Shown: positions 1 to 64,000 of the stretch, piece after piece
How the letters are laid out: every line of letters begins with the position of its first letter
Position numbering within the stretch: the first letter of the stretch is position 1
DNA from: Centipeda periodontii DSM 2778
Lineage (GTDB): Bacteria > Bacillota > Negativicutes > Selenomonadales > Selenomonadaceae
Length of the DNA stretch: 64,000 nucleotides
Reading direction: 5' to 3'
NCBI RefSeq assembly: GCF_000213975.1
Contig: NZ_GL892076.1
Coordinates: 2,377,255 to 2,441,254, forward strand
Notes under the pieces: model-generated
What the model saw: only the letters and a program-made list of their open reading frames with translations
Told to the model about the DNA's origin: nothing
The model's database searches: none
Position numbers and translations under genes: made by a program

Positions 1-319
1 AACCATATATTTTTAAATCAGAAAAAAAACTTTTACCTAGTCGCCCAATTGCGTTCATCAGTGAAAACGGACTCATCAATGACAAACCACCAGAAAGAGT
101 TTTTACAAGATTAACCAATTTTTCTTTTTCAAACTCGTAGACAACATATTCTTGACTTCCATCAAGAAAAAATTCTATAGATGTTTCTCTTATAATTCCA
201 TCGCAACTACTTCCAGATGCTTTTGTATAATGAATGACTTTATCATTACCAACATAGACGCCAAAATGTCTGTATCCAATACGCTGAACATAAATAATAT
301 CACCATATGTTGCCGTCAT
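1..319 (-). CDS. LRAT/NlpC-like domain protein, 3' end outside window
   Basis: About 106 N-terminal codons are visible. ATG at 319 follows a GGATG-type ribosome site. The N-terminus has a GDIIYV strand, then His18 in YRHFGVYVG and His30 in VIHYT. That His-x11-His spacing matches the lecithin-retinol-acyltransferase (LRAT, NlpC/P60-related) fold, where the two His and a later Cys form the active site. The Cys would lie near or beyond the window edge and cannot be checked. Family members are thiol acyltransferases or hydrolases acting on lipids or peptides; the substrate here is unknown. Base composition is much richer in A/T than the following genes, which suggests recent acquisition. A miniature repeat element lies just upstream. 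Confidence 0.6.
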   Translation of the reverse strand, partial: MTATYGDIIYVQRIGYRHFGVYVGNDKVIHYTKASGSSCDGIIRETSIEFFLDGSQEYVVYEFEKEKLVNLVKTLSGGLSLMSPFSLMNAIGRLGKSFFSDLKIYG

Positions 320-345
320 TTGTAGTCATCCTTTCATAAAAATGT

Positions 346-374
346 ATTATAAGTCGCCAAATATATCGTACTTT
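346..374 (-). promoter_or_regulatory. Possible promoter of the LRAT-like gene
   Basis: A perfect TATAAT -10 hexamer lies at 346-351 on the minus strand, about 27 bases before the ATG. No convincing -35 is seen 17 bases upstream, so this is weak. The whole 320-419 interval is AT-rich and otherwise empty. Confidence 0.35.
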
Positions 375-419
375 ATTTTTTGTGCTTTCACATTTAATAT
401 AAACTTTTTCACCATTTAG

Positions 420-576
420 GGAATCGCTGATAAAATAGACCTTCCGATTGGCGCAGATTTTTTCGTTCGATTGCGGAGATAAACCGGACGCAGAGTGGGG
501 CTCTGTGGAGGATCGAGGGCGATGTGCGGGCAAAAAAGATGCACCAAGATGATGGTGCTGAATTTATCAGCGCTTC
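420..576 (+). repeat. MITE-like element, copy 1 (diverged)
   Basis: This is one of four related elements in the window. It starts GGAATCGCTGATAA and ends TTATCAGCGCTTC, so its right end has drifted from the consensus. Internal landmarks shared with the other copies are GGCGCAGATTTTTTCG, CCGGACGCAGAG and GGGCAAAAAAGATGC. It lies between the sua5 stop and the LRAT-like gene. Its orientation is opposite to copies 2 and 3 and the same as copy 4. No clear target duplication is left. It contains no real gene. Confidence 0.8.
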
Positions 577-589
577 TGTAGCATTGCTT

Positions 590-1642
590 TCACACATATA
601 TAATATCTCCGCCGCTTGCCTTGCGCAGACGGTTCATGATGGCAAGCCCGAGACCGACCGCACCCGTTCCCTCGGCGAGGAGTGAGGTGACGGGCAGATC
701 GTCGAAGCGGCGGAGCGCGTCATAGAGACAGGCGGCAAAGGCACTGTGATTGCCGCGTGCGCCGCAGTGATACGTATGCTCTGCAGGGACAATCGCACGG
801 AGCGCCGTCAGGGTCTCATTGCTTGCGATCAGCGCGGGGCTCTCCCCCGCCGCTCTGCGCCGAAGAACTTCATCGCGCAGAGCATTTTCGACTGCCGCCC
901 CCGCCCCCACATAGACCGTGAGAGGGGCACGCGGCGCGTAGTGCGTGTATTTCATCCCCGGTGCACGCGGTGCTTCATCCTCCGCTGTGAGTGCGTTATC
1001 CATTCGCACAATAACGTGAGGCAGTTCCATCGCGATCATCTCGCGCGTAACGGCACCGGGGCGGAGGATCGTAAGAGCCCCCTCCTCCGTGCAGTCAACG
1101 ATGGTCGACTCCACGCCGAGGCGACAGCTCCCACCGTCGAGGATGAGCGGGATACGCCCTGCCATATCCTCGTAAACCATCGCTGCCGTCGTCGGACTCG
1201 GACGCCCCGAGGTATTCGCGGATGGCGCGGCGATCGGCACGCCCGCCGCACGGATCAAGTGGCGCGCGATGATGTTGTCGGGACAACGTACGCCGACGGT
1301 TGCGAGCCCGCCCGTCACGATGTCGGGGATGTGCGCGGCTTTCGGCAGGATGACGGTGAGGGGGCCCGGGGCAAATGCGGTGAGGAGATGTGCGGCAATT
1401 GGCGGAACGTCGGAGGCAATCTCATATGCCATTGTAAGATCGGCAATGTGAAGGATGAGCGGATTGTCAGAGGGGCGTCCCTTCGCCTCGTAGATACGCG
1501 TGCACGCCGCCGCATCGAGCCCGTTCGCGCCGAGTCCGTACACGGTTTCCGTCGGAAACGCGACGAGCGCACCGCTGCGAATGAGACCGGCGGCACGCTC
1601 GAAATCTGCGGGCGCAGTCGGACGAAGAATCTCCGTATCCAT
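590..1642 (-). CDS. ywlC: L-threonylcarbamoyladenylate synthase (Sua5/YwlC)
   Basis: The enzyme makes threonylcarbamoyl-AMP from threonine, bicarbonate and ATP, the first step of the universal t6A modification at position 37 of ANN-decoding tRNAs. At 350 residues it is the long Sua5 form: an N-terminal YrdC domain (about residues 8-195; visible FPTETVYGLGANG, AKGRPSDNP and APSANTSGRPSPT, the nucleotide and threonine pocket) plus a C-terminal Sua5 domain. Start ATG 1642 has an ideal AAAGGAGG site. It follows prfA-prmC in the usual Firmicutes order, but copy 2 of the repeat family and a hairpin block separate it from prmC. Its Shine-Dalgarno site begins right at the edge of that insertion, so its transcription may have been altered. 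Confidence 0.95.
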   Translation of the reverse strand: MDTEILRPTAPADFERAAGLIRSGALVAFPTETVYGLGANGLDAAACTRIYEAKGRPSDNPLILHIADLTMAYEIASDVPPIAAHLLTAFAPGPLTVILPKAAHIPDIVTGGLATVGVRCPDNIIARHLIRAAGVPIAAPSANTSGRPSPTTAAMVYEDMAGRIPLILDGGSCRLGVESTIVDCTEEGALTILRPGAVTREMIAMELPHVIVRMDNALTAEDEAPRAPGMKYTHYAPRAPLTVYVGAGAAVENALRDEVLRRRAAGESPALIASNETLTALRAIVPAEHTYHCGARGNHSAFAACLYDALRRFDDLPVTSLLAEGTGAVGLGLAIMNRLRKASGGDIIYV

Positions 1643-1658
1643 CGTGTCCCTCCTTTAA

Positions 1659-1818
1659 GGAATCACTGATAAATTCAGCACCGCCATCTTAGCACATCTT
1701 TTTTGTCCGCTTTTCGTTAGCAAATCCTCCACATAGCTTTGGCTATGCGTCCGGTTTGCTGCCTCAATCGGACGAAAAAATCTGCGCCAATCTGAGGGTC
1801 TATTTTATCAGTGGTTCC
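1659..1818 (-). repeat. MITE-like element, copy 2, with TTAA target duplication
   Basis: The 160-bp element is bounded by GGAATCACTGATAA and TTATCAGTGGTTCC, which are inverted repeats of each other. TTAA stands directly outside each end (1655-1658 and 1819-1822), consistent with a 4-bp target-site duplication. Inside are CATCTTTTTTGTCCG and, inverted, CGGACGAAAAAATCTG, which extend the palindrome, and an apical CATAGC/GCTATG stem. It splits the prmC-sua5 interval and ends immediately before the sua5 ribosome binding site. No transposase is encoded. Confidence 0.85.
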
Positions 1819-1850
1819 TTAATGAAAATTCTATGCCTTTAGGCAGAGAC

Positions 1851-1908
1851 GCCCCTTCCACCACGCTTCGCGTGGTCCTCCTCCCCCGTCGAAACGGAGG
1901 AGGCTTTT
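1851..1908. repeat. Palindromic hairpin block between prmC and sua5
   Basis: Two adjacent hairpins are visible. One is CCACGC-TTC-GCGTGG (1861-1875). The other is a C/T-rich arm at 1877-1889 pairing with ACGGAGGAGG at 1894-1903, followed by CTTTTT on the plus strand. The layout (C/T-rich arm, small GC hairpin, G/A-rich arm) resembles short intergenic palindromic repeats common in Firmicutes. It could act as a terminator after prmC, although on the minus strand no long U-tract follows. Confidence 0.45.
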
Positions 1909-1924
1909 TACAGCATATGGGCTT

Positions 1925-2803
1925 CTATTGTGTATACCCCACAACAACTCTCTCAATGCCCGCAAGATCCTTCAATATCTCCGTTCGCACGATGCGCGGA
2001 TGCGCGATTGCAAGTACCGCGACGGCTTCCGCCTCGTCCATCCCGACCTCGACGGCGATCGCACCGCCATCTTTGAGAAGTGTAGGCGCGTCTGCCATCA
2101 GTCGACGATAGATGTCCAGCCCGTCGGCGCCGCCGTCGAGCGCGAGATGCGGCTCATAGCGGCATACCTCCGGCATCAGTCCCGCAATATCCGCCGTTGG
2201 AATATAGGGCGGATTCGAGAGGATCATATCGTAGCTGCGCCCCGCGAGCGGTGCGAGCAGATCGCCCACATGAACGTCGAGGCGCTCCGTCAGCCCGAGT
2301 TTCTCTGCATTTTCCCGTGCGACCGCAGCGGCTGCGGGTGAGATATCGACGACATCCGCACATGCCCCCTCCGTATAATGAATCACGGAGAGCGCAATCG
2401 CACCTGTGCCCGTCCCGATATCGGCAATCCGAAGATCATTCGCACCTCCGTCCGTACGTGCGCGCAGAAAGTCCAGAGCACACTGTACGAGCACCTCGGT
2501 ATCGGGGCGCGGGATGAGCGTATCGCGCGTGACACGAAAGTCGAGCCCCATAAATTCGCGTCGTCCGAGCACATAGGCGAGCGGCACATGCGCCGCTCGC
2601 TCTTTTACATAGGCACGAAACCGCGCGAGTTCATCCGGTTCGAGCGGCTCATCAAAGTGCACATAGAGATACATTCGATCTCTGCCGAGCACAGCGGAGA
2701 GCAGTACCTCCGCGTCGAGGCGCGGACTCTCAATGCCATGCTCGTGAAAGAAATCAGTCGTCCACGTAAGGAGTCGCGCTATCGTCCAAACAGCATCTGC
2801 CAT
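1925..2803 (-). CDS. prmC: Release factor glutamine methyltransferase PrmC
   Basis: PrmC transfers a methyl group from S-adenosylmethionine to the glutamine of the GGQ motif of release factors RF1 and RF2, raising termination efficiency. The 292 residues have the normal length. The N-terminal helical substrate domain is followed by the methyltransferase fold with ADIGTGTGAIALSV (SAM binding) and LSNPPYIP, the NPPY catalytic signature, near residue 195. The ATG overlaps the prfA stop by one base (TGATG), so the enzyme is translationally coupled to its substrate. Confidence 0.96.
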   Translation of the reverse strand: MADAVWTIARLLTWTTDFFHEHGIESPRLDAEVLLSAVLGRDRMYLYVHFDEPLEPDELARFRAYVKERAAHVPLAYVLGRREFMGLDFRVTRDTLIPRPDTEVLVQCALDFLRARTDGGANDLRIADIGTGTGAIALSVIHYTEGACADVVDISPAAAAVARENAEKLGLTERLDVHVGDLLAPLAGRSYDMILSNPPYIPTADIAGLMPEVCRYEPHLALDGGADGLDIYRRLMADAPTLLKDGGAIAVEVGMDEAEAVAVLAIAHPRIVRTEILKDLAGIERVVVGYTQ

Positions 2804-3867
2804 CAGTTCACCTGTTTCAGGCGCTCTGCCTGATCCGCCGTGATGAGTCCCGCGAGAATCTCATCCAGCTCGCCGTCAAGCACGGCGTCGATCTTGTAAA
2901 GCGTCAGACCGATGCGGTGATCGGTCACACGTCCCTGCGGAAAATTGTACGTGCGGATGCGCTCGCTGCGGTCGCCCGAGCCGACCTGACTGCGGCGGTC
3001 AGCGGCGACGGCATCCGCCTGCTCCTGTTGTGCGCGGTCATAGAGGCGCGCACGCAAGACCTTCATTGCCTTTTCGCGGTTCTTGAGCTGCGACTTCTCA
3101 TCCTGACACTGCACGACAATGCCCGTCGGTATGTGCGTGATGCGAATCGCGGTCTCCGTGCGATTGACGTACTGACCGCCCGCGCCTGAGGCGCAGTAGG
3201 TGTCAATGCGCAGCTCGTTCGGATCGATCGTAACCTCGACCTCCTCCGCCTCGGGCAGAACGGCGACCGTGACCGCTGAGGTATGGATACGCCCGCCCGA
3301 CTCGGTGACGGGGATGCGCTGCACGCGATGCGTGCCGCTCTCGTATTTCAGACGACTGTACGCGCCTGCACCGCTGACGAGAAAGGAAATTTCCTTAAAG
3401 CCCCCGATCTCCGTCGGATTGCTGCTGAGGATCTCCGTCCGCCAGCCCTGCCGCTCGGCGTAGCGCGCATACATGCGAAAGAGGCTCGCAGCAAAGAGCG
3501 CCGCCTCCTCCCCACCGACGCCGCCGCGAATCTCGACAATGACATTCTTGTCATCGTTCGGATCGCGCGGCAGAAGTAGGATAGGAAGCTCCTCCGCGAG
3601 CTGATCGCGGCGCGCCTCTGCCTCGGCGATTTCCTCGACGAGCATCTCCTTCATCTCGACATCTGCCTCGGCGAGCATCTCCTTGTCCTCTTCGATGGTG
3701 CGGAGCGCCTGCTTGTACGCATCATACGCCTCAATAATGGGGGTCAGCGCCGCATGCTCACGTGTATAGCGCTGCCACTTCTCCATATCCGCCATCACGT
3801 CCGGATCGCTCAGCAGTGCCTCAAGTTCATGATATTTATCCGCAACGGCGTTCAGTTTGCTGAGCAC
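2803..3867 (-). CDS. prfA: Peptide chain release factor 1
   Basis: RF1 recognises UAA and UAG stop codons and triggers release of the finished protein. The 354 residues are full length. [13 protein letters not shown] carries the GGQ peptidyl-hydrolysis motif, and [15 protein letters not shown] carries the PxT anticodon-like tripeptide (PVT) that marks RF1 rather than RF2. The gene overlaps yqhQ upstream (its start lies inside that gene's 3' end) and prmC downstream by one base, so the three are one transcription unit. Confidence 0.97.
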
Positions 3868-4775
3868 GTTGTCTCCTTTCGATAGTTCCCGCTTCCTGCG
3901 GGGATGTCCTCCGCCGGTAGCACCGCCTTGAGGCTTTCGATCGCGACCTCGATCATCTCATCGGCGGGCGGGCGCGTTGTCAGATACTGCAGCCACAGCC
4001 CCGGCGTAATCAGGATATGCACAATCCTGTTTTCGCTGCGCCCCGCAAAGCGGATGATCTCATAGGAGACGCCTGCAACCACGGGCAGCACGGCGAGGCG
4101 GCTCAGGATGCGCAGCCAGAGATCGGGCCAGCCGAAGAACACATGAAAGACGATGGCGACGACCATAACGATGAGCAAAAAATTTGTCCCGCAGCGCGGG
4201 TGCAGCCTTGGGAATTTTTGCACGTTCTCCACCGTCAGCGCCTCGCCTGCCTCATAGCAGTGGATCGTCTTGTGCTCTGCGCCGTGATACTGGAATACGC
4301 GGCGAATCCCGCCCATGAACGAGATGCCCCAGATGTAGAGGAGGAATACCGCGAGGCGGATGCCGCCCTCGATCAGGTTGAACACGATGGGATCGTCCGT
4401 ATATGCCGCCGCAAGATGCGCCGCCCCCGTCGGAATGACGATAAAGAGCACACTTGCGAGGACAAGCGCGAAGAGGATCGTCATCGCGATCTCCTTCTTC
4501 GTCATCTGCTCATCCTCCTCACCCGCCGCCTGCGCAGAGAACGAGAGAGCACGCATGCCGATGACGAGGGACTCCACCATGATGACAGAGCCGCGGATGA
4601 GCGGCAGATTGAGCACGGGGTAGCGGTCGCGGATCGAGGTAACGGGATGCGTCTCCACTTCGATTTCCCCATTTGGAAGACGCACGGCGGTCGCGGTCTT
4701 ATTCGCGTCGCGCATCATGACGCCCTCGATCACCGCCTGCCCACCGACTGCAAGATCGGTTATTTTCTTTGGCAT
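3852..4775 (-). CDS. yqhQ: DUF1385 membrane protein (YqhQ-like)
   Basis: The protein begins with the family signature [13 protein letters not shown] and keeps the central [15 protein letters not shown] and [10 protein letters not shown] blocks. Several hydrophobic segments (about residues 95-145, 200-250) mark it as integral to the membrane. The family is widespread in Firmicutes beside prfA, but its biochemical role is unknown. The conserved His/Cys/Glu residues could bind a metal (inference). Only about 20 bases separate its ATG from the rpmE terminator, so it depends either on read-through or on a promoter hidden in that hairpin. Its 3' end overlaps prfA. Confidence 0.9.
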
Positions 4776-4794
4776 AGGATTTCCTTACTGTATC

Positions 4795-4834
4795 AAAAAA
4801 GAGACTATCACACGATCTCTCGTGCAATAGTCCC
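4795..4834 (-). terminator. Rho-independent terminator of rpmE
   Basis: On the minus strand GACTATTGCACGA pairs with TCGTGTGATAGTC (two G-T wobbles) across a GAGA loop, followed by TTTTTT. It stands after rpmE and just before yqhQ. Confidence 0.9.
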
Positions 4835-4891
4835 TCCCTGTTGTTGTGCAGTCACGAAACAGGCAAGGCGCTGTGCACCTTACCCGCGCTG

Positions 4892-5092
4892 CTATTTCCG
4901 CGCGTAACGCTTCTGGAACTTCTCGATGCGTCCGCCCGCCTGAACGTCGCGCTGACGCCCCGTGAAGAACGGATGGCACTTCGAGCAGACGTCGATGCGC
5001 AGATCCTTCTTCGTCGAGCCGGTCGTGAACGTATTGCCGCAGCCGCACGTCACCGTCGCCTCGAAGAATTCGGGATGAATGCCCTCTTTCAT
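4892..5092 (-). CDS. rpmE: 50S ribosomal protein L31, zinc-binding type
   Basis: This 66-residue protein begins MKEGIHPEF, the conserved start of L31; the longer open frame adds 11 residues with no support. TCGCGNTF and VCSKCHPF supply the CxC and CxxC zinc ligands of the C+ (type A) form, which zinc-free paralogs replace under zinc starvation. It has its own promoter (5213-5241), a structured leader and its own terminator, so it is a single-gene unit. Ribosome site GAGGTG precedes the ATG. Confidence 0.97.
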
Positions 5093-5206
5093 GTAGATAC
5101 ACCTCGTTTCTTTTGTCGGATACAAGCATGCTTGTGCACGCTTGGTTGAACTCGACCTGTCTGGATCGAGAACGAGTCATGGAAACGAACGCCCTGCGTT
5201 CATTAC
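5093..5206 (-). promoter_or_regulatory. Structured rpmE leader
   Basis: From the predicted transcription start near 5206 the leader can form two strong hairpins: GAACGC-AGG-GCGTTC, and CAAGCGTGC-ACAA-GCATGCTTG just before the ribosome site. Leaders that let L31 repress its own translation are known in Firmicutes. Whether this is such a leader is inference. Confidence 0.45.
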
Positions 5207-5212
5207 CGCGCA

Positions 5213-5241
5213 AGTATAGCACAAATGCGTGCGTTGTGCAA
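5213..5241 (-). promoter_or_regulatory. Sigma-70-type promoter of rpmE
   Basis: On the minus strand TTGCAC (5236-5241), a 17-base spacer and TATACT (5213-5218) form a near-consensus promoter. The start falls about 115 bases before the rpmE ATG. Confidence 0.85.
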
Positions 5242-5268
5242 GTGATTCCTCACGTACAGTCCATTCCA

Positions 5269-5751
5269 CTAGATGCGATCATTGATTCGGCGTTTTGCTG
5301 TAAATGTCTCCACCTTGATCTTATAGACTGCGGTATTGGCAAGCTGCGCCGGATGAAAGGCGTTCGCCGCAATTCCATACTGTTCCACAAGTTGAACAAG
5401 CAGCGCTTCTTTTTCGGAATCATCCACTTGTTCAACAAGCCCCTGTCCGACAATGCTTTCATAGGCAAAACTGGCTGTGCAGGATTCCTCGCCAACAGGC
5501 GGCATCAGCATATGTCCGCAGTCAATTTCAAACGTTGTATGGTTGTCTCTGAGGATCACATCATGCTTTGTTCCGACCTTGGCGCCATGAAAGAACAGCA
5601 CAAGGTCAGCTCCGTTCATTTCAAATCCGAAATTAACCGGAACGACATAGGGATATACTCCGTTATTTAGGGCGATCCGCATGACATCTGCTTTTTCCAA
5701 AATGCTTTTTATTTCACTGAGCTTAGAGATCTCTCTATCTTTTCTTCTCAT
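5269..5751 (-). CDS. Pyridoxamine 5'-phosphate oxidase-like FMN-binding protein (NimA type)
   Basis: The 160 residues form a split-barrel flavin domain. The N-terminus MRRKDREI and the stretch ADVMRIALNNGVYPYVVPVNFGFE match the NimA-like family, whose members bind FMN and reduce small molecules such as nitroimidazoles. YFHG/FFHGAKVG and the late FAYESIVGQG are further family blocks. Five bases separate it from the ndh stop and a GGAG site precedes the ATG, so it is co-transcribed with ndh. A redox role is likely; the real substrate is unknown. Confidence 0.85.
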   Translation of the reverse strand: MRRKDREISKLSEIKSILEKADVMRIALNNGVYPYVVPVNFGFEMNGADLVLFFHGAKVGTKHDVILRDNHTTFEIDCGHMLMPPVGEESCTASFAYESIVGQGLVEQVDDSEKEALLVQLVEQYGIAANAFHPAQLANTAVYKIKVETFTAKRRINDRI

Positions 5752-5753
5752 AA

Positions 5754-7040
5754 TTACTCCATCTTACTGTGAATGATGCGCGCGAGACGCGTGCCAAAGA
5801 AGAAATTCCAGATCCACTTGACGGAAACCGTAAAGTCTGCGTATTTTCCCGCAAGGCGGATGAGATGGACGAGCATCCACGCGAACCATGCAAAGAAGCC
5901 GCTCATCTTGAGGTTGAACCCAAGCACGGGCATGGGACCGTTCATGACCGCCTCGCCCTTGCCGATGGTCGCCATCGCCCCGAGATCTTTGTAGACGAAT
6001 TTGCCAAGCTGATCGGGTGTCTTGCCCGCGATCAGCGCCATGATGTTCTCCTTGACTTGAAGTGCCTCCTGCGTCGCCACAGGTGCCACTGTCGGGAGCG
6101 GACGCTGCATATCGCCGTGCTGGAAGTTCGCGCAGTCACCGATTGCAAAGACGCGGTCGCTCCCCTTCACGAGCAGGTTCTCCTCGACGATGATGCGTCC
6201 CGCGCGGTCCACCTCGCCGCCGCAGTCCTTGATGAAGTCCTGCGCGCGCACACCTGCCGCCCAGATCACCGTCTTGGTCGGGATAACTTCGCCATTATTG
6301 AGCGTCAGATCATTGCCGTCGTACTCCGTAACCGCCGTATTGAGTCGCACGTCCACGCCCTTCTTGCGCAGGACATCGATCGTATGCTGCTGCAGGTCGG
6401 GCGGCACCATCGGGAGCACGCTCCCCATCGCTTCGAGGAGGGTGACGTGAACCTCGCTGAAATCAATCGTGTGGAATTCCTTCTTGAAGATGTCGATCAG
6501 CTCCATGAGCGCTCCCGCCATCTCAATGCCCGTCGCGCCGCCGCCGACGATGACGAAATTGAGGTGACGCTGACGCGCCTCACGCTGATCGGGACCGCTC
6601 TTACGCGAAGCGCGTTCGAACTCGTGGATAATATGCCCGCGCAGTGAAATCGCCTCCTGCAAGGTTTTCATCGCATAGGAGTTGCGCTCCACACTCTTGT
6701 TGCCAAAGAAGTTCGTTGTCGCGCCTGCCGCAAGCACGAGATAGTCATAGGAAATCTCGCCGTGCTTCGTGATGAGCACGCGGCGATCCTGATCAACACC
6801 GAGCGCTTTGGACATGTAGAAGTTCACATTCGGATTGTTCTTGAAGAACTGACGCGTGGGGTAGGCAATCTCCGAGGACGAAAGCACAGCCGTACTCACC
6901 TGATAGAGGAGCGGCTGAAACAGATGATAGTTGTGCCGATCCACAAGTGTGACACGCACATTTTCCTTGACAAGTTCCTTTGCGAGACGTACGCCCCCAA
7001 ATCCGGCGCCGACAATGACAATATGCTTCTGATCTGCCAT
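5754..7040 (-). CDS. ndh: Type II NADH dehydrogenase
   Basis: This single-subunit, non-proton-pumping NADH:quinone oxidoreductase oxidises NADH at the membrane face. HIVIVGAGFGGVRLAKEL near the start is the FAD-binding Rossmann motif, FVIVGGGATGIEMAGAL the NADH-binding one, and VFAIGDCANF the conserved ATG/GD flavin motif. The C-terminus is rich in aromatic and basic residues (FNLKMSGFFAWFAWML), typical of membrane anchoring. I chose the ATG giving MADQKHIVIV, about 428 residues. An upstream in-frame ATG at 7094 would add 18 residues. A promoter with an overlapping inverted repeat lies upstream. Confidence 0.93.
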   Translation of the reverse strand: MADQKHIVIVGAGFGGVRLAKELVKENVRVTLVDRHNYHLFQPLLYQVSTAVLSSSEIAYPTRQFFKNNPNVNFYMSKALGVDQDRRVLITKHGEISYDYLVLAAGATTNFFGNKSVERNSYAMKTLQEAISLRGHIIHEFERASRKSGPDQREARQRHLNFVIVGGGATGIEMAGALMELIDIFKKEFHTIDFSEVHVTLLEAMGSVLPMVPPDLQQHTIDVLRKKGVDVRLNTAVTEYDGNDLTLNNGEVIPTKTVIWAAGVRAQDFIKDCGGEVDRAGRIIVEENLLVKGSDRVFAIGDCANFQHGDMQRPLPTVAPVATQEALQVKENIMALIAGKTPDQLGKFVYKDLGAMATIGKGEAVMNGPMPVLGFNLKMSGFFAWFAWMLVHLIRLAGKYADFTVSVKWIWNFFFGTRLARIIHSKME

Positions 7041-7137
7041 AATAATACCCCACTCCTTATTGCAATAGTGAAAAAAATCACATAGTCGGGTCATTTCCCC
7101 CTTATGAGAAAACTTTTTATGAGTTAGCTCCTCTCAT

Positions 7138-7172
7138 GTGGTACATAATACCACGTTTCATAGGAAATTCAA
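7138..7172 (-). promoter_or_regulatory. ndh promoter with overlapping inverted repeat
   Basis: On the minus strand TTGAAT (7167-7172), 16 bases and TATTAT (7145-7150) make a sigma-70-type promoter. GTGGTA-N5-TACCAC (7138-7154), a perfect inverted repeat, covers the -10 hexamer, the position of a typical repressor operator. The regulator is not identifiable from this sequence. Confidence 0.65.
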
Positions 7173-7221
7173 TAGGATTTTTTTCACAGAGCGCACAAAA
7201 TAATTCCAGTTTCACGGGATT

Positions 7222-8589
7222 TCATGAACGCGCGTGAAGCTTCGCCTGTCGCATCCGATTTTCGATCACACGCAGGCGGATCATAAGCAGTACAGCACCG
7301 ACGATGATACCGCCGTTCAGTCCCACCCAGTAGCCATAGGGACCAAGCTCCGTCCAGCCCGCGAGCACATAGCCGCTCGGCAGCCCGATCCCCCAGAACG
7401 AGAGCACGGCGAGCCAGAATGTGACGGTGACATCCTTATAGCCGCGCAAGGCTCCCTGCAGAGGTGCATTCACACAGTCGCAGAACTGCATGACGAGCGC
7501 ATAGAGCAGGAATACGCGCAGGAGTTCCTGCACCTCCGGATTCGTCGTGTAGAGCGCAGCAACAGAGTCGCGCATCGCCGCGAGTGCGAGCGCAACGACA
7601 CCGACGAAGAGGAGTGTCAGTACACGGCTGAGGCGGATGTAGGCGCGTGCGCCATTCTCGCGCCCACCGCCGACCTCGAAGCCGACGAGAATCGTGATCG
7701 CCATGGAAACGGAGAGCGGCAGCATGTAGACGATCGTGGTGAAGTTCATCGCCGCCTGGTGCGCAGCGAGCACGGTCGTACCGTACGCCGCCATGAGGAG
7801 CCCGACCGCGCCGAAAATGCTCTGCTCGCAGAACACCGTGAGCCCGATTGGTACGCAGATGGCAAGCAGCGCCCACCAGTCGCCAAGAATCGGTTTTGGC
7901 AGGCGCGCGAAGACATGGTAACGCGCGAACTCTTTCATACGCAGAACAACGATGCTGTTCAGCACGAGAAAAACGCAGTAACTCAGTGCGGCGCCAAGCC
8001 CCGCACCCGGCCCGCCGAGCGCCGGCATCCCAAAAGTGCCGTACATGAAGATGTAGTTCAGCACAATGTTGATCGGAATCGTCGTCATTGTGATATACAT
8101 GGTGAGCCGCGTCCGCCCATGCGCGTCGATGAAGTTCCTGAGAACAATCGCGGGGGCAACGGGAATAAGACCGACAGCGATGTAGGACAGATACTCCATC
8201 GTGATCCCCTCAACGACCGGCTCAAGCGCGAGAGCACGCACGAGATAGGGAACTGTGAGGACACCGATCACGAGCAGGAGCACGGCAAGGAGTGTCGCCC
8301 AGTAGAAGCTCTGCTGAACGACGCTCCGAATCTCCCGCCTCCGCCGTGCACCGTAGTGCTGGGCGATGACGGGTGTCAGCCCGGAGATGAGCCCCATAAA
8401 GGCTCCGAATACGGGAAAGAAAATGCTCGCCCCGACGGCAATGCCTGCGAGATCCTCCTTGCTGATATGTCCCGCCATAACTGTATTGAAAAAGCCGGGC
8501 GCCATAAGCGAAATCTGCGTGACAAGGATCGGGAGGAGCACGATGAAGAACTGACGCGCGCGCGCCGGATAGCCATGGACTTCCTGCAA
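7222..8589 (-). CDS. MATE family efflux transporter
   Basis: The protein has 455 residues with about 12 hydrophobic segments in two halves, the layout of Na+- or H+-driven multidrug and toxic compound exporters. The N-terminal IVLLPILVTQISLMAPGF and GLISGLTPVIAQHYGA blocks, and the equivalent second-half segment from about residue 235, fit the NorM-like branch. It starts 25 bases after the amidase stop and is probably co-transcribed with it. The cargo cannot be predicted. About 130 bases without a gene follow before the ndh promoter, and no clear terminator is seen there. Confidence 0.92.
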   Translation of the reverse strand: MQEVHGYPARARQFFIVLLPILVTQISLMAPGFFNTVMAGHISKEDLAGIAVGASIFFPVFGAFMGLISGLTPVIAQHYGARRRREIRSVVQQSFYWATLLAVLLLVIGVLTVPYLVRALALEPVVEGITMEYLSYIAVGLIPVAPAIVLRNFIDAHGRTRLTMYITMTTIPINIVLNYIFMYGTFGMPALGGPGAGLGAALSYCVFLVLNSIVVLRMKEFARYHVFARLPKPILGDWWALLAICVPIGLTVFCEQSIFGAVGLLMAAYGTTVLAAHQAAMNFTTIVYMLPLSVSMAITILVGFEVGGGRENGARAYIRLSRVLTLLFVGVVALALAAMRDSVAALYTTNPEVQELLRVFLLYALVMQFCDCVNAPLQGALRGYKDVTVTFWLAVLSFWGIGLPSGYVLAGWTELGPYGYWVGLNGGIIVGAVLLMIRLRVIENRMRQAKLHARS

Positions 8590-8614
8590 TCAGTTCCTCC
8601 TCCTTCCCAAAAGG

Positions 8615-9760
8615 TCATCCAAAGTAATCGGCAATGCCGTCCGCAATCCCCTGTGCAGTCTTCTTGACCCCCGACTCGCTGTTCATCATCTGCTCCTCAT
8701 CCGGATTCGAAATGAAGGAAATCTCCACGAGGATCGCGGGCATATCCGTATGCTTCACCACATAGAAATTGCACGTCTGCGTCCCGCGATCAACCGTCCC
8801 TAGGGAGTCGACGAGCGCCGTACGCACGCTGTCGGCAAGTTTTTTCGACCGTTTTGACCCATTCGTGTAGTAGTACGCCGTCGTCCCCTTCACCTCGCGG
8901 TTCGTGAACGCATCCGCATGAATGGAGAGGAAGATGTCCGCCTTTGCCTCGTTGGCAATGTCGCAGCGCGCCTGAAGCTCCTCGACCGACGTCGCGCTCG
9001 CGCCCTTCGGCGAGACCTCGGTATCGCCCGTACGCGTAAGGATCACCGTTGCTCCCTCCGCCTCAAGGAGGCGCTTGAGCTCACGACTGACACGCATCGT
9101 CACGGACTTCTCCATAATGCCTGTCGGTCCGATCGCGCCCGAGTCGCTTCCTCCATGTCCGGGATCAATTGCAATTCTGCGCCCCTTCATGCCGGTAATC
9201 GCTGAGAGATCACGATCCAGTTGATCCCGATCATACGTCCCATCTGCTTCCTCATCATCCTGCGCGGGCGGCTGAATCGGCGTCACAGCGGGCTTGTTCT
9301 CCCACGCAGGCCTCGACATATTTTCTGCGGGTGACTTGCCAAAGTCCATGACAATGCGCGGCTTGTCTCCCTCGAGCGCGAAGATCTTCCATCCGCCCTT
9401 TTCTACCGTTGTCTCCACGACAATGCGCACGGTGGACGCATCGAACTGCGCCACACGCACAGAGGAGACGAGCGGCGAATCCACAGAGACATTCTTCTTT
9501 GACTCCGGCGCAATCCACGCATTCTGCACATCCAGAACAATACGGGTTGGGTTCGACAGCACGCTCTGCCTGTAGGAGACGGGGCGGTCAGAATCCACGA
9601 CAACACGAACATTCCCGTCCGTCTTTCCGATACGGACCCCCGTAATCTTCGCCATGTCCTTCGCGCGGTCACTAAATGCAGCCTCAGCGGAGGACGCAGG
9701 CGCAACGGTTCCGAGTACAGCGATGATGAGCGCAATGAGCAGTAAAAATATACGGCGCAA
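8615..9760 (-). CDS. N-acetylmuramoyl-L-alanine amidase with AMIN domain
   Basis: This periplasmic zinc amidase cuts the bond between muramic acid and the peptide stem, as AmiC does in daughter-cell separation. A signal peptide (about residues 1-28, cut near SSAEAAF) leads into an AMIN targeting domain (about 37-140), a Pro-rich linker and an Amidase_3 domain (about 194-378). Metal and catalytic residues are visible in IDPGHGGSDSGA, ME-KSVT, SIHADAF and ILVEISFISN. The start is TTG with GGGAGGG seven bases upstream. AMIN-containing exported amidases fit an outer-membrane-bearing cell. Repeat copy 3 lies 32 bases upstream, so its promoter may be in or beyond that element. Confidence 0.93.
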   Translation of the reverse strand: MRRIFLLLIALIIAVLGTVAPASSAEAAFSDRAKDMAKITGVRIGKTDGNVRVVVDSDRPVSYRQSVLSNPTRIVLDVQNAWIAPESKKNVSVDSPLVSSVRVAQFDASTVRIVVETTVEKGGWKIFALEGDKPRIVMDFGKSPAENMSRPAWENKPAVTPIQPPAQDDEEADGTYDRDQLDRDLSAITGMKGRRIAIDPGHGGSDSGAIGPTGIMEKSVTMRVSRELKRLLEAEGATVILTRTGDTEVSPKGASATSVEELQARCDIANEAKADIFLSIHADAFTNREVKGTTAYYYTNGSKRSKKLADSVRTALVDSLGTVDRGTQTCNFYVVKHTDMPAILVEISFISNPDEEQMMNSESGVKKTAQGIADGIADYFG

Positions 9761-9792
9761 GAATCTACCCTCCCAAAAAATAAACGGATAAA

Positions 9793-9953
9793 GGAATCAC
9801 TGATAAATTCAGCCATGCCATCTTGACGCATCTTTTTCGCCCTGCCTGCGTCAGCAAATCCTCCACAGAGCATTCCTCTGTGTCCGGTTTGTTTCCTTGA
9901 CAGGACCAAAAAATCTGCGCCAATCTGACAGACTTCATTTTATCAGTGATTCC
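9793..9953 (-). repeat. MITE-like element, copy 3, with TAAA target duplication
   Basis: The 161-bp element is bounded by GGAATCACTGATAA and TTATCAGTGATTCC, perfect inverted ends. TAAA flanks both sides (9789-9792 and 9954-9957). The apical stem is CACAGAG/CTCTGTG, differing from copy 2 by paired changes. It is inserted in the U-tract of the terminator that ends flagellar cluster A, and just upstream of the amidase gene. Confidence 0.88.
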
Positions 9954-9954
9954 T

Positions 9955-9994
9955 AAAAACCTGCGAAGTATGCTTTTCAGCTGCTTCGCAGGTT
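9955..9994 (-). terminator. Terminator of flagellar cluster A
   Basis: On the minus strand AACCTGCGAAG pairs perfectly with CTTCGCAGGTT around a loop of about 15 bases, followed by a T-run (TTTTTA). It lies 27 bases after the motE stop. Repeat copy 3 abuts the T-run. Confidence 0.85.
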
Positions 9995-10021
9995 CTCTCC
10001 ATCCGATATACTGATTCCCTT

Positions 10022-10630
10022 TTACTGTGCCTCTGCGGCAGCCTCCGCCGGCTCTGTACCCGGCACAGAAGCATTCGCTGCCGCGTTCCGCGCATTCATC
10101 GTCCGACGCGGTACCCCTTCGTAGATAATCCGTGTGATCTGTGCGGCACGCTCCGGCTCAAATGCCGTCAAGACCTTCGCCGCATTGCTCTCATCCATAC
10201 GCTGAAGGATGGCAATGCAGAGATCAATGTCGAGCGTTTCCATGACCTTTGCCGCATCCGCCGGCTTCATATCGTTGTAGAGACGTGCCAGCTTTGTCAC
10301 GCGCTTCTTCTCGGCAGCCTCGCGCTCCTTTTGCTGCTTTTCAATCTCTGCTTTCGAGATCTTCACGCTCTCGGGAGCCTTCTTGGGAGCTGCCGCTGCT
10401 GTACTTCCAGGCGATGCAGGAGCACCTGACGAGGACGACTGTGCCGTCTGCGACCCTCCCGCCGTCGGCGGAACAAAGTACTCGCCAATGATTGGGAGCT
10501 CATGCAGACCGTATTCCTCGTTCAGTGCCTGCGTATCAAAGAGCCGCAGATAGACACCGAGTGCAAAGCCTCCTGCGACCAGTACGAGGAGTAAGATCAG
10601 TCCAAATAGGATTTTCAATTTCTTCCGCAT
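10022..10630 (-). CDS. motE: MotE-like flagellar chaperone protein with MgtE-N fold
   Basis: The 202-residue protein has one N-terminal membrane segment (about residues 5-27), a low-complexity Ser/Ala/Pro linker, a charged coiled coil (KISKAEIEKQQKEREAAEKK) and a helical repeat domain (ARLYNDMKPADAAKVMETLD, AAKVLTAFEPERAAQIT) like the MgtE intracellular N domain. Proteins of this build encoded after fliJ are named MotE and are thought to help stator protein MotC; that role is from family knowledge. It is the last gene of cluster A and is followed by a terminator. Confidence 0.8.
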   Translation of the reverse strand: MRKKLKILFGLILLLVLVAGGFALGVYLRLFDTQALNEEYGLHELPIIGEYFVPPTAGGSQTAQSSSSGAPASPGSTAAAAPKKAPESVKISKAEIEKQQKEREAAEKKRVTKLARLYNDMKPADAAKVMETLDIDLCIAILQRMDESNAAKVLTAFEPERAAQITRIIYEGVPRRTMNARNAAANASVPGTEPAEAAAEAQ

Positions 10631-10679
10631 GGAATTCCCTGCCCTCTTTCTCTTCCCCTAACGAATTCCGGCTGCACGG

Positions 10680-11279
10680 TCACCGATAGATGTCCAGAAC
10701 GTTCGTCACATAATTCTGCGTCTCCGCGTAGGGTGGAACGCCGCCATACGCCTTTACCGCATCCGGTCCCGCATTGTAAGCGGCAACCGCCTTCTTCACG
10801 TCACCGTCAAAGGTATCCAGCATCTCACGCAGATACTTTGCACCGCCCTCGACATTGCTCTTCATATCATAGGGATTGACGCCGAGGCTCGCTGCCGTCT
10901 CCGGCATCAGCTGCATAACGCCGACTGCCCCCGCAGGTGAAACAGCATTCTGATTGCCGCCGGATTCCACCTCTGCGACCGCTGAGACCAGTTTCGGATC
11001 CACTGCATATCTCTGGGCCGCAGAATGAATCACGCGCGCAAGATCCGGATTCGCATAGTTCGCACGCTCTGCCGCCGTCACCGGATGAGCAGCGGCGGTC
11101 TCCTGCACACGCTGCGCAGCATGTGCCTTGGTTGCCGCAGACGCGGTGTTCTTATTGATCTCCTGCTGGAGCTTCGCGGCAAAATCCATCCCCGGCAGCT
11201 GTTGGTTTTGAATGGAGAACTGTCCCTCGATCTCTGCGATACGCGCCTGTATCTGCTTTACGCCGGAAAGATCCATCAT
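10680..11279 (-). CDS. Lytic transglycosylase (SLT domain), flagellar cluster
   Basis: The C-terminal half (about residues 85-199) is a soluble lytic transglycosylase-type muramidase. VSAVAEVESGGNQNAVSP holds the catalytic Glu, followed by GAVGVMQLMPETAASLGV and AVAAYNAGPDAVKAYGG. The N-terminal 80 residues lack a clear signal peptide, so export through the flagellar apparatus is possible (inference). Position between fliJ and motE suggests that it opens the peptidoglycan for the rod. The start overlaps the fliJ stop (ATGA); the second Met could equally be used. Confidence 0.9.
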   Translation of the reverse strand: MMDLSGVKQIQARIAEIEGQFSIQNQQLPGMDFAAKLQQEINKNTASAATKAHAAQRVQETAAAHPVTAAERANYANPDLARVIHSAAQRYAVDPKLVSAVAEVESGGNQNAVSPAGAVGVMQLMPETAASLGVNPYDMKSNVEGGAKYLREMLDTFDGDVKKAVAAYNAGPDAVKAYGGVPPYAETQNYVTNVLDIYR

Positions 11280-11743
11280 ACTGCTTCCTCCAATTCCCTA
11301 TTTCGCATGGTCAGCTGCAGGCCGATCTCATCGAGCATTTTCTGCTCCTCCTGCAAGACCGCCGCCTTGTATTCCGCAAGGCGCTTTTCTCTCAGTTTTT
11401 CGATGCTCTTAAGAGCACTCATCTGCTCCATCAGCACTTTGAGCCGCTTTTGTCGCTCGGCATTCGCCTGCAGGATCACCTGCTGCTGATCCTCGATCTG
11501 TTGACGCTTCCAACCAAAGAACTGATTGAAGCTCATCAGTGTCCCGATCTTGATGCGCGTTCCCTCTTTCGAAAGATTCTCGTAGTCCATCTGTCCTCGG
11601 TGCATCTCCTCGAGGAGCTGGCGCTGATAAGCACGTGCATCCTCAAGACGACGCACGGCTTCGGCAAAGGCAACCTCTGCCTCCTCCTTCTTCATCCGCG
11701 TCACCTTGAGCAGTGTTTCGAGCTGAAATCGAAATTTTTTCAT
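11276..11743 (-). CDS. fliJ: Flagellar export protein FliJ
   Basis: This 155-residue, almost entirely alpha-helical coiled-coil protein starts MKKFRFQLETLLKVT, the FliJ signature. FliJ is the central stalk of the flagellar export ATPase complex, turning within the FliI ring and cycling export chaperones. The ATG overlaps the fliI stop by four bases, so it is translationally coupled to it. Confidence 0.92.
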   Translation of the reverse strand: MKKFRFQLETLLKVTRMKKEEAEVAFAEAVRRLEDARAYQRQLLEEMHRGQMDYENLSKEGTRIKIGTLMSFNQFFGWKRQQIEDQQQVILQANAERQKRLKVLMEQMSALKSIEKLREKRLAEYKAAVLQEEQKMLDEIGLQLTMRNRELEEAV

Positions 11744-13119
11744 GATGCTGCCTCAGCGGCGGGTGCCGCAGTCTTGCCCACGGCTGCGAGCAAGCGCTGC
11801 TCCGTCTCCTCGTAGGAGGTCACCTCATAGATGTCCTGCCGCAGGAATTCATTGATGCCCTCAATCTTTTGGATGGCTGCGTCGATCTTCGGACTCGAGC
11901 CCTTGACGTATGCTCCGATGTGAATGAGATCCTCTGCCTCGGCATAGACGGCCATGAGTTGGCGCATGTCCTGTGCTGCCTCCAGATGACTCTTGTCCAC
12001 CACCTCGTACATGACGCGGCTGACACTTCCGAGCACATCAATCGCGGGAAAATGATTCTGCGCCGCGATCCTGCGCGAGAGCACGATATGACCGTCGAGA
12101 ATGGAGCGAACAGCATCTGCAATCGGCTCATTCATATCATCACCATCTACGAGGACAGTGTAGATTCCTGTGATCGAGCCCTTTTCACTCGTTCCCGCAC
12201 GCTCAAGCAGGCGCGGCAACATGGCAAAGACGGACGGCGTATAACCGCGCGTCGCGGGCGGCTCGCCAATGGTGAGACCGACCTCGCGCTGTGCCATCGC
12301 AAAGCGCGTGACAGAATCCATCATAAGGACGACCTTATGCCCCTGATCGCGGAAGTATTCGGCGATCGCAGTGCCGGTCATGGCTCCCTTGATGCGGACA
12401 AGCGCAGGCTGATCGGAGGTTGCAACGACCACCACGGATCGCTTGAGCCCCTCCTCACCTAAATCGCGTTCGATAAAGTCACGCACCTCGCGTCCGCGCT
12501 CCCCTACGAGAGTGATGACGCTGATATCTGCCTCCGTATTGCGTGCAACCATCGAGAGGAGGGTGGACTTTCCAACCCCCGAGCCCGCCATAATACCGAT
12601 GCGCTGTCCGTCACCGAGCGTGATCAGCCCGTCGATCGCACGCACGCCGACATAGAGATTGTCGTGGATGCGCGGACGTGTCAACGGCGGTGGTGGCGGT
12701 GCCTGCAAGGGATATTCCTCCGTTGCCAGAATCGGTCCCTTGCCGTCAATCGGATTGCCGAGACCGTCGAGCACACGCCCGAGCAGCTCCGGCCCGACCT
12801 TGACACGCAGACGACGACCGGTCGCGACAACCTCACAGCCGGGGCCGATGCCCTGCATCTCGCCGACCGGCATGAGGAGCACACTTCCCTCACGGAAGCC
12901 CACCACCTCGGCAGGCACAGGCGGCATGCCGGAAAAATGTGAACTCACATAACAGAGTTCCCCAACCGTGACCGTCGGTCCCTGCGACTCGATGACAAGC
13001 CCGATGATCTGTGTCACCTTGCCCGTCAGTTTCATCGGGGAAGCCTTACGGAGTGCATCCTGAAATTTTTGGATATCTATGGAAAATGGGGGATTCCCCC
13101 CCGTTTCACTCTTATTCAT
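11740..13119 (-). CDS. fliI: Flagellum-specific ATP synthase FliI
   Basis: FliI is the hexameric ATPase that energises export of flagellar subunits. The Walker A motif is GIMAGSGVGKSTLL, followed by VTLVGERGREV, MMDSVTRFAMAQREV (Walker B region) and GEPPATRGYTPSVFAMLPRL, all close to F1-ATPase beta subunits. I chose the ATG at 13119 (about 459 residues), which overlaps the fliH stop as ATGA; an upstream in-frame start would intrude 90 bases into fliH. A run of seven G lies near the fifth codon. Confidence 0.95.
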   Translation of the reverse strand: MNKSETGGNPPFSIDIQKFQDALRKASPMKLTGKVTQIIGLVIESQGPTVTVGELCYVSSHFSGMPPVPAEVVGFREGSVLLMPVGEMQGIGPGCEVVATGRRLRVKVGPELLGRVLDGLGNPIDGKGPILATEEYPLQAPPPPPLTRPRIHDNLYVGVRAIDGLITLGDGQRIGIMAGSGVGKSTLLSMVARNTEADISVITLVGERGREVRDFIERDLGEEGLKRSVVVVATSDQPALVRIKGAMTGTAIAEYFRDQGHKVVLMMDSVTRFAMAQREVGLTIGEPPATRGYTPSVFAMLPRLLERAGTSEKGSITGIYTVLVDGDDMNEPIADAVRSILDGHIVLSRRIAAQNHFPAIDVLGSVSRVMYEVVDKSHLEAAQDMRQLMAVYAEAEDLIHIGAYVKGSSPKIDAAIQKIEGINEFLRQDIYEVTSYEETEQRLLAAVGKTAAPAAEAAS

Positions 13120-13907
13120 AGCATAACTTCCCGCACAGCCTTTTTCAGCTGTTCGATCTGCGTCTGAAGACGCGCGTCCACACTGCCGTTCGGGGTTTCC
13201 ACAAGACAATCACCCGGCTTCAGCCCCTCATCGGAAGTGATCGTGAGATTCGTATCCCCCGCAGTCAGTAGGCTTCGAAGCTCATCGCGTGCCATCAGAA
13301 CAAAATCATAGCTGTCCGGCGGGACGTGAACAATGATCTCTTTCTGATCCTTCACACGCAGGATGGCATCGCGCACAACAGGCAAAACCATCTGCGGCAC
13401 ATCGATGAAGTGCTGCGGCAGAACGCGCTCCACCGCCGTCATGGCAATGGAAACAATATCCTGCTCCGCATGGATCACATAGTCCCGCATGGCATCATGC
13501 GCATCGCGCAGAGTTTTCTCCGCCCGCGCATTCGTCTGGCGGATAAGCTCTGCCATCTCCTCGCGGACGGCTGCTTCTCCCGCCTCTCTGCCGGCGGCAA
13601 ATCCCTCGTCATGCCCTTGCGCGCGTGCCTCTTCGCGATCCTGTTCAATCTGTTTCTGCGCCTCACTGAGAAGCCGGTCACGTTCCTCCTCGGCTTCCCC
13701 GCGAAGGACTGCAACATGGATCTCCGCCTCTTTGACGCGCTCATCCATCGCCTGCTCACGCTCGGCAATACGCGCGAGGAGGCTCTGTGCGGCCTCTTCG
13801 CTGAGGCCTTCCTCCTCGTCGTCTGCACGTGGCGGCGGCGGCGGGGGGGGCACGTCGATGAGATGCGGGTTCTCTTCCCAGACGGCTGCCTTGATAACTC
13901 TAGACAA
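13116..13907 (-). CDS. fliH: Flagellar assembly protein FliH
   Basis: FliH is the regulatory stator of the FliI ATPase and links it to the C-ring. The 263 residues contain a seven-proline tract (about residues 19-25), a long charged coiled coil (residues 35-130) and a C-terminal V-ATPase-E-like domain ending in VDARLQTQIEQLKKAV. The start is TTG at 13907, with GGGAG nine bases upstream, overlapping the fliG stop. The proline codons include an uninterrupted run of eight C (13843-13850), a possible slippage site. Confidence 0.9.
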   Translation of the reverse strand: MSRVIKAAVWEENPHLIDVPPPPPPPRADDEEEGLSEEAAQSLLARIAEREQAMDERVKEAEIHVAVLRGEAEEERDRLLSEAQKQIEQDREEARAQGHDEGFAAGREAGEAAVREEMAELIRQTNARAEKTLRDAHDAMRDYVIHAEQDIVSIAMTAVERVLPQHFIDVPQMVLPVVRDAILRVKDQKEIIVHVPPDSYDFVLMARDELRSLLTAGDTNLTITSDEGLKPGDCLVETPNGSVDARLQTQIEQLKKAVREVML

Positions 13908-14922
13908 TCATCTCGTCTCCCTTGCCACGCGAAATCACAATCTCGCCCTTGTCCTCGAGCACGCGGATGACACCGACAACCTTCTGCTGTGCCTCTTCCA
14001 CGTCGCGAATTTTGACCGGTCCCATGAACTCGATCTCCTCACGCAACATATCGGCAGCACGCGTCGACATGTTCTTGAACACCTTCTCTGCGACCTCCTG
14101 CGGCGTTGCCTTGAGCGCGAGCGAGAGATCCTTTGTCTCCACTTGGCGCAGGACAAGCTGCAGCGAGCGATCGTCGATCTGAACGATGTCCTCGAAGACG
14201 AACATGAGCTTTTTGATCTCCTCGGCAAGCTCCGGGTTGTCGACCTCAAGTGTCTCGACAATCGCCTTCTCTGTCGTGCGGTCGACGCGGTTGAGCACCT
14301 CGACGATCGCCTTGATGCCGCCTGCGGAGGTGAAGTCCTGTGTCACCATCGACGACAGCTTCCTCTCCAGCACACGCTCGACCTCACGAATGAAGTCCGG
14401 GGATGTGCGATCCATGATCGCCACGCGCTTTGTGACCTCGACCTGAGCCTCCGGCGGGAGCGCCCCGAGGACGGTCGCCGCCTGATCGGGATCGAGGTAG
14501 GCCAAAATGAGCGCGATGGTCTGCGGATGCTCGTTCTGAATAAAGTTGAGCAGCTGCGCGGGATCCGTCTTGCGCAGGAAGTCGAAGGGACGTACCTGCA
14601 GACTCGTCGTAAGGCGATTGATAATCTCGAGCGCCTTGTCGGGACCGAGTGCCTTCTCCAACACATTCTGTGCATACTGCAGACCGCCCGAGGAGATGTA
14701 GTCCTGTGCCATGCACATGGAGTAGAATTCGGCAATAACCTCTGCCTTCAGCGCTGCGGAAACCTGCTTCTGGTTCGCGATCTCAAGCGTCAAATGCTCG
14801 ATCTCATCATCATCCATATGTTGGAACAGCTTTGCCGAGTACTCAGGACCAATGGCGATGAAGAGGATCGCCGCTTTCTGCTGGTTGGTCAGATTATCGC
14901 TGGAATACAACATATCCGCCAT
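13900..14922 (-). CDS. fliG: Flagellar motor switch protein FliG
   Basis: FliG forms the torque-generating ring between FliF and FliM and interacts with the stator. About 340 residues remain from ATG 14922, which has GGAGGAGG seven bases upstream, rather than the longer frame starting inside fliF. Visible blocks are NLTNQQKAAILFIAIG at the N-terminus, DPAQLLNFIQNEHPQTIALILAYL (armadillo middle domain) and the C-terminal charged helix RSLQLVLRQVETKDLSLALK that bears the stator-contacting residues. Confidence 0.96.
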   Translation of the reverse strand: MADMLYSSDNLTNQQKAAILFIAIGPEYSAKLFQHMDDDEIEHLTLEIANQKQVSAALKAEVIAEFYSMCMAQDYISSGGLQYAQNVLEKALGPDKALEIINRLTTSLQVRPFDFLRKTDPAQLLNFIQNEHPQTIALILAYLDPDQAATVLGALPPEAQVEVTKRVAIMDRTSPDFIREVERVLERKLSSMVTQDFTSAGGIKAIVEVLNRVDRTTEKAIVETLEVDNPELAEEIKKLMFVFEDIVQIDDRSLQLVLRQVETKDLSLALKATPQEVAEKVFKNMSTRAADMLREEIEFMGPVKIRDVEEAQQKVVGVIRVLEDKGEIVISRGKGDEMIV

Positions 14923-14924
14923 GA

Positions 14925-16505
14925 TCAGTCCTCCTCCATAAGCCACGTCTTAACGAGGAGTGCAACCTCTTCCGGCTTGCTGTCGATGAGGGCGAGCAGC
15001 GCGAGTTTCTGATTCATCTGATGCTGCTCCTCCTCGGAGAGATCTTCTTCCTCGACCTCTCCTGCCGCGATCGCTGCGGCACGCTCCTCTGCAATACGCT
15101 CCTCTTCGAGGCGCTGTGCCTCCTCGGCAGCCTCGCGCTCAAGACGCTTCTTGCGGCGATACATGAGAATGCCGCCGATGATGAGGGCGATGACGAGCAG
15201 TGCAAGTCCGACCTGTGTGTAGAAGATGCGATCCTGGCGATCCTTCTCCGCCTGCTCCTCGGCTGCGCGGCGCTCGGCCGCCTCCGTGCTGAACGGCAGT
15301 GGCTCGACGGAAATCGTATCGCCGCGCTGCGGATTGATGCCCGCTGCGCTGCTCACCGTGCGCAGGATGCTCTCCTGCTGCGGCTGGGTCACATCGTCGT
15401 TGACGAGGACGGCGACCGTCAGACGCCGGATGGATCCCGGCGAGGCAATGACGTGCTGACGCTCCTCGTTGATCTCGTAGTTCTTGGTGGACTCTTTCTT
15501 CTCATATTCGGCATTGGCATTTGCCTCCTGCTCCACATAGCCGGGGACATTGCTCTGCACACCTGCGGGACCGCCGGGATTCGTCGAGCTGCCGACATAG
15601 CTCTCGGAGATATCCTGCTGACTGCGGATGATACCCGCATCATCCACAACCGGCGTAAAGGTCTGGCGATCGGTCAGGCGGTCGTCAAAGTCAAGCTCCA
15701 CGCTGACGCGTGCGAACGCACGCCCCTCACCAAGGGTCTGATCGAGGAGGGACTGAACCTTCTTCTCGATATTATCCTGCACCTTGCGCGTCATATCGAG
15801 CTGAGTGAGCGTCTTGACGCCGATGGAGTTTTCGTCTTGATCGTCCGGATCGTTGAGGATCTTGCCCGTATCGTCGACAATCGTGATATTCTCAGGCGTC
15901 AGCCCCTTCACGCTGTGCGCGGCGAGGTTGACAATGCCCTTGATTTCCTTCTTGGTCAGCTCCGCATGGGGTTTGAGGCGCAGCATAATCGATGCCGTTG
16001 CGGGCTTCTCCTCTTTCTTATAGAGGCTGTCCTCGGGCAGTACAATGTGGACACGCGCCTTCTCGACCGCCTCAATCTGCTCAATCGTACGGGTCAGCTC
16101 CCCTTGGAGGGCCTGCAGATAGTTGACGCGGTTCTGGAACTCGGTGACGCCCAGTTTGCTGTCATCGAAGATCTCAAAGCCCTTGTTCCCGCGCGGCAAT
16201 CCTTGTGTTGCGAGATTCAGGCGCGCCTCATGAACATTTTTCGTTGGAACGAGGATTGTCGTGCCTGTTTTATTTTCCTGTACCTCGTAGGTGATCTTCG
16301 ATTCGCGCAGCTGATTGGCAACCTCGCCTGCGTCCTTGGTCTCCATGTCGGTGAACAGCGGCACCATATCGGGCTTGCTGCCATACCAAAAGCTCACACC
16401 AAAGATGAGGACGAGGATCGCGAGCGCTGAACCGAGCATGATATAGCGCTGGCGCTTGTCAAAGCGTTCCCACAAGGCAAGACCGCGCTCTTTCCACTCT
16501 CCCAT
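14925..16505 (-). CDS. fliF: Flagellar MS-ring protein FliF
   Basis: FliF is the membrane ring on which the basal body is built. The 526 residues have two membrane segments (about 22-44 and 430-450) around a large periplasmic region. NRVNYLQALQGELTRTIEQI and VEKARVHIVLPEDSLY mark the secretin-like ring-building YscJ domain. The C-terminal cytoplasmic tail (MNQKLALLALIDSKPEEVALLVKTWL) binds FliG. The stop is two bases from the fliG start. Confidence 0.96.
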   Translation of the reverse strand: MGEWKERGLALWERFDKRQRYIMLGSALAILVLIFGVSFWYGSKPDMVPLFTDMETKDAGEVANQLRESKITYEVQENKTGTTILVPTKNVHEARLNLATQGLPRGNKGFEIFDDSKLGVTEFQNRVNYLQALQGELTRTIEQIEAVEKARVHIVLPEDSLYKKEEKPATASIMLRLKPHAELTKKEIKGIVNLAAHSVKGLTPENITIVDDTGKILNDPDDQDENSIGVKTLTQLDMTRKVQDNIEKKVQSLLDQTLGEGRAFARVSVELDFDDRLTDRQTFTPVVDDAGIIRSQQDISESYVGSSTNPGGPAGVQSNVPGYVEQEANANAEYEKKESTKNYEINEERQHVIASPGSIRRLTVAVLVNDDVTQPQQESILRTVSSAAGINPQRGDTISVEPLPFSTEAAERRAAEEQAEKDRQDRIFYTQVGLALLVIALIIGGILMYRRKKRLEREAAEEAQRLEEERIAEERAAAIAAGEVEEEDLSEEEQHQMNQKLALLALIDSKPEEVALLVKTWLMEED

Positions 16506-16577
16506 AATCTCTTTCCCTTCAAGTCATCACGGTTATGCAACGCCGCCCAAGGGGCGTACAAAAACGGCAGGCAGTCC

Positions 16578-16886
16578 TTATACCTGCATCCGCATGATTT
16601 CCTGATAGGCAGACATGGCACGATTGCGCATCTGCAACGTGAGCTGGAGCGCAATCTCAGCCTTCTGCCCTGCCACGACAACTTGAGAGATATCCGAAAT
16701 CTCTCCGGCAGCGAGCAGCTTGTTCTGCTCGTCTGAGGCCAGTTGGAGTTTATTCACCTCGGAGAGGGCATCCTTCAGATAGGTGCCAAAGCTCTTCGGT
16801 GGCTCTTTTTTAATCGTTTCCCCCAGATGGCTGGTGGCGCGCATCGTGACGGGGGTCATTTGCAGTGCTTGTATCTCCATATACAT
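16578..16886 (-). CDS. fliE: Flagellar hook-basal body protein FliE
   Basis: FliE joins the MS ring to the rod and is the first substrate of the export gate. The 102-residue protein ends in AEIALQLTLQMRNRAMSAYQEIMRMQV, the conserved FliE C-terminus. Two start ATGs two codons apart are possible; the first is given. A GGGAG site precedes them. Confidence 0.93.
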   Translation of the reverse strand: MYMEIQALQMTPVTMRATSHLGETIKKEPPKSFGTYLKDALSEVNKLQLASDEQNKLLAAGEISDISQVVVAGQKAEIALQLTLQMRNRAMSAYQEIMRMQV

Positions 16887-16913
16887 TGATCTCCCTTAAA
16901 ACGTGCACAAAAA

Positions 16914-17369
16914 TCAGTTGCCGCCGCCGATGCGGAGAGCAGCCGATACCATGGACTTCGCTGCATTGATGGTCGTGGTATTTGCTTCATAGGCGCGGGA
17001 TGCCGAGATCATGTCCACCATCTCCGCGACAATGTTGACATTCGGACGCTCCACATAGCCGTCCGCATTCGCATCCGGATGCCCGGGCTCGTAGACAAGA
17101 GGTCCCTGCGTACGGTCTGTCTGAATGGAGACCGCGCGCACACCATCACCGGGACGCATGCGATTCGAGGCACGTGCAAGGAACGACTCGAAGCCGATCC
17201 CTGCCCCCTTTTCACGCGGCTGAAAAACCACATAGCGTCGGTGATAGGCCCCGCCGCCCTGTGCACGCGTTGTATTGGCATTTGCAATATTGTTGGAGAT
17301 CACGTCCATGCGCAGGCGCTCTGCCGTAAGCCCCGAAGCTGCTGCATCAATTCCCAGAAACATTCCCAT
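16914..17369 (-). CDS. flgC: Flagellar rod protein FlgC
   Basis: FlgC is a proximal rod subunit. Its N-terminal GIDAAASGLTAERLRMDVISNNIANANTT segment is the rod/hook family signature, and the C-terminus VNIVAEMVDMISASRAYEAN is equally typical; both ends pair in a coiled coil in the assembled rod. It has 151 residues and a GGGAGGG ribosome site, and follows flgB by 18 bases. Confidence 0.95.
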   Translation of the reverse strand: MGMFLGIDAAASGLTAERLRMDVISNNIANANTTRAQGGGAYHRRYVVFQPREKGAGIGFESFLARASNRMRPGDGVRAVSIQTDRTQGPLVYEPGHPDANADGYVERPNVNIVAEMVDMISASRAYEANTTTINAAKSMVSAALRIGGGN

Positions 17370-17387
17370 ATCGTGCCCTCCCGTCTA

Positions 17388-17810
17388 TCAGCCGCCCTGA
17401 CCGCTTGTGATGACACTCTTCAGTCTGCTGATGTGTCCACCCACGGCATTGGCCAATGCATTGTAGTAGAGTTGGTTCTTTGCGACTTCGGCCATCTCTA
17501 TGTCGATGTCGACGTTGTTCCCGTCCAGACGCATATTCGTCGTCGCATCCTGTTCAATCACAGCACGCGCCTTTCCATGAAAGGCAATGGGAAGATGTCG
17601 GTCATGTGTACGTACAACCTTCATCAGCAGATCGTCGTCAAGCCCCAATTCCTGTTTTAACAAATCTTCAAAGCGGACATGACTCCGCTTGAAATTCGGT
17701 GTGTTCACGTTGGCAATGTTATTGCTGAGCACCTCATGCCGAAGGGATGCCGCAGCCATCGCACGGCCACCGATGTCAATCGTCGAAGTGTTTACCACCT
17801 GCTCAAGCAT
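17388..17810 (-). CDS. flgB: Flagellar rod protein FlgB
   Basis: FlgB is a proximal rod subunit and the first gene of cluster A. LRHEVLSNNIANVNTPNFKRSHV is the family N-terminal signature, preceded here by an amphipathic helix, and the C-terminus has VDIDIEMAEVAKNQLYYNAL. It has 140 residues. The leader upstream carries a sequence shared with the start of cluster B and a five-codon open frame ending nine bases before the ATG. Confidence 0.94.
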   Translation of the reverse strand: MLEQVVNTSTIDIGGRAMAAASLRHEVLSNNIANVNTPNFKRSHVRFEDLLKQELGLDDDLLMKVVRTHDRHLPIAFHGKARAVIEQDATTNMRLDGNNVDIDIEMAEVAKNQLYYNALANAVGGHISRLKSVITSGQGG

Positions 17811-17820
17811 GAAACGTCAC

Positions 17821-17860
17821 ATTCCTTTCCCCATTTTTTGCACACAGAAAAACTGCATGC
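17821..17860 (-). promoter_or_regulatory. Conserved leader element of cluster A
   Basis: On the minus strand the leader contains TTTCTGTGTGCAAAAAATG, nearly identical to the leader of cluster B at 50759-50803 (TTTCTGTGTGCGAAAAATG). Both copies are followed by a purine-rich ribosome site and GGAATG. The role is unknown. RNA-level control of both flagellar operons is the obvious guess. Confidence 0.55.
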
Positions 17861-17907
17861 GAAACAGATATATATTTAGTTCTACATTCCTAAAAAAAAT
17901 CCTTTTC

Positions 17908-17936
17908 ATTCTAACATTTTTCTCAAAAAAAATGAA
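17908..17936 (-). promoter_or_regulatory. Promoter of flagellar cluster A
   Basis: On the minus strand TTCATT (17931-17936), 17 bases and TAGAAT (17908-17913) with an upstream TG (TGTTAGAAT, an extended -10) suggest a sigma-70-type promoter. No sigma-28 consensus is seen. The -35 overlaps the T-run of the preceding terminator. Confidence 0.6.
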
Positions 17937-17966
17937 GCACAGATTTTAGGAAATATATCTGTGTGC
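17925..17966 (-). terminator. Terminator upstream of cluster A
   Basis: On the minus strand CACAGAT pairs with ATCTGTG across about 12 bases, followed by a run of eight T. It follows the P-loop/Asp23 gene by about 15 bases and separates it from flgB. Confidence 0.65.
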
Positions 17967-17980
17967 TGAAATTATGCAAA

Positions 17981-18832
17981 TCAGGCATGTGCAGCACGAC
18001 TTGTCTCGACGTGGAGACTCTTCACGAGGATATCAATCTCATGCACCACCATGCCCGTCATGTGCTCAATCTCCTTCTGCAGTTCCTTCCGCAGTGCCAC
18101 CATCGTCTCTGCGATCGTATGCCCATAGGCAAAGACCACCTCAAGCGAAACCATAATTCCCAGATCATCATCCCCGTTGATGATATGCTTTACACGGGTC
18201 GTGCCGACGCGATAGACCTCTTCCAGTTTCTCTGCAACAATGTGTACGATACTCTTAATCACCGAGTCGTCGATAACCAGTTTGCCGTAGTAGCTGAATA
18301 CGGGACGCACAATCGAGCGTTCCCCCAGGCGACGGCGCTTTGACGAGGATGTCTTGAAGAAGCTCTTGATGGGATCAATGAGATAGCCCGAAAAATGCGG
18401 CTTAAGCTCGATGCTTGGCACAGGGATGATATGTTCTCCTTTTTTGAGCCGATGGTATTGTGCAAGCTCCATATCCCTCTTTGAGGCAATGTCCTCGATG
18501 CGGATGATCTTGCTCACAGGACCGATCTTCAGCGCCTTGGCAATCTTCTGTACCATATTTTCCGATGTGCCGAGGATGAGGATGCGGCGCGGGAGAGATT
18601 CGGCAATCGCACGCCGCACATCGGAGGCATGCCCCGGCAACACAAAGATCGCACGGCGCACCGCCATGATGCGGTTCTTTTCCTTTTTTGCCGAATATCC
18701 GCCGATCACCTTTCCATCCTTGATCAGAATGCCATCGTCAATGATGGCATCCGCCCCATTTTTCTGAGCAACCCATAGGGCGCGGTGGCTTTTGCCGGTG
18801 CCGCTCGGACCGACAAGTGCGATAACGTCCAT
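17981..18832 (-). CDS. P-loop NTPase fused to an Asp23/Gls24 domain
   Basis: The N-terminal ~160 residues begin MDVIALVGPSGTGKSHRAL, a Walker A motif (residues 8-15), followed by a small nucleotide-binding fold. Residues ~175-278 (SIVRPVFSYYGKLVIDDSVI through HEIDILVKSL) match the Asp23/Gls24 (DUF322) domain of alkaline-shock and envelope-stress proteins. I do not know of a biochemical role for this fusion. It ends a run with a PHP phosphoesterase and YmdB upstream. A nucleotide-dependent envelope or stress function is a guess only. Confidence 0.8.
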   Translation of the reverse strand: MDVIALVGPSGTGKSHRALWVAQKNGADAIIDDGILIKDGKVIGGYSAKKEKNRIMAVRRAIFVLPGHASDVRRAIAESLPRRILILGTSENMVQKIAKALKIGPVSKIIRIEDIASKRDMELAQYHRLKKGEHIIPVPSIELKPHFSGYLIDPIKSFFKTSSSKRRRLGERSIVRPVFSYYGKLVIDDSVIKSIVHIVAEKLEEVYRVGTTRVKHIINGDDDLGIMVSLEVVFAYGHTIAETMVALRKELQKEIEHMTGMVVHEIDILVKSLHVETSRAAHA

Positions 18833-18853
18833 TGTGTCTCTCCTCTTTTCATC

Positions 18854-19684
18854 TTACATATGGCGCGGCGGACGATAAAAATTCTCCGCATAGATGTCCT
18901 CAATGGTAAACTGCCCGATTGCATCCGGTTCTCGCCCCACATAGCCACGATAGTCCGAACCGCCGGATACCAAGAGCCTGTGCTTCTGTGCAATGTCCAG
19001 ATAGTGTTGCGTATCTGCACGATCATAGGTCGGATAGAACGCCTCAATGCCCTCAATTCCCTGCTCTATGAGGCGATCAATCACCGCTTCATCGCCGATT
19101 GCCTTGGGGTTCGCCAGAACAGGAACACCGCCTGCCTGCTTGATGAGCCTGGTGATCTCCTCAGGTGGAAGGTAAAAGTGCGGCACATAGGCGGGCTGAC
19201 CACGCTTCAGGAGCCGGTCAAAGCAGGCGCGTATGGAGTCAAAATAGCCTTTTTTGACAAGCACACGCGCCACATGGGAGCGCCCGACCGCCTTGCAGAG
19301 CCCCTCGTCCGTCAGCACTTCGGTTTCACCAATCTCGTAGCCGAGACCTCGGAGGAGTTCCACAATCTCCGTAAAACGCGTCCACCGTGCCTCACTGATC
19401 TCCTCAAGCTTTTCTTGGAGCCCCGCGTCATAGATATCGATATTATACCCCAGAATATGCACTTCGTGCTGCGCATCCCCCGTGCTGAACCCGACACCGG
19501 GGATGATGCGAAGGCTGCCGGATCTGTAATGCCCACTCTCATAGAGTTCCGTGACACCCTCGACGGTGTCGTGATCCGTGATGGCAATGTAGTGCAGCCC
19601 CGCAGCCTTTGCCGCCTCAACAATCTCCTCCGGCGTATCCTTGCCGTCGGAAAAGGTCGAATGAATATGCAAATCACTTGGCAT
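18854..19684 (-). CDS. PHP domain phosphoesterase (TrpH/RNase AM-like)
   Basis: The N-terminus SDLHIHSTFSDGKDTPEEIV, then AITDHDTVEGV, are PHP metal-binding motifs, with VLANPKAIGD and SGGSDYRGY further along. Members of this branch hydrolyse 3',5'-nucleoside bisphosphates or trim RNA 5' ends exonucleolytically (E. coli YciV). Here the activity is inferred only from the family. Start ATG 19684 has GAGGAG six bases upstream; the longer frame adds six unsupported residues that overlap the ymdB stop. Being beside ymdB and rny, it fits an RNA-processing neighbourhood. Confidence 0.85.
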   Translation of the reverse strand: MPSDLHIHSTFSDGKDTPEEIVEAAKAAGLHYIAITDHDTVEGVTELYESGHYRSGSLRIIPGVGFSTGDAQHEVHILGYNIDIYDAGLQEKLEEISEARWTRFTEIVELLRGLGYEIGETEVLTDEGLCKAVGRSHVARVLVKKGYFDSIRACFDRLLKRGQPAYVPHFYLPPEEITRLIKQAGGVPVLANPKAIGDEAVIDRLIEQGIEGIEAFYPTYDRADTQHYLDIAQKHRLLVSGGSDYRGYVGREPDAIGQFTIEDIYAENFYRPPRHM

Positions 19685-19698
19685 AGATTTCTCCTCGA

Positions 19699-20481
19699 TC
19701 AATCCTGTTCGCGGATCAGTATGCGCTCAATCTTTTCCGCACGCCCCAGAGAGGGATCGATGTCCACGATCACGGCGGCGTATTCCGCTGCCCCCTCAGC
19801 CATTTCAAAGCGCACGGGCATGCCTGTCCGGAATTTTTGGATCACAATATCCGTACGCACGCCGAGAATCGAATCATGGGGCCCCACCATACCGAGATCC
19901 GTGATATACGCCGTACCTTCGGGCAGGATCTGCGCATCTGCCGTCTGCACATGCGTGTGTGTGCCGACCACGATGCCCACGCGCCCATCCAGATAGTGCC
20001 CCATCGCGAGCTTCTCCGAGGTTGTCTCCGCGTGAAAGTCCAGCACAATGATATCCGCCCGTCCCTCGATCTCTGCAAGCACTTCATCCGCCTTTTGAAA
20101 AGGACAGTCAAGCGTCGGCATAAACGAGCGCCCCGAGAGATTCAGGACGGCGATGTTCGCCGCCTTGAACGGGAAGATGCAGTACCCCTTTCCCGGCGTC
20201 CCCTCCGGATAATTCGCCGGGCGCACAAGGAAGGGCTCCTCGTCCACAAAGGCAAAGACATCCTTCTTATCCCAGACGTGATTGCCCGAGGTCACGACAT
20301 CCGCGCCGCCCGCATAGAGCTCATCGAGCGCCTTGCGTGTGAACCCCTTGCCACCGGCAACATTCTCTCCATTGACAATGACGACATCAATCTTTCGCTC
20401 CAAACGAAGCTGCGGGGTAATCTTGCGAAAGGCACGCCGTCCCGCGCGCCCGACCACGTCACCGACCAGCATGATGCGCAC
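19699..20481 (-). CDS. ymdB: YmdB-family metallophosphoesterase
   Basis: This family of 2',3'-cyclic nucleotide phosphodiesterases affects biofilm and motility decisions in Bacillus and is often encoded next to rny, as here. Visible metal-binding motifs are MLVGDVVGRAGR, NGENVAGGKG, TSGNHVWD, DFHAETTSEK and GTHTHVQTAD. The start is GTG at 20481 with AGGAGG seven bases before; the longer open frame starts inside the upstream gene. It is about 260 residues, full length. Confidence 0.92.
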   Translation of the reverse strand: MRIMLVGDVVGRAGRRAFRKITPQLRLERKIDVVIVNGENVAGGKGFTRKALDELYAGGADVVTSGNHVWDKKDVFAFVDEEPFLVRPANYPEGTPGKGYCIFPFKAANIAVLNLSGRSFMPTLDCPFQKADEVLAEIEGRADIIVLDFHAETTSEKLAMGHYLDGRVGIVVGTHTHVQTADAQILPEGTAYITDLGMVGPHDSILGVRTDIVIQKFRTGMPVRFEMAEGAAEYAAVIVDIDPSLGRAEKIERILIREQD

Positions 20482-20501
20482 GGCACGTCCTCCTATCTTC
20501 C

Positions 20502-21059
20502 TCACCGATTGTAGACGACGACCTGATCGCATTCACGGATGCCGACCAAGCGCTCGCGCAGCGGAAGCTCCCGCACCGCCATCAGCATCCGTTCCAAGGT
20601 CTCATGTTGGACCATGCGGAACTCCGCATCGAGCACCTCCGCACCGTGCGGATCGATGAGCAACGCCTCACCGAAACGATCCGTCAGGAGTTGCACGATC
20701 AGACTCAGTTCCTGCTCGGACAGTTCATCCATCCGACGCGCAAGATGAATCATCATAAGCGCGTCGTGTTGTTCAAAGGAGAAATTCAGTTCACTTGCCA
20801 CACTGTCCTCAAGCACATGATAGGTCTCTATGCTCTCCGCCAGAAACGCCGCAAACTCCTCGAGCTCCGCCGGGGAAAGCTGTGCGCGGACAACAAAATC
20901 CATCGTCAGCAGTCCTTGGGACGGCTCATAGGAGACCGCCTCGATCTCAGGGAAACAGACGAGGACGGAGGCGAGCAGCTGCACGCCGGGACGTGCCTGT
21001 TCACTTTTGCTGCGGGTAATCCGCTGTCCCAAAATCTTCCTGCGCAGAAAGTCAAACAT
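20502..21059 (-). CDS. Conserved-looking protein of unknown function
   Basis: I do not recognise this protein. From ATG 21059 (GGGAGGG site) it is about 185 residues, begins MFDFLRRKILGQ and is acidic and soluble, with no membrane segment and no cysteine cluster. The centre (QLSPAELEEFAAFLAESIET, MDELSEQELSLIVQLLTD) looks helical, and the C-terminus EFRMVQHETLERMLMAVREL likewise. It lies between a diguanylate cyclase and ymdB with short gaps, so the three are probably co-transcribed. A link to second-messenger signalling is possible but unsupported. Confidence 0.7.
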   Translation of the reverse strand: MFDFLRRKILGQRITRSKSEQARPGVQLLASVLVCFPEIEAVSYEPSQGLLTMDFVVRAQLSPAELEEFAAFLAESIETYHVLEDSVASELNFSFEQHDALMMIHLARRMDELSEQELSLIVQLLTDRFGEALLIDPHGAEVLDAEFRMVQHETLERMLMAVRELPLRERLVGIRECDQVVVYNR

Positions 21060-21078
21060 AACGTCCCTCCCAAAGAGT

Positions 21079-22854
21079 CTAGTCAATATTGCTCACGCGG
21101 CCAAGCCCGAGTGCATAGGCAACATTGCGCCCCGCCTTCTTTGCCTGATAGAGCGCCTCGTCGGCGTTCTTAAAGAGCTGAAGCTCATTGTCCCGCTCTG
21201 GGTCAAAGGTAGCTGCCCCGACACTGACCGTAACATGCTGACCGAACGGCATCTCAGCCGCCTCCACCGTGCGGCGGATACGTTCTCCGACTCTGCCCGC
21301 AACGCTCAGCGATGCGCCTTGGAGGATGATGAAGAACTCATCCCCGCCCCATCGGCACCCCGCATCCGAGCCGCGAATCGTGTGGGAAATAGCATCCGCG
21401 ACCGTCAGAAGAACCTTGTCGCCCATATCATGTCCATAGGTGTCATTGACTCCCTTAAAGTGGTCAATATCCATCAGAATGACCGAGAGTGGTGTCTTAT
21501 GCTCCTGCGCCTCGACAACAGCCTCCTTCAGAAGGCGCTCCATCTCGCGGCGATTCAGGAGGTTGGTCAGCGCATCGCGGCTCGCAAGCTGTGTCAGACG
21601 CTGGTTCGCCGTATGAAGTTCCTCCTCCGAGACGCGAATGAAGTGCGACATGAACGCCAGCATCTTTCGATTGTAGGAGAGATGTGCCACACGCTTCGTC
21701 TGCAGATGAATGTTTTTGACGTAGCCGGGATCCTCTTTCAACCCAACGAGCAGGACATTCAGATTTGCCGGAGAGATACGCCGCCCCACGCGCCGCACCT
21801 CACCAAACGCAAACACCACCGAGGAGGGAAAGTCCGCGCAGGGCGTCATCTCCGTCGCCACGTCTTCACCGAGCAGGAGATAATGCCCGACACAGGAGGC
21901 TCCAAGGATTGCCTGCGGCGAGAACGCCGACATATCACGTGCATTCTCTGCCGCTTTGGAGAGAATCCCGTAAGGATCGCCGTATGCAAGGCGGAACTTT
22001 GTGCCCTGCTGTATCGGAATGCCGAATGTGAGATCCCCGCTCTCCTCCTCGATCTTGATGGGAACGCGCGCCGAAACGGAGCCGTCCTCCTCCTCAAAGC
22101 AGAGCGGAAAAAGCGCCGCGTCCGTGCTGAAGTCGCCATCCCCCTTGATGCCAAAATAGCGCTCATAGACCTTCAGCGGCACATCTCCGTCGAGTTCCTT
22201 GATCGTACAGCCGTCCACGCGCGTCGCAACAATCTCGCGGCCGAGCGCGTTCCAACCGAAATTACGGGCGACATGAACCTCCAGTGACTTGCCATGAAAC
22301 ACCAGCGCGAGCACCCCGACCTGCATCTCCGCATCGTCCGCGATGATGTAGCCATGCGTGTTCATAGACGCCGCGTCAACGAAGGCACCGAACACCTCGA
22401 TGTGCTCATCAATCGCTGAAAATCCCTCAAAGAGATCGTCAAGCTGATCCACCAGACCGACCACAAAGAACTCGACGAGCTTTGTATGGGGACGTGATTC
22501 GACAAAGTGAACAAAATGCTCCTGCGTATCCGCATCCGATTTATTTCCATCCACAGTGGTGAATTCTACCTGCGATGCCTCGAGCGCCGTAAAGGTCAGC
22601 ATGATCCCCTCGGTATCAAGGCGCAGATCCGCCATCTTGAGCGCACAGGTGTGCGTGAGAATCCGCGCATCCGGAAACAGCTCCCGTATGGCGTTGCACA
22701 TGCAAATCGCCTTTTCCATCGGCATCTCACATGGCGCTGCCATCGTGATGAGCAGAGACTCGATATGCGGAATGCGGTCCAATTTTTCCTTCGCCTGTTC
22801 CGCTTTGCGCTGGGCATCCGCGGTGCCAGAAACGATATACGTCAGCTGCTGCAT
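21079..22854 (-). CDS. Diguanylate cyclase with FIST sensor domain
   Basis: It makes cyclic-di-GMP from two GTP. Residues ~35-370 look like the FIST N and C sensor domains, thought to bind small ligands such as amino acids. A helix of about 50 residues links to the GGDEF domain (~430-590). The active site is intact (GGDEF at 503-507, in CRWGGDEFFII). An RGSD (RxxD) lies at 494-497, exactly five residues before GGDEF, the position of the inhibitory I-site for product feedback. There is no signal peptide or membrane segment, so it is cytoplasmic. A PilZ protein in cluster B is a candidate reader of its product. Confidence 0.88.
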   Translation of the reverse strand: MQQLTYIVSGTADAQRKAEQAKEKLDRIPHIESLLITMAAPCEMPMEKAICMCNAIRELFPDARILTHTCALKMADLRLDTEGIMLTFTALEASQVEFTTVDGNKSDADTQEHFVHFVESRPHTKLVEFFVVGLVDQLDDLFEGFSAIDEHIEVFGAFVDAASMNTHGYIIADDAEMQVGVLALVFHGKSLEVHVARNFGWNALGREIVATRVDGCTIKELDGDVPLKVYERYFGIKGDGDFSTDAALFPLCFEEEDGSVSARVPIKIEEESGDLTFGIPIQQGTKFRLAYGDPYGILSKAAENARDMSAFSPQAILGASCVGHYLLLGEDVATEMTPCADFPSSVVFAFGEVRRVGRRISPANLNVLLVGLKEDPGYVKNIHLQTKRVAHLSYNRKMLAFMSHFIRVSEEELHTANQRLTQLASRDALTNLLNRREMERLLKEAVVEAQEHKTPLSVILMDIDHFKGVNDTYGHDMGDKVLLTVADAISHTIRGSDAGCRWGGDEFFIILQGASLSVAGRVGERIRRTVEAAEMPFGQHVTVSVGAATFDPERDNELQLFKNADEALYQAKKAGRNVAYALGLGRVSNID

Positions 22855-22896
22855 ACGCCCTCCTTGCAGAGTCGCCGCCCTTTTTCGCGGCTCCTA

Positions 22897-22926
22897 GAAC
22901 AGAGGGGACCTCAGCCCCCTCTGTTC
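22897..22926. other. Perfect hairpin between rny and the diguanylate cyclase gene
   Basis: On the minus strand GAACAGAGGGG pairs perfectly with CCCCTCTGTTC across eight bases. No U-tract follows, so it may be an RNA-stability or processing element rather than a full terminator. Confidence 0.6.
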
Positions 22927-22935
22927 GCTCCTTCA

Positions 22936-24492
22936 TTACTTCGCATAGTCAACAACGCGCGTTTCCCGAATCACCGTCGCCTTGATCTGCCCCGGATACT
23001 CAAGATCCCCCTCGATCTTCTTCACAATATCGTGAACGAGCACGGCAGCGCCTGCATCGTCCACCTTGTCCGGCTTGACCATCACGCGGATCTCACGCCC
23101 CGCCTGGATCGCAAAGCAGCGCTCCACACCGTCGAACGACTCGGCAATCTCCTCAAGCGCCTTGAGACGCTTGATGTACGACTCAAGACTTTCACGCCGT
23201 GCGCCCGGACGCGCCGCCGAGACGGCATCCGCAGCCGCAACAAGCACCGCCTCAATCGTTGTCGCCTCCACATCACCGTGATGAGATTCGATAATATTGA
23301 TGACTTCCTTGGACTCGCGGTACTTGCGCGCAAGGTCGGCGCCGACCGTCACATGGGGTCCCTCAACCTCATGGCTGACTGCCTTGCCGATATCGTGGAG
23401 GAGTCCGCCGCGCTTTGCAAGCATAACATCGCATTCGAGCTCTGCCGCCATAAGCCCGGCAAGATGCGCCACCTCGATGGAGTGCGCAAGCACGTTCTGC
23501 CCGTAGCTCGTGCGGTAGCGCATACGCCCGAGGAGTCGCACGAGCTCGGGATGGATCCCGTGCACCCCCGTCTCGAACGTCGCCTGCTCCCCCGCCTCCT
23601 TGATACGCTGATCGACTTCGCGACGCGCTTTCTCGATCATCTCCTCGATGCGCGCTGGATGAATGCGCCCGTCCTGGATCAACTTTTCGAGCGCAATGCG
23701 TGCAATCTCGCGGCGCACAGGGTCGAAGCCCGAGAGAATAACCGCCTCCGGCGTATCGTCGATAATGAGGTCGATGCCGGTCAGCGTCTCAAGTGTACGG
23801 ATGTTGCGCCCCTCACGCCCGATGATGCGCCCTTTCATCTCATCGTTTGGCAGAGCCACAACGGACACCGTCGTCTCTGCCACATGATCAGCGGCACAAC
23901 GCTGGATTGCAACGCTCAGGATCTCACGTGCCGCCTTATCCGCCTCATCCTTTGTCTGCTGGATGTACTCTTTGATCTTGCGTGCCTTCTCGTGCTTCAG
24001 CTCCTCTTCGGCCTCCGCCATGAGAATCGTACGTGCCTCCTCCGACGAAAGCCGCGACACGCGTTCGAGCTCCTGCTTCTGCGCCTCATAGAGTTCCGTG
24101 ATCTCTGCCTGCGTCTTGTCGATGCGCGCCTCCTTGCGCGCGAGCCCCTCTTCCTTCTTCTCGATGGACTCCAGCTTGCGGTCGAGGTTTTCCTCCTTCT
24201 GAATTGTACGCCGCTCAAGACGCTGAATCTCACTGCGGCGTTCCTTCGTGTCGCGTTCAAACTCCTGTCGCTGGCGCTGAATCTCCTCCTTCGCCTCGAG
24301 CAGGGCTTCCTTCTGCTTCGTCTCTGCCTTCTTGCCGGCCGCTTCGACGATGCGCTTCGCTTCGTCCTCAGCGGATCCTATCTGAGCCTCCGCCGTACGC
24401 CTCCTTGCGACATAGCCCGCAAGAGCACCGACGGCAACAGCAATAATTACCGTTAGTAATTCAGTAATAATAACGGCCACCTCCTTTTTCAC
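22936..24492 (-). CDS. rny: Ribonuclease Y
   Basis: Rny is the membrane-anchored endoribonuclease that starts mRNA decay in Firmicutes. The order is an N-terminal membrane helix ([18 protein letters not shown]), a long charged coiled coil (~35-200), a KH domain ([17 protein letters not shown]), and an HD domain with [25 protein letters not shown] and ESHHGDVEA. The GTG at 24492 has no ribosome site before it. A perfect AAAGGAGGTG lies inside codons 2-5 and points to an AUU codon at 24471, so the true start may be that AUU (513 codons left). It has its own strong promoter. Confidence 0.95.
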
Positions 24493-24524
24493 AGTTCAAA
24501 ATCAGTAATAAAATACTTCTATTC

Positions 24525-24553
24525 ATTTTAATGTTTTTTCCCTATAGTGTCAA
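24525..24553 (-). promoter_or_regulatory. Consensus sigma-70-type promoter of rny
   Basis: On the minus strand TTGACA (24548-24553), 17 bases and TAAAAT (24525-24530). The predicted start is about 25 bases before the annotated GTG. Confidence 0.9.
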
Positions 24554-24630
24554 GAATTCTATATGTCCCGACGAGAGTGGTGTTGACGAATTCGTCTTAT
24601 TTTTGCGGACATTTTATAACCTCAACCCCA

Positions 24631-24659
24631 TAGACGAAAATGATTTTGCTTTATATAAT
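24631..24659 (+). promoter_or_regulatory. Promoter of the M48 protease gene
   Basis: TAGACG (24631-24636), 17 bases and a perfect TATAAT (24654-24659) on the plus strand, about 33 bases before the ATG. A 12-base perfect palindrome GACGAATTCGTC (24585-24596) lies between this promoter and the divergent rny promoter. Confidence 0.6.
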
Positions 24660-24691
24660 GTATTCATAACTTCACAAAATGAGGAGGATTT

Positions 24692-25768
24692 ATGAAGAAG
24701 AAAAAATGGATGCGCAGGTGCATTGCCCTCGTACTCTCCGCGACAATCACATCCGGCATTGCTCTGCCGCCCTCCGCTGACGCAGCAAGCAGTACGGAGC
24801 GCATCATCGGTGCAGTCATCGGCGGCGCAGTCGCGGCAAACGAGATGAACGCGCAGATCAAGTATTACAATACGACCGAGGAAGGGCGTCAGCAGCTCTT
24901 TGCGGAACTTCAGGAAAAATACGGCGTCTACTATCGCTGGGATCTGAACAGCCAGCTGGACCGCATCTTTACAAATCTCACGGCGGCGATCGGCTCCATG
25001 GATGCCTCCATCTATGACCGTCCCTACAATTATTTTATCAATCAGCAGGACAGCTTCAATGCGTTCTGTACCCTCGGCCACAACATGAGCGTCAACGTCG
25101 GACTCTACAGCTACCTCACGAACGAAGACGAGATCGCCGTCGTGCTCGCGCATGAGATGGGGCACGGTCAGAAGGATCACCCTGCCAAGGGTATGAAGAG
25201 CTCCCTCGGCCCTGCCATTCTTGCAAATGCCACGGGCACAGTACTCGGCGCAATCGCAGCAAACGTCTGGAGCGGACAGGGGCTCACGAAACCGATGGAA
25301 TGGGAGGCGGACAACCTCGCGTTCGAGTACATCTCCCGCTCTCCCTACAACCCCGGCGCAACCGCCGCTGTTTGGCAGCGCGTCATCGATCTCTCCGGCA
25401 ACAACCCCGCGAGTGCACTCGACATCATGTCCGGCGCTGCCGACCATCCGTCCAACGCCGCCCGCCGCGACAACTATGCAAAGAAACTCACAGAGATGAG
25501 CGGCGGCAAGGTCACGGTAAAGGACGGCACGGTCTATGTAAACAAGAAGAAACTTGTGACGCCCGTCGCAGCAAACGGCATGAGCTCTGCCGAGCGCGCC
25601 TACTTCGTCATGGGCAACCTCGCGGCGGCGTACAAGAACGGGCATGCCGCCTCGGATGCGTATGTAAGCGGGAACACCGTTATGCTCGGCGCACAGCCCA
25701 TCGTGAGTTGTACGGGCAATGATGCGCGTCCGTCCGAGATTGCATCGTTGCTCAATCAGATCAAATAG
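24692..25768 (+). CDS. Exported M48-family zinc metalloprotease
   Basis: This is the only plus-strand protein gene. A signal peptide (residues 1-32, cut near ADAAS) precedes an M48 peptidase domain. The zinc site is HEMGH at 154-158, with the third ligand Glu205 in EWEADNLA. It is built like periplasmic M48 proteases such as BepA or YcaL, which clear misfolded outer-membrane proteins; that role is inferred from the fold. The C-terminal ~100 residues show no motif I know. A strong AGGAGG site precedes the ATG, and a bidirectional terminator follows. Confidence 0.92.
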   Translation: MKKKKWMRRCIALVLSATITSGIALPPSADAASSTERIIGAVIGGAVAANEMNAQIKYYNTTEEGRQQLFAELQEKYGVYYRWDLNSQLDRIFTNLTAAIGSMDASIYDRPYNYFINQQDSFNAFCTLGHNMSVNVGLYSYLTNEDEIAVVLAHEMGHGQKDHPAKGMKSSLGPAILANATGTVLGAIAANVWSGQGLTKPMEWEADNLAFEYISRSPYNPGATAAVWQRVIDLSGNNPASALDIMSGAADHPSNAARRDNYAKKLTEMSGGKVTVKDGTVYVNKKKLVTPVAANGMSSAERAYFVMGNLAAAYKNGHAASDAYVSGNTVMLGAQPIVSCTGNDARPSEIASLLNQIK

Positions 25769-25798
25769 CCGCAATGAACGGGGCTGTTCAGCAACCAT

Positions 25799-25841
25799 AA
25801 AAAGGACGCATGAAGCGCAATCGGCTTCATGCGTCCTTTTT
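25799..25841. terminator. Bidirectional terminator between M48 protease and chemoreceptor genes
   Basis: AAAAAGGACGCATGAAGC pairs perfectly with GCTTCATGCGTCCTTTTT around seven bases. Runs of A and T on both sides let it serve both converging genes. Confidence 0.95.
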
Positions 25842-25852
25842 ATATACCGGTT

Positions 25853-27538
25853 TTATAAGCGGAACTTATGCACCTCGTTTTGCAGTTGCTGTGCAAGTTC
25901 GGCAAGCGTATTGCTCGCATCAGCCATTTCGTTCATCGCTGCAGCCTGTTCCTCTGTCGATGCCGAAATAGTCTGCGTCTCTTCCGCTGTACGATGCGTG
26001 ATGTCCTCAACATGCTTGAGCGAAGCAACCATCTCATTCTTCGTCGTATCTACGGATGTAACGGCTTCCGAGGCACGACGGATCTGGTGCGCAAGGTCAT
26101 CGATGCGAAGGGCAACGGCACGGAACGCCTCTCCCGAGAGCGCCACGACAGCCGCGCCATCTTCGACGTTCTCATTTCCCTGCTGTATCGCAGTCACAGC
26201 CTCTGCGGTATCACGCTGAATGAGAGCAATGCGATCGGCAATGTCCTTCGCTGAAGCCCCCGACTGCTCCGCCAGTTTTCGCACCTCCTCGGCAACAACG
26301 GCAAATCCACGCCCAGCCTCACCTGCACGTGCCGCCTCAATGGCGGCATTCAGTGCGAGGAGGTTTGTCTGTTCGGAAATGCCCGAGATCGTGTCCACGA
26401 TCGAACCGATTTCATCCGAGCGTCTGCCAAGCGCCTCCACAAGTGCAGCAGCGGCTCTGACCTGCTCCGCAATGTTCTGCATCCGGGTAACAGCGCTCTC
26501 TATCTGCTGCTGTCCCTCCTCCGCCTTTTCGCGGCTCTCCTCTGCCAGCTGATACACACGGTTCTGACGCGCGGAGAGCTGCTCCATCTTTTCCGCCATA
26601 GCATCTGTGTTTCCGGACAGCTGTTCGACCATATCCTGCTGCTTGGCAGATCCCTCCGCCATATGTACGGTATTATCCGCAACCTGCGTGATGGATTCGA
26701 GTGTCTGGTGCGAGCTCGCCGTAAGTTCCTCCGAGGCAGCCGCCACCGTCTCGGCAGACCGCGAGACATTCGACATGACCTCATGCAGACGGTTCTTCAT
26801 GCGATTGGCGCTCCGTGCAAGCTGCCCGATCTCATCCGCATTGGAATCGTCGAGATCATCCATGCGAAGATCACCCTCTGCAATTTTTCCAAGCCCCTCG
26901 GTCAGATCGCTAATCGGTGCCAGTGCACGTCCGAGGACAACATAGGAAAGCAGACTCATGATGACGATAACCGCCACGGCCGCAATACAGATCCCGAACA
27001 GGAAATCACTCCGCACGTTGTCCATAACGCCACGGTCGACACCGACAAAAATCATGCCGACCGCCTGCCCGTTTGCATCGTGAAGGGGCAGATAAGCGCT
27101 CATATACGCCTTGCCGAGGATTTCTGCGCGCCCCGTATAGCGGTCGTTGCCCGTGAGTACGGATTCCGCGATCTTGGGATCCGCCTTTGTCCCGACATTG
27201 CGCTGTCCTTTATCATTCTTGAGATTCGTCGAGATACGCGTGTCCCCTGCAAAGAAGGTGACATAGCCCTTGCATATTTCACCAAGTCGGTCGGCAACCT
27301 CCTGATTGTCGCCAAAGCGATGATCGCCCTTGTAGAGCGCGCCGTCATTCACATGCCATTCGCCCGGAAAGAGTGCATTCATGTCTTCCACGACCATCTC
27401 CGCATTTGATTCCGCCTGCATCTGTAGCGCCTGATCAAATCCCTCATCTGCACTGCGCCACCCAATGAATGCAAGACAGGCACAGACCACGATGATACAG
27501 ACATCCACGAACAAAATCGACTTCAGCTTCAAGCCCAT
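25853..27538 (-). CDS. Methyl-accepting chemotaxis protein with periplasmic Cache-like sensor
   Basis: This chemoreceptor signals to CheA/CheW. Membrane helix 1 (about residues 7-28) and helix 2 (about 185-205) bracket a periplasmic region of ~155 residues with a single-Cache look ([39 protein letters not shown]). A HAMP domain follows ([20 protein letters not shown]), and a long signalling coiled coil with the hairpin tip [33 protein letters not shown] chose ATG 27538 (GGGAGGG site); the longer frame starts close to the transcription start. Confidence 0.95.
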
Positions 27539-27607
27539 AATAATAAAGCCCTCCCTTTTCCTAAAACAACACAGATGTTCCATACACTCCTTTCCCGTAT
27601 TTTCCAT

Positions 27608-27636
27608 ATTATATTCACCCCATGTCGTTCTGTAAA
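27608..27636 (-). promoter_or_regulatory. Promoter of the chemoreceptor gene
   Basis: On the minus strand TTTACA (27631-27636), exactly 17 bases, then TATAAT (27608-27613): a strong sigma-70-type promoter rather than sigma-28. The rest of 27637-27750 is A/T-rich without other clear features. Confidence 0.88.
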
Positions 27637-27751
27637 GAAAAACGTAGTTCCCCTACAGAATAAATACCAAGACGAAAGAACCACTTCAAAATCACATAAA
27701 AATTCGTCTATTCCGAATGCGTGTGTTCCACTGTGGAAGAGAAACAAATTA

Positions 27752-27792
27752 GGGCTGCCGCACGAAGCTAAAAAACTTCGTGCAACAGCCCC
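27752..27792. terminator. Terminator after the floA-linked operon
   Basis: GGGCTG-CC-GCACGAAG pairs with CTTCGTGCAACAGCCC around a short A-rich loop, with T-rich sequence on both sides (TTGTTTTT on the plus strand, looser on the minus strand). It follows the last gene of the nfeD-floA operon. Confidence 0.75.
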
Positions 27793-27807
27793 TTGTTTTT
27801 GATTGTT

Positions 27808-28272
27808 CTATCGCCGAGGAAATCTGCGCAGTGCGCGCGGTTTGCCGAGCACCTCGGCAAGCACAACCGCCTGCTTCATCGTGTCCGGCGTCAGCTGCGG
27901 AAACATCATTGCAGTCCCCCGAACAGCAGCGCGCGGAAGGACGACAGCCGCCTGTACCTCCTCCGCCGCAAGGCGCGCCGCACGTTCCTCCCGCTCGTGC
28001 GCACGCTTTGCGCGCTGCGCCTCCTTGCGCGCCTCTTCCCACTTCGTGCGCAGCTCCTGTTCACGCAGCACCTCTGCGTCGACCGTGACCTGTATATCCC
28101 TAGGAATCCCGCGCATCGGCGGGATATCGAACGTCGCATTCTGCTCCGCACGCTTTTTCGGGCGCGGAATATCCTGCGGCACGGTCGGCGGCGGTACCTT
28201 CTTCCTGCCGCGCACGCGGTCATCGAAGACGGCAATCGCTACTGCGACGGCAATGACAATGAGATATTCCAT
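27808..28272 (-). CDS. Small membrane-anchored protein linked to floA, unknown function
   Basis: I do not recognise a named family. The 154-residue protein has an N-terminal hydrophobic segment (MEYLIVIAVAVAIAVF), a basic Pro-rich stretch (GRKKVPPPTVPQDIPRPKKR), a charged coiled coil (LREQELRTKWEEARKEAQRA) and an Ala/Val-rich C-terminus with PRALRRFPRR. It begins 11 bases after floA and ends the operon, so a role with the flotillin scaffold is plausible but unproven. Confidence 0.75.
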   Translation of the reverse strand: MEYLIVIAVAVAIAVFDDRVRGRKKVPPPTVPQDIPRPKKRAEQNATFDIPPMRGIPRDIQVTVDAEVLREQELRTKWEEARKEAQRAKRAHEREERAARLAAEEVQAAVVLPRAAVRGTAMMFPQLTPDTMKQAVVLAEVLGKPRALRRFPRR

Positions 28273-28282
28273 ACCGCATTCC

Positions 28283-29281
28283 TCACTTTACGGGCGGTGC
28301 CGGATGCTTCTCGTCCACCTTTCCCGACGCGCTGATTGCATGACGCATATCGGTGTCGGACTGGATGTTGTTGAGCTGATAGTAGTCCATGACACCGAGC
28401 TTGCCCTCGCGCAGCGCCTGCGCCATCGCGTGCGGCACCTCGGACTGCGCCTCGACGACCTTCGCCTCCATCTCCTGCGTGTACGCCTTCATCTCCTGCT
28501 CACGTGCCACCGCCATGGCGCGGCGCTCCTCCGCCTTTGCCTGCGCGATGCGCTTGTCTGCCTCCGCCTGATCGGTCTGCAGCTCCGCACCGATGTTGCG
28601 CCCGACATCGACATCCGCGATATCAATGGAGAGGATCTCAAACGCCGTACCCGCATCGAGCCCCTTGCCGAGAACGGTCTTGGAGATGTCGTCCGGGTTT
28701 GCGAGCACGTCCTTGTGGTTCTCCGAGGAGCCGACGGTCGTGACGATGCCCTCTCCAACACGCGCAATGATGGTCGGTTCACCTGCACCGCCCACGAGGC
28801 GGTCGATATTCGCACGTACGGTGACACGCGCCTTGATCTTGAGCTCAATGCCGTTTGCCGCAACGGCGGAGACGATCGGTGTCTCGATGACCTTCGGGTT
28901 GACGCTCATCTGCACGGCGTCAAGCACGTCGCGTCCCGCAAGGTCGATGGCCGCCGCACGCTCAAAGGGCAGATTGATCTGCGCGCGGTGTGAGGCGATG
29001 AGTGCGTCGACCACCTTGTCCACGTTGCCGCCTGCAAGGTAGTGCGCCTCGAGCTGGTTGACGCTCACGTCGAGCCCCGCCTTGTTCGCCTTGATGAGCG
29101 GCAGCACAATGCGGCTGGGCGGCACACGGCGCAGACGCATACCGATCAGTGAGACGATGCTGACCGACACGTTCGCCGAGATCGCGGACACCCAGAGCCC
29201 GAGCGGTACAAAATGCAAAAAAATGGATATTGCAAGAATGACGATGATAATGAGGAATGCTCCTCCGAACAGTGTTCCCAT
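28283..29281 (-). CDS. floA: Flotillin-like protein FloA
   Basis: FloA organises functional membrane microdomains. The 332-residue length matches FloA. An N-terminal hydrophobic hairpin ([25 protein letters not shown]) precedes a conserved SPFH-like core ([44 protein letters not shown]) and a C-terminal Ala/Glu-rich coiled coil. It is encoded directly after nfeD, the usual flotillin partner. Confidence 0.95.
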
Positions 29282-29314
29282 ACGAACCTCCTTACACTTT
29301 CCGCAACTCTCCGG

Positions 29315-29947
29315 CTATACCTCGCGTACAACGACGCGGCTGCCGTTCACGGACAGAACAACAATATGTTTTCCCTTTTGAATATATGCGCCCTCGGAGA
29401 TCACATCCACAGGACGGCCGTCGATGCGTGCTGTCCCCGAGGGACGCAATTCCGTGAGGACCTCGCCCGATTTCCCTACAAGTTCCGGCTTCCCGACGGC
29501 GCTGACAAAGCCCTCCTCCGTACGCGAACGATTTTGAAGGACGACCTTATTCCACAGTTTGTTCGACGGCAGACGCGAGACGATCAGCAGGAACAGGACA
29601 ACCGAGATGATGAGGGCGATGCCAAGCGCAGTAAGCGCTCCGATGTCGCCGCCAAGTGCGAGTACGATGCTGTAGAGCATCGCCGCGACGCCGAGTCCCG
29701 CGAGGAGTCCCACCGTCGGCAGCAGGATCTCCACAATAATCATCAGGACGCCCGCAAGAAAGACAGCAATGTGATAGAGCTCCACGAGCCCGCGCGTGTA
29801 CTGCCCCCCCCAGAATACTGCCGCCGCGACAATGCCGAGCAGGACGCCCACACCGAGACCGCCCGTCTTGACCTCCACCATGATGGAGAGAAACATGACG
29901 GCAAGCAGCAGGACTTGCAAAACACCGTTATCTACGATAAAGTTCAC
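29315..29947 (-). CDS. nfeD: NfeD-family membrane protein
   Basis: NfeD proteins pair with SPFH/flotillin proteins. About four membrane helices (residues ~8-110) precede a C-terminal OB-fold domain (GFVSAVGKPELVGKSGEVLTELRPSGTARIDGR). I chose GTG 29947 with AGGAGGAGG before it (about 210 residues). The open frame runs upstream through the terminator and into the tRNA gene, which is clearly not coding. A run of eight G sits in the WGG codons. The nodulation-efficiency name is historical; the known role is membrane organisation. Confidence 0.9.
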   Translation of the reverse strand: MNFIVDNGVLQVLLLAVMFLSIMVEVKTGGLGVGVLLGIVAAAVFWGGQYTRGLVELYHIAVFLAGVLMIIVEILLPTVGLLAGLGVAAMLYSIVLALGGDIGALTALGIALIISVVLFLLIVSRLPSNKLWNKVVLQNRSRTEEGFVSAVGKPELVGKSGEVLTELRPSGTARIDGRPVDVISEGAYIQKGKHIVVLSVNGSRVVVREV

Positions 29948-29968
29948 AGACACCCTCCTCCTTACGCG

Positions 29969-29998
29969 AAAAAACCTCCACGCTCTCGCGCGGAGGTT
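29969..29998 (-). terminator. Terminator of tRNA-Pro
   Basis: On the minus strand AACCTCCGCGC-GAGA-GCGTGGAGGTT (one mismatch) is followed by TTTT. It lies 15 bases after the tRNA 3' end and before the nfeD ribosome site. Confidence 0.9.
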
Positions 29999-30012
29999 CC
30001 TATGCTGAAAAA

Positions 30013-30089
30013 TGGTCGGAACGACGAGATTTGAACTCACGACCTCTTCCACCCCAAGGAAGCGCTCTACCAAGCTGAGCTACGTCCCG
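30013..30089 (-). tRNA. tRNA-Pro (anticodon GGG)
   Basis: A 77-nt cloverleaf folds on the minus strand. Acceptor CGGGACG pairs with CGTTCCG (one wobble), with discriminator A and an encoded CCA. The D arm is GCTC/GAGC, and the anticodon stem CTTCC/GGAAG carries loop TTGGGGT with anticodon GGG at 30055-30053. The T arm GTGAG-TTCAAAT-CTCGT has two wobbles. C1-G72 is typical of tRNA-Pro. It reads proline CCC and CCU codons. It has its own consensus promoter and terminator. Confidence 0.97.
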
Positions 30090-30099
30090 AACAAATGGT

Positions 30100-30128
30100 A
30101 TTATACCGAGCTTTTCTTCGTTTGTCAA
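30100..30128 (-). promoter_or_regulatory. Perfect consensus promoter of tRNA-Pro
   Basis: On the minus strand TTGACA (30123-30128), 17 bases and TATAAT (30100-30105): both hexamers match the sigma-70 consensus exactly. The -35 overlaps the stop region of the preceding DUF6115-like gene. Confidence 0.95.
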
Positions 30129-30910
30129 TCCCTCTGCGTCATCTGCTTCATGAGTCGGAGCGCGCCGATCTCGACGCCGGTCTCACGTGCAACCTGTTCG
30201 ATGCTGCGTCCTGCGCGCAGAAGTGCGCGTGCCTTGACCATCGCCTCATCCTCGTGCACAGGCTCTTCTACCGTCGGTTCGACCTGCACGGGAGGCGCCA
30301 CAGGCGAGGCGGGCGGCGGCGACATCGGTGCCGATGTACGCATCGGCTGCTGCATCGGAATCCCCTGCGCGGAGAGCGGAACATACGGACGTTCCTGCGG
30401 AACCGCAACACGCGGCGCAGGCGGCGGTGGTGCATAGATCTGTGCCGAAGGCTCTGCCGCAGCGCGTGCCTGCTCGCGCAGAATGGACTGGTGCAGGACG
30501 GTAGCAAACTCATCGCCGTCCGTACGCCTCGCCTCCGGCGCCGAAGTGTGGACAGGGCTCTCTGCCTGTACAGCAGGCGGAGAACCGGAAGGCAACTGCC
30601 CGAGGTCGCGGAGACGCCGCTCAAGCTCCTCAATGCGCTGACGCAGTGCCCACTCAAGGCGCTGTGCATCCGCTACGCGCGTCTCAAGGCGCATACGCCG
30701 ATCGTCCGCCTCGCGCAGGAGCCCCTCGAGTTTCGTAACATGGCTGCCGAGGCGCTTGATGATGGTATCGGCAGACTGCTGAAGCTCCTTTTTCAGCTTT
30801 TCAATGGATTCTGCGAGATCCTCATCTTCCTCCTCGCTGTGCTGACGCCGATGAAGGATATAACGAACAATGAGCAACAAAACGGCGCCGAGAATGATGA
30901 GTGCACCCAA
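30125..30910 (-). CDS. DUF6115-like membrane-anchored protein, end of cluster B
   Basis: Starting with GALIILGAVLLLIVRYIL, one membrane helix precedes a long coiled coil (~residues 24-100), a Pro/Ala-rich linker and a C-terminal helix-turn-helix-like segment (ALLRAGRSIEQVARETGVEIGALRLMKQM). This layout matches small proteins at the end of Firmicutes fla/che operons; function unknown. The coordinate given is the TTG at 30910, which has no ribosome site. A good GGGAGG lies further up, nine bases before an AUU codon at 30931. Starting there adds seven residues (ISITEIL after the first) and completes the membrane helix, so AUU may be the true start. Confidence 0.75.
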   Translation of the reverse strand: MGALIILGAVLLLIVRYILHRRQHSEEEDEDLAESIEKLKKELQQSADTIIKRLGSHVTKLEGLLREADDRRMRLETRVADAQRLEWALRQRIEELERRLRDLGQLPSGSPPAVQAESPVHTSAPEARRTDGDEFATVLHQSILREQARAAAEPSAQIYAPPPPAPRVAVPQERPYVPLSAQGIPMQQPMRTSAPMSPPPASPVAPPVQVEPTVEEPVHEDEAMVKARALLRAGRSIEQVARETGVEIGALRLMKQMTQRD

Positions 30911-30952
30911 AATTTCGGTGATGGAAATAATGGCAGGATGCCTCCCTTACTG

Positions 30953-31288
30953 TTATAAGCTGATGTCGAGATGGACGCCTCGATTGGGGTCGGCTGCCAG
31001 CCGCTGCAGAAGCTCCGCGCCCTGATCCTCTGAGCGTTCGCGTCTGCCCTGACCTCCTTGCCCTCTGCCCTGACGGCGCTCACGCTCCGGATCGTCCTTT
31101 ACGCGCGCGTCCTCACTGGCCTCTTCCTTTGCACGAACCTGCTGACGTGCGAGTTCCGCATCCTGTTTCTGACGAATGGACTCAAAACTCTGCTGGATGT
31201 TGACCTGATTCTGCATGTTGCTTTGGACATTTCCCGCCTCATTGGACTGAGGAAACATCATCTGCATGCTGATTGGCGTGACATTCAT
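30953..31288 (-). CDS. Small Gln/Arg-rich protein of unknown function
   Basis: It is 111 residues with no membrane segment. The N-terminus is rich in Met, Asn and Gln (MNVTPISMQMMFPQ), and the centre is a strongly charged, probably disordered Arg/Gly/Gln stretch (ERRQGRGQGGQGRRERSED). It ends GVHLDISL. I do not recognise a family. It sits between fapA and the DUF6115-like gene in the same orientation with short gaps, so it belongs to cluster B. Confidence 0.65.
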   Translation of the reverse strand: MNVTPISMQMMFPQSNEAGNVQSNMQNQVNIQQSFESIRQKQDAELARQQVRAKEEASEDARVKDDPERERRQGRGQGGQGRRERSEDQGAELLQRLAADPNRGVHLDISL

Positions 31289-31306
31289 GACGACACCTGC
31301 CTCTCC

Positions 31307-32905
31307 TTAATAGACGCCTACAACGATCTTACCGTCGAGCATCTGCAAGCGTGCGTGCTTCAGCTCTTCTTCCACGGTCTTTTTCACACCGTTGATCGTG
31401 GCATTGACACCTGGATAGATCGTATCCGAGGCCAGAATCACACCGCGCTTCATCTGCTCCAGTTCTTCGTCCATCTCCGCGAGTTTTTCCTGCATTTTTT
31501 TAATTTCAGTCGCGAGGGGGAACTGTGCATGAGTCAACTCGACAAGCTGCTCCCGTCGTCGTTCGGAAAGACTCATAAGCGGCTGCTTTTTGAGCGTTTC
31601 CAACGACAGACGCACTTGTGTCAAGCGCTTAATCGCCTCCTGACACTCCTTGAACAGCGCGTCACGGCGGTGCTTGAGATTCGGGTCGACGCCCACATTC
31701 AGATTGGTCTGTACGTAGAAGTTGTTGCCGAGCATCTTGGCACGGATGGACTCGCCTGCACCGATACTCCCGCCGGTGATAAAGCCGCGCCGCCCCTCGA
31801 CGCGAACGTGGTGCCCTGCGCGCATCTCCGCGTGCAGAACAACATCGTTGACAAAGATATCGCGCTCTGCAACAATATTTGCATTCTCGACAAAGGAGAT
31901 GCTGACATCTTCGGTAGCGTAGATCCTGCCGACGTTCATGCCGCGAATTCCACCGTGCACGATGACATTGCGCCCCTCAACCCGTGCACCGCCAATCATC
32001 CCTTTGATCTCGACATCACCGGTCGCCTTGACCGTGAAGCCGCTCTCCACATCGCCCCTGATCTCAACGCTGCCGGCAAAATCAATGTTGCCGGTCCCGA
32101 CATCCACACTCTCATTGATGACGAGATGCGGGTCAACGCTGATCTTCTTCCCGTCATCCACGATCTGTCCGTCGATGACGGAAACGAGTTCATTGTCGTT
32201 GACAATCTTGGTGTTTTTTCCCTGCGGCAGTGCGATGGGCTTTCCGGGCTTTGCCGGAACGTCTTCACCGAACACATTCTTTCCCGGTACACCCGCAGTT
32301 TCCGGAATGCGAACGGCAAGTACATCACCGATCTGAGCACGGATAAAGATGTTCATATCCTTATAGTCCACGCGGTCATAGGCGCGCTCCGCCGGTCGCC
32401 CCTTCGTGCCCATATCGAATTTCTTCTCGATGCGGGCATCCTCCCCGGCCTCAGGCGCTGTTCCGCGTGCTGCCATAAACGGGGTCAGGCGCTCGACGCC
32501 GCGCCCAATCGCCTCACGATCGATGCCATAGGTGACCTTTTTTGCCTCAAGTGCAGCAACTACATCGGAGATGTCGGGCGGAAGATTTCCCTTCTTCTCA
32601 TCGAAACGCACAGCGGCAGTCATCGCGTCGTGTGCAATCTCAATGGAAAATGGGATGACCGTATTGTCCCCCTCATCGTCCGAGGCAGGATTCAATTTCA
32701 CCTCAAATCCGTCCGCCTTCCGAACAATACGTGCCAGTTGAATGTCATCATAATTGAAGACATGTACCTCTGTAAGGCGTTCCTTCAATGTTGACAGCTC
32801 GATGGCAGGTCTGTCCTTTGTCGCCGGATAGACGGTAAGATAATTCCCATCCGCCTTGACGACAAGCTGAAAGCCATCCTTCTCTCCTCCATACGTGCGT
32901 TCCAC
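31307..32905 (-). CDS. fapA: FapA-family protein (DUF342)
   Basis: The 532-residue protein has an N-terminal FapA domain (about 95-270; RAYDRVDYKDMNIFIRAQIGD, GVPGKNVFGEDVPAKPGK) followed by beta-helix-like repeats (DFAGSVEIRGDVESGFTVKA, VEIKGMIGGARVEGRNV) and a C-terminal coiled coil. FapA family members occur in flagellar operons; in Vibrio, FapA is linked to flagellar assembly or polar development. The start is GTG 32905 with GGGAG seven bases before. Confidence 0.88.
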   Translation of the reverse strand: MERTYGGEKDGFQLVVKADGNYLTVYPATKDRPAIELSTLKERLTEVHVFNYDDIQLARIVRKADGFEVKLNPASDDEGDNTVIPFSIEIAHDAMTAAVRFDEKKGNLPPDISDVVAALEAKKVTYGIDREAIGRGVERLTPFMAARGTAPEAGEDARIEKKFDMGTKGRPAERAYDRVDYKDMNIFIRAQIGDVLAVRIPETAGVPGKNVFGEDVPAKPGKPIALPQGKNTKIVNDNELVSVIDGQIVDDGKKISVDPHLVINESVDVGTGNIDFAGSVEIRGDVESGFTVKATGDVEIKGMIGGARVEGRNVIVHGGIRGMNVGRIYATEDVSISFVENANIVAERDIFVNDVVLHAEMRAGHHVRVEGRRGFITGGSIGAGESIRAKMLGNNFYVQTNLNVGVDPNLKHRRDALFKECQEAIKRLTQVRLSLETLKKQPLMSLSERRREQLVELTHAQFPLATEIKKMQEKLAEMDEELEQMKRGVILASDTIYPGVNATINGVKKTVEEELKHARLQMLDGKIVVGVY

Positions 32906-32970
32906 AATATCACTCCCGATCCTTCAAAATTGCGCCTTTATTATAACTCTTCCTTCGAGTTTACAACGCC

Positions 32971-33717
32971 TCATATTTCATCATTCATGCGCGAAAGGGA
33001 ACCGCGCAGGCGAAATATCGCCTTCGTATGGAGCTGTGAAATCCGCGCCTCCGAAAGGTGCAGGATTGCCGCAATCTCCTTAAGCGTCATTTCGTCGTAG
33101 TAGTAAAGCGCAATCACTGTACGCTCTTTCTCAGGAAGTTTCTCAATCGCTGCGGCGAGCGTCTCCTTGACCTCCGTCCACTCCGCGTGCTCGACGGGAC
33201 CGTCCTCCAGAGAGGCCGGGGAATCGGTACGCAGATACTCCTCAAGTGGAATGATGGTTGCGGCGCTGACTTGCCCCTCCAGATGATGCAGACCTTCGAT
33301 TGTGAGGTCAAGCTCTTCGGCAAGCTCTTCATCACTTGCCGTGCGTCCAAGTTCACCTTCCAGACGTGCGACCGCCTTTTCATATTTCTTGATGTTCTGA
33401 CGCACACTGACCGGAATCCAGTCCTTCGCACGCAGATGGTCGAGCATGGCTCCACGCACACGCACTCCCGCATAGGTTTCGAATTTATTGCCACGCGTGA
33501 GCTCGTAACGCTCAATCGCATCCAAAAGTCCGAAGAATCCACTGCTCAGGAGATCCTCCCGGTCGACATGCTGCGGGAGGCTGATGGCAATCCGCCCTGC
33601 CACAAGGCGGACAAGCGGGAGATAATACTCGGCAATGCGGTTGCGCACATCGACGGTCTTTTCCGTTTCGTAGGAGCGCCACAGCGCCTCAATGTCCTCG
33701 GCGCTCTGCTCTGCCAT
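32971..33717 (-). CDS. fliA: RNA polymerase sigma factor for motility (sigma-28, FliA/SigD)
   Basis: FliA directs transcription of late flagellar and chemotaxis genes. Region 2 (YLPLVRLVAGRIAISLPQHVDREDLLSSGFFGLLDAIERY, KFETYAGVRVRGAMLDHLRAKDWIP), region 3 and region 4 (LPEKERTVIALYYYDEMTLKEIAAILHLSEARISQLHTKA) are complete. I chose the third Met (33717), nine bases after GAGGAG; the earlier Mets overlap the ribosome site. It follows cheD and a small membrane protein, as in the Bacillus fla/che operon. Confidence 0.95.
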   Translation of the reverse strand: MAEQSAEDIEALWRSYETEKTVDVRNRIAEYYLPLVRLVAGRIAISLPQHVDREDLLSSGFFGLLDAIERYELTRGNKFETYAGVRVRGAMLDHLRAKDWIPVSVRQNIKKYEKAVARLEGELGRTASDEELAEELDLTIEGLHHLEGQVSAATIIPLEEYLRTDSPASLEDGPVEHAEWTEVKETLAAAIEKLPEKERTVIALYYYDEMTLKEIAAILHLSEARISQLHTKAIFRLRGSLSRMNDEI

Positions 33718-33750
33718 CTGCATCATCTCCTCTCGACGGTGCCGGAACTC

Positions 33751-34155
33751 TTATGCTGCCGGTGCCGGGCTTCCCTCTCCCGTTTCTTCCACATCTGCGG
33801 GAGGAGTTCTCATATGTACGAACGAGTCCTCCGAAAGCGGCTCAAAATTTGACGATTCCGCAAATTCCTCTGACGCCTTCGTCCCATTCTCCACTGCATC
33901 AAAATCAATATCATCTGCGTCGTAGAACTGTGTCTGCATATCCTGCATCCGCTCTGCTGGGAGTTTGTCAAAAGCCGCCCAGCCCTTTGCCTCAAGAACA
34001 AATGTCACGAGATAGGTGAATGCACCGGCACACACAAATGCGGCAAAACTTCGCAGTAGTGCTGTTGCGATACGCGCATCACCGACAATTCCGGTAATAA
34101 ACACAATGAGTGCAGCGATAACAGAAAACACCAGCGACATACCGAGTTTGAACAT
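33751..34155 (-). CDS. Small membrane protein in the che region, unknown function
   Basis: Two membrane helices (residues ~6-30 and ~38-60) are followed by an acidic soluble tail of ~75 residues (FYDADDIDFDAVENGTKASE). The start ATG 34155 lies nine bases after GAGG. Its place between cheD and fliA corresponds to small membrane genes at that site in related operons. I recognise no domain. Confidence 0.7.
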   Translation of the reverse strand: MFKLGMSLVFSVIAALIVFITGIVGDARIATALLRSFAAFVCAGAFTYLVTFVLEAKGWAAFDKLPAERMQDMQTQFYDADDIDFDAVENGTKASEEFAESSNFEPLSEDSFVHMRTPPADVEETGEGSPAPAA

Positions 34156-34169
34156 CTTCTTCACCCTCT

Positions 34170-34655
34170 CTATATGGTTTTATCTCCCTTGCTGACGGTC
34201 TTCACCGTATACGAACCATCGTTGAGATCAATCGCAACGGTCCGCCCGTAGTTGAGTCCGGTGTCCTCCGCGATGAGACGAATCCCCTCCTGCGCCAGAA
34301 GCTCCTTCGCCGCCTGTGCATTGCGCTCTCCAACGCGCATCACACTCGTTGTATTGGAGAACGCAAACATCTGAGCGCCCCCCGCAATCTTCGCCACAAG
34401 ACGTGATTTTACGGCTCCGAGTTTCAAAACATCCGCAAGCATAAGGGGAAATCCCGTATCAATAAATTTGGCGGGGGTATCCGAGGGGCGTGCCTGTTTG
34501 CTGTCCGGCAGCATATAGTGAAGGAGCCCCCCCACCTTTGTCTTGGGATCGTAAAGCGAAAGACCGATACAGGAGCCCAGTCCGTAGCTGATGAGTGTGG
34601 ACGGAGCTGAGCCGACTTTGTAGTCGGCCATACCGACTTTAATCAAATCCGGCAT
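34170..34655 (-). CDS. cheD: Chemoreceptor glutamine deamidase CheD
   Basis: CheD deamidates glutamines on chemoreceptors and, with CheC, forms an adaptation loop as in Bacillus. LISYGLGSCIGLSLYD carries the catalytic Cys and GLLHYMLPDS the His; INDG-like SYTVKTVSKGD closes the domain. ATG 34655 has AGGAG nine bases upstream; a TTG three codons earlier is also in frame. It overlaps the end of cheC by translational coupling distance. Confidence 0.93.
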   Translation of the reverse strand: MPDLIKVGMADYKVGSAPSTLISYGLGSCIGLSLYDPKTKVGGLLHYMLPDSKQARPSDTPAKFIDTGFPLMLADVLKLGAVKSRLVAKIAGGAQMFAFSNTTSVMRVGERNAQAAKELLAQEGIRLIAEDTGLNYGRTVAIDLNDGSYTVKTVSKGDKTI

Positions 34656-34656
34656 A

Positions 34657-35280
34657 TCATCCAACTCCTACCGCATTCATAATGGTGCTGAGAGAACCTG
34701 GATCGGGAACAAGGAAAAAATGTCCGCTGATGCTCCGATCCTCTGCGACAAAATTCGTTTCAATGAGCAGTGCATGATCGCCCATCTCACCAAGCTGGAC
34801 CAAGACGACATTGAGAATAGCACCCGCCATATCCACGGCAAGGGCAGGGATGGACGGGAGCATACTCATCCCTGTGAATGTGTAGAACGCATTCAGATAG
34901 GACCCGGCAAGAATGTTGCCGATCTCCATAAGCGCGGATTCGTCCATCGAGTCCAGTTCGATGGTTTCGCCCCGCTCACGTCCGAGCAGTGTATCCACGA
35001 GTGCAAAGGCACTGTCCCGTGGAATGAGAAAGAGGATGTTGCTGGGTGCCTTGCCGTAAACGCGCAGGAAAATACCGACGACAACCAATTCCGGTCCGCC
35101 GACAAATTCCGGTACATCTTCAATTGGAACGAGTGCCACATGGGGCACATTCATCTCAATACGGTGCTGAATCAGACGGGAAAGTGCCGTCGCAGAATTT
35201 CCCGCACCAACATTTCCAATCTCCCTGAGTACATCCAGCTGCAGCTCTGACAGTTCTGTCAGATTCTCATCTACGCTCAT
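34657..35280 (-). CDS. cheC: CheY-P phosphatase CheC
   Basis: The 207 residues carry both conserved phosphatase motifs: LREIGNVGAGNSATAL in the first half and LMEIGNILAGSYLNAF in the second, each with the Glu and Asn needed for CheY-P dephosphorylation. CheC also binds CheD. Gene order cheW-cheC-cheD is retained. Confidence 0.94.
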   Translation of the reverse strand: MSVDENLTELSELQLDVLREIGNVGAGNSATALSRLIQHRIEMNVPHVALVPIEDVPEFVGGPELVVVGIFLRVYGKAPSNILFLIPRDSAFALVDTLLGRERGETIELDSMDESALMEIGNILAGSYLNAFYTFTGMSMLPSIPALAVDMAGAILNVVLVQLGEMGDHALLIETNFVAEDRSISGHFFLVPDPGSLSTIMNAVGVG

Positions 35281-35328
35281 TGACTCTACCTCTCATCACG
35301 GGGCAATGATCGAGGATCTCAGATCCCC

Positions 35329-35796
35329 TTATTTTGCTTCCTTTGGAAGCCCGACAATCTCCTCCAGATTCAGGAGGACAATGAGTCTGCCCCTGATATT
35401 GCCAATCCCGCTGAGGAATCGGCTGCTCTCGCGCGCATTCATCGCCTTTTTCGTATCGATGGGCGCATTCTCGAGACTCAGCACCTCAGTCACGGCATCG
35501 ACGAGCATGCCAACATGGACATCCTCGACGGAAACCGTAACGATGCGCGTGCGGTCCGTATAAGGCGTTTCGGCAAGTCCGAGCCGCTGCTTGAGATCGA
35601 TGACGGGGAGCACCGAGCCGCGCAGATTGATGACGCCCTTGATAAAGTCCGCTGCAAACGGAACGCGCGTGATGTCCGTCAGGTTGCGGATCTCCTGCAC
35701 GTTCAGAATGCTGACACCATATTCTTCGTCGCGCAGATTGAACGCCACGTACTGGGAGTTCTGCAGCGCATTCCCCTGATTCATATCCTCTGCCAT
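35329..35796 (-). CDS. cheW: Chemotaxis adaptor CheW
   Basis: CheW joins receptors to CheA. The 155 residues have the SH3-like CheW fold: YVAFNLRDEEYGVSILNVQEI, FIKGVINLRGSVLPVIDLKQRL and VDAVTEVLSL. It follows cheA by 18 bases. Confidence 0.95.
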   Translation of the reverse strand: MAEDMNQGNALQNSQYVAFNLRDEEYGVSILNVQEIRNLTDITRVPFAADFIKGVINLRGSVLPVIDLKQRLGLAETPYTDRTRIVTVSVEDVHVGMLVDAVTEVLSLENAPIDTKKAMNARESSRFLSGIGNIRGRLIVLLNLEEIVGLPKEAK

Positions 35797-35814
35797 CTTC
35801 TTTGCCCTCCCCTT

Positions 35815-37851
35815 TTACTGCTGTATCATCGTCGCAACGTCAAGAATCAGTGCGACCCTCCCGTCGCCAAGCACGGTCGCCCCACCGAAGAGCTTGAGTC
35901 CGGCGAAGAGATTGCCGAGTGTTTTGATAACGATTTCCTGCTGACCGATCAGATTGTCAACAACGATGCCCGCCTTCGCCTCGCCGGCGTGAACGACGAC
36001 AACGAAATGCTCGTCGGAGTCCTTCGTATGAGGAACCTGCAGAGCCTCCTCCATGCGGATGATCGGGATGATCTCTCCGCGCAGAACAATGACCTCCTTG
36101 TTCTGAACGGTCTGAATGTCGCTCGGCTCGATGTTGATCGTGCTGTCGATGGAGGTGAGCGGAATGGCGTACATCTCCTCCTGCACGCGTACGAGCATTG
36201 CCTGAATGATGGCAAGCGTGAGCGGCAGCTTGATCTTGAAGATGGATCCCTCGTCGATGTGGGTTTCCACATCGACATGTCCCGAGAGTGCCTCGATTTT
36301 GCTGCGCACAACGTCCATACCGACGCCGCGGCCGGAGATGTCCGTGATCTGCTCCGCCGTCGAAAAGCCGGGCAGGAAGATCAGTCGAACAGCATCCGCA
36401 TCGTCGAGGCTGTCCGCCTCACTCTGCGTGACCATGCCCTTCTCGACCGCCTTGCGGCGGATCTTGTTCGCATCAATGCCTGCACCGTCGTCCGTGATCA
36501 TGATGACAACGTTATTGCCCTCGTGGCGCGCGATAAGACCGACCTCGCCAGTGCGCGATTTGCCCTTTGCCTCGCGTACATCGGGACTCTCAACGCCGTG
36601 GTCGAGCGAGTTGCGCAGAAGGTGCATGATCGGATCACCGATCTCATCGATCACGGTACGATCCAGCTCTGTCTCCTCGCCCTCGATCGTGAGGTTGATT
36701 TCCTTGCCCAGTTCCTTGGACACGTCGCGCACCATGCGTGGGAAGCGGTTGAACACGGCGCTGACCGGAACCATGCGCACCTTCATGACAATGTTCTGCA
36801 GATCGCCCGTGACGCGATCCATCTGCTCAAGCGTCTCCATCAGATCGGTGAGGCGATGTGTCTGCCCGATCTGCTCCAGACGAACTTTATTGATAACGAG
36901 CTCGCCCATGAGGTTCATGAGCGTATCGAGTTTTTCAATATCGACGCGGACACTCTGACTCTGGTGCTGCTTCTTGGGCGCAGCAGCCGCCGGCTTTGCC
37001 GCCTCTTTCTTTGCTGCCGGAGCCGCCGGCTTTGCTGCAGGAGCCGCTGCTGCCGGTGCAGGCGCAGCCCCCTTGCCGACCTTGTCGGGATCAACCGACT
37101 CAACGTGAACGTCCTCAATCTCAGAAACTGTATCCACAGCATTCTGCACGGCCTGGGCATCGGCGCTTGTCGCAATAATTATCTCAAAGCTGCGTTCGAA
37201 CTTCTCCTGCTCCAAATCCTCTGCAGGCGGAACGCTCTTGATCACATCGCCGACCTCGTCCAGTGCCTGCATGACCATGACGGAACGTGCCGCCTTGAGA
37301 ACGCAGGTCTCCATCAAGGTAATCTTGGCGTGGAACAGATTCATGCCGGCTTCTTTTGCCTTCTTCATGACATCAAGATCGATGTCATCGAATTCCATCT
37401 CCGCCATCCCTGTGTTGCCGCCTGCCGCTACAGGGGCCGCTGCAGCGGGGGTTGCCGCAGCGGGAGCGGGTGTCCCCTTGGAAATGGAGCTGAGCTTGGC
37501 AACGAGATCGGAAACGTCGACAACATCCTCTGCCTCACCGTTGCCAACGCTGTCCACCATCTGCTCAAGCGAGTCCAAACACTTGAACAGCGTGTCTATG
37601 ATATCCTCATTGAGCTTGAGCTGGCTCTTGCGAACAAGATCGAGTACATCCTCCATCTCATGTGTCAGTTCCGCAATCTTGGCAAACCCCATCGTCGCTG
37701 ACATGCCCTTCAGTGTATGTGCGTTACGGAAGATGTCGTTGACGGCGTCGATCTCCTCCATGTTCTCTTCGAGGCGCAGAAGACCTTCGTTGAGCGACTG
37801 CAGATGCTCGTGCGACTCATCCAGGAACATATCCATATACTGGTTATCCAT
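35815..37851 (-). CDS. cheA: Chemotaxis histidine kinase CheA
   Basis: CheA phosphorylates CheY and CheB in response to receptors. In order: HPt domain with His45 (FRNAHTLKGMSATMG), a CheY-binding P2 region between Ala/Pro linkers (about 175-275), dimerisation helices (EKLDTLMNLMGELVINK), the kinase domain with LRNSLDHGVE (N box), DDGAGIDANK, and SGRGVGMDVV (G boxes), then a CheW-like regulatory domain to residue 678. All catalytic boxes are intact. Confidence 0.97.
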   Translation of the reverse strand: MDNQYMDMFLDESHEHLQSLNEGLLRLEENMEEIDAVNDIFRNAHTLKGMSATMGFAKIAELTHEMEDVLDLVRKSQLKLNEDIIDTLFKCLDSLEQMVDSVGNGEAEDVVDVSDLVAKLSSISKGTPAPAAATPAAAAPVAAGGNTGMAEMEFDDIDLDVMKKAKEAGMNLFHAKITLMETCVLKAARSVMVMQALDEVGDVIKSVPPAEDLEQEKFERSFEIIIATSADAQAVQNAVDTVSEIEDVHVESVDPDKVGKGAAPAPAAAAPAAKPAAPAAKKEAAKPAAAAPKKQHQSQSVRVDIEKLDTLMNLMGELVINKVRLEQIGQTHRLTDLMETLEQMDRVTGDLQNIVMKVRMVPVSAVFNRFPRMVRDVSKELGKEINLTIEGEETELDRTVIDEIGDPIMHLLRNSLDHGVESPDVREAKGKSRTGEVGLIARHEGNNVVIMITDDGAGIDANKIRRKAVEKGMVTQSEADSLDDADAVRLIFLPGFSTAEQITDISGRGVGMDVVRSKIEALSGHVDVETHIDEGSIFKIKLPLTLAIIQAMLVRVQEEMYAIPLTSIDSTINIEPSDIQTVQNKEVIVLRGEIIPIIRMEEALQVPHTKDSDEHFVVVVHAGEAKAGIVVDNLIGQQEIVIKTLGNLFAGLKLFGGATVLGDGRVALILDVATMIQQ

Positions 37852-37869
37852 TGATATTCCCCCTATTTC

Positions 37870-38496
37870 CTATCTTCTCACAGCCGCCTCAATCGCGCGC
37901 GCGATCTGCGGCAATGGGCATATCTCATCGGCCAGCCCCGCGTCGATCACGGATTTTGGCATCCCGTAGACGACACAAGTCGCTTCATCCTGCGCAATGC
38001 AGTAACCGCCGTTTTCCTTAATCTTACGCATCCCTTCGCGTCCGTCGCTGCCCATCCCCGTGAGGATCACGGCGACGACGGCCTTCCCCAGATGTGCGAC
38101 AGAGTCATACATCACATTGACGGCAGGGCGATGGTTTCCGACGGGTGGCTCATCGCTGAGCGCAACGCGCCGCACACCGGACTTATGCAGAATACGCAGA
38201 TGATAATTCCCGGGAGCAATGTAGACACATCCGGCTTCCAGTACGTCTCCATCCCTCGCCTCCCGCACATTCACCTGTGAAACGCTGTGCAGGCGCCCTG
38301 CAAGGGCTCCCGTAAATCCCGCAGGCATATGCTGCACAACGACCACGGGACAAGGAAAATCGGAAGGCAGCTGCGTGATGACTGTCTGTAGCGCCTGTGG
38401 TCCACCGGTGGAGGAACCGATGACAACGAGTCGCATACGTATGCGCGGCGACACTCTATCGCCGAAAACAAACGCCTTTCTCACTGAGTCAGTCAT
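37870..38496 (-). CDS. cheB: CheB-type methylesterase without receiver domain
   Basis: The catalytic domain of protein-glutamate methylesterase is complete: GSSTGGP (Ser29), VVVQHMPAGFT (His56) and VILTGMGSDG (the Asp). The protein is only 208 residues. The N-terminal ~140-residue receiver domain of normal CheB is missing, with just ~20 residues before the catalytic fold. The gene overlaps the PilZ gene by eight bases, so no receiver sequence has been displaced nearby. Without a receiver it would be constitutive or controlled by another protein. Confidence 0.88.
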   Translation of the reverse strand: MTDSVRKAFVFGDRVSPRIRMRLVVIGSSTGGPQALQTVITQLPSDFPCPVVVVQHMPAGFTGALAGRLHSVSQVNVREARDGDVLEAGCVYIAPGNYHLRILHKSGVRRVALSDEPPVGNHRPAVNVMYDSVAHLGKAVVAVILTGMGSDGREGMRKIKENGGYCIAQDEATCVVYGMPKSVIDAGLADEICPLPQIARAIEAAVRR

Positions 38497-39181
38497 CTTT
38501 TACGCGCTCCACCTGAGCGCGCTGCACATGGAACAGATAGCGAATGATCTTATCCCTTATGCCGCGCGAAATGCCTTGAAACTGGACACCAACATGATAG
38601 ATCGGCGTATCCTCCTCGCGTTCCACCCGCGTACAGCGGATGACCCGCGTCATGAGTTCAATCGTACCGATCCCCGGAATATCATTGATCTCCAATGCAG
38701 CATTCGAGTTGAGAGACACGGATTTCGGCCATGCAAATGCGAGACCGCTGCCGCTCAGATCCACAAGGGGCACACGCTTCGGGGCATCGATCTTTCCATC
38801 TCGATCAACGAGGCGAATCGTTGCGGTAAGGTTGACACTGATGCGGAAAAATCCACGCTTTTGAAAGCGCTCTGCTACCTCGGGAAGCGAAAGATGAAGA
38901 ACGGGAATGCGCCCCTCATGGCGTCCGTGACTGCGATGCACGCAAAAGAAGCGATAGTGGCATCCGTCCCCTGCCGCAAGCACATAGAGATTTTCGCCGA
39001 CGTTAGGAATCACAGGAACACGGCGTTCGTCCACCGGCATGGCAACAACGAGGTCATCTCCGACAATGTCCTCTACACGACTCGTGTAGCCGGAGATTTC
39101 CTCCTCGTTGTTTTCAAAGAATATTTCCAGCCGTTGTCCGATAGCTAAAACACTCCTTGCCTGTACCAATTCGCCCGCCAT
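38489..39181 (-). CDS. PilZ-domain flagellar brake protein (YcgR-like)
   Basis: An N-terminal YcgR-type domain (residues ~5-95) precedes a PilZ domain. RGFFRISV supplies the RxxxR motif, and DLSGSGLAF the D/NxSxxG motif, that together bind cyclic-di-GMP. YcgR-type proteins slow or bias the motor when cyclic-di-GMP is high; acting here is inference. I chose ATG 39181 with AAGGAGG upstream; the longer frame overlaps flhG. It corresponds to the ypfA/motI-type gene between flhG and cheB. Confidence 0.88.
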   Translation of the reverse strand: MAGELVQARSVLAIGQRLEIFFENNEEEISGYTSRVEDIVGDDLVVAMPVDERRVPVIPNVGENLYVLAAGDGCHYRFFCVHRSHGRHEGRIPVLHLSLPEVAERFQKRGFFRISVNLTATIRLVDRDGKIDAPKRVPLVDLSGSGLAFAWPKSVSLNSNAALEINDIPGIGTIELMTRVIRCTRVEREEDTPIYHVGVQFQGISRGIRDKIIRYLFHVQRAQVERVKDD

Positions 39182-39200
39182 CCTGAATTTTCCTCCTTGG

Positions 39201-40097
39201 CTACGTCGAAAACTTAAAAATTTGCTGTAAAAAACCTTTCCACCCATGTTTCACATGCATTTCACTACCGGTGAGCAGCGCCTGTGCCAGCGCATCGATG
39301 CAGCGTGCCGCTGCGGCATTGGGTGTTTCTTTGAGCAGCGGAGCCTGTCGTCGTACCGCCTTCGTAACGGCGGTATCCTCAAACACATAACCGAGGCAGG
39401 GCACCTTCATATGCAGGAATTTCTCCGCAGCACGCTGCAATTTCATGGCAACCTCGCGGCTCTCCTTCGGTTCGTAAACACGATTGATAATCAAGCGGAG
39501 GTTTTTTTGTGTTGCATAAATACTGTACGCCTTCATCACGGCATAGGCATCCGTGAGCGAGGTAGGCTCCGGTGTTGTCACGAGGAGGACTTCATCTGCC
39601 GCGAGAATAAAATCCATCACATTGCGTCCCAGACCTGCGCCCGTATCGACCAAGATCAGATCAGCGCGCGTAGCGCAATCCGCAAGTTTTTGCTGAAGCA
39701 GCAATTTTTCCGCATGATCGTATGCAAGAGCCTTTTCGATGCCCGAGCCACCGGAGATATACTGAATGCCATGCGGCGTTTCAACAATGACATCATCCAG
39801 CTTCACGTCCGGTCGCAGCAGGTCAAGCAAATACTTACGCGATGCTGACCCAAGCAGGATGTCCACATTTGCCATGCCGAGATCGGCGTCAATGACAAGT
39901 ACGCGAAGTCCCCTGCGTCGAAGCGCAAGCGCAAGATTGACGGCAAGATTTGTTTTCCCCACGCCCCCCTTGCCGCTTGTAATCGCAATCACGCGTACAT
40001 TGCCCCACGCCCTAGTCTGCATAAAAGAGAGGTCTTCGGGCATCTCCGCCGTGTCAATGCCGACCATTTGACGCAGCCGCGTTGCCTGATCTGTCAT
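39201..40097 (-). CDS. flhG: Flagellar number regulator FlhG (YlxH), MinD-like ATPase
   Basis: The deviant Walker A SGKGGVGKTNLAVNLALAL, DADLGMANVDILLG and VDTGAGLGRNVMDF are MinD/ParA motifs. FlhG controls flagellar number and placement by acting on FlhF and by assisting C-ring assembly through FliM/FliY. The 298-residue protein has the N-terminal DQATRLRQMV segment, a DQAxxLR motif that stimulates the FlhF GTPase. It directly follows flhF. Confidence 0.95.
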   Translation of the reverse strand: MTDQATRLRQMVGIDTAEMPEDLSFMQTRAWGNVRVIAITSGKGGVGKTNLAVNLALALRRRGLRVLVIDADLGMANVDILLGSASRKYLLDLLRPDVKLDDVIVETPHGIQYISGGSGIEKALAYDHAEKLLLQQKLADCATRADLILVDTGAGLGRNVMDFILAADEVLLVTTPEPTSLTDAYAVMKAYSIYATQKNLRLIINRVYEPKESREVAMKLQRAAEKFLHMKVPCLGYVFEDTAVTKAVRRQAPLLKETPNAAAARCIDALAQALLTGSEMHVKHGWKGFLQQIFKFST

Positions 40098-40098
40098 A

Positions 40099-41487
40099 TC
40101 ATTCCCTCAAAAGCAATTCCGCAAGTCGATCTGCCGTCGCCGGTATAATATCATCCGGAACACTCTGCCCATTCGACAGAAACGAGAGAGAAAGTTCCTT
40201 CCCCGCAAGCAGGTTGAGTACCATGCCGATCGTTTGCGTTTCATCCGTCTTTGTAAAGATGATGTGATCCGGGTTGCACGAGGAGAAGCGCTTCATAATC
40301 TCTGCCGCATCCGCTTCCTTCGTCGTTGCGCTAACGACGAGATGCTTCTCCATGCGCGGGTGCGCGTCGAGCAACTCCTTGAGCTCGTCCATCTGAAACT
40401 CATTGTATTGACTGCGCCCCGCCGTATCGACAAGAACGAAATCCTTACTGCGATGGCGCGCAATCGCTTTTCTAAGATCTGCAGCAGAGTAGACAACTTC
40501 GACGGGAAGTCCCAAAATCTCCGCATATTTCTTAAGCTGTTCCACGGCAGAAATGCGGTATGTGTCCGCCGTAATGAGTGCACCCTTGAGATTCTGTTCC
40601 AGAACGAAATGCGCCGCCACTTTTGCGAGCGTTGTCGTCTTCCCCACTCCCGTCGTCCCGATAAAGGCGGCCACACGTGAGGAACGTCCGCCTGTTCTCA
40701 GCCCATCGGTAAAATTCATTATTTGGGAAAGATAGGAGGCAAGAACGCCCGGCGCACGAGGATCCAGACTGTCCATGTTTACGTCGGCAATGGGAATCTT
40801 TCCCGAGAGCTCCTCGCAGAGATCTTCGCGAACATCCTGACGATGCAGGGCATCCCGAATGGAAATAATTTCCTTTGGCTGATTCGCCGCCATCATGGAG
40901 GCGAGCATCGTCTTCATCTGCGCAAGTTCATCTTCAAGAAGACGAATGCGCTCTGCTGCGCCATTCTCGGCCGAGGTTGCGCGTGCCGGCTCCGATTCTG
41001 CTTCCTGTGCGGGCAACGGCGCTGGTACCCCCTGAGATGAAGCATAGGGCGCAGGCGTCTGCGGCAAAGGCACAACAGGTGCCGCCGGCATAGCATATGC
41101 CTCCGGCAGATATGTCGTCATCCCTGGATTTGCTGCATAAGGCTCCACCGCTGATGATTCCGTCCCATATGTATCGTACGCCGACAGAACGGCACGCGCA
41201 GGCATCGCTGACGGTCCCTCTGTGGGAGGTTCCGACATCCGGTACTGATTGAGGACGTTGGAGGGAAGAATCGGTGCAACCGGCGGAACATAGGCAGACG
41301 CAGAGCGCGGTACCCGCGCCTGCGTCTCATCGACGGCGGCAGTCACTTCGATCATTTCCGCGCCGCCGAGGACACCACCTTCCCGGTATTTTTTTGTGTG
41401 AAGGAGCACGGCATCACTGCCGAGTTCGTCCTTAATCTGTTCCATGGCCTCCTTTACCGAGGAAGCACGTACCGTCTTGACCTGCAC
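40099..41487 (-). CDS. flhF: Flagellar SRP-type GTPase FlhF
   Basis: FlhF marks the site of flagellar assembly. The N-terminus MQVKTVRASSVKEAMEQIK is the family B domain, followed by a Pro/Ala-rich linker and an NG GTPase domain with FIGTTGVGKTTTLAK, VDTAGRSQYNE and FTKTDETQTIG. It has 462 residues. The start is GTG, right after the flhA stop. Confidence 0.95.
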   Translation of the reverse strand: MQVKTVRASSVKEAMEQIKDELGSDAVLLHTKKYREGGVLGGAEMIEVTAAVDETQARVPRSASAYVPPVAPILPSNVLNQYRMSEPPTEGPSAMPARAVLSAYDTYGTESSAVEPYAANPGMTTYLPEAYAMPAAPVVPLPQTPAPYASSQGVPAPLPAQEAESEPARATSAENGAAERIRLLEDELAQMKTMLASMMAANQPKEIISIRDALHRQDVREDLCEELSGKIPIADVNMDSLDPRAPGVLASYLSQIMNFTDGLRTGGRSSRVAAFIGTTGVGKTTTLAKVAAHFVLEQNLKGALITADTYRISAVEQLKKYAEILGLPVEVVYSAADLRKAIARHRSKDFVLVDTAGRSQYNEFQMDELKELLDAHPRMEKHLVVSATTKEADAAEIMKRFSSCNPDHIIFTKTDETQTIGMVLNLLAGKELSLSFLSNGQSVPDDIIPATADRLAELLLRE

Positions 41488-43584
41488 TTAGATTCTCACC
41501 ACCCCAAGGATCTGGATTTCAACATTCTGCTCAATCTCCGCATGGGAGAGCACAATCAGCCCCGGTATGGAGCGCTCGACAAGATTTCGGAAATAGGGGC
41601 GCACCGTCGGACTCGTGAGAACAATCGGCTGATACCCCTGATCGGTCAGCTTCTTCAGTTCCTCCTGCAGTGCCGTCAAGAGCTTCTGCATGGAGTCGGG
41701 ATCAAGGCTGACATAGGAACCGTGCTCCGTGCGCTGGACACCGCCCGCAATCTTGTTCTCAATTGCAGGATCGAGTGTAATGCACGGCAGGACGCCGTTC
41801 TGGACATTCTGCTGTGTGATGTGGCGTGCCATCGCATGGCGCACGTACTCCGTCAGAATATCCGTATCCTTCGTAGCGGTACCGTAGTCGGCAAGCACCT
41901 CAAGAATTGTGCTCATATCGCGGATGGAGATGCGTTCATGCAGGAGATTCGCAAGTACCTTCTGCACCTCACCCACGCTGAGCAGATTGGGTACGACCTC
42001 GTCCACAAGTGCACCGTTGGTTTTGTGCAGATTATCAAGGAGATTCTGCGTCTCCTGACGACCGAGGATCTCAGCCGCATGCTGCTTGATGATCTCCGTG
42101 AGATGGGTTGCGAGCACGGAAACTGCGTCGACCACAGTGTAGCCGTTCAGTTCCGCCTGCTCACGCTCGTTCTCCGAGATCCAGAGCGCGGGCAGACCAA
42201 ATGCGGGCTCCGTCGTCTCGATGCCCGGAACCTCCTCGAACACCGTCCCCGAATTCATTGCAAGATAGTGGTCGAGCATGAGTTCCCCGCGTGCAATCTC
42301 AATCCCCTTGAGTTTGATAATATAGGCGTTCGGCTTGATCTGTATGTTATCGCGAATGCGGATCGTCGGCACAACAAGTCCGAGTTCAAGTGCGCATTGC
42401 CGCCGAATCATAACGATACGGTCGAGCAAATCGCCGCCCTGTCCCGTATCGACAAGAGGGATAAGGCTGTACCCGATCTCGAGTTCCATCGGATCGACCT
42501 GCAGAAGCGAAACGATATTCTCCGGCGTCGTTGCCTCTTTCTTCGCCTTCGCTTTCTGCTCGACCTGCTGCACTTCCTGTTCCACCGCCTGACCGCGATA
42601 CAGGTTCCATGCAATGAAAGCGCAAACAAGTGCCAACGCCGTGAACGGAACGCCCGGCAGCCCCGGCATGATTGCAAGGAAGAGGAGCACGCCCGTGAGG
42701 ATCATGAAGATACGCGCATTATGGAAGAGCTGTTTCACGAGGTCGCTGCCGAGGTTCCCCTCTGCCGCCGAGCGCGTGACGATGATACCGGTTGCGGTCG
42801 AGATGAGGAGCGCCGGAATCTGCGCCACAAGACCTTCACCGACGGTCAGCAGCGTATACGTCTGGAGCGCCTGCGACGCATCCATATCGCGCTGCAGCAT
42901 ACCAATGACAAAGCCGCCGCCAATGTTGATGATCATAATAACGATCGCGGCAATCGCATCGCCCTTGACAAACTTCGAAGCACCGTCCATTGCGCCAAAG
43001 AAGTCCGATTCACGTTGTACCTTCTCGCGGCGGCGCTTTGCCTCCGCATCCGTGATTGCGCCCTGATTGAGGTCCGCGTCAATCGCCATCTGTTTACCGG
43101 GCATCGCATCGAGCGTAAAGCGTGCCGAAACCTCAGCGACACGCTCTGAGCCCTTTGTAATGACGATGAAGTTGACAACGACGAGGATGACAAACACGAT
43201 AAAACCGACCACGGCATTACCGCCGACAACAAAGTTGCCAAACGCAGTAATAACCTCCCCGGCATAGGCGTCCAAGAGGATCAGTCGCGTCGAGGAGATG
43301 TTCAGTGCGAGTCGAAAGAGCGTCGTAATGAGAAGCAGTGAAGGGAAGACCGACAGATCGAGTGCCTCCACATTGTAGATTGCCGACATTACGACGAGAA
43401 GTGCAATCGTAATATTCAAGCAGATAAGAACATCCAATAGAATTGTCGGCAACGGAATAATCATCATGATGACGATTGTTACGATAGCGACGGCGATCAG
43501 TATATCGCTGTACCGTTGTATGAGATTGCCGGATACAAGAGGATTTACACTGCCGGACTGCGGTGCTGCCATGCTCTCACTCAC
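41488..43584 (-). CDS. flhA: Flagellar export gate protein FlhA
   Basis: FlhA is the ring-forming export gate. Eight membrane helices occupy residues ~20-320, with the cytoplasmic loop FVKGDAIAAIVIM and DALPGKQM-like DAMPGKQMAIDADLNQG (FHIPEP motif region), and a C-terminal substrate-docking domain. The open frame begins at 43617, but a predicted transcription start near 43624 leaves no room for a ribosome site. I prefer GTG 43584, nine bases after AAGGG, or ATG 43572. It opens the flhA-flhF-flhG-che part of the operon with its own promoter. Confidence 0.93.
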   Translation of the reverse strand: MSESMAAPQSGSVNPLVSGNLIQRYSDILIAVAIVTIVIMMIIPLPTILLDVLICLNITIALLVVMSAIYNVEALDLSVFPSLLLITTLFRLALNISSTRLILLDAYAGEVITAFGNFVVGGNAVVGFIVFVILVVVNFIVITKGSERVAEVSARFTLDAMPGKQMAIDADLNQGAITDAEAKRRREKVQRESDFFGAMDGASKFVKGDAIAAIVIMIINIGGGFVIGMLQRDMDASQALQTYTLLTVGEGLVAQIPALLISTATGIIVTRSAAEGNLGSDLVKQLFHNARIFMILTGVLLFLAIMPGLPGVPFTALALVCAFIAWNLYRGQAVEQEVQQVEQKAKAKKEATTPENIVSLLQVDPMELEIGYSLIPLVDTGQGGDLLDRIVMIRRQCALELGLVVPTIRIRDNIQIKPNAYIIKLKGIEIARGELMLDHYLAMNSGTVFEEVPGIETTEPAFGLPALWISENEREQAELNGYTVVDAVSVLATHLTEIIKQHAAEILGRQETQNLLDNLHKTNGALVDEVVPNLLSVGEVQKVLANLLHERISIRDMSTILEVLADYGTATKDTDILTEYVRHAMARHITQQNVQNGVLPCITLDPAIENKIAGGVQRTEHGSYVSLDPDSMQKLLTALQEELKKLTDQGYQPIVLTSPTVRPYFRNLVERSIPGLIVLSHAEIEQNVEIQILGVVRI

Positions 43585-43630
43585 TCCCTCGTTCCCTTTG
43601 AAGACGATTCCATACATCCCCTAAATAGAT

Positions 43631-43658
43631 ATTATACCAAATATCAGAGGTACGTCAA
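43631..43658 (-). promoter_or_regulatory. Internal promoter before flhA
   Basis: On the minus strand TTGACG (43653-43658), 16 bases and a perfect TATAAT (43631-43636), in the 87-base gap between flhB and flhA. It would supply extra transcription of flhA to fliA. Confidence 0.85.
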
Positions 43659-43704
43659 ATTTTTCATAAGACTTTCGTCATGCGTTAGAAAAATGTCCGC
43701 TTCC

Positions 43705-44826
43705 TCACGCACCACGTCGCGCGTGTTTCAGTCGGTAGACATACGCGAGCACCTCTGCGACCGCCTGATAGAGCTCCTGCGGAACGGAGTCTCCCACCTG
43801 CACGGCTGCAAATAGGGTTCGTGCAAGCGGCTTATTCTCGATGATCGGCACGCGTGCCTCGCGCCCGATCTCCTTGATCCGTTGTGCCACGAGATCCTGT
43901 CCCTTCGCAATCACCGTCGGGGCAACCATGCCCTGTTCATAGGAGAGAGCCACGGCGTAGTGCGTCGGGTTCGTAATGATGACATCGGCCTTGGGAACTT
44001 CCTTCATCATGCGCGCCATCGCCATCTGCCGCTGCTTCTGACGAATCTTGCCCTTGATCTGGGGATCGCCTTCCGTCTGCTTCATCTCATCCTTGACTTC
44101 CTGCTTGGTCATCTTGAGATCCTGCGTCGTCTGCCATTTCTGATAGCCGTAATCCATGACCGCCATGATCATGATGACCCCGATGACGATGAATGCCATC
44201 CGGAAAATGATCTCTGCGACGAGGGTAAGGCTTGTCGTAAGATCGAAGAACATGAACTGCGGCATTGCAAGAATCTGTTCGTGAATAAAGCGGTAGAGAA
44301 AGAAACCGATGACGAGGATCTTGAAAAAGGATTTCGCCAGCTCGACCAGAGAGCGCTTTGAGAAAATGCGCCCGAATCCGTTGATGGGGTTGAGCTTATC
44401 CAGATTGAACTCAATGGACTCGGTATTGAAGTTCAGCCCCACTTGGAAAAAGTTGATGACAAGACCGATGATCATGATGAAGATCATGATCGGAAATGCG
44501 GTCTTGGCAAGAATCATGACAATGCCAATGAAGATGCGAAGGATGTTTTCCGTATCGACCGTCTGGTTGAGATTCGTAAACACGTACGTCGTATAGGTCG
44601 CGATCGAGACATAAATCGAATCCCACAGAAGTTTGAGCCCGAAAAATCCGACAAGCAGGACAAACCCACTATTGAGCTCCTGACTGCGAGCAACCTGTCC
44701 CTTCTTGCGCGCATCCGCACGCTTCTTCGACGTCGGTTCCTCTGTCTTTTCCCCTGCGAAACGCTGGAGGTCAAAGACGAATGCGCGCCTATTGGAGGGC
44801 GCGTACTGCGAGTGATATATTTCCAT
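43705..44826 (-). CDS. flhB: Flagellar export switch protein FlhB
   Basis: FlhB switches export from rod/hook to filament proteins by autocleavage. FDLQRFAGEKTEEPTSKKR opens the conserved part, four membrane helices follow, and IITNPTHYAVAL contains the NPTH self-cleavage site. The start is uncertain: no good ribosome site is seen. The ATG at 44826 overlaps fliR by 38 bases, and others lie up to 44847, so translation is probably coupled to fliR. Confidence 0.92.
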   Translation of the reverse strand: MEIYHSQYAPSNRRAFVFDLQRFAGEKTEEPTSKKRADARKKGQVARSQELNSGFVLLVGFFGLKLLWDSIYVSIATYTTYVFTNLNQTVDTENILRIFIGIVMILAKTAFPIMIFIMIIGLVINFFQVGLNFNTESIEFNLDKLNPINGFGRIFSKRSLVELAKSFFKILVIGFFLYRFIHEQILAMPQFMFFDLTTSLTLVAEIIFRMAFIVIGVIMIMAVMDYGYQKWQTTQDLKMTKQEVKDEMKQTEGDPQIKGKIRQKQRQMAMARMMKEVPKADVIITNPTHYAVALSYEQGMVAPTVIAKGQDLVAQRIKEIGREARVPIIENKPLARTLFAAVQVGDSVPQELYQAVAEVLAYVYRLKHARRGA

Positions 44827-45571
44827 ACATTTCATTGAACAGCACATCCAAGAATAAGACGTAGAACGGAATGATCATCGACAGAACAGTGATACCGATC
44901 ATCAGCTGCATGGGAATACCGACGACGAAGATGTTCATCTGCGGCATCGTACGTGCAAGTATGCCGAGTCCCACATTTGTGAGCAGGATGGCAAAGGTAA
45001 TGGGCATGGCAATCTTCATGCCCGTAAGGAAGATTCCTCCCGTAAAATTGGCGATGATAAGGGCAAACGAGATATTCGGCTCCATCCCCGCAAGCGGAAC
45101 CACGCGGAAGCTCTCGGTGAGAGCCGCCAAAATCATATGGTGACCATTTGTAACCAGGAGAATGATGACTGCCAAATTATAAAGAAAACTTCCGATGAGC
45201 GGTATCTGCTGACCGGAAGTCGGATCCACGACATTGACAATGGCAAACCCCACCTGCATGTCCATGACCTTGCCTGCCATGGTAATGGCCGCGAAGGAGA
45301 TATATGCCACAAAGCCGATCAGCCAGCCAATGAAGAGTTCACCGATTGCAGTGACAGCAAACATGATGATGGTCTCGGGTGCAGCCACCGCTCCCAATCC
45401 GTCGATAACGGGAAAGAGCACGACAGTCATCGCCAGAGCCATGCCCACGCGAAAATATATGGAAATATTCATACTGCCAAAGAAGGGCGATACGACAAAG
45501 ATGCCGCTGATGCGCGTGAGTGTCAGCAAAAAAACAGCAATATGCCCTTGCAGCAGCTCATACAAATCCAT
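44789..45571 (-). CDS. fliR: Flagellar export gate protein FliR
   Basis: This 260-residue integral membrane protein with about six to eight hydrophobic segments is part of the FliPQR export channel. IFVVSPFFGSMNISIYFRVGMALA and DPTSGQQIPLIGSFLYNLAVI fit the family. It follows fliQ by 15 bases. Confidence 0.94.
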   Translation of the reverse strand: MDLYELLQGHIAVFLLTLTRISGIFVVSPFFGSMNISIYFRVGMALAMTVVLFPVIDGLGAVAAPETIIMFAVTAIGELFIGWLIGFVAYISFAAITMAGKVMDMQVGFAIVNVVDPTSGQQIPLIGSFLYNLAVIILLVTNGHHMILAALTESFRVVPLAGMEPNISFALIIANFTGGIFLTGMKIAMPITFAILLTNVGLGILARTMPQMNIFVVGIPMQLMIGITVLSMIIPFYVLFLDVLFNEMYGNISLAVRALQ

Positions 45572-45586
45572 GCACGGCCGCCCCTT

Positions 45587-45856
45587 TCAGCGCAAATACA
45601 TCGGCAGATTGATAAACACATTCGACACATACTCGACCATGATGCGCAACATCCACGGTCCAAAGATCAGAATGGCGACAAAGACCGCAATAATCTTTGG
45701 AATGAATGCGAGTGTCTGCTCCTGAATCGAGGTCGTCGCCTGAAACACCGCCACCAAAAGGCCCACAATCAGACCAAGTCCCAGCATGGGCGCAGAGACC
45801 AGAAGGACGATCATGAGTGCCTCTTGAGCGAGCTGGATGACCAAATCTCCGGACAT
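45587..45856 (-). CDS. fliQ: Flagellar export gate protein FliQ
   Basis: The 89-residue protein has two membrane helices and the signature VFQATTSIQEQTLAFIPKI. Four copies join FliP and FliR in the export channel. It has a GGGGG site before ATG 45856. Confidence 0.95.
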   Translation of the reverse strand: MSGDLVIQLAQEALMIVLLVSAPMLGLGLIVGLLVAVFQATTSIQEQTLAFIPKIIAVFVAILIFGPWMLRIMVEYVSNVFINLPMYLR

Positions 45857-45871
45857 CGGCTTCGCCCCCCG

Positions 45872-46654
45872 CTAACGGAAACTCATGATGAGCGACTGGA
45901 TCAGCAGATGCCACCCATCGACCATAACAAACAGCAAAATTTTGAACGGCAGTGAAATCATGACCGGCGGCAGCATCATCATACCCATCGACATGAGCGT
46001 ACTTGCGACGATCATATCGATGACAATGAACGGGATGTAGATCATAAAACCAATCTGAAACGCCGTCTTGAGTTCGCTGATGATAAACGCAGGAATGAGT
46101 GTAAACGTAGACACATCCTCGGGCCCCTCCGGTCGGGGGGCATCCGAAAGATTGACAAAGAGCGCGAGATCGGATTCCCGTGTCTGGCGGAACATGAACT
46201 CACGCATCGGATCGACAATATTCTCAAGCGCCTGTTCCTGCGAAATCTGCCCCGCAAGATAGGGCTGAATCCCATTCTCGTTTGCCTGCCCCCAATAGGG
46301 CGCCATAATGTAGAATGACAAAAAGAGCGAGAGTGCAATGACAACCTGATTCGGCGGTACATTCTGCGTCGACAGCGCATTGCGTAAAAATCCGATGACT
46401 ACAACAATGCGGATAAAGGATGTCGTCATTACGAGAATCGCAGGTGCCAGCGAAATAACCGTCAGAACCGCCAGGATCTGCATGCTGGTCGCCACATCCT
46501 GCGGATTCTCCGATGTCCCTACACCGACACTGACGGTAGGAATCAGTGGGGCAGCACTTGCATGTCCCACGCCCAGCAGGAGGAGCGCCGCGCCTCCCAA
46601 TACAAGCAATTTGCGCCCCAATCCCGTCCCCCCATTTCTCTCTGCCGCCTTCAC
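45872..46654 (-). CDS. fliP: Flagellar export gate protein FliP
   Basis: FliP is the core of the export channel. A signal-like N-terminus (cut after GHASA) is followed by MQILAVLTVISLAPAILVMTTSFIRIVVVI, LRNALSTQNVPPNQV and the C-terminal LIPAFIISELKTAFQIGFMI, all typical. The start is GTG overlapping the fliO stop (GTGA). Confidence 0.96.
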   Translation of the reverse strand: MKAAERNGGTGLGRKLLVLGGAALLLLGVGHASAAPLIPTVSVGVGTSENPQDVATSMQILAVLTVISLAPAILVMTTSFIRIVVVIGFLRNALSTQNVPPNQVVIALSLFLSFYIMAPYWGQANENGIQPYLAGQISQEQALENIVDPMREFMFRQTRESDLALFVNLSDAPRPEGPEDVSTFTLIPAFIISELKTAFQIGFMIYIPFIVIDMIVASTLMSMGMMMLPPVMISLPFKILLFVMVDGWHLLIQSLIMSFR

Positions 46655-47163
46655 TTTCGAAAGAGAGGCGGTATTTTTTGAACAAAGTCCGACAGAGAGC
46701 CGAACTGTTCCTGAAAGACTCCGCCCGCTACAGGTTCTGCGGCGCGAATCTCCTCCACAGTCTCCGGATCGTCAATCTCCGTGATCAGCCGAATGCTCGC
46801 ATCCGTGACACCGAGCACAAAGACACGCCCGAAAAGCTCCACAACACAGAGCGAGCGGTTTGGCCCGAGCGGCAGCTGCAAATAGATCTGTCCCCCACGT
46901 GCTGCAAGACGCTGCATGGAACTCTTTCCAAACGCACGCGCCACAAAATAGGCGAGGATAATGACAAACGCAAAGACAGCAAAAAGGCTGACCATATAAG
47001 CGACCGTCGACCACCATGACACGGCCGACGGGCGCGGGTCAGCCTCCTCGTATCCGGCTAAATATCCGCCGCCCGTCTCACCTGCAGCAGACACATCCCC
47101 TGTACAAAGTGCATAGAGAACGCATCCGAGCAGCAAGGACAGAGAAAATATCCGTTCGTTCAT
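46651..47163 (-). CDS. fliO: Flagellar biosynthesis protein FliO
   Basis: From ATG 47163 (one base overlap with the cheY stop) it has 170 residues: a signal peptide, a short periplasmic stretch, one membrane helix (about residues 55-78) and a small cytoplasmic domain (GGQIYLQLPLGPNRSLCVVELFGRVFVLGVTD) typical of FliO/FliZ. FliO assists assembly of the FliP ring. Confidence 0.88.
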   Translation of the reverse strand: MNERIFSLSLLLGCVLYALCTGDVSAAGETGGGYLAGYEEADPRPSAVSWWSTVAYMVSLFAVFAFVIILAYFVARAFGKSSMQRLAARGGQIYLQLPLGPNRSLCVVELFGRVFVLGVTDASIRLITEIDDPETVEEIRAAEPVAGGVFQEQFGSLSDFVQKIPPLFRK

Positions 47164-47525
47164 CAGCCGACGGCTTTGCGAATGGCCTCCAACACGCGAT
47201 CCGCTTGGAACGGCTTCACGATGAAGTCGCGCGCACCCGCCTGAATGGCCTCGATAACCATCGCCTGCTGACCCATTGCACTGCACATAACGACCTTTGC
47301 CGCAGGATCGACTTTCTTGATCTCCTTGACAGCAGTGATACCATCCATTTCAGGCATCGTAATATCCATCGTCACGAGATCCGGCTTGAGCTCCTGATAC
47401 TTCTCCAAGGCCTTCATGCCGTTCTCCGCTTCACCGACAATTTCATAACCGTTCTTCGACAGGATGTCCTTTACCATCATTCGCATAAAGGCTGCATCAT
47501 CAACGATCAGAACGCGAGTTGCCAT
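47163..47525 (-). CDS. cheY: Chemotaxis response regulator CheY
   Basis: The 120-residue single receiver domain has acidic pocket Asp9/Asp10, phosphorylation site Asp54 (LVTMDITMPEMDG) and the conserved Lys in FIVKPF near residue 104. CheY-P binds the motor switch. It has its own promoter and a leader containing a 15-codon open frame. Confidence 0.96.
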   Translation of the reverse strand: MATRVLIVDDAAFMRMMVKDILSKNGYEIVGEAENGMKALEKYQELKPDLVTMDITMPEMDGITAVKEIKKVDPAAKVVMCSAMGQQAMVIEAIQAGARDFIVKPFQADRVLEAIRKAVG

Positions 47526-47539
47526 TTTCTCATCTCTCC

Positions 47540-47587
47540 TTACTCCGTCAGAACATCCCCATCACAAAGGGTACCAAACGCACACAT
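47540..47587 (-). other. Possible 15-codon upstream open frame in the cheY leader
   Basis: ATG 47587 follows AAAAGGA by ten bases, encodes MCAFGTLCDGDVLTE and ends with TAA at 47540, right at the cheY ribosome site. The ATG itself lies in a hairpin (ACGCATAC pairing with GTGTGCGT). It could couple or tune cheY translation; it could also be chance. Confidence 0.35.
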
Positions 47588-47615
47588 ATTGTATGCGTCC
47601 TTTTTAACGTTACTC

Positions 47616-47644
47616 ATTATAACGAAAAGTGCTGTCTGTGACAA
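47616..47644 (-). promoter_or_regulatory. Internal promoter before cheY
   Basis: On the minus strand TTGTCA (47639-47644), exactly 17 bases, then TATAAT (47616-47621). It lies in the 159-base gap between fliY and cheY; the leader is about 85 bases. Confidence 0.88.
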
Positions 47645-47684
47645 GGGTTTTCTACACCAGTCCCCAAAGAACCTATTCCTTCCG

Positions 47685-48866
47685 CTACTGGAGGCGTGCA
47701 GCGCGCTCCAGCGGGCTGACAATCTCCGTGATGCGAACGCCGAAGTTCTCATCGATGACGACAACTTCGCCCTTCGCCAGATACTTGCCGTTGACCATAA
47801 TGTCCACGGGCTCACCGGCAAGCTTATCCAGTTCTACAATGGATCCCTTTGTCAGATCAAGAATATCTTTGATTGACTTTTTCGTCCGGCCGAGTTCGAC
47901 ATTGACCTGAAGAGGTACGTCGAGAATAAGACCGATATTGGCATCATTCACCTGCACCGGCGTAGAACTGAGCGGGGTGAACTGAGCCGACTGTACCGGC
48001 ACATTAGATGCTACATGTGGTTGCATAGGCGATGCTCCATATCCATAGTTTGCAGGTGCAGCAGCAGCCGCTGCCGGCGCAGACGCCGGTGCTGCGGCTG
48101 GTGCCTGCGGCGCCGGTGCTGCCTGTGCAGCCTCCATTGCCGCCTCCTCATCATCAACATCCGGTTGCTGATTTATCAGTGCGTCGACCATATCCTTCGC
48201 GACATCAACCGGCAGGAGCTGCATAATCTCACTGTCAATGAGACCGTCCACCTCCATGCGGAAGGACGCCTGAATAATTGGATCGACCTTGTCCAGCAAC
48301 TTGGATACAACTTCCTCCGTCCCAAGGTCGACAAGCGTGACCACGGGAGGTGTGATGTCCACTTTTTTATTAAACATGGACGAGAGCGATGTCGCAACAC
48401 TGCCCATCATCTGATTCATGGACTCGCTGACTGCGCTCATGTGAATTTCATTCAGCTCTAAATCCGGATTTGTGCCGTCATTGCCCATCATCAGATCGGC
48501 AATGATAGCAGCATCCTTCGCCTGAATACACAGGACGTTATTGCCCTCAATCCCGACGCTGTACCCGACCTCAACCACAAGAAAAGGAACGGGGTATTTC
48601 TCCTTCAGCTTACGCAGGTTCGACACGGAAACGGTCGGTGTGGTGATGGAAACCTTGCGACCGAGGAGGACGGAGAGTGTCGTTGCTGCTCCGCCCATCG
48701 AGATATTGCCAATCTCGCCGAGCGCATCGCGCTCCAGATCGGTGATGCCGGCATCATCATCGCCGGGAGACGAGTCGGCTGCAGCATCGTCGGCAAACGG
48801 GTCGCTTGCCTCTCCACCACTTAGGAGGGCATCAATCTCCTCCTGTGAGATCATTTCATCACTCAT
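47685..48866 (-). CDS. fliY: Flagellar switch phosphatase FliY (FliN-type)
   Basis: FliY combines CheY-P phosphatase and C-ring roles. The N-terminal region has ISQEEIDALL, as in FliM. CheC-like motifs are LGEIGNISMGGAATTL and AVSESMNQMMGSVATSL, followed by a long Ala/Pro linker (about 235-290) and a C-terminal FliN/SpoA domain (LDVPLQVNVELGRTKKSIKDILDLTKGSIVELDKLAGEPVD). ATG 48866 overlaps fliM by eight bases. FliY in place of FliN is typical of Firmicutes. Confidence 0.95.
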   Translation of the reverse strand: MSDEMISQEEIDALLSGGEASDPFADDAAADSSPGDDDAGITDLERDALGEIGNISMGGAATTLSVLLGRKVSITTPTVSVSNLRKLKEKYPVPFLVVEVGYSVGIEGNNVLCIQAKDAAIIADLMMGNDGTNPDLELNEIHMSAVSESMNQMMGSVATSLSSMFNKKVDITPPVVTLVDLGTEEVVSKLLDKVDPIIQASFRMEVDGLIDSEIMQLLPVDVAKDMVDALINQQPDVDDEEAAMEAAQAAPAPQAPAAAPASAPAAAAAAPANYGYGASPMQPHVASNVPVQSAQFTPLSSTPVQVNDANIGLILDVPLQVNVELGRTKKSIKDILDLTKGSIVELDKLAGEPVDIMVNGKYLAKGEVVVIDENFGVRITEIVSPLERAARLQ

Positions 48867-49860
48867 TCGCGTCGTCATCTCCTTCTATAATGCCGGATAT
48901 TTGAACAGCCATACGCTTCCCGGCAGTACCCGGACGCGCGCGGAATTTTGCATTCGAGCCAACATAGCAGATGAGTTCATCCTGCGTTTGCGTATCGAGC
49001 TGAAGCACATCGCCAAAGCCGAGCGTAAGGAACTCATGGATCGTAATATTGACCGTGCCAAGCTCTACCTTAAACGGCACCCGTGTGCGTTCAATCTTGC
49101 GCTGGAGCTCGGCCACCTGTTCAGGCGTACTCTCCTTGTCGGCAGAGGCCGCCACCCAGAACGACGTGGTGAGTTTTGACATGACCGGCTCGAGCACCAG
49201 ATAGGGAATGCAGATGTTTATCATGCCCTCGACATCGCCAATCCTCGTATGAATTGTGACGAGCACGACCATGTCGCTAGGCGGAACAAGCTGTGCAAAC
49301 TGTGGGTTCGTTTCCATCGTCTCAAAGTTCGGACGGAACTCTATCACGTTGCTCCATGCCTCTTTGAAATACTTGGTGACCGTATCGATGAAGCGACGCA
49401 TGACCGCCGTTTCAATATCCGTCAGTGCACGCGACTTGACGCCGGGCTTCCCTTCCCCGCCAAAGACGCGATCGATGTAGGCAAACGCCAAATCCGTACC
49501 GATCTCCATGACGATATTGCCCTTGAGCGGCGGCAATCCGAGAATGCCAATCACGGACGGATTTCCCATCGACTGGACAAACTCCTGATAGGTCATCTGC
49601 TCGACCGACATAACCTCGATATCGACCATTGCCCGCAGGCTTGCCGACAGATAGGTATTTACAAGACGCGAAAAACTCTCATGGAGCATGAAGAGCGTAC
49701 GGATCTGATCCTTGGAGAATCTATCCGGCCGCTTGAAATCATAGACCTTGACCTTGCGCTCCTCTTCTTCCGCCTTGACTTCCTCGGCGGAAACCGAGCC
49801 ATCCGAAAGAGCCGAAAGCAGCTTATCTATTTCGGATTGAGACAGTACGTCCTCAGCCAA
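48859..49860 (-). CDS. fliM: Flagellar motor switch protein FliM
   Basis: FliM binds CheY-P and forms most of the C-ring. The N-terminal LSQSEIDKLLSAL is the CheY-P binding peptide. The middle domain (RTLFMLHESFSRLVNTYLSASLR, NPSVIGILGLPPLKGNIVMEI) and C-terminal SpoA domain (VELGTVNITIHEFLTLGFGDVLQLD) are complete in 333 residues. The start is TTG with GGGGGAAG upstream. Confidence 0.96.
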   Translation of the reverse strand: MAEDVLSQSEIDKLLSALSDGSVSAEEVKAEEEERKVKVYDFKRPDRFSKDQIRTLFMLHESFSRLVNTYLSASLRAMVDIEVMSVEQMTYQEFVQSMGNPSVIGILGLPPLKGNIVMEIGTDLAFAYIDRVFGGEGKPGVKSRALTDIETAVMRRFIDTVTKYFKEAWSNVIEFRPNFETMETNPQFAQLVPPSDMVVLVTIHTRIGDVEGMINICIPYLVLEPVMSKLTTSFWVAASADKESTPEQVAELQRKIERTRVPFKVELGTVNITIHEFLTLGFGDVLQLDTQTQDELICYVGSNAKFRARPGTAGKRMAVQISGIIEGDDDANE

Positions 49861-49899
49861 GACTCTTCCCCCTTCCCTCTATGCAGTGATTCATATTAC

Positions 49900-50421
49900 T
49901 TACTGCAGCAGGAAGCTCGTGATGTAAACATCATAAACAGAGCCCTGACCCAGGCGCTCATTGAGCGCATCCTTCAGCTGCTTCTTGAGTGCATCCTGTT
50001 TGGATGCATCAAACTCCTCGAGTGGTGCCGCACGCAGGAACTGCATCGTCGTATCGAGGATCTTCGTCTCCGCAACGGAGCCGACCTTGCCGTCGACCAC
50101 ATTCTCGGACTTCCCGGGGTTAAGCTCCAAGACAATGCCTGCCTTGAGGAACTTCCCGGAGCGCCCCCCGCCGACATTGACGAGAACGCCTTCCTTCGGA
50201 TCGCCAAGTTTGTAGAACACACCGGGATCACGATGTGAGGTGCTACCGCCTCCATCTTCCGAGCGCGACGGTGATTCCGCCTGCGAGAAGATGTAGTACG
50301 AGATGCCGCCGGCAGCCGCCACCGCGACAAGAACCGCCACAATCACCACAACGATCATCATCAGCATGGGTGATTTCTGTTTTGGCTGCTCTGCAACCTG
50401 TTCTTCCTTTTCCTCCGCCAT
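49900..50421 (-). CDS. fliL: Flagellar basal body-associated protein FliL
   Basis: FliL forms rings around the stators and supports torque. It has 173 residues: a short cytoplasmic N-terminus, one membrane helix (about 20-43), a linker and a periplasmic domain ending DALNERLGQGSVYDVYITSFLLQ, the conserved FliL end. ATG 50421 has GGGAGGG upstream. Confidence 0.93.
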   Translation of the reverse strand: MAEEKEEQVAEQPKQKSPMLMMIVVVIVAVLVAVAAAGGISYYIFSQAESPSRSEDGGGSTSHRDPGVFYKLGDPKEGVLVNVGGGRSGKFLKAGIVLELNPGKSENVVDGKVGSVAETKILDTTMQFLRAAPLEEFDASKQDALKKQLKDALNERLGQGSVYDVYITSFLLQ

Positions 50422-50512
50422 GAGTTAATTCCCTCCCTAAAAATGACTACGAAGCCATAGCGGCTCCACACCGGGGCACTCCCTTGCCGCGTAGAGGAAC
50501 ACTGTTCCCTCC

Positions 50513-50541
50513 ATTATACCAAAGGAATGGAAATTCGCCAA
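50513..50541 (-). promoter_or_regulatory. Internal promoter before fliL
   Basis: On the minus strand TTGGCG (50536-50541), 17 bases and a perfect TATAAT (50513-50518), between flbD and fliL. The ~90-base leader includes a perfect GGAACA-G-TGTTCC hairpin and other G/C-rich stems. Confidence 0.85.
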
Positions 50542-50742
50542 CTAATTTTGATGAAGAGCACGGCGATACTTTATCGTGCGTCGCACAATTTCCTCCATCG
50601 GCTCCTCGACGATTAGTTTTTTCCCGTTGGTCAGAGTAACCACGGTATCAGGTGTTTCCTCAATGCTCTCAATGATCTCTGCGTTGAGGACAAACTCACC
50701 TTTTTTGTTCGTCTTGGAGTTGAACTTCGTCAGCATGATCAT
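50542..50742 (-). CDS. flbD: Flagellar protein FlbD
   Basis: It is a small protein of about 66 residues starting MIMLTKFNSK and containing FVLNAEIIESIEETPDTVVTLTNGKKLIVEEPMEEIV, the FlbD family core. It usually follows the hook gene flgE, and its function is unclear. Here it is the first gene of cluster B. GGAG lies six bases before ATG 50742. The frame stays open 13 codons further upstream. Confidence 0.92.
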   Translation of the reverse strand: MIMLTKFNSKTNKKGEFVLNAEIIESIEETPDTVVTLTNGKKLIVEEPMEEIVRRTIKYRRALHQN

Positions 50743-50758
50743 GACAGGCTCCCCCTCC

Positions 50759-50891
50759 ATTCCCTCTCTCATTTTTCGCACACAGAAAGAGCTGCGTACA
50801 AATCATTACTTGATATACTTTCGCCGTCATCCTCACTTTTCCTTTTTTTTCGAGGAGTATTTTTTCATCACGTCTTAAATTTTTCTCAAAA
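50759..50891 (-). promoter_or_regulatory. Conserved leader region of cluster B
   Basis: Two blocks match the leader of cluster A: TTTTTGAGAAAAAT (50878-50891; cluster A has it at 17915-17928) and TTTCTGTGTGCGAAAAATG near 50769-50787. Between them is A/T-rich sequence with no clear sigma-70 or sigma-28 promoter. No terminator with a U-tract separates recO from flbD. Confidence 0.5.
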
Positions 50892-50893
50892 AG

Positions 50894-51625
50894 TTATCCG
50901 AGCTGGGATAAAAATGCAAGCGAGCGCAAGGGATGACCGGCGAGATCCTGCACGTGTGCAAGCACGACAGACTCTGCTGCCATAAGGGTCCCACCGCGCA
51001 GCTGCAACGGAACAGGATGCGCCCAGTCGACATTTTCGAGGGCAACGAGCAGCTCCCGCACCTGCGCCGGAAAGGGCACAGCCTCCACCGTACGACAGTC
51101 CTGACAGAGAGCACCGCCCTCGCGTGCGAGGAAGAACGCATCCTCCTCAATCTCCGTGCCGCAGTGCAGACAGCGTCCGTAACTCTGCTGCAGCCCTGCC
51201 GCCGCGAGTGTCTGTAGCACGGCGGCAAGCGCCGTCACACGCGGATTGCGCGTTTCGAACGCCGTCAGGATGGCAGAAAGTCGATCAAAAAACTCCTCAT
51301 CCACAACGCCTTCGGGCAGGAATTCGCGGATGACCTCTGCCACAAAGGTCGCATAGGCGAGTGCCGAAAGATCCAGCGAAAGTTTTGCATGATGAGCGCG
51401 CACCGACGCCGTCTTAACGGTTTCCAGACGCCCGCCCTCGGCAAACTGCAGATCGGCGTGCACGAACATCTGCATGGCGCCCGCCAAGGGGCTTCGCGGT
51501 CGCCGACAGCCGAACGCTGCGGCACGCAGCAGCCCGCGCTCACGCGTAAATATCGTCATGACCTTATCCGCCTCACCCCAGCTTCGTGCGCCGAGCACAA
51601 TGCCCTCCGCTCCGTAGAGTGCCAT
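50894..51625 (-). CDS. recO: DNA repair protein RecO
   Basis: RecO loads RecA with RecF and RecR at gapped DNA. An N-terminal OB fold (GIVLGARSWGEADKVMTIFTRERGLL) is followed by a helical domain with a zinc site (CLHCGTEIEED and LCQDC, two CxxC pairs). It has 243 residues. It follows the DUF502 gene at once. Confidence 0.93.
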   Translation of the reverse strand: MALYGAEGIVLGARSWGEADKVMTIFTRERGLLRAAAFGCRRPRSPLAGAMQMFVHADLQFAEGGRLETVKTASVRAHHAKLSLDLSALAYATFVAEVIREFLPEGVVDEEFFDRLSAILTAFETRNPRVTALAAVLQTLAAAGLQQSYGRCLHCGTEIEEDAFFLAREGGALCQDCRTVEAVPFPAQVRELLVALENVDWAHPVPLQLRGGTLMAAESVVLAHVQDLAGHPLRSLAFLSQLG

Positions 51626-52291
51626 CTACGTCTCCGCCTCCCCTTCCGTGGAGGGGAACTTTCGAATATTTTTTTGCACGACCTTTTTCTTCACCTCGGC
51701 GAGCGGCATCACGGCACCTGCCGTCAGCATATATTGGAGCGCCTCCTCCTTCGGGATATCGATCGTGACCACATCCTCCTCCCTCACAAGGAGCGTCGTC
51801 CCCGAGGTCATATTGAGACTCCACGGGATAAAGACACAGACATAGCCCCCACCCATCACCGCTTGAAAGCGCGGCGGCAGATCCGCCATGACAAAGCCGA
51901 GGGCACGTGCCCCCTGATAGGGCACATGCACGACGCGCTTGAAGTTGCTGCTTGAGTCAAGCACCGCCTCCGAGAGACGTTTGACGCTTGTGTAGATGAA
52001 CTTCACGAACGGTATCGTTCCGATCATCGTCTCGCCGAGTGAGATGAGCTTTGCAAGCGCCCAATTTGTCGACGCCCATCCGACGACATAGATGACGAGG
52101 AGCAGTGTGACAATGCCCATACCAGGGAAGTAAAACGGCAGATACTGTCCGAGCACGCCCTCGGTGAAGCGCAGGGTCCACTCAATGACGAGCAGAGTGA
52201 TGATGACGGGCACCAAAACCAGCAGTCCGTTTACAAAGCTGCGCGAGGCATGCTTCATCGTGCGCCGATAGACGCGCTTCAACCGCAGCAT
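51626..52291 (-). CDS. DUF502 membrane protein
   Basis: Two membrane helices (about residues 18-40 and 55-75) are followed by a soluble domain with IPFVKFIYTSVKRLSEAV, RRVVHVPYQG-like KRVVHVPYQGARALGFV and VCVFIPWSLNMTSGTTLLV, the DUF502 signature. Function unknown. The 221-residue gene lies between era and recO with minimal gaps. Confidence 0.88.
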   Translation of the reverse strand: MLRLKRVYRRTMKHASRSFVNGLLVLVPVIITLLVIEWTLRFTEGVLGQYLPFYFPGMGIVTLLLVIYVVGWASTNWALAKLISLGETMIGTIPFVKFIYTSVKRLSEAVLDSSSNFKRVVHVPYQGARALGFVMADLPPRFQAVMGGGYVCVFIPWSLNMTSGTTLLVREEDVVTIDIPKEEALQYMLTAGAVMPLAEVKKKVVQKNIRKFPSTEGEAET

Positions 52292-52311
52292 GATCTCATG
52301 TCCCCCCTTCC

Positions 52312-53208
52312 TCAGTCATCCTCCTGAAAGCCGAATTCCCGCAGGGCAGTCGCCCGATTGCGCCAGTCCTTGCGCGTCTTGACCCAGAGGTCGAGATAGA
52401 CCTTTGTCCCGAGCAGTGTCTCCACATCTGCACGGGCACGCTGCCCAATCGTTCGGAGGAGTGCGCCGCGCGCGCCGATGACGATGCCCTTCTGCGATTC
52501 GCGCTCCACGTAGATCACGGCGCGGATATAGACATCGCCCTTCGGGCGCGTCGTCATCTCCTCGATATCGACGGCGACCGCGTGCGGGATCTCGTCCCGC
52601 GTCAACTCCAACACCTTTTCCCGTACAAGTTCTGCAACGATCAGGCGCTCGGGCTGATCGGTCACCATATCGTCGGGATAGTACTGCGGTCCCTCGGGCA
52701 AATATTTTTTGATCTCCGCAAGAAGACCTTCGAGATTTTCCTCCGCGCGTGCCGAGATCGGCACAATCCCCGCAAAGTCGTACACTTTCGCGTAGTTTGC
52801 AAGGATGGGCAGCACCTTCTCGCGCGGGATGCAGTCCACCTTGTTGACCGCGAGCAGGACGGGCGCGCGTACATTCGCGAGCTGCTTTAGGATGTACTGC
52901 TCGCCCGCCCCCGGCTTCTCCGTCACGTCCACGACAAAGATGACGACATCGACGCCGTGGAGTGCCCCCTCCGTCGCCTTTGCCATATAGTCGCCGAGCT
53001 TGTGCTTCGGCTTGTGGACGCCCGGCGTATCGAGGAAGATGATCTGCGCATCCTCCTCGGTCAGGATGCAGAGGATGCGGCTGCGCGTCGTCTGCGGCTT
53101 GTCGCTCATGATGGCGATCTTCTGTCCAATGAGCGCGTTGATCAGCGTGGACTTGCCGACATTCGGCCGCCCGATCACGGCGGCGAATCCGGATTTATGC
53201 ATACTCAT
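52312..53208 (-). CDS. era: GTPase Era
   Basis: Era is a GTPase needed for 16S rRNA maturation and 30S assembly. G1 is [14 protein letters not shown], switch [16 protein letters not shown]4 NKVD and G5 SARAEEN. A C-terminal KH domain ([20 protein letters not shown]) binds the 16S 3' end. It has 298 residues and starts within four bases of the ybeY end. Confidence 0.96.
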
Positions 53209-53666
53209 CGTGCAATCCCAAGCTCCTCCATAACATGACGCTGCTCCACCTCCATCTCAATCCGTTCCGCCTCCTCCATATGGTCATAGCCGAGAAGGTG
53301 CAGCATGCCGTGCACCGTCAGAAAAGAAAGCTCTCGCAGAGGGCTGTGCCCATACTCCTCTGCCTGCGCCTGCACGCGCTCGAGCGAGATGACGAGATCG
53401 CCAAGCACCTCGTTCCCCTCAGCGCCGACGATCTCCGGCTCCTCACTCTCCGTGAGAGCAAAGGAGAGCACATCCGTCGGTCGATCGACATGGCGATACT
53501 CCCGGTTGAGCACATGAATGTGCGCATCATCCGTCAGCGTCACGCTCACCTCGGCATTCTCCGCACCGTAGAGGCGCCCGACGGTCAAAACGGCACGACG
53601 CACCGCCTCCATATCCTCTGCGGACACCGCAAGCTCTTCCGGCTCCTGCCGAATCTCAATCTCCAT
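53205..53666 (-). CDS. ybeY: Endoribonuclease YbeY
   Basis: YbeY is a zinc-dependent RNase for rRNA maturation and ribosome quality control. [24 protein letters not shown] carries the three His zinc ligands (H-x3-H-x5-H). I chose ATG 53666, seven bases after GGGGG and overlapping the phoH end; the long open frame would overlap phoH by 107 bases. About 153 residues. Confidence 0.95.
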
Positions 53667-54654
53667 GCGCATGCCCCCGCTTTTTCTCCCACGCGCCGTA
53701 CGCCTCGACAATGCGCGTGACGACCTCGTGGCGAATGATATCGACGGGCTCAAGCCGCACAATACCGACGCCCTTGACTCTCTTCAGAATCTGACACGCC
53801 TGCTTCAGCCCCGAGACCGTACCGCGCGGCAGATCGACCTGCTCGAGATCGCCCGTCACCACCATACGCGAACCGAAGCCGAGGCGCGTGAGGAACATCT
53901 TCATCTGCGCACCCGTCGTATTCTGCGCCTCATCCAGAATGATGAACGCATCCTCAAGCGTGCGTCCGCGAATGTAGGCAAGCGGCGCCACCTCGATGAG
54001 CTGGCGGCTCATGAGCTTTTGATAGCCCTCCGCGCCGAGGACATCCTGCAGTGCATCATAGAGCGGCCGCAGGTAGGGATTGATCTTCTCCGTCAGATCG
54101 CCGGGGAGAAAGCCGAGATGTTCCCCCGCCTCCACGGCGGGGCGCGTGAGAATGATGCGGCTCACCTCACGGTTTCGGAGTGCCGCCACTGCCATCACGA
54201 CTGCGAGGTAGGTCTTGCCCGTGCCCGCAGGACCGACACCGAGCGTTACTGCATTCCGGCGAATCTTCGCGAGATAGTCCCGCTGACCGATGGTCTTGGC
54301 GCGTACCTCCTTTCCCTTTGCCGTCACGAGCAGCACATCGGCAAAGAGGGCATGCAATTCCTCCACGCGCCCTGCACGCACGAGCTGCGCCCCATAGGTC
54401 ACCTCATGTGTCGTCAGATTCGCCCCCTGCCGCCGGTAAAAGAGGAGCTCCTGCACGAGGATGCGCACGGCAGCGACATTCTCTTCCGTTCCCGTCACGA
54501 CGAGTGCATTTCCACGGCTCACCATCGAACAGGAAAGCGCCTCCTGCATCGCCAATAAGAGGCTGTCGCGCTCTCCGAGAATTGCATACGCCTCCTGCTG
54601 ATCTCGGAACTCGATCGTATCCGTCGTTTCCTGCAAGTACAAACCTCCCGTCAT
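53656..54654 (-). CDS. phoH: PhoH-family ATPase
   Basis: An N-terminal KH-like region precedes the ATPase domain with [18 protein letters not shown] (Walker A), [18 protein letters not shown] and [23 protein letters not shown] (Walker B). PhoH proteins are predicted RNA-remodelling ATPases and regularly precede ybeY. ATG 54654 is close after AAGGA. A TTG six codons later has a better-spaced GGGAGG and may be the real start. Confidence 0.94.
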
Positions 54655-54660
54655 CTGTCC

Positions 54661-55290
54661 TTAGATAAAGTATTCGATCGTATCATCTGCCGTGCGGCGC
54701 GTCCGCTCATCAAAGAGCAGCACCGCCTCGCGGCTCTCCATTGCGCCGAACGCGTAAAGATCCCTCGTTTCACGGTTAAAGCAGTCAAAGGGCACAATGC
54801 GGTTATATTCATGCGGATGATCCGCTGTCACCGTAATCCCTGCATGCACGAATTCCGACGCTGCCTCCGCAAGATAGTATGGATCAAAGAGATAGATATG
54901 CTCTTTTGACGCGCCCGTGAGCAGCGCATAGTGCTCCACCTCGTAAAAGAGGCGCACAACGGCAACGCCGCCGCGCACGAGCGCATCGTTGATGTAGCTG
55001 TGCGCACCGATGTGCACCGCTCGCCCCGCGATATACTGACAGGTAAGCGGAAAGTTCGTCGCACGCGAAAAACCCTCAAGCCAGTTCGCGAGGTACATCA
55101 TCGCCATACGTGATGTCCCCGCCTTGCACGCCGTTCCATCCATCCCGTAGCAGTCCAGTGTGTAGAGCATAACGCTGCGGATGATCTCGGGCGGCACCTC
55201 ACTGCGCGGAAAGAGATAGCTCACCGCATTGAGCAGCGCCGTCGGCCCGCAGTCGTACTCCGACATCTGATAGCGCAGGGGTATCTTCAT
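54661..55290 (-). CDS. C39-like peptidase-family protein
   Basis: The N-terminus LRYQMSEYDCGPTALLNAVSYL matches the Q...DCGPTAL Cys motif of C39-type and related papain-fold peptidases. A later EVEHYALLTGASKEHIYLFDPYY supplies His and Asp in the expected place. At about 209 residues without a signal peptide it is probably a cytoplasmic thiol hydrolase; no substrate is suggested. The ATG overlaps the transporter stop (ATGA). Confidence 0.75.
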   Translation of the reverse strand: MKIPLRYQMSEYDCGPTALLNAVSYLFPRSEVPPEIIRSVMLYTLDCYGMDGTACKAGTSRMAMMYLANWLEGFSRATNFPLTCQYIAGRAVHIGAHSYINDALVRGGVAVVRLFYEVEHYALLTGASKEHIYLFDPYYLAEAASEFVHAGITVTADHPHEYNRIVPFDCFNRETRDLYAFGAMESREAVLLFDERTRRTADDTIEYFI

Positions 55291-56192
55291 ATATGCCCCC
55301 ATTTCCTCAAGAGATTCGGCGTCAGGATCGCAGTGATAACAAGCACAATCCCGACAATCTGCATGGTGACAAAATGCGTGTCAAAGATGAGCCACGCAAA
55401 GATAACGCTCGCCACTGGCTCAATCGTCGCGGTGATCGCCGTTTCCTCAGGACTCAGCCAGCGCAGCCCTACATTGAACGCGAAGAATGCGACCACCGTC
55501 CCGAGCCCGATGATGACAAGGAGATCAAGCCATGTCTCCGGTGTAAAAAACGTTCCGACATCCGCGATTGCCCGTGTCACAGGCAGCAGAGAGATCCCAC
55601 CGATCAGCATGCAGACGGCAAGCAGAAAGAAGCGGTCAAAATGACGCAGAAGACGCAGCGGATAGATCATTGCAAAGACAAAGGCAATCGCCGAAACAAT
55701 GCTCCATACAATGCACGCTACGGGCACGGAGAGTCGTCCGACGTCCCCGCCCGTCACGAGGAGAAACACCCCTGCCACAGCAACGATGACCGTTCCCGCC
55801 TCGACGCCTGTCGGCAGACGGCGATGACGCAGAGCCAGATAGAGGATCATCATCGCAGGACTCGTGTACGTGATGACCGTCGTCGCCGCTGCATCCCCTG
55901 CCGCGATTCCCTCGAAGTAGGAATACTGCACGAACATGATGCCGAGCGTACCGAAGATCGCAAGCTGCACGAGAATCCAAGGACTGCGCCGCACGAAACG
56001 AACCCCGTGCCTAAGACTTCCCGTCCACCATGCAAGCAGAAAAAACATGGCGCTCGAAAGGAAGAGCCGCACCTGGGTCAGCTCAATCGGAATGTGATCC
56101 GACTGCGTGTAGAAATGCTGCGCTGCCGTCCCGCTCGCCGCCCACGCCGTTCCTGCGACGAGGACGAAGAGGACGGCCGAGAGGTGCGACAT
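55287..56192 (-). CDS. DMT-superfamily (EamA) transporter
   Basis: It has 301 residues and ten membrane helices in two EamA repeats (first ~5-135, second ~150-295; LSPEETAITATIEPVASVIFAWLIF is the conserved second-repeat end). Such proteins export or import amino acids and other metabolites; the substrate is unknown. It is adjacent to glmM (two-base gap) and overlaps the C39-like gene. Confidence 0.9.
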   Translation of the reverse strand: MSHLSAVLFVLVAGTAWAASGTAAQHFYTQSDHIPIELTQVRLFLSSAMFFLLAWWTGSLRHGVRFVRRSPWILVQLAIFGTLGIMFVQYSYFEGIAAGDAAATTVITYTSPAMMILYLALRHRRLPTGVEAGTVIVAVAGVFLLVTGGDVGRLSVPVACIVWSIVSAIAFVFAMIYPLRLLRHFDRFFLLAVCMLIGGISLLPVTRAIADVGTFFTPETWLDLLVIIGLGTVVAFFAFNVGLRWLSPEETAITATIEPVASVIFAWLIFDTHFVTMQIVGIVLVITAILTPNLLRKWGHI

Positions 56193-56193
56193 T

Positions 56194-57549
56194 TTATGCC
56201 TCTCCCTGTTCCCGCTTCACGACCTCGACGATCGCTCCGCAGACCTCCTCAAGCTGTGCCTGATCACTGCCCTCCGCCATCACGCGAATGAGCGGCTCTG
56301 TGCCCGAAGGACGCACGAGCACGCGCCCCTCGCTGCCGAGAATGCGCTCTCCCTCCGCAATCGCATCGCGGATCGCTGCGTTCTCCTCCCAGCCCGCCTT
56401 CGTCTTGACGCGCACATTGACAAGCAGCTGGGGATAGGTCGTCATCATCGCGTTCAGCTCCGACGCCTTCTTTCCGCTGCGGCGAAGTGCTGCGAGTACC
56501 TGCAGTGCCGTAATGAGCCCGTCGCCCGTCGTCGCGTGTTCGGCAAAGATGATGTGGCCCGACTGCTCGCCGCCGATGGCATAGCCGTTTGCGCGCATGG
56601 ACTCGAGCACATAGCGGTCGCCGACCGCCGTCACCTCAACGCGCCCGCCGAGCGCGGCAATTGCCTTGTGGAAGCCGATGTTCGCCATCACCGTCGTCAC
56701 CACCGTCTTATGCGGTAGCCGCCCCGCGCGCATCATCTCCGAGGCGCATGCGACGAGGATATGATCGCCGTCGATCAATTCTCCTCTTTCATCCAGACAG
56801 AGGCAGCGATCGGCATCCCCGTCATGTGCGATGCCGATGTCCGCGCCGTGTTCGAGTACCGTGCGGCGCAGGGATTCCAGATGTGTCGAGCCGCAGCCGT
56901 CATTGATGTTCACGCCGTTCGGCAGAGCGTGGATCACCTTGACCTCGGCGCCGAGACGGCGCAGCACCTTCGGCATCGCCTCGTAGGCGGCGCCGTTTGC
57001 ACAGTCAAGCACGATCTTCATGCCGTCGAAGCGCTCCGCACATGTGCTCGCCACATAGTCGATATACTGGTTGAGCAGATCGTCGCGGTACTCCACAATC
57101 CCGATTGCCTTGCCCGTCGGTCGTGCCGCATCGTCATTCGTCTGCAAGCGGTGTACGAGCGTCTCAAGCTCATCCTCCACCGCATCCGGCAGCTTGTAGC
57201 CGTCCCCGCCAAAGAACTTGATCCCGTTGTCGGGAAACGGATTGTGCGAGGCAGAGATCACAATGCCCGCCTTCGCATTGTGCTCACGCGTGAGATAGGC
57301 GATCGCAGGCGTCGGCACAACCCCGGCAAGGAGCGCAATGCCGCCCGCCGAACAGATGCCCGACGTCAGCGCCGCCTCGAACATCTCGCCCGAGATGCGC
57401 GTATCGCGTCCAATCAGAATGTGCGGACGCACATCGGACTGTGCACCGAAATAGAGCGTCGCCGCGCGCCCGAGATGATATGCGAGCTCCGGTGTCAGCT
57501 CCGTATTTGCCTCTCCACGCACGCCATCCGTACCAAAAAGTCTCACCAT
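56194..57549 (-). CDS. glmM: Phosphoglucosamine mutase GlmM
   Basis: GlmM converts glucosamine-6-phosphate to glucosamine-1-phosphate for peptidoglycan and lipopolysaccharide precursors. LFGTDGVRGEANTELTPE opens the protein. ISASHNPFPDNGIKFF holds the active-site Ser, DGDADR the metal site, GGEQSGH the sugar loop and RPSGTEPLIRVMAEG the phosphate-binding end. It has 451 residues. The usual cdaA-cdaR-glmM linkage is interrupted by one FAD-protein gene. Confidence 0.97.
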   Translation of the reverse strand: MVRLFGTDGVRGEANTELTPELAYHLGRAATLYFGAQSDVRPHILIGRDTRISGEMFEAALTSGICSAGGIALLAGVVPTPAIAYLTREHNAKAGIVISASHNPFPDNGIKFFGGDGYKLPDAVEDELETLVHRLQTNDDAARPTGKAIGIVEYRDDLLNQYIDYVASTCAERFDGMKIVLDCANGAAYEAMPKVLRRLGAEVKVIHALPNGVNINDGCGSTHLESLRRTVLEHGADIGIAHDGDADRCLCLDERGELIDGDHILVACASEMMRAGRLPHKTVVTTVMANIGFHKAIAALGGRVEVTAVGDRYVLESMRANGYAIGGEQSGHIIFAEHATTGDGLITALQVLAALRRSGKKASELNAMMTTYPQLLVNVRVKTKAGWEENAAIRDAIAEGERILGSEGRVLVRPSGTEPLIRVMAEGSDQAQLEEVCGAIVEVVKREQGEA

Positions 57550-57584
57550 GAACAGCCCCCTATGATCTATTTTATCTCTATAAT

Positions 57585-59183
57585 CTACTGTATCTTATGC
57601 AAAAATGCAAGCGCCGCTTTCAGACCGTCGAGCGCCGCGCTCATGATACCGCCCGCATAACCTGCCCCTTCACCGATCGGATAAAGCCCTGCCGCCGAGA
57701 CGGACTCCATCGTTGCCGCATCACGCACAATGCGGCAGGGTGCGGATGAGCGTGACTCCACACCCGTCAGAGGCACATCCGCAGCGCCGAACCCCGGCAC
57801 ACGTATCTCCCAGAACGTAAGCGCACGCGCAAGAGAGGCAGAGCACGCTGCGGGCAGCAGTGCACGCAGATCGGCAGGGCGTACGCCGGGCGCATACGTC
57901 GGTGTAACCGCAAAGTCCCGCGCCCCCGTCTGTCCCGTGAGGAAATCCCCGACCGACTGCACGGGCGCAAAATAATCTCCGCCACCAAGGCGATAGGCGC
58001 GCTCCTCGAGCGCCCGCTGAAAGGCAATGCCGCCGAGCACATCCTTGCCCCAGTCCGCAGGAGTCACCTGCACGAGCAGAGCGCTGTTCGCCACACCGGA
58101 ATTTCGTCGATAGTTGCTCATGCCATTCGTCACGAGACGCCCCGTCTCGGACGCCGCCGCGACCACCGTGCCGCCGGGACACATACAGAATGAATAGACA
58201 CCGCGCCCGCCCGTTTCATCGCGATACGTCATCGCATAGTCCGCGACGGGCAGATGCGGACTCCCCGCCGCCGCGCCGTACTGCATGCGGTTGATGAACT
58301 CCTGTGCGTGCTCGATGCGCACGCCGACGGCAAACGCCTTTGCCTCCATGACGACGCCCGCCTCATGCAGCATAGCATAGGTATCGCGCGCCGAGTGTCC
58401 GATGCCGAGAAAGACTGCCTGCGCAGGAATACGTTCCGCGTTGCCCACGTGCAGTGCCACAACGCGATCCTCATGCAGCTCCACACCCGTCACCTGCGCA
58501 CCGAAGCGCACCTCACCGCCCAGCGCAACGATTTCTTTGCGCAGATTCTTCACCACGGTCCGCAGAATATCCGTCCCGATGTGCGGCTTCTGCAAATAGC
58601 GAATTTCTTCGGGCGCACCCGCCGTGATAAACGCCTCGATGATCTCGCGCATGCGCGGATCATTGCTGCGTGCCGTCAGCTTTCCATCCGAAAAGGTCCC
58701 CGCGCCCCCCTCGCCGAACTGGACATTCGACGCAGGATCAAGCGCGCCTGTCTGCCAGAAACGTGCCACATCCGCCGTACGCCGGTCCACATCCTGTCCG
58801 CGTTCGAGAACAAGCGGAGAGAGTCCCGCACGCGCAAGCAGCCACGCGGCAAAGATCCCCGCGGGACCAAATCCGACCACGACGGGACGATGCTGAGCCA
58901 GTGCCCCCGTCTTAGGGATCATCAAAGGCTCCTCGCTCGGTGCAGGCATAACCTCCTTGTCCCGACGAAAGCGCGAGAGCACCGCATGCTCATTCTCCAC
59001 ATCAGCATCCAACACATAGACCCAAACGAGGGGCGCACCATGCCTGCGCCGTGCATCCAGTGCCTTATGAACAACAATCACCCCGCGCACGGCACAGGGT
59101 GATATCTTGAGTCGCTCCGCCGCAATCTCTGCGGGCGACCGCACAGAGTCATAGGGAACGCGCAGATTTTTCACGCGAATCAT
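57585..59183 (-). CDS. FAD-dependent dehydrogenase-like protein (COG2509 type)
   Basis: The 532-residue flavoprotein has an N-terminal ferredoxin-like segment, then PVVVGFGPAGIFAAWLLARAGL (FAD-binding Rossmann motif), VQFGEGGAGTFSDGKLTAR and LGIGHSARDTYAML, and ends with GLYPIGEGAGYAGGIMSAALDGL. These are hallmarks of the uncharacterised COG2509 family. It starts by ATGA overlap with cdaR. Redox chemistry is certain only at the level of FAD binding. Confidence 0.88.
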   Translation of the reverse strand: MIRVKNLRVPYDSVRSPAEIAAERLKISPCAVRGVIVVHKALDARRRHGAPLVWVYVLDADVENEHAVLSRFRRDKEVMPAPSEEPLMIPKTGALAQHRPVVVGFGPAGIFAAWLLARAGLSPLVLERGQDVDRRTADVARFWQTGALDPASNVQFGEGGAGTFSDGKLTARSNDPRMREIIEAFITAGAPEEIRYLQKPHIGTDILRTVVKNLRKEIVALGGEVRFGAQVTGVELHEDRVVALHVGNAERIPAQAVFLGIGHSARDTYAMLHEAGVVMEAKAFAVGVRIEHAQEFINRMQYGAAAGSPHLPVADYAMTYRDETGGRGVYSFCMCPGGTVVAAASETGRLVTNGMSNYRRNSGVANSALLVQVTPADWGKDVLGGIAFQRALEERAYRLGGGDYFAPVQSVGDFLTGQTGARDFAVTPTYAPGVRPADLRALLPAACSASLARALTFWEIRVPGFGAADVPLTGVESRSSAPCRIVRDAATMESVSAAGLYPIGEGAGYAGGIMSAALDGLKAALAFLHKIQ

Positions 59184-60112
59184 CGCATTGCTCCAACCTT
59201 GATCTCCACGGTCACATTCGGATCTGCCACCGTCACGCCATCGGGCAGCACGAGCTTCACTTGGCGCTTCTGAGTTTCGCGCACATCTGCAAGGGAGAAC
59301 TCCTCCGTCTCAATGCTCGTGATCTTGCTGACGACATTCTCTGCACCGGCAATCTCGATGCGCATAGGATCTACCGTGATCCCCTCAAGCTTCAGCTGCG
59401 GGGAGAGATTGCTCTGCGGCTTCGCCCGCACCTCGACCACCTTGCGCGTAAGCCCCCGTGCGAGTCTGACGGACACCTCCGTGGACGTCGGCACAAGCGT
59501 AACGCCGGAAACCTCCCGACCGTCGCTGTTCAACGCAATCAGCGGCACCGTCACAGTAAAGCCATTCGACTGCCCGCTCAGATTGATGTGTCCCACAATG
59601 TGCACAATTTGATCCACGAGGCTGCGCGGCCCCTCCACGGTTGCCGTCTCGCTGTCCTGCACAATCCGATCCACCGTAAAACCCGCCGCAGGCGATCCGC
59701 CGACGGTCAGCTCTGCCTTAAATGTCTTTTGAACCATGCGGTCGAGATTTGCTGTGATCTTGTCCGGCGAAACGTTCACAAGCTCGAAACCGTATGGAAT
59801 GGATGCCTCCACAGGGTAGGCGCGTTCCCCCTCCGTAAAGTCGGAAAGATTGATCCGTGCGTGGAAATCACCACGCCCTGCAGCAACAAAAAAGGAGCGT
59901 GGACCGCGCACGCGAATTGTCACCGTTTCGCTGTCGGTACTCAGCTGATAGCCGTCCGGCGCGTGCTCAACCGTCACCGGCACGGTATACGAGCCCTCCA
60001 TGCCGGGGTTTTGATCGTTCATCACATAGAGCCAGAGCACAATCGCCACAGCAAGTGCGAGCAATTTCACAGGCAAATTGTGCTGCACGATCCCCCGAAG
60101 CCTCGACATCAT
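59180..60112 (-). CDS. cdaR: CdaA regulatory protein CdaR (YbbR-domain)
   Basis: One N-terminal membrane helix (about 14-32) and about three YbbR-type beta repeats outside the membrane (repeated TVPVTVEHAPDGYQLSTDSE-like and VEGPRSLVDQIVHIVGHINL segments) make up 310 residues. CdaR binds and modulates the cyclic-di-AMP synthase CdaA. It overlaps the cdaA stop. Confidence 0.93.
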   Translation of the reverse strand: MMSRLRGIVQHNLPVKLLALAVAIVLWLYVMNDQNPGMEGSYTVPVTVEHAPDGYQLSTDSETVTIRVRGPRSFFVAAGRGDFHARINLSDFTEGERAYPVEASIPYGFELVNVSPDKITANLDRMVQKTFKAELTVGGSPAAGFTVDRIVQDSETATVEGPRSLVDQIVHIVGHINLSGQSNGFTVTVPLIALNSDGREVSGVTLVPTSTEVSVRLARGLTRKVVEVRAKPQSNLSPQLKLEGITVDPMRIEIAGAENVVSKITSIETEEFSLADVRETQKRQVKLVLPDGVTVADPNVTVEIKVGAMR

Positions 60113-60948
60113 TTCTTCCTCCAGCTTCGAACCAACTCGAAAATCGATGAGCCTGAACTATATGCAAAGGCAGGTGTCAGGATATGTGTCAGCTGGTCCT
60201 CATCCAGATGACGATGAATCCGCCCATTCTCCGCGATTGAGATTGTCCCCGTTTCCTCACTGACCACCACGACGAGGGCATCGCACTGCTCCGAGAGTCC
60301 GATCGCCGCACGATGCCGCGTGCCGAGCTCCGTGGAAAGCGTGCGGTTTTCCGTCAGCGGCAGGAGACAGCCCGCCGCGATCAGGCGCTTACCGCGAATC
60401 ACTGCCGCACCGTCATGCAGCGGCGTATTCGGAATGAACACATTCATGAGGAAGTCGGAGGTGATAAGACCGTCAATCTGTATGCCCGTCGCACTGATGT
60501 CATTGAGCCCCATATTGCGCTCAATGACGAGCAGCGCTCCAATCTTGTTCGCCGAGAGGATCTTCACCGCACTGCGGATCTCTCGAATCGTACTCTGTGC
60601 CTCCTCGTCATCCATCAGACTGCCGGAACGGAAAAAACGCCCCTGACCAAGATGCTCAAGCGCACGCCGCAGTTCCGGCTGGAATACAATCGGCAACGCA
60701 ACAAAGAGCAGCGTCACGGACTTTTGCAGAAGCCACGAGATCACATGCAATTCGAAATAGCTCGCAACCACCGTCACACCGAGGAGCACGAGAATTCCCT
60801 TCGCCAGCGTAATGGCGCGCGTGTCCTCAAGCATGAGATAGACGCGGTAGAGAATGAACGCCACAATCAGAATATCGAGAATATCCAGCAGCGTGATTGT
60901 TGACAGAATGCCGCGGAACTGCGTCGGCATCGTAAAATCAAGCGGCAT
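60109..60948 (-). CDS. cdaA: Diadenylate cyclase CdaA
   Basis: CdaA makes cyclic-di-AMP, which controls potassium, osmolytes and wall homeostasis. Three membrane helices (about residues 20-95) are followed by the DisA-N cyclase domain, with catalytic motifs PLHDGAAVI (DGA) and GTRHRAAIG (RHR) intact. I chose ATG 60948 with GGGGG five bases before; the upstream TTG has no support. It heads the cdaA-cdaR-FAD-glmM run. Confidence 0.95.
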   Translation of the reverse strand: MPLDFTMPTQFRGILSTITLLDILDILIVAFILYRVYLMLEDTRAITLAKGILVLLGVTVVASYFELHVISWLLQKSVTLLFVALPIVFQPELRRALEHLGQGRFFRSGSLMDDEEAQSTIREIRSAVKILSANKIGALLVIERNMGLNDISATGIQIDGLITSDFLMNVFIPNTPLHDGAAVIRGKRLIAAGCLLPLTENRTLSTELGTRHRAAIGLSEQCDALVVVVSEETGTISIAENGRIHRHLDEDQLTHILTPAFAYSSGSSIFELVRSWRKK

Positions 60949-61047
60949 AAGAACCCCCAAATGCGAAAACGTTTCCCATCATTTCCCCATACATCCCCAG
61001 CGAAAATGCGCAACGGCTGCGCGCTGCGCATAAGCCCCTTATCCTTT

Positions 61048-61076
61048 ATTTTAGAATTTCTCTCTGAATATCGAAA
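61048..61076 (-). promoter_or_regulatory. Possible promoter of the cdaA operon
   Basis: On the minus strand TTTCGA (61071-61076), 17 bases, TAAAAT (61048-61053). The ~90-base leader has an ATGCGCA/TGCGCAT hairpin and an AAACGTTT palindrome near 60967-60976. Apart from these, 60949-61102 holds nothing I can identify. Confidence 0.4.
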
Positions 61077-61102
61077 ATCCTTGTGACCTGCGGCCTTCTT
61101 TC

Positions 61103-61171
61103 AAAAAAATTTCGCCCTCTTACGAAAGAATTTCAAATCCATCAAAAATCTATTCGTAAAGAGGGCGAAAT
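61103..61171 (-). terminator. Long-stem terminator downstream of ilvE
   Basis: On the minus strand TTTCGCCCTCTTTACGAA pairs with TTCGTAAGAGGGCGAAA (one bulged base) around a loop of about 27 bases, followed by seven T. Repeat copy 4 is inserted between this hairpin and the ilvE stop. Confidence 0.85.
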
Positions 61172-61175
61172 TATA

Positions 61176-61311
61176 GGAATCACTGATAAGCAGATTTTTT
61201 GTCCTGCCAAGGAGGCAAACCGGACGCAGGATGCTCTGTGGACGATTTGCAGGCGTTGTGCGGGCAAAAAAGATGCGCTAAGATGGCGGTGCTGAACTTA
61301 TCAGTGGTTCC
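61176..61311 (+). repeat. MITE-like element, copy 4 (short), with TATA target duplication
   Basis: The 136-bp element is bounded by GGAATCACTGATAA and TTATCAGTGGTTCC. TATA lies directly outside each end (61172-61175 and 61312-61315). It lacks about 25 bases near the left end relative to the other copies. Its orientation matches copy 1. It lies between the ilvE stop and the ilvE terminator. Confidence 0.87.
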
Positions 61312-61322
61312 TATAAATTACA

Positions 61323-62348
61323 TCAACAAATCCTGCGGATCCAGCCTTCGGGAGCCTCGATCGTCCCGAGCTGCATGCCGCGCAGGGTATCATAGAGTTT
61401 TTGCAGGACAGGCCCCATATGCTCCATGCCGCTCGGCAGCGCAATCACCTTGTCGCTATGCGTCACGGAACCGACCGGTGAGATCACCGCCGCCGTACCG
61501 CAGAGCCCCGCCTCCGCAAAATCGGAAAGCTCATCAAACGCCACAGGGCGCTCCTCCACCCTCATCCCGAGGATGTGTTCGGCGATATGCACAAGAGAAC
61601 GCCGCGTGATCGAGGGCAGAATGGACGGCGACTTCGGTGTCACAATCGTGCCGTCCTTCGTCACAAACAGGAAATTCGCGCCGCCCGTCTCCTCGATATG
61701 TGTGCGTGTCGCCGCGTCGAGGAACATATTCTCATCGAAGCCCGCCGCATGCGCCGCCATATAGGCATGCAGGCTCATCGCGTAGTTCAGCCCCGCCTTG
61801 ATGTGCCCTGTCCCGTGCGGCGCCGCACGGTCAAAACTGCTCACACAGAGTCGCACGGGCTTCGCGCCGCCCTTAAAATAAGGTCCGACCGGCGTTGCAA
61901 AGAGCCGGAACTGATACGCATCCGCCGGTTTTACCCCGATCACCTCACCTGTCGCGAAAATCAGAGGACGCAGGTAAAGCGACGCATCCGATCCGTACGG
62001 CGGCACATAGTCGCGATTCGCCGTGACCACCGCGTCCACAGCCGCAAGGAAACGTTCCCTCGGGAACGATGGCATCTCAAGATACGCAGCCGAGTGATAC
62101 ATGCGCTCCGCGTTGAGATCAGGACGGAACGTCACAATATGTCCATCCACCGTTTCATACGCCTTCAGTCCTTCAAAGACCTCCTGACAGTAGTGCAGAA
62201 TCCCGGCGCACTCACTGATCGTAACCGTTGCATCGGACGAAAGTCCACCCTCATCCCACGCTCCATTCGCATAGTTCGCCACATAGCGCTGCGGCAGGGA
62301 ACGATATGCAAACCCCAAATTTCCCCAGTCAATATCCGCCTTTGCCAT
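61323..62348 (-). CDS. ilvE: Branched-chain amino acid aminotransferase IlvE
   Basis: IlvE is a PLP enzyme for the last step of leucine, isoleucine and valine synthesis. GTGHIKAGLNYAMSL holds the PLP-binding Lys, HIEETGGANFLFV and GTAAVISPVGSV the cofactor and phosphate contacts. I chose ATG 62348 (GAGG eight bases upstream), about 341 residues, the long class IV form. It has its own strong promoter. Confidence 0.95.
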   Translation of the reverse strand: MAKADIDWGNLGFAYRSLPQRYVANYANGAWDEGGLSSDATVTISECAGILHYCQEVFEGLKAYETVDGHIVTFRPDLNAERMYHSAAYLEMPSFPRERFLAAVDAVVTANRDYVPPYGSDASLYLRPLIFATGEVIGVKPADAYQFRLFATPVGPYFKGGAKPVRLCVSSFDRAAPHGTGHIKAGLNYAMSLHAYMAAHAAGFDENMFLDAATRTHIEETGGANFLFVTKDGTIVTPKSPSILPSITRRSLVHIAEHILGMRVEERPVAFDELSDFAEAGLCGTAAVISPVGSVTHSDKVIALPSGMEHMGPVLQKLYDTLRGMQLGTIEAPEGWIRRIC

Positions 62349-62380
62349 AATATGCGCCTCTTTCAAATAAAATTTCCCCT

Positions 62381-62409
62381 ATCATAGTACCACAGAGGCG
62401 TCTTGTCAA
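62381..62409 (-). promoter_or_regulatory. Promoter of ilvE
   Basis: On the minus strand TTGACA (62404-62409), 17 bases and TATGAT (62381-62386). The -35 contains the TGA stop of nnr, so ilvE is separately transcribed although only ~57 bases away. Confidence 0.9.
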
Positions 62410-63950
62410 CTAAGTTCCTTCAGCGCCTGCGGCAGGAGTTCCAAAATATCGCCGGCAACGAGTCCGTTGCCGCAGTGCTCATACCCGATATCGCCCGCGC
62501 GCCCATGCACATAGACCCCGACAATCGGCGTCATGCCGCTTTCCATCTGCCGCATCAGCCCCACAATCGCACCCGCAAGCACATCTCCCGCGCCCGCCGT
62601 CGCCATGCCCGCATTGCCGCATGTCGTAAAGAATGCATCCCCGTCGGGATAAACGACAATCGTGCATGCGCTCTTCACGACAAAAACCGCTTGATGCGCA
62701 CTCGCCGCCGTGCGTGCCGTACCGAGGAGATCGTTCTCCGCCTCCTCCACAGACTTGCCGAGAAGTCCTGCAAACTCGCCGAGATGCGGCGTCAGGATCG
62801 GTACCTGCGGCAGCTCGCACAGCGCATCGAGATGTCCGCGAAACGCGTAGATCGCATCTGCATCCATCACGAGCGGCGCCTTCACATCCGCCGCAAAAAG
62901 GCGCACAAACTCGCTCGTCTCTGCCGCGCGTCCAATGCCGGGACCGATCAGCACCGCATCCGCATTCCCCGCATGTGCGAGCGCCGCCTCAAGCGCCTTG
63001 CCCCCGCCAAAACATCCCGTCCCCTCATCCGGAATGGGGACAACCATCACCTCGGTCAGCTTTGCCGCAAGTACGGGATAAAGGCGTTCGGGCACAGCAA
63101 GCGTCACAAGACCTGCCCCGACGCGCAGCGCAGCCTCCGCCGCGAGTGCCGCCGCTCCCGTCATACCGAGTGAACCCGCGAGCACGAGGATGCGTCCGCA
63201 CGTCCCCTTGTGCACGTCGCGCGCACGCGCAGGCAGGAGCTTTGCCGCTGCCGCACGCGTGATGAGCGACTGGCGCAGCGTCTCCCCCGCGAGCAACATA
63301 TGCGGGATCCCGATATCGTCGACGAGCAGCTGCCCCGTCGCATTCGCTCCTTGCCCAAGGAGATGCCCGACCTTTGGCAGGCCAAGTGCGAGCGTTCGAT
63401 CCGCACACACGGCAGCTGAGGCAATGCGTCCGGTATCTGCCTCCACCCCACTCGGAATATCGATTGCCAACACGGGTTTACCCGCAGTATTGATCTCCTC
63501 CACAAGGCGCAGGATATTTTTTCTGAGCTCTCCATGTGCACCTGTGCCAAGGATGCCGTCCACAACAGCATCCGCGAAGCGAAGTGAAACGCGCAGACGA
63601 TCCCAGTCACGATCGCTCACGAGGGGACGTATTTCCACGCCCATCGCCCGCAGCGCATCGTGCATGGCACGCGCTGCCTCACCAAGACGTTCTTCCGCAC
63701 CCGTGAAGAAGAGCTTTACCCGTGCCCCCATATTCATCAGATGACGCGCCGCAGCAAAGGCATCCCCGCCGTTGTTGCCGCCGCCCGCAAAGACAGCGAA
63801 GACCTTGTCCGCCGCACCGCCGATCATCGTGGCAGCCTCCTCCGCCGTCCGTCGTCCGGCATTCTCCATCAGAGCAATGGCCGGCAGACCGTAGTCTTTC
63901 ATCACGCACGCATCAATTCGGCGCATATCCTCTGCAAACGACACATTCAT
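62406..63950 (-). CDS. nnr: Bifunctional NAD(P)H-hydrate epimerase / ADP-dependent dehydratase
   Basis: This enzyme repairs hydrated, damaged NAD(P)H. The N-terminal epimerase (about residues 1-210) shows MENAGRRTAEEAATM, AVFAGGGNNGGDAF, VDGILGTGAHGEL and AIDIPSGVEADTG. The C-terminal dehydratase (about 225-514) shows RILVLAGSLGMTGAAALAAEAALR, PILTPHLGEFAGLLG and AGMATAGAGDVLAGAI. ATG 63950 overlaps the acpS stop (ATGA) and has GGAGGG upstream. Confidence 0.96.
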   Translation of the reverse strand: MNVSFAEDMRRIDACVMKDYGLPAIALMENAGRRTAEEAATMIGGAADKVFAVFAGGGNNGGDAFAAARHLMNMGARVKLFFTGAEERLGEAARAMHDALRAMGVEIRPLVSDRDWDRLRVSLRFADAVVDGILGTGAHGELRKNILRLVEEINTAGKPVLAIDIPSGVEADTGRIASAAVCADRTLALGLPKVGHLLGQGANATGQLLVDDIGIPHMLLAGETLRQSLITRAAAAKLLPARARDVHKGTCGRILVLAGSLGMTGAAALAAEAALRVGAGLVTLAVPERLYPVLAAKLTEVMVVPIPDEGTGCFGGGKALEAALAHAGNADAVLIGPGIGRAAETSEFVRLFAADVKAPLVMDADAIYAFRGHLDALCELPQVPILTPHLGEFAGLLGKSVEEAENDLLGTARTAASAHQAVFVVKSACTIVVYPDGDAFFTTCGNAGMATAGAGDVLAGAIVGLMRQMESGMTPIVGVYVHGRAGDIGYEHCGNGLVAGDILELLPQALKELS

Positions 63951-64000
63951 CGCTGACCCTCCAAAACACAATATGCTGTCGCGTAGTCGCGCTCATGACT
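63947..64000 (-). CDS. acpS: 3' end of holo-ACP synthase
   Basis: Only the last 17 codons are in the window: SHERDYATAYCVLEGQR then TGA. SHExxYA is the C-terminal signature of AcpS, which transfers phosphopantetheine to acyl carrier protein. acpS-nnr is a common pairing. The stop overlaps the nnr start by four bases. Confidence 0.75.
   Translation of the reverse strand, partial: SHERDYATAYCVLEGQR

Follow-up and report, generated by a model that had tools for sequence, protein, structure and literature searches.

A short MITE-like repeat with IS5-family ends in Centipeda periodontii, and evidence for a structured RNA in its interior across the Negativicutes

What are the four similar short repeats that lie in a 64,000-nucleotide stretch of the genome of Centipeda periodontii DSM 2778 (the whole stretch analysed, hereafter the window, numbered from its first base), and by what process did they arrive there? 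An earlier note on this DNA had proposed that three of them are flanked by 4-bp, A/T-only target duplications and that the remaining one, copy 1, had lost its right end. Direct reading confirmed exact 4-bp flanks at copy 2 (1659-1818, 160 bp; TTAA at 1655-1658 and 1819-1822), copy 3 (9793-9953, 161 bp; TAAA at 9789-9792 and 9954-9957), and copy 4 (61176-61311, 136 bp, internally shortened in the left arm; TATA at 61172-61175 and 61312-61315). The statement about copy 1 was wrong; this element spans 420-577 (158 bp), its right end is present with a terminal T where the other copies have C, and its flanks, TTAG (416-419) and GTAG (578-581), differ by one mismatch. The better-folding strand of the repeat, denoted the A strand, is the plus strand at copy 1 and, by eye, at copy 4, and the minus strand at copies 2 and 3.

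The left duplication of copy 2 directly adjoins AGGAGG, a Shine-Dalgarno-like sequence (minus strand, 1654-1649) of the gene at 590-1642 (minus strand), which we take from protein reading to be sua5/ywlC-like; the other gene around this copy (1925-2803, minus strand) is presumably prmC-like. The approximately 100 bp that adjoin copy 2 (1823-1921) contain a CCACGCTTCGCGTGG palindrome together with an AGGAGG-containing inverted repeat, and their 13-base core has one occurrence in the own-genome stretches examined. Copy 4 is positioned just past the stop of the gene at 61323-62366 (minus strand), presumably ilvE-like. Beside it, at 61110-61171, is a strong inverted repeat of the TTTCGCCCTCTTACGAAAG...CTTTCGTAAAGAGGGCGAAA type, which is found in the same place with altered sequence in several relatives and is perhaps a terminator downstream of ilvE. 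The first 319 bases of the window hold a minus-strand gene, with its start read by eye as MTATYGDIIYVQRIGYRHFGVYVG, that may encode an LRAT-type or NlpC/P60-like protein. Judged by a protein neighbouring the element, the closest named genomes are those of oral Selenomonas (97% identity to S. massiliensis).

The end sequence of the repeat occurs 127 times in forward and 122 times in reverse orientation in the 2.76-Mb host genome (up to one mismatch; the reversed control gave 0), and the host carries about 125 copies. At 160 bp each, these occupy roughly 0.7% of the genome. From stretches around host copies, 97 distinct end pairs were recovered, of which 85 enclose 158-163 bp; copy 1 falls outside the 97 because its right end has three mismatches to the search pattern. 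Each element is short and lacks a transposase gene, approximately 160 bp being too small to encode one, and is bounded by terminal inverted repeats of about 15 bp (GGAANCRCTGATAAA), the arms of which vary together between genera. The 12 elements outside 150-170 bp were left out before duplications were tested, and one outlier and three duplicate rows were left out of one further comparison. Identical 4-bp flanks were found at 44 of the 85 full-length copies, where re-pairing of left and right flanks among copies would give 4.65, and the flank check over genomic copies thereby bore out the duplication that the earlier note had proposed. Values for other lengths among the same copies were 6 versus 3.56 (2 bp), 7 versus 4.95 (3 bp), and 4 versus 0.29 (5 bp); given this last excess, a few host copies may carry 5-bp duplications.

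By sequence, the 44 exact duplications comprise TTAA (7), CTAG (6), TATA (5), CTAA (4), TTTA (4), TAAA (4), and others in lower number; 23 are A/T-only and 19 fit YTAR, two classes that overlap. The description 'A/T-only' consequently holds at copies 2, 3, and 4 and fails genome-wide, having been an effect of the small sample. The target instead leans towards YTAR, which is fitted by 34 left and 32 right flanks of the 85 copies, versus 1 and 3 of the four-mers situated 6 bp further out; a 4-bp YTAR target is the rule for the IS5 group. In the other 41 copies the two 4-bp flanks are not identical. At the mean element divergence of 9.5%, decay predicts 48% exact duplications, and 52% were seen; no link was detected among the 85 copies between exactness of the duplication and closeness to the nearest copy (p=0.83). 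Seven of the 97 elements are shorter than 100 bp, all different from one another and six of them with exact duplications. The very short derivatives of 41-73 bp, each different and composed of approximately the two ends only between exact 4-bp duplications, are located at L016 1501-1544, L080 1086-1142, L092 1057-1111, L093 1067-1107, L098 1020-1092, and L109 1007-1062. With respect to genes, as called roughly by codon score, none of the 85 full-length copies is wholly inside one; the copies lie at a median of about 50 bp from a called start or stop, some of them overlapping called ends, and orientation relative to tandem genes is even (29:28). Gene orientation was considered as a sign of mRNA function and rejected on this count.

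Sites of insertion were compared with orthologous stretches from named Selenomonas genomes for copies 2, 3, and 4, the left flank of copy 1 not being alignable to relatives. At the site of copy 3, S. infelix (L149) reads ...ATAAACGGATAAA-AACCTGCG..., with a single TAAA and no element, and so provides the exact empty site for which the earlier note had called. These bases are therefore target and lie outside the element, contrary to a possibility raised in that note that the A/T bases might belong to the element itself. The element is likewise absent from this site, with local differences, in S. massiliensis (L148), F0473 (L155), and S. artemidis (L156). Oral taxon 892 (L151 13439-13470, locus reverse complement) has here a perfect 32-bp palindrome, the two ends joined, between GAAA and TAAA, as would result from loss of the interior at the site, and S. 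noxia (L152) has an apparent short remnant between TAAA repeats. Among the window sites compared, same-place remnants in relatives were seen only at copy 3. At the site of copy 2, the element is absent from six related loci (L148, L149, L151-L154), five of which also lack the approximately 100 bp beside it, and L155 and L156 carry there some 400 bp of different sequence with no end-like sites; this site is unoccupied in the relatives and is not a clean empty site. No end-like sequence was present within the 330 bp examined at the copy 4 site in 12 of 13 congeneric genomes, and the thirteenth (G003) has a different, 56-bp derivative. The unoccupied sites, the differing flanks, and the enrichment of 4-bp duplications support the proposal of independent transposition rather than segmental duplication.

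A candidate for the source of transposase is an IS5-family element of Selenomonas of about 1.25 kb, the ends of which are near-identical to those of the repeat. The part of its transposase that was searched matched NF033581 at 270.7 bits (cut-off 140), in addition to PF01609 and PF05598, and the frame is uninterrupted within the matched part in G001, G006, G010, and G011. Six copies of this IS were examined; all have GGAANCRCTGATAAA-type ends (e.g., GGAATCACTGATAAA and GGAAACGCTGATAAA), with one end reading CTGAAAAA in four of them, and 11 of their 12 flanks fit YTAR, an exact duplication being found at only one of the six. By eye, the sequence common to the repeat and the IS is confined to the terminal 15-18 bp, and the hairpin interior of the repeat is absent from the IS. 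The host has three IS5-family remains with ends of the same kind, none provably complete: L124 is truncated and frameshifted, L123 is interrupted, and L122, the best preserved (1272-2707 region), is readable in part only. The interruption in L123 is a copy of the repeat (2854-3013) inserted in the transposase gene with TTAA on both sides. In G031, another repeat copy (L285, about 2270-2428) was seen by eye within or just beside an IS5-family transposase gene; on more than one occasion, it seems, the repeat has inserted into its probable helper.

Within the genus, the IS was detected in 6 of 14 genomes (E≤1e-40), the host among them, and elsewhere in the family in 5 of 15 carriers (E≤1e-8). Among seven more distant carriers, six had no relative of the transposase at E≤1e-10 and the seventh had one weak match (30% identity). 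A proposal that the terminal inverted repeats track the local IS was not shown; the ends of the IS5 copy in G090 (L284, read by eye as CTTAA|GGAAACAATGATTTAATC...GATTAAATCAGCATTCC|TTAG) differ from those of the two elements examined in that genome. Judged from these comparisons, the repeat works like a miniature inverted-repeat transposable element (MITE) with ends that match an IS5-family element in Selenomonas, where mobilisation by IS5 is likely; elsewhere such mobilisation is unproven.

How far does the repeat extend beyond its host? By DNA similarity, it was found in the host and in every other genome of the genus, 14 in total (E≤0.001; G001 and G009 with one weak match each), and in 27 of 151 genomes and 8 of 30 genera of the family (E≤1e-8). 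A covariance model was then built from an alignment (A1) of 55 copies, of which 12 belong to the host, nine to other Selenomonas, and 34 to other genera (11 genomes); three of 58 references (L251, L254, L269) were left out of A1, and three of 40 other-genus loci (L275, L276, L281) had been dropped at an earlier step. The model matched 107 of 380 genomes of the class Negativicutes, in 30 of 102 genera (E≤1e-4; host and model source genomes included). Matches per genome (E≤1e-3) numbered 25, 18, and 29 in three genomes of family f2, 45 and 40 in two of f6, and 72 and 122 in two of f17, figures that may exceed true copy numbers given that a palindrome can match on both strands. Distinct places among the matches listed amounted to at least 63 in G244, 25 in G242, 24 in G156, 19 in G206, 3 in G214, and 2 in G217. 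The ends in distant families differ (e.g., GGAACCGCTGATTAA) yet are inverted repeats, several with CTAG or TTAA on both sides; CTAG flanks on both sides in other families are exemplified by L328, L329, and L341. Model matches in families f3, f8, f19, f25, and f33 were weak or few and are not counted as support.

In a control of 80 named loci (approximately 3-17 kb), six were matched: L153, L178, L181, and L162 strongly, L154 less so, and L170 marginally; the Clostridia- and Tissierellia-type loci L206-L227 among these gave no model match. Phage and plasmid collections also yielded no match at E≤1e-5 in either. Searches of Rfam 15 at gathering score returned no match at the four copies, the only match in the window being one tRNA, and two weak matches on six other-genus loci, one of which overlaps the element by no more than 5 bases while the rest of both lies outside it.

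The interior of the repeat varies in the manner of a paired structure. The hairpin predicted from A1 has 50 pairs, with 97.2% of cells paired compared to 87.1% in shuffles, and 32 of the 50 pairs have changed on both sides compared to 18.3 in shuffles. Double-change cells numbered 253 against 70 shuffled, with none of 500 shuffles as high, and sliding the partner by one to three columns reduced pairing to 39-45%. A second alignment (A3) of more distant genomes was made with 22 of 35 model matches, drawn from families f2, f6, and f17 together with one unassigned genome; opposite-strand repeats and matches without recognisable ends were left out, and L335 was kept. Here double-change cells numbered 196, and shuffles averaged 53.5 and reached at most 74. 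As expected of any palindrome, the fold of the complementary strand also covaries beyond shuffles (153 versus 39.6, and 142 versus 41.3), and all of these cells come from related sequences rather than independent events, such that the counts are not probabilities.

What distinguishes the strands is the nature of their mismatches. With pairings chosen blind to strand, A1 has 230 G·T cells against 37 A·C, over 29 versus 10 pairs, and A3 has 89 against 25, over 20 versus 7 pairs; among the interior pairs of A1 with two or more such cells, 17 lean to G·T and nine to A·C. The host copies show 502 G·T against 265 A·C cells, with G·T in excess in 69 of 85 elements, the reverse in six, and ties in 10, whereas strand composition alone predicts a ratio of 1.2. 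The count per element in other genomes used 28 of the 35 model matches, six of these without an assigned genome. G·T exceeded A·C in 16 of 19 assigned genomes, which are not all independent given that the copies of G042 and G063 are identical; the order was reversed in G044, G217, and, slightly, G214, and was near even in G336. The six loci without an assigned genome gave 32 G·T to 30 A·C. Two comparisons of consensus folds gave -54.4 kcal/mol for the A strand and -16.2 kcal/mol for its complement, the B strand, and -46.7 and -24.7 kcal/mol, respectively. Taken together, these strand differences favour selection acting on an A-strand RNA, since palindromes at the level of DNA have no preferred strand; the main alternative is unequal mutation between strands. 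Several unpaired positions in the 55 copies of A1 are nearly invariant, notably GAGGA at columns 96-100 and two facing GA dinucleotides at columns 31-32 and 137-138. Of the 22 copies in A3, by contrast, only 6 have CAGATT, 6 have AAGATG, and 3 have GAGGA. The use of internal-loop bases as class-wide evidence for RNA was withdrawn because they are not kept in A3, and for the same reason they would support a fixed RNA shape within the family only.

Of the explanations that could account for these observations, the one considered probable is that the repeat is a non-autonomous transposon of about 160 bp, mobilised in trans by an IS5-type transposase, with a folded RNA of the A strand that aids its own spread or tolerance. 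The strongest competitor is a plain MITE. Such a DNA parasite, moved by a transposase of the IS5 family, would have no role for RNA; its hairpin would be kept by processes acting on DNA, such as cruciform formation or template switching between the arms of the quasi-palindrome, and the asymmetry would arise from unequal mutation. Every transposon feature is present as it would require, template switching between arms can produce paired changes too, gene orientation is even, and distant families do not retain the internal-loop bases. Processes acting on DNA do not, however, distinguish the strands, and an excess of G·T over A·C is nonetheless seen in 16 of the 19 other genomes with an assignment and in 69 of the 85 copies in the host, the lean recurs pair by pair in two alignments, and the A strand has by far the better consensus fold. 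A plain MITE is accordingly judged rather unlikely.

Alternatively, the repeats could be regulatory hairpins domesticated by the host, as terminators or mRNA-processing sites, and spread by recombination instead of transposition. Their RNA-like structure and their position, with no full-length copy wholly inside a called gene and a median of some 50 bp to a start or stop by rough calls, would suit such a function, but the 4-bp duplications and the exact empty site largely refute it; the copy nested in an IS5 gene, the want of any orientation preference, and the restriction of same-place remnants to copy 3 among the window sites tested also count against it, leaving it very improbable. That the four similar copies in one window stem from segmental duplication, or from faulty assembly of a single repeat region, is refuted by the approximately 125 dispersed copies, by their different flanks and duplications, and by the matches in all 14 genomes of the genus (E≤0.001, host included; two with a single weak match), and has next to no likelihood.

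The transposon with a folded RNA, the preferred reading, would operate as follows. A DDE transposase of the IS5 kind would cut at the ends of the element, mobilising it in trans, and insert it with a 4-base stagger. The A strand would be transcribed from source copies, and the resulting folded RNA would help the element to spread or to be tolerated, for example through RNase III processing of transcripts or through an action on transposition. Because orientation to neighbouring genes is even (29:28), a role in mRNA at each site is unlikely to explain the one-stranded fold, and the RNA would more plausibly serve the element itself. Selection would then bear on source copies and not on each resident copy; those that produce the RNA may have an advantage in spreading or may leave insertions that are more readily tolerated. 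The maintenance of 158-163 bp in 85 of 97 elements, with short derivatives that are all different, would be in keeping with selection on source copies.

Repeats of comparable habit are known in other bacteria, among them the Correia elements of Neisseria, which are associated with a TA duplication, and ERIC, an imperfect palindrome. MITEs related to the IS5 family resemble the present repeat in being short, intergenic, and multicopy, with a small target duplication and terminal inverted repeats common to an IS5-family element; in contrast, the interior described here is kept with compensatory change across genera and families, and by eye nothing beyond the terminal 15-18 bp is common with the IS. 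Correia elements are likewise intergenic, hairpin-forming, and present in over 120 copies, with reported cleavage by RNase III, but they are 204 bp long (PMC10969869); the repeat studied here extends over several families within a single class. ERIC resembles the repeat in its distribution across related families, with copy number strongly dependent on taxon, and differs in its hosts, the Enterobacteriaceae and Vibrionaceae (PMC10969869); both likenesses are of behaviour. The MITE-like bcr1-bcr3 repeats, reported to be confined to the Bacillus cereus group and also alike in behaviour, are often transcribed, and bcr1 reaches up to 130 copies (PMC6542083, PMC3446304); their frequent location in UTRs or in spacers within operons provides a precedent for transcribed hairpins that are mobile. 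IStrons are also mobile DNA elements carrying a structured RNA, in their case a group I intron joined to an IS (PMC4227781).

The literature searches made, on MITEs in Selenomonas or Negativicutes, MITEs with structured RNA and covariation, IS5-related MITEs and their target duplications, and IS5 with YTAR, together with one of broader scope, showed nothing on this repeat among the papers listed, and a term search of PMC12306157, PMC2267715, and PMC8040213 found none of the Negativicutes names entered. Nor was a precedent encountered in the MITE literature searched for the combination of class-wide range and strand-specific covariation.

On a wider view, held tentatively and with less than even confidence, the repeat may belong to a class-wide transposon family, old within the Negativicutes, in which a structured noncoding RNA is the cargo while ends and transposase partners change between lineages; the one-stranded fold would be kept by selection, the RNA being needed for propagation or toleration of the element. 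The usual picture of a bacterial MITE is of two ends around an expendable filling, to which a filling that evolves like a folded RNA across a class stands in contrast. The many copies offer a natural data set for exploring whether functional RNAs travel on small transposons and what such RNAs do, and a single covariance model could annotate the repeat across the class.
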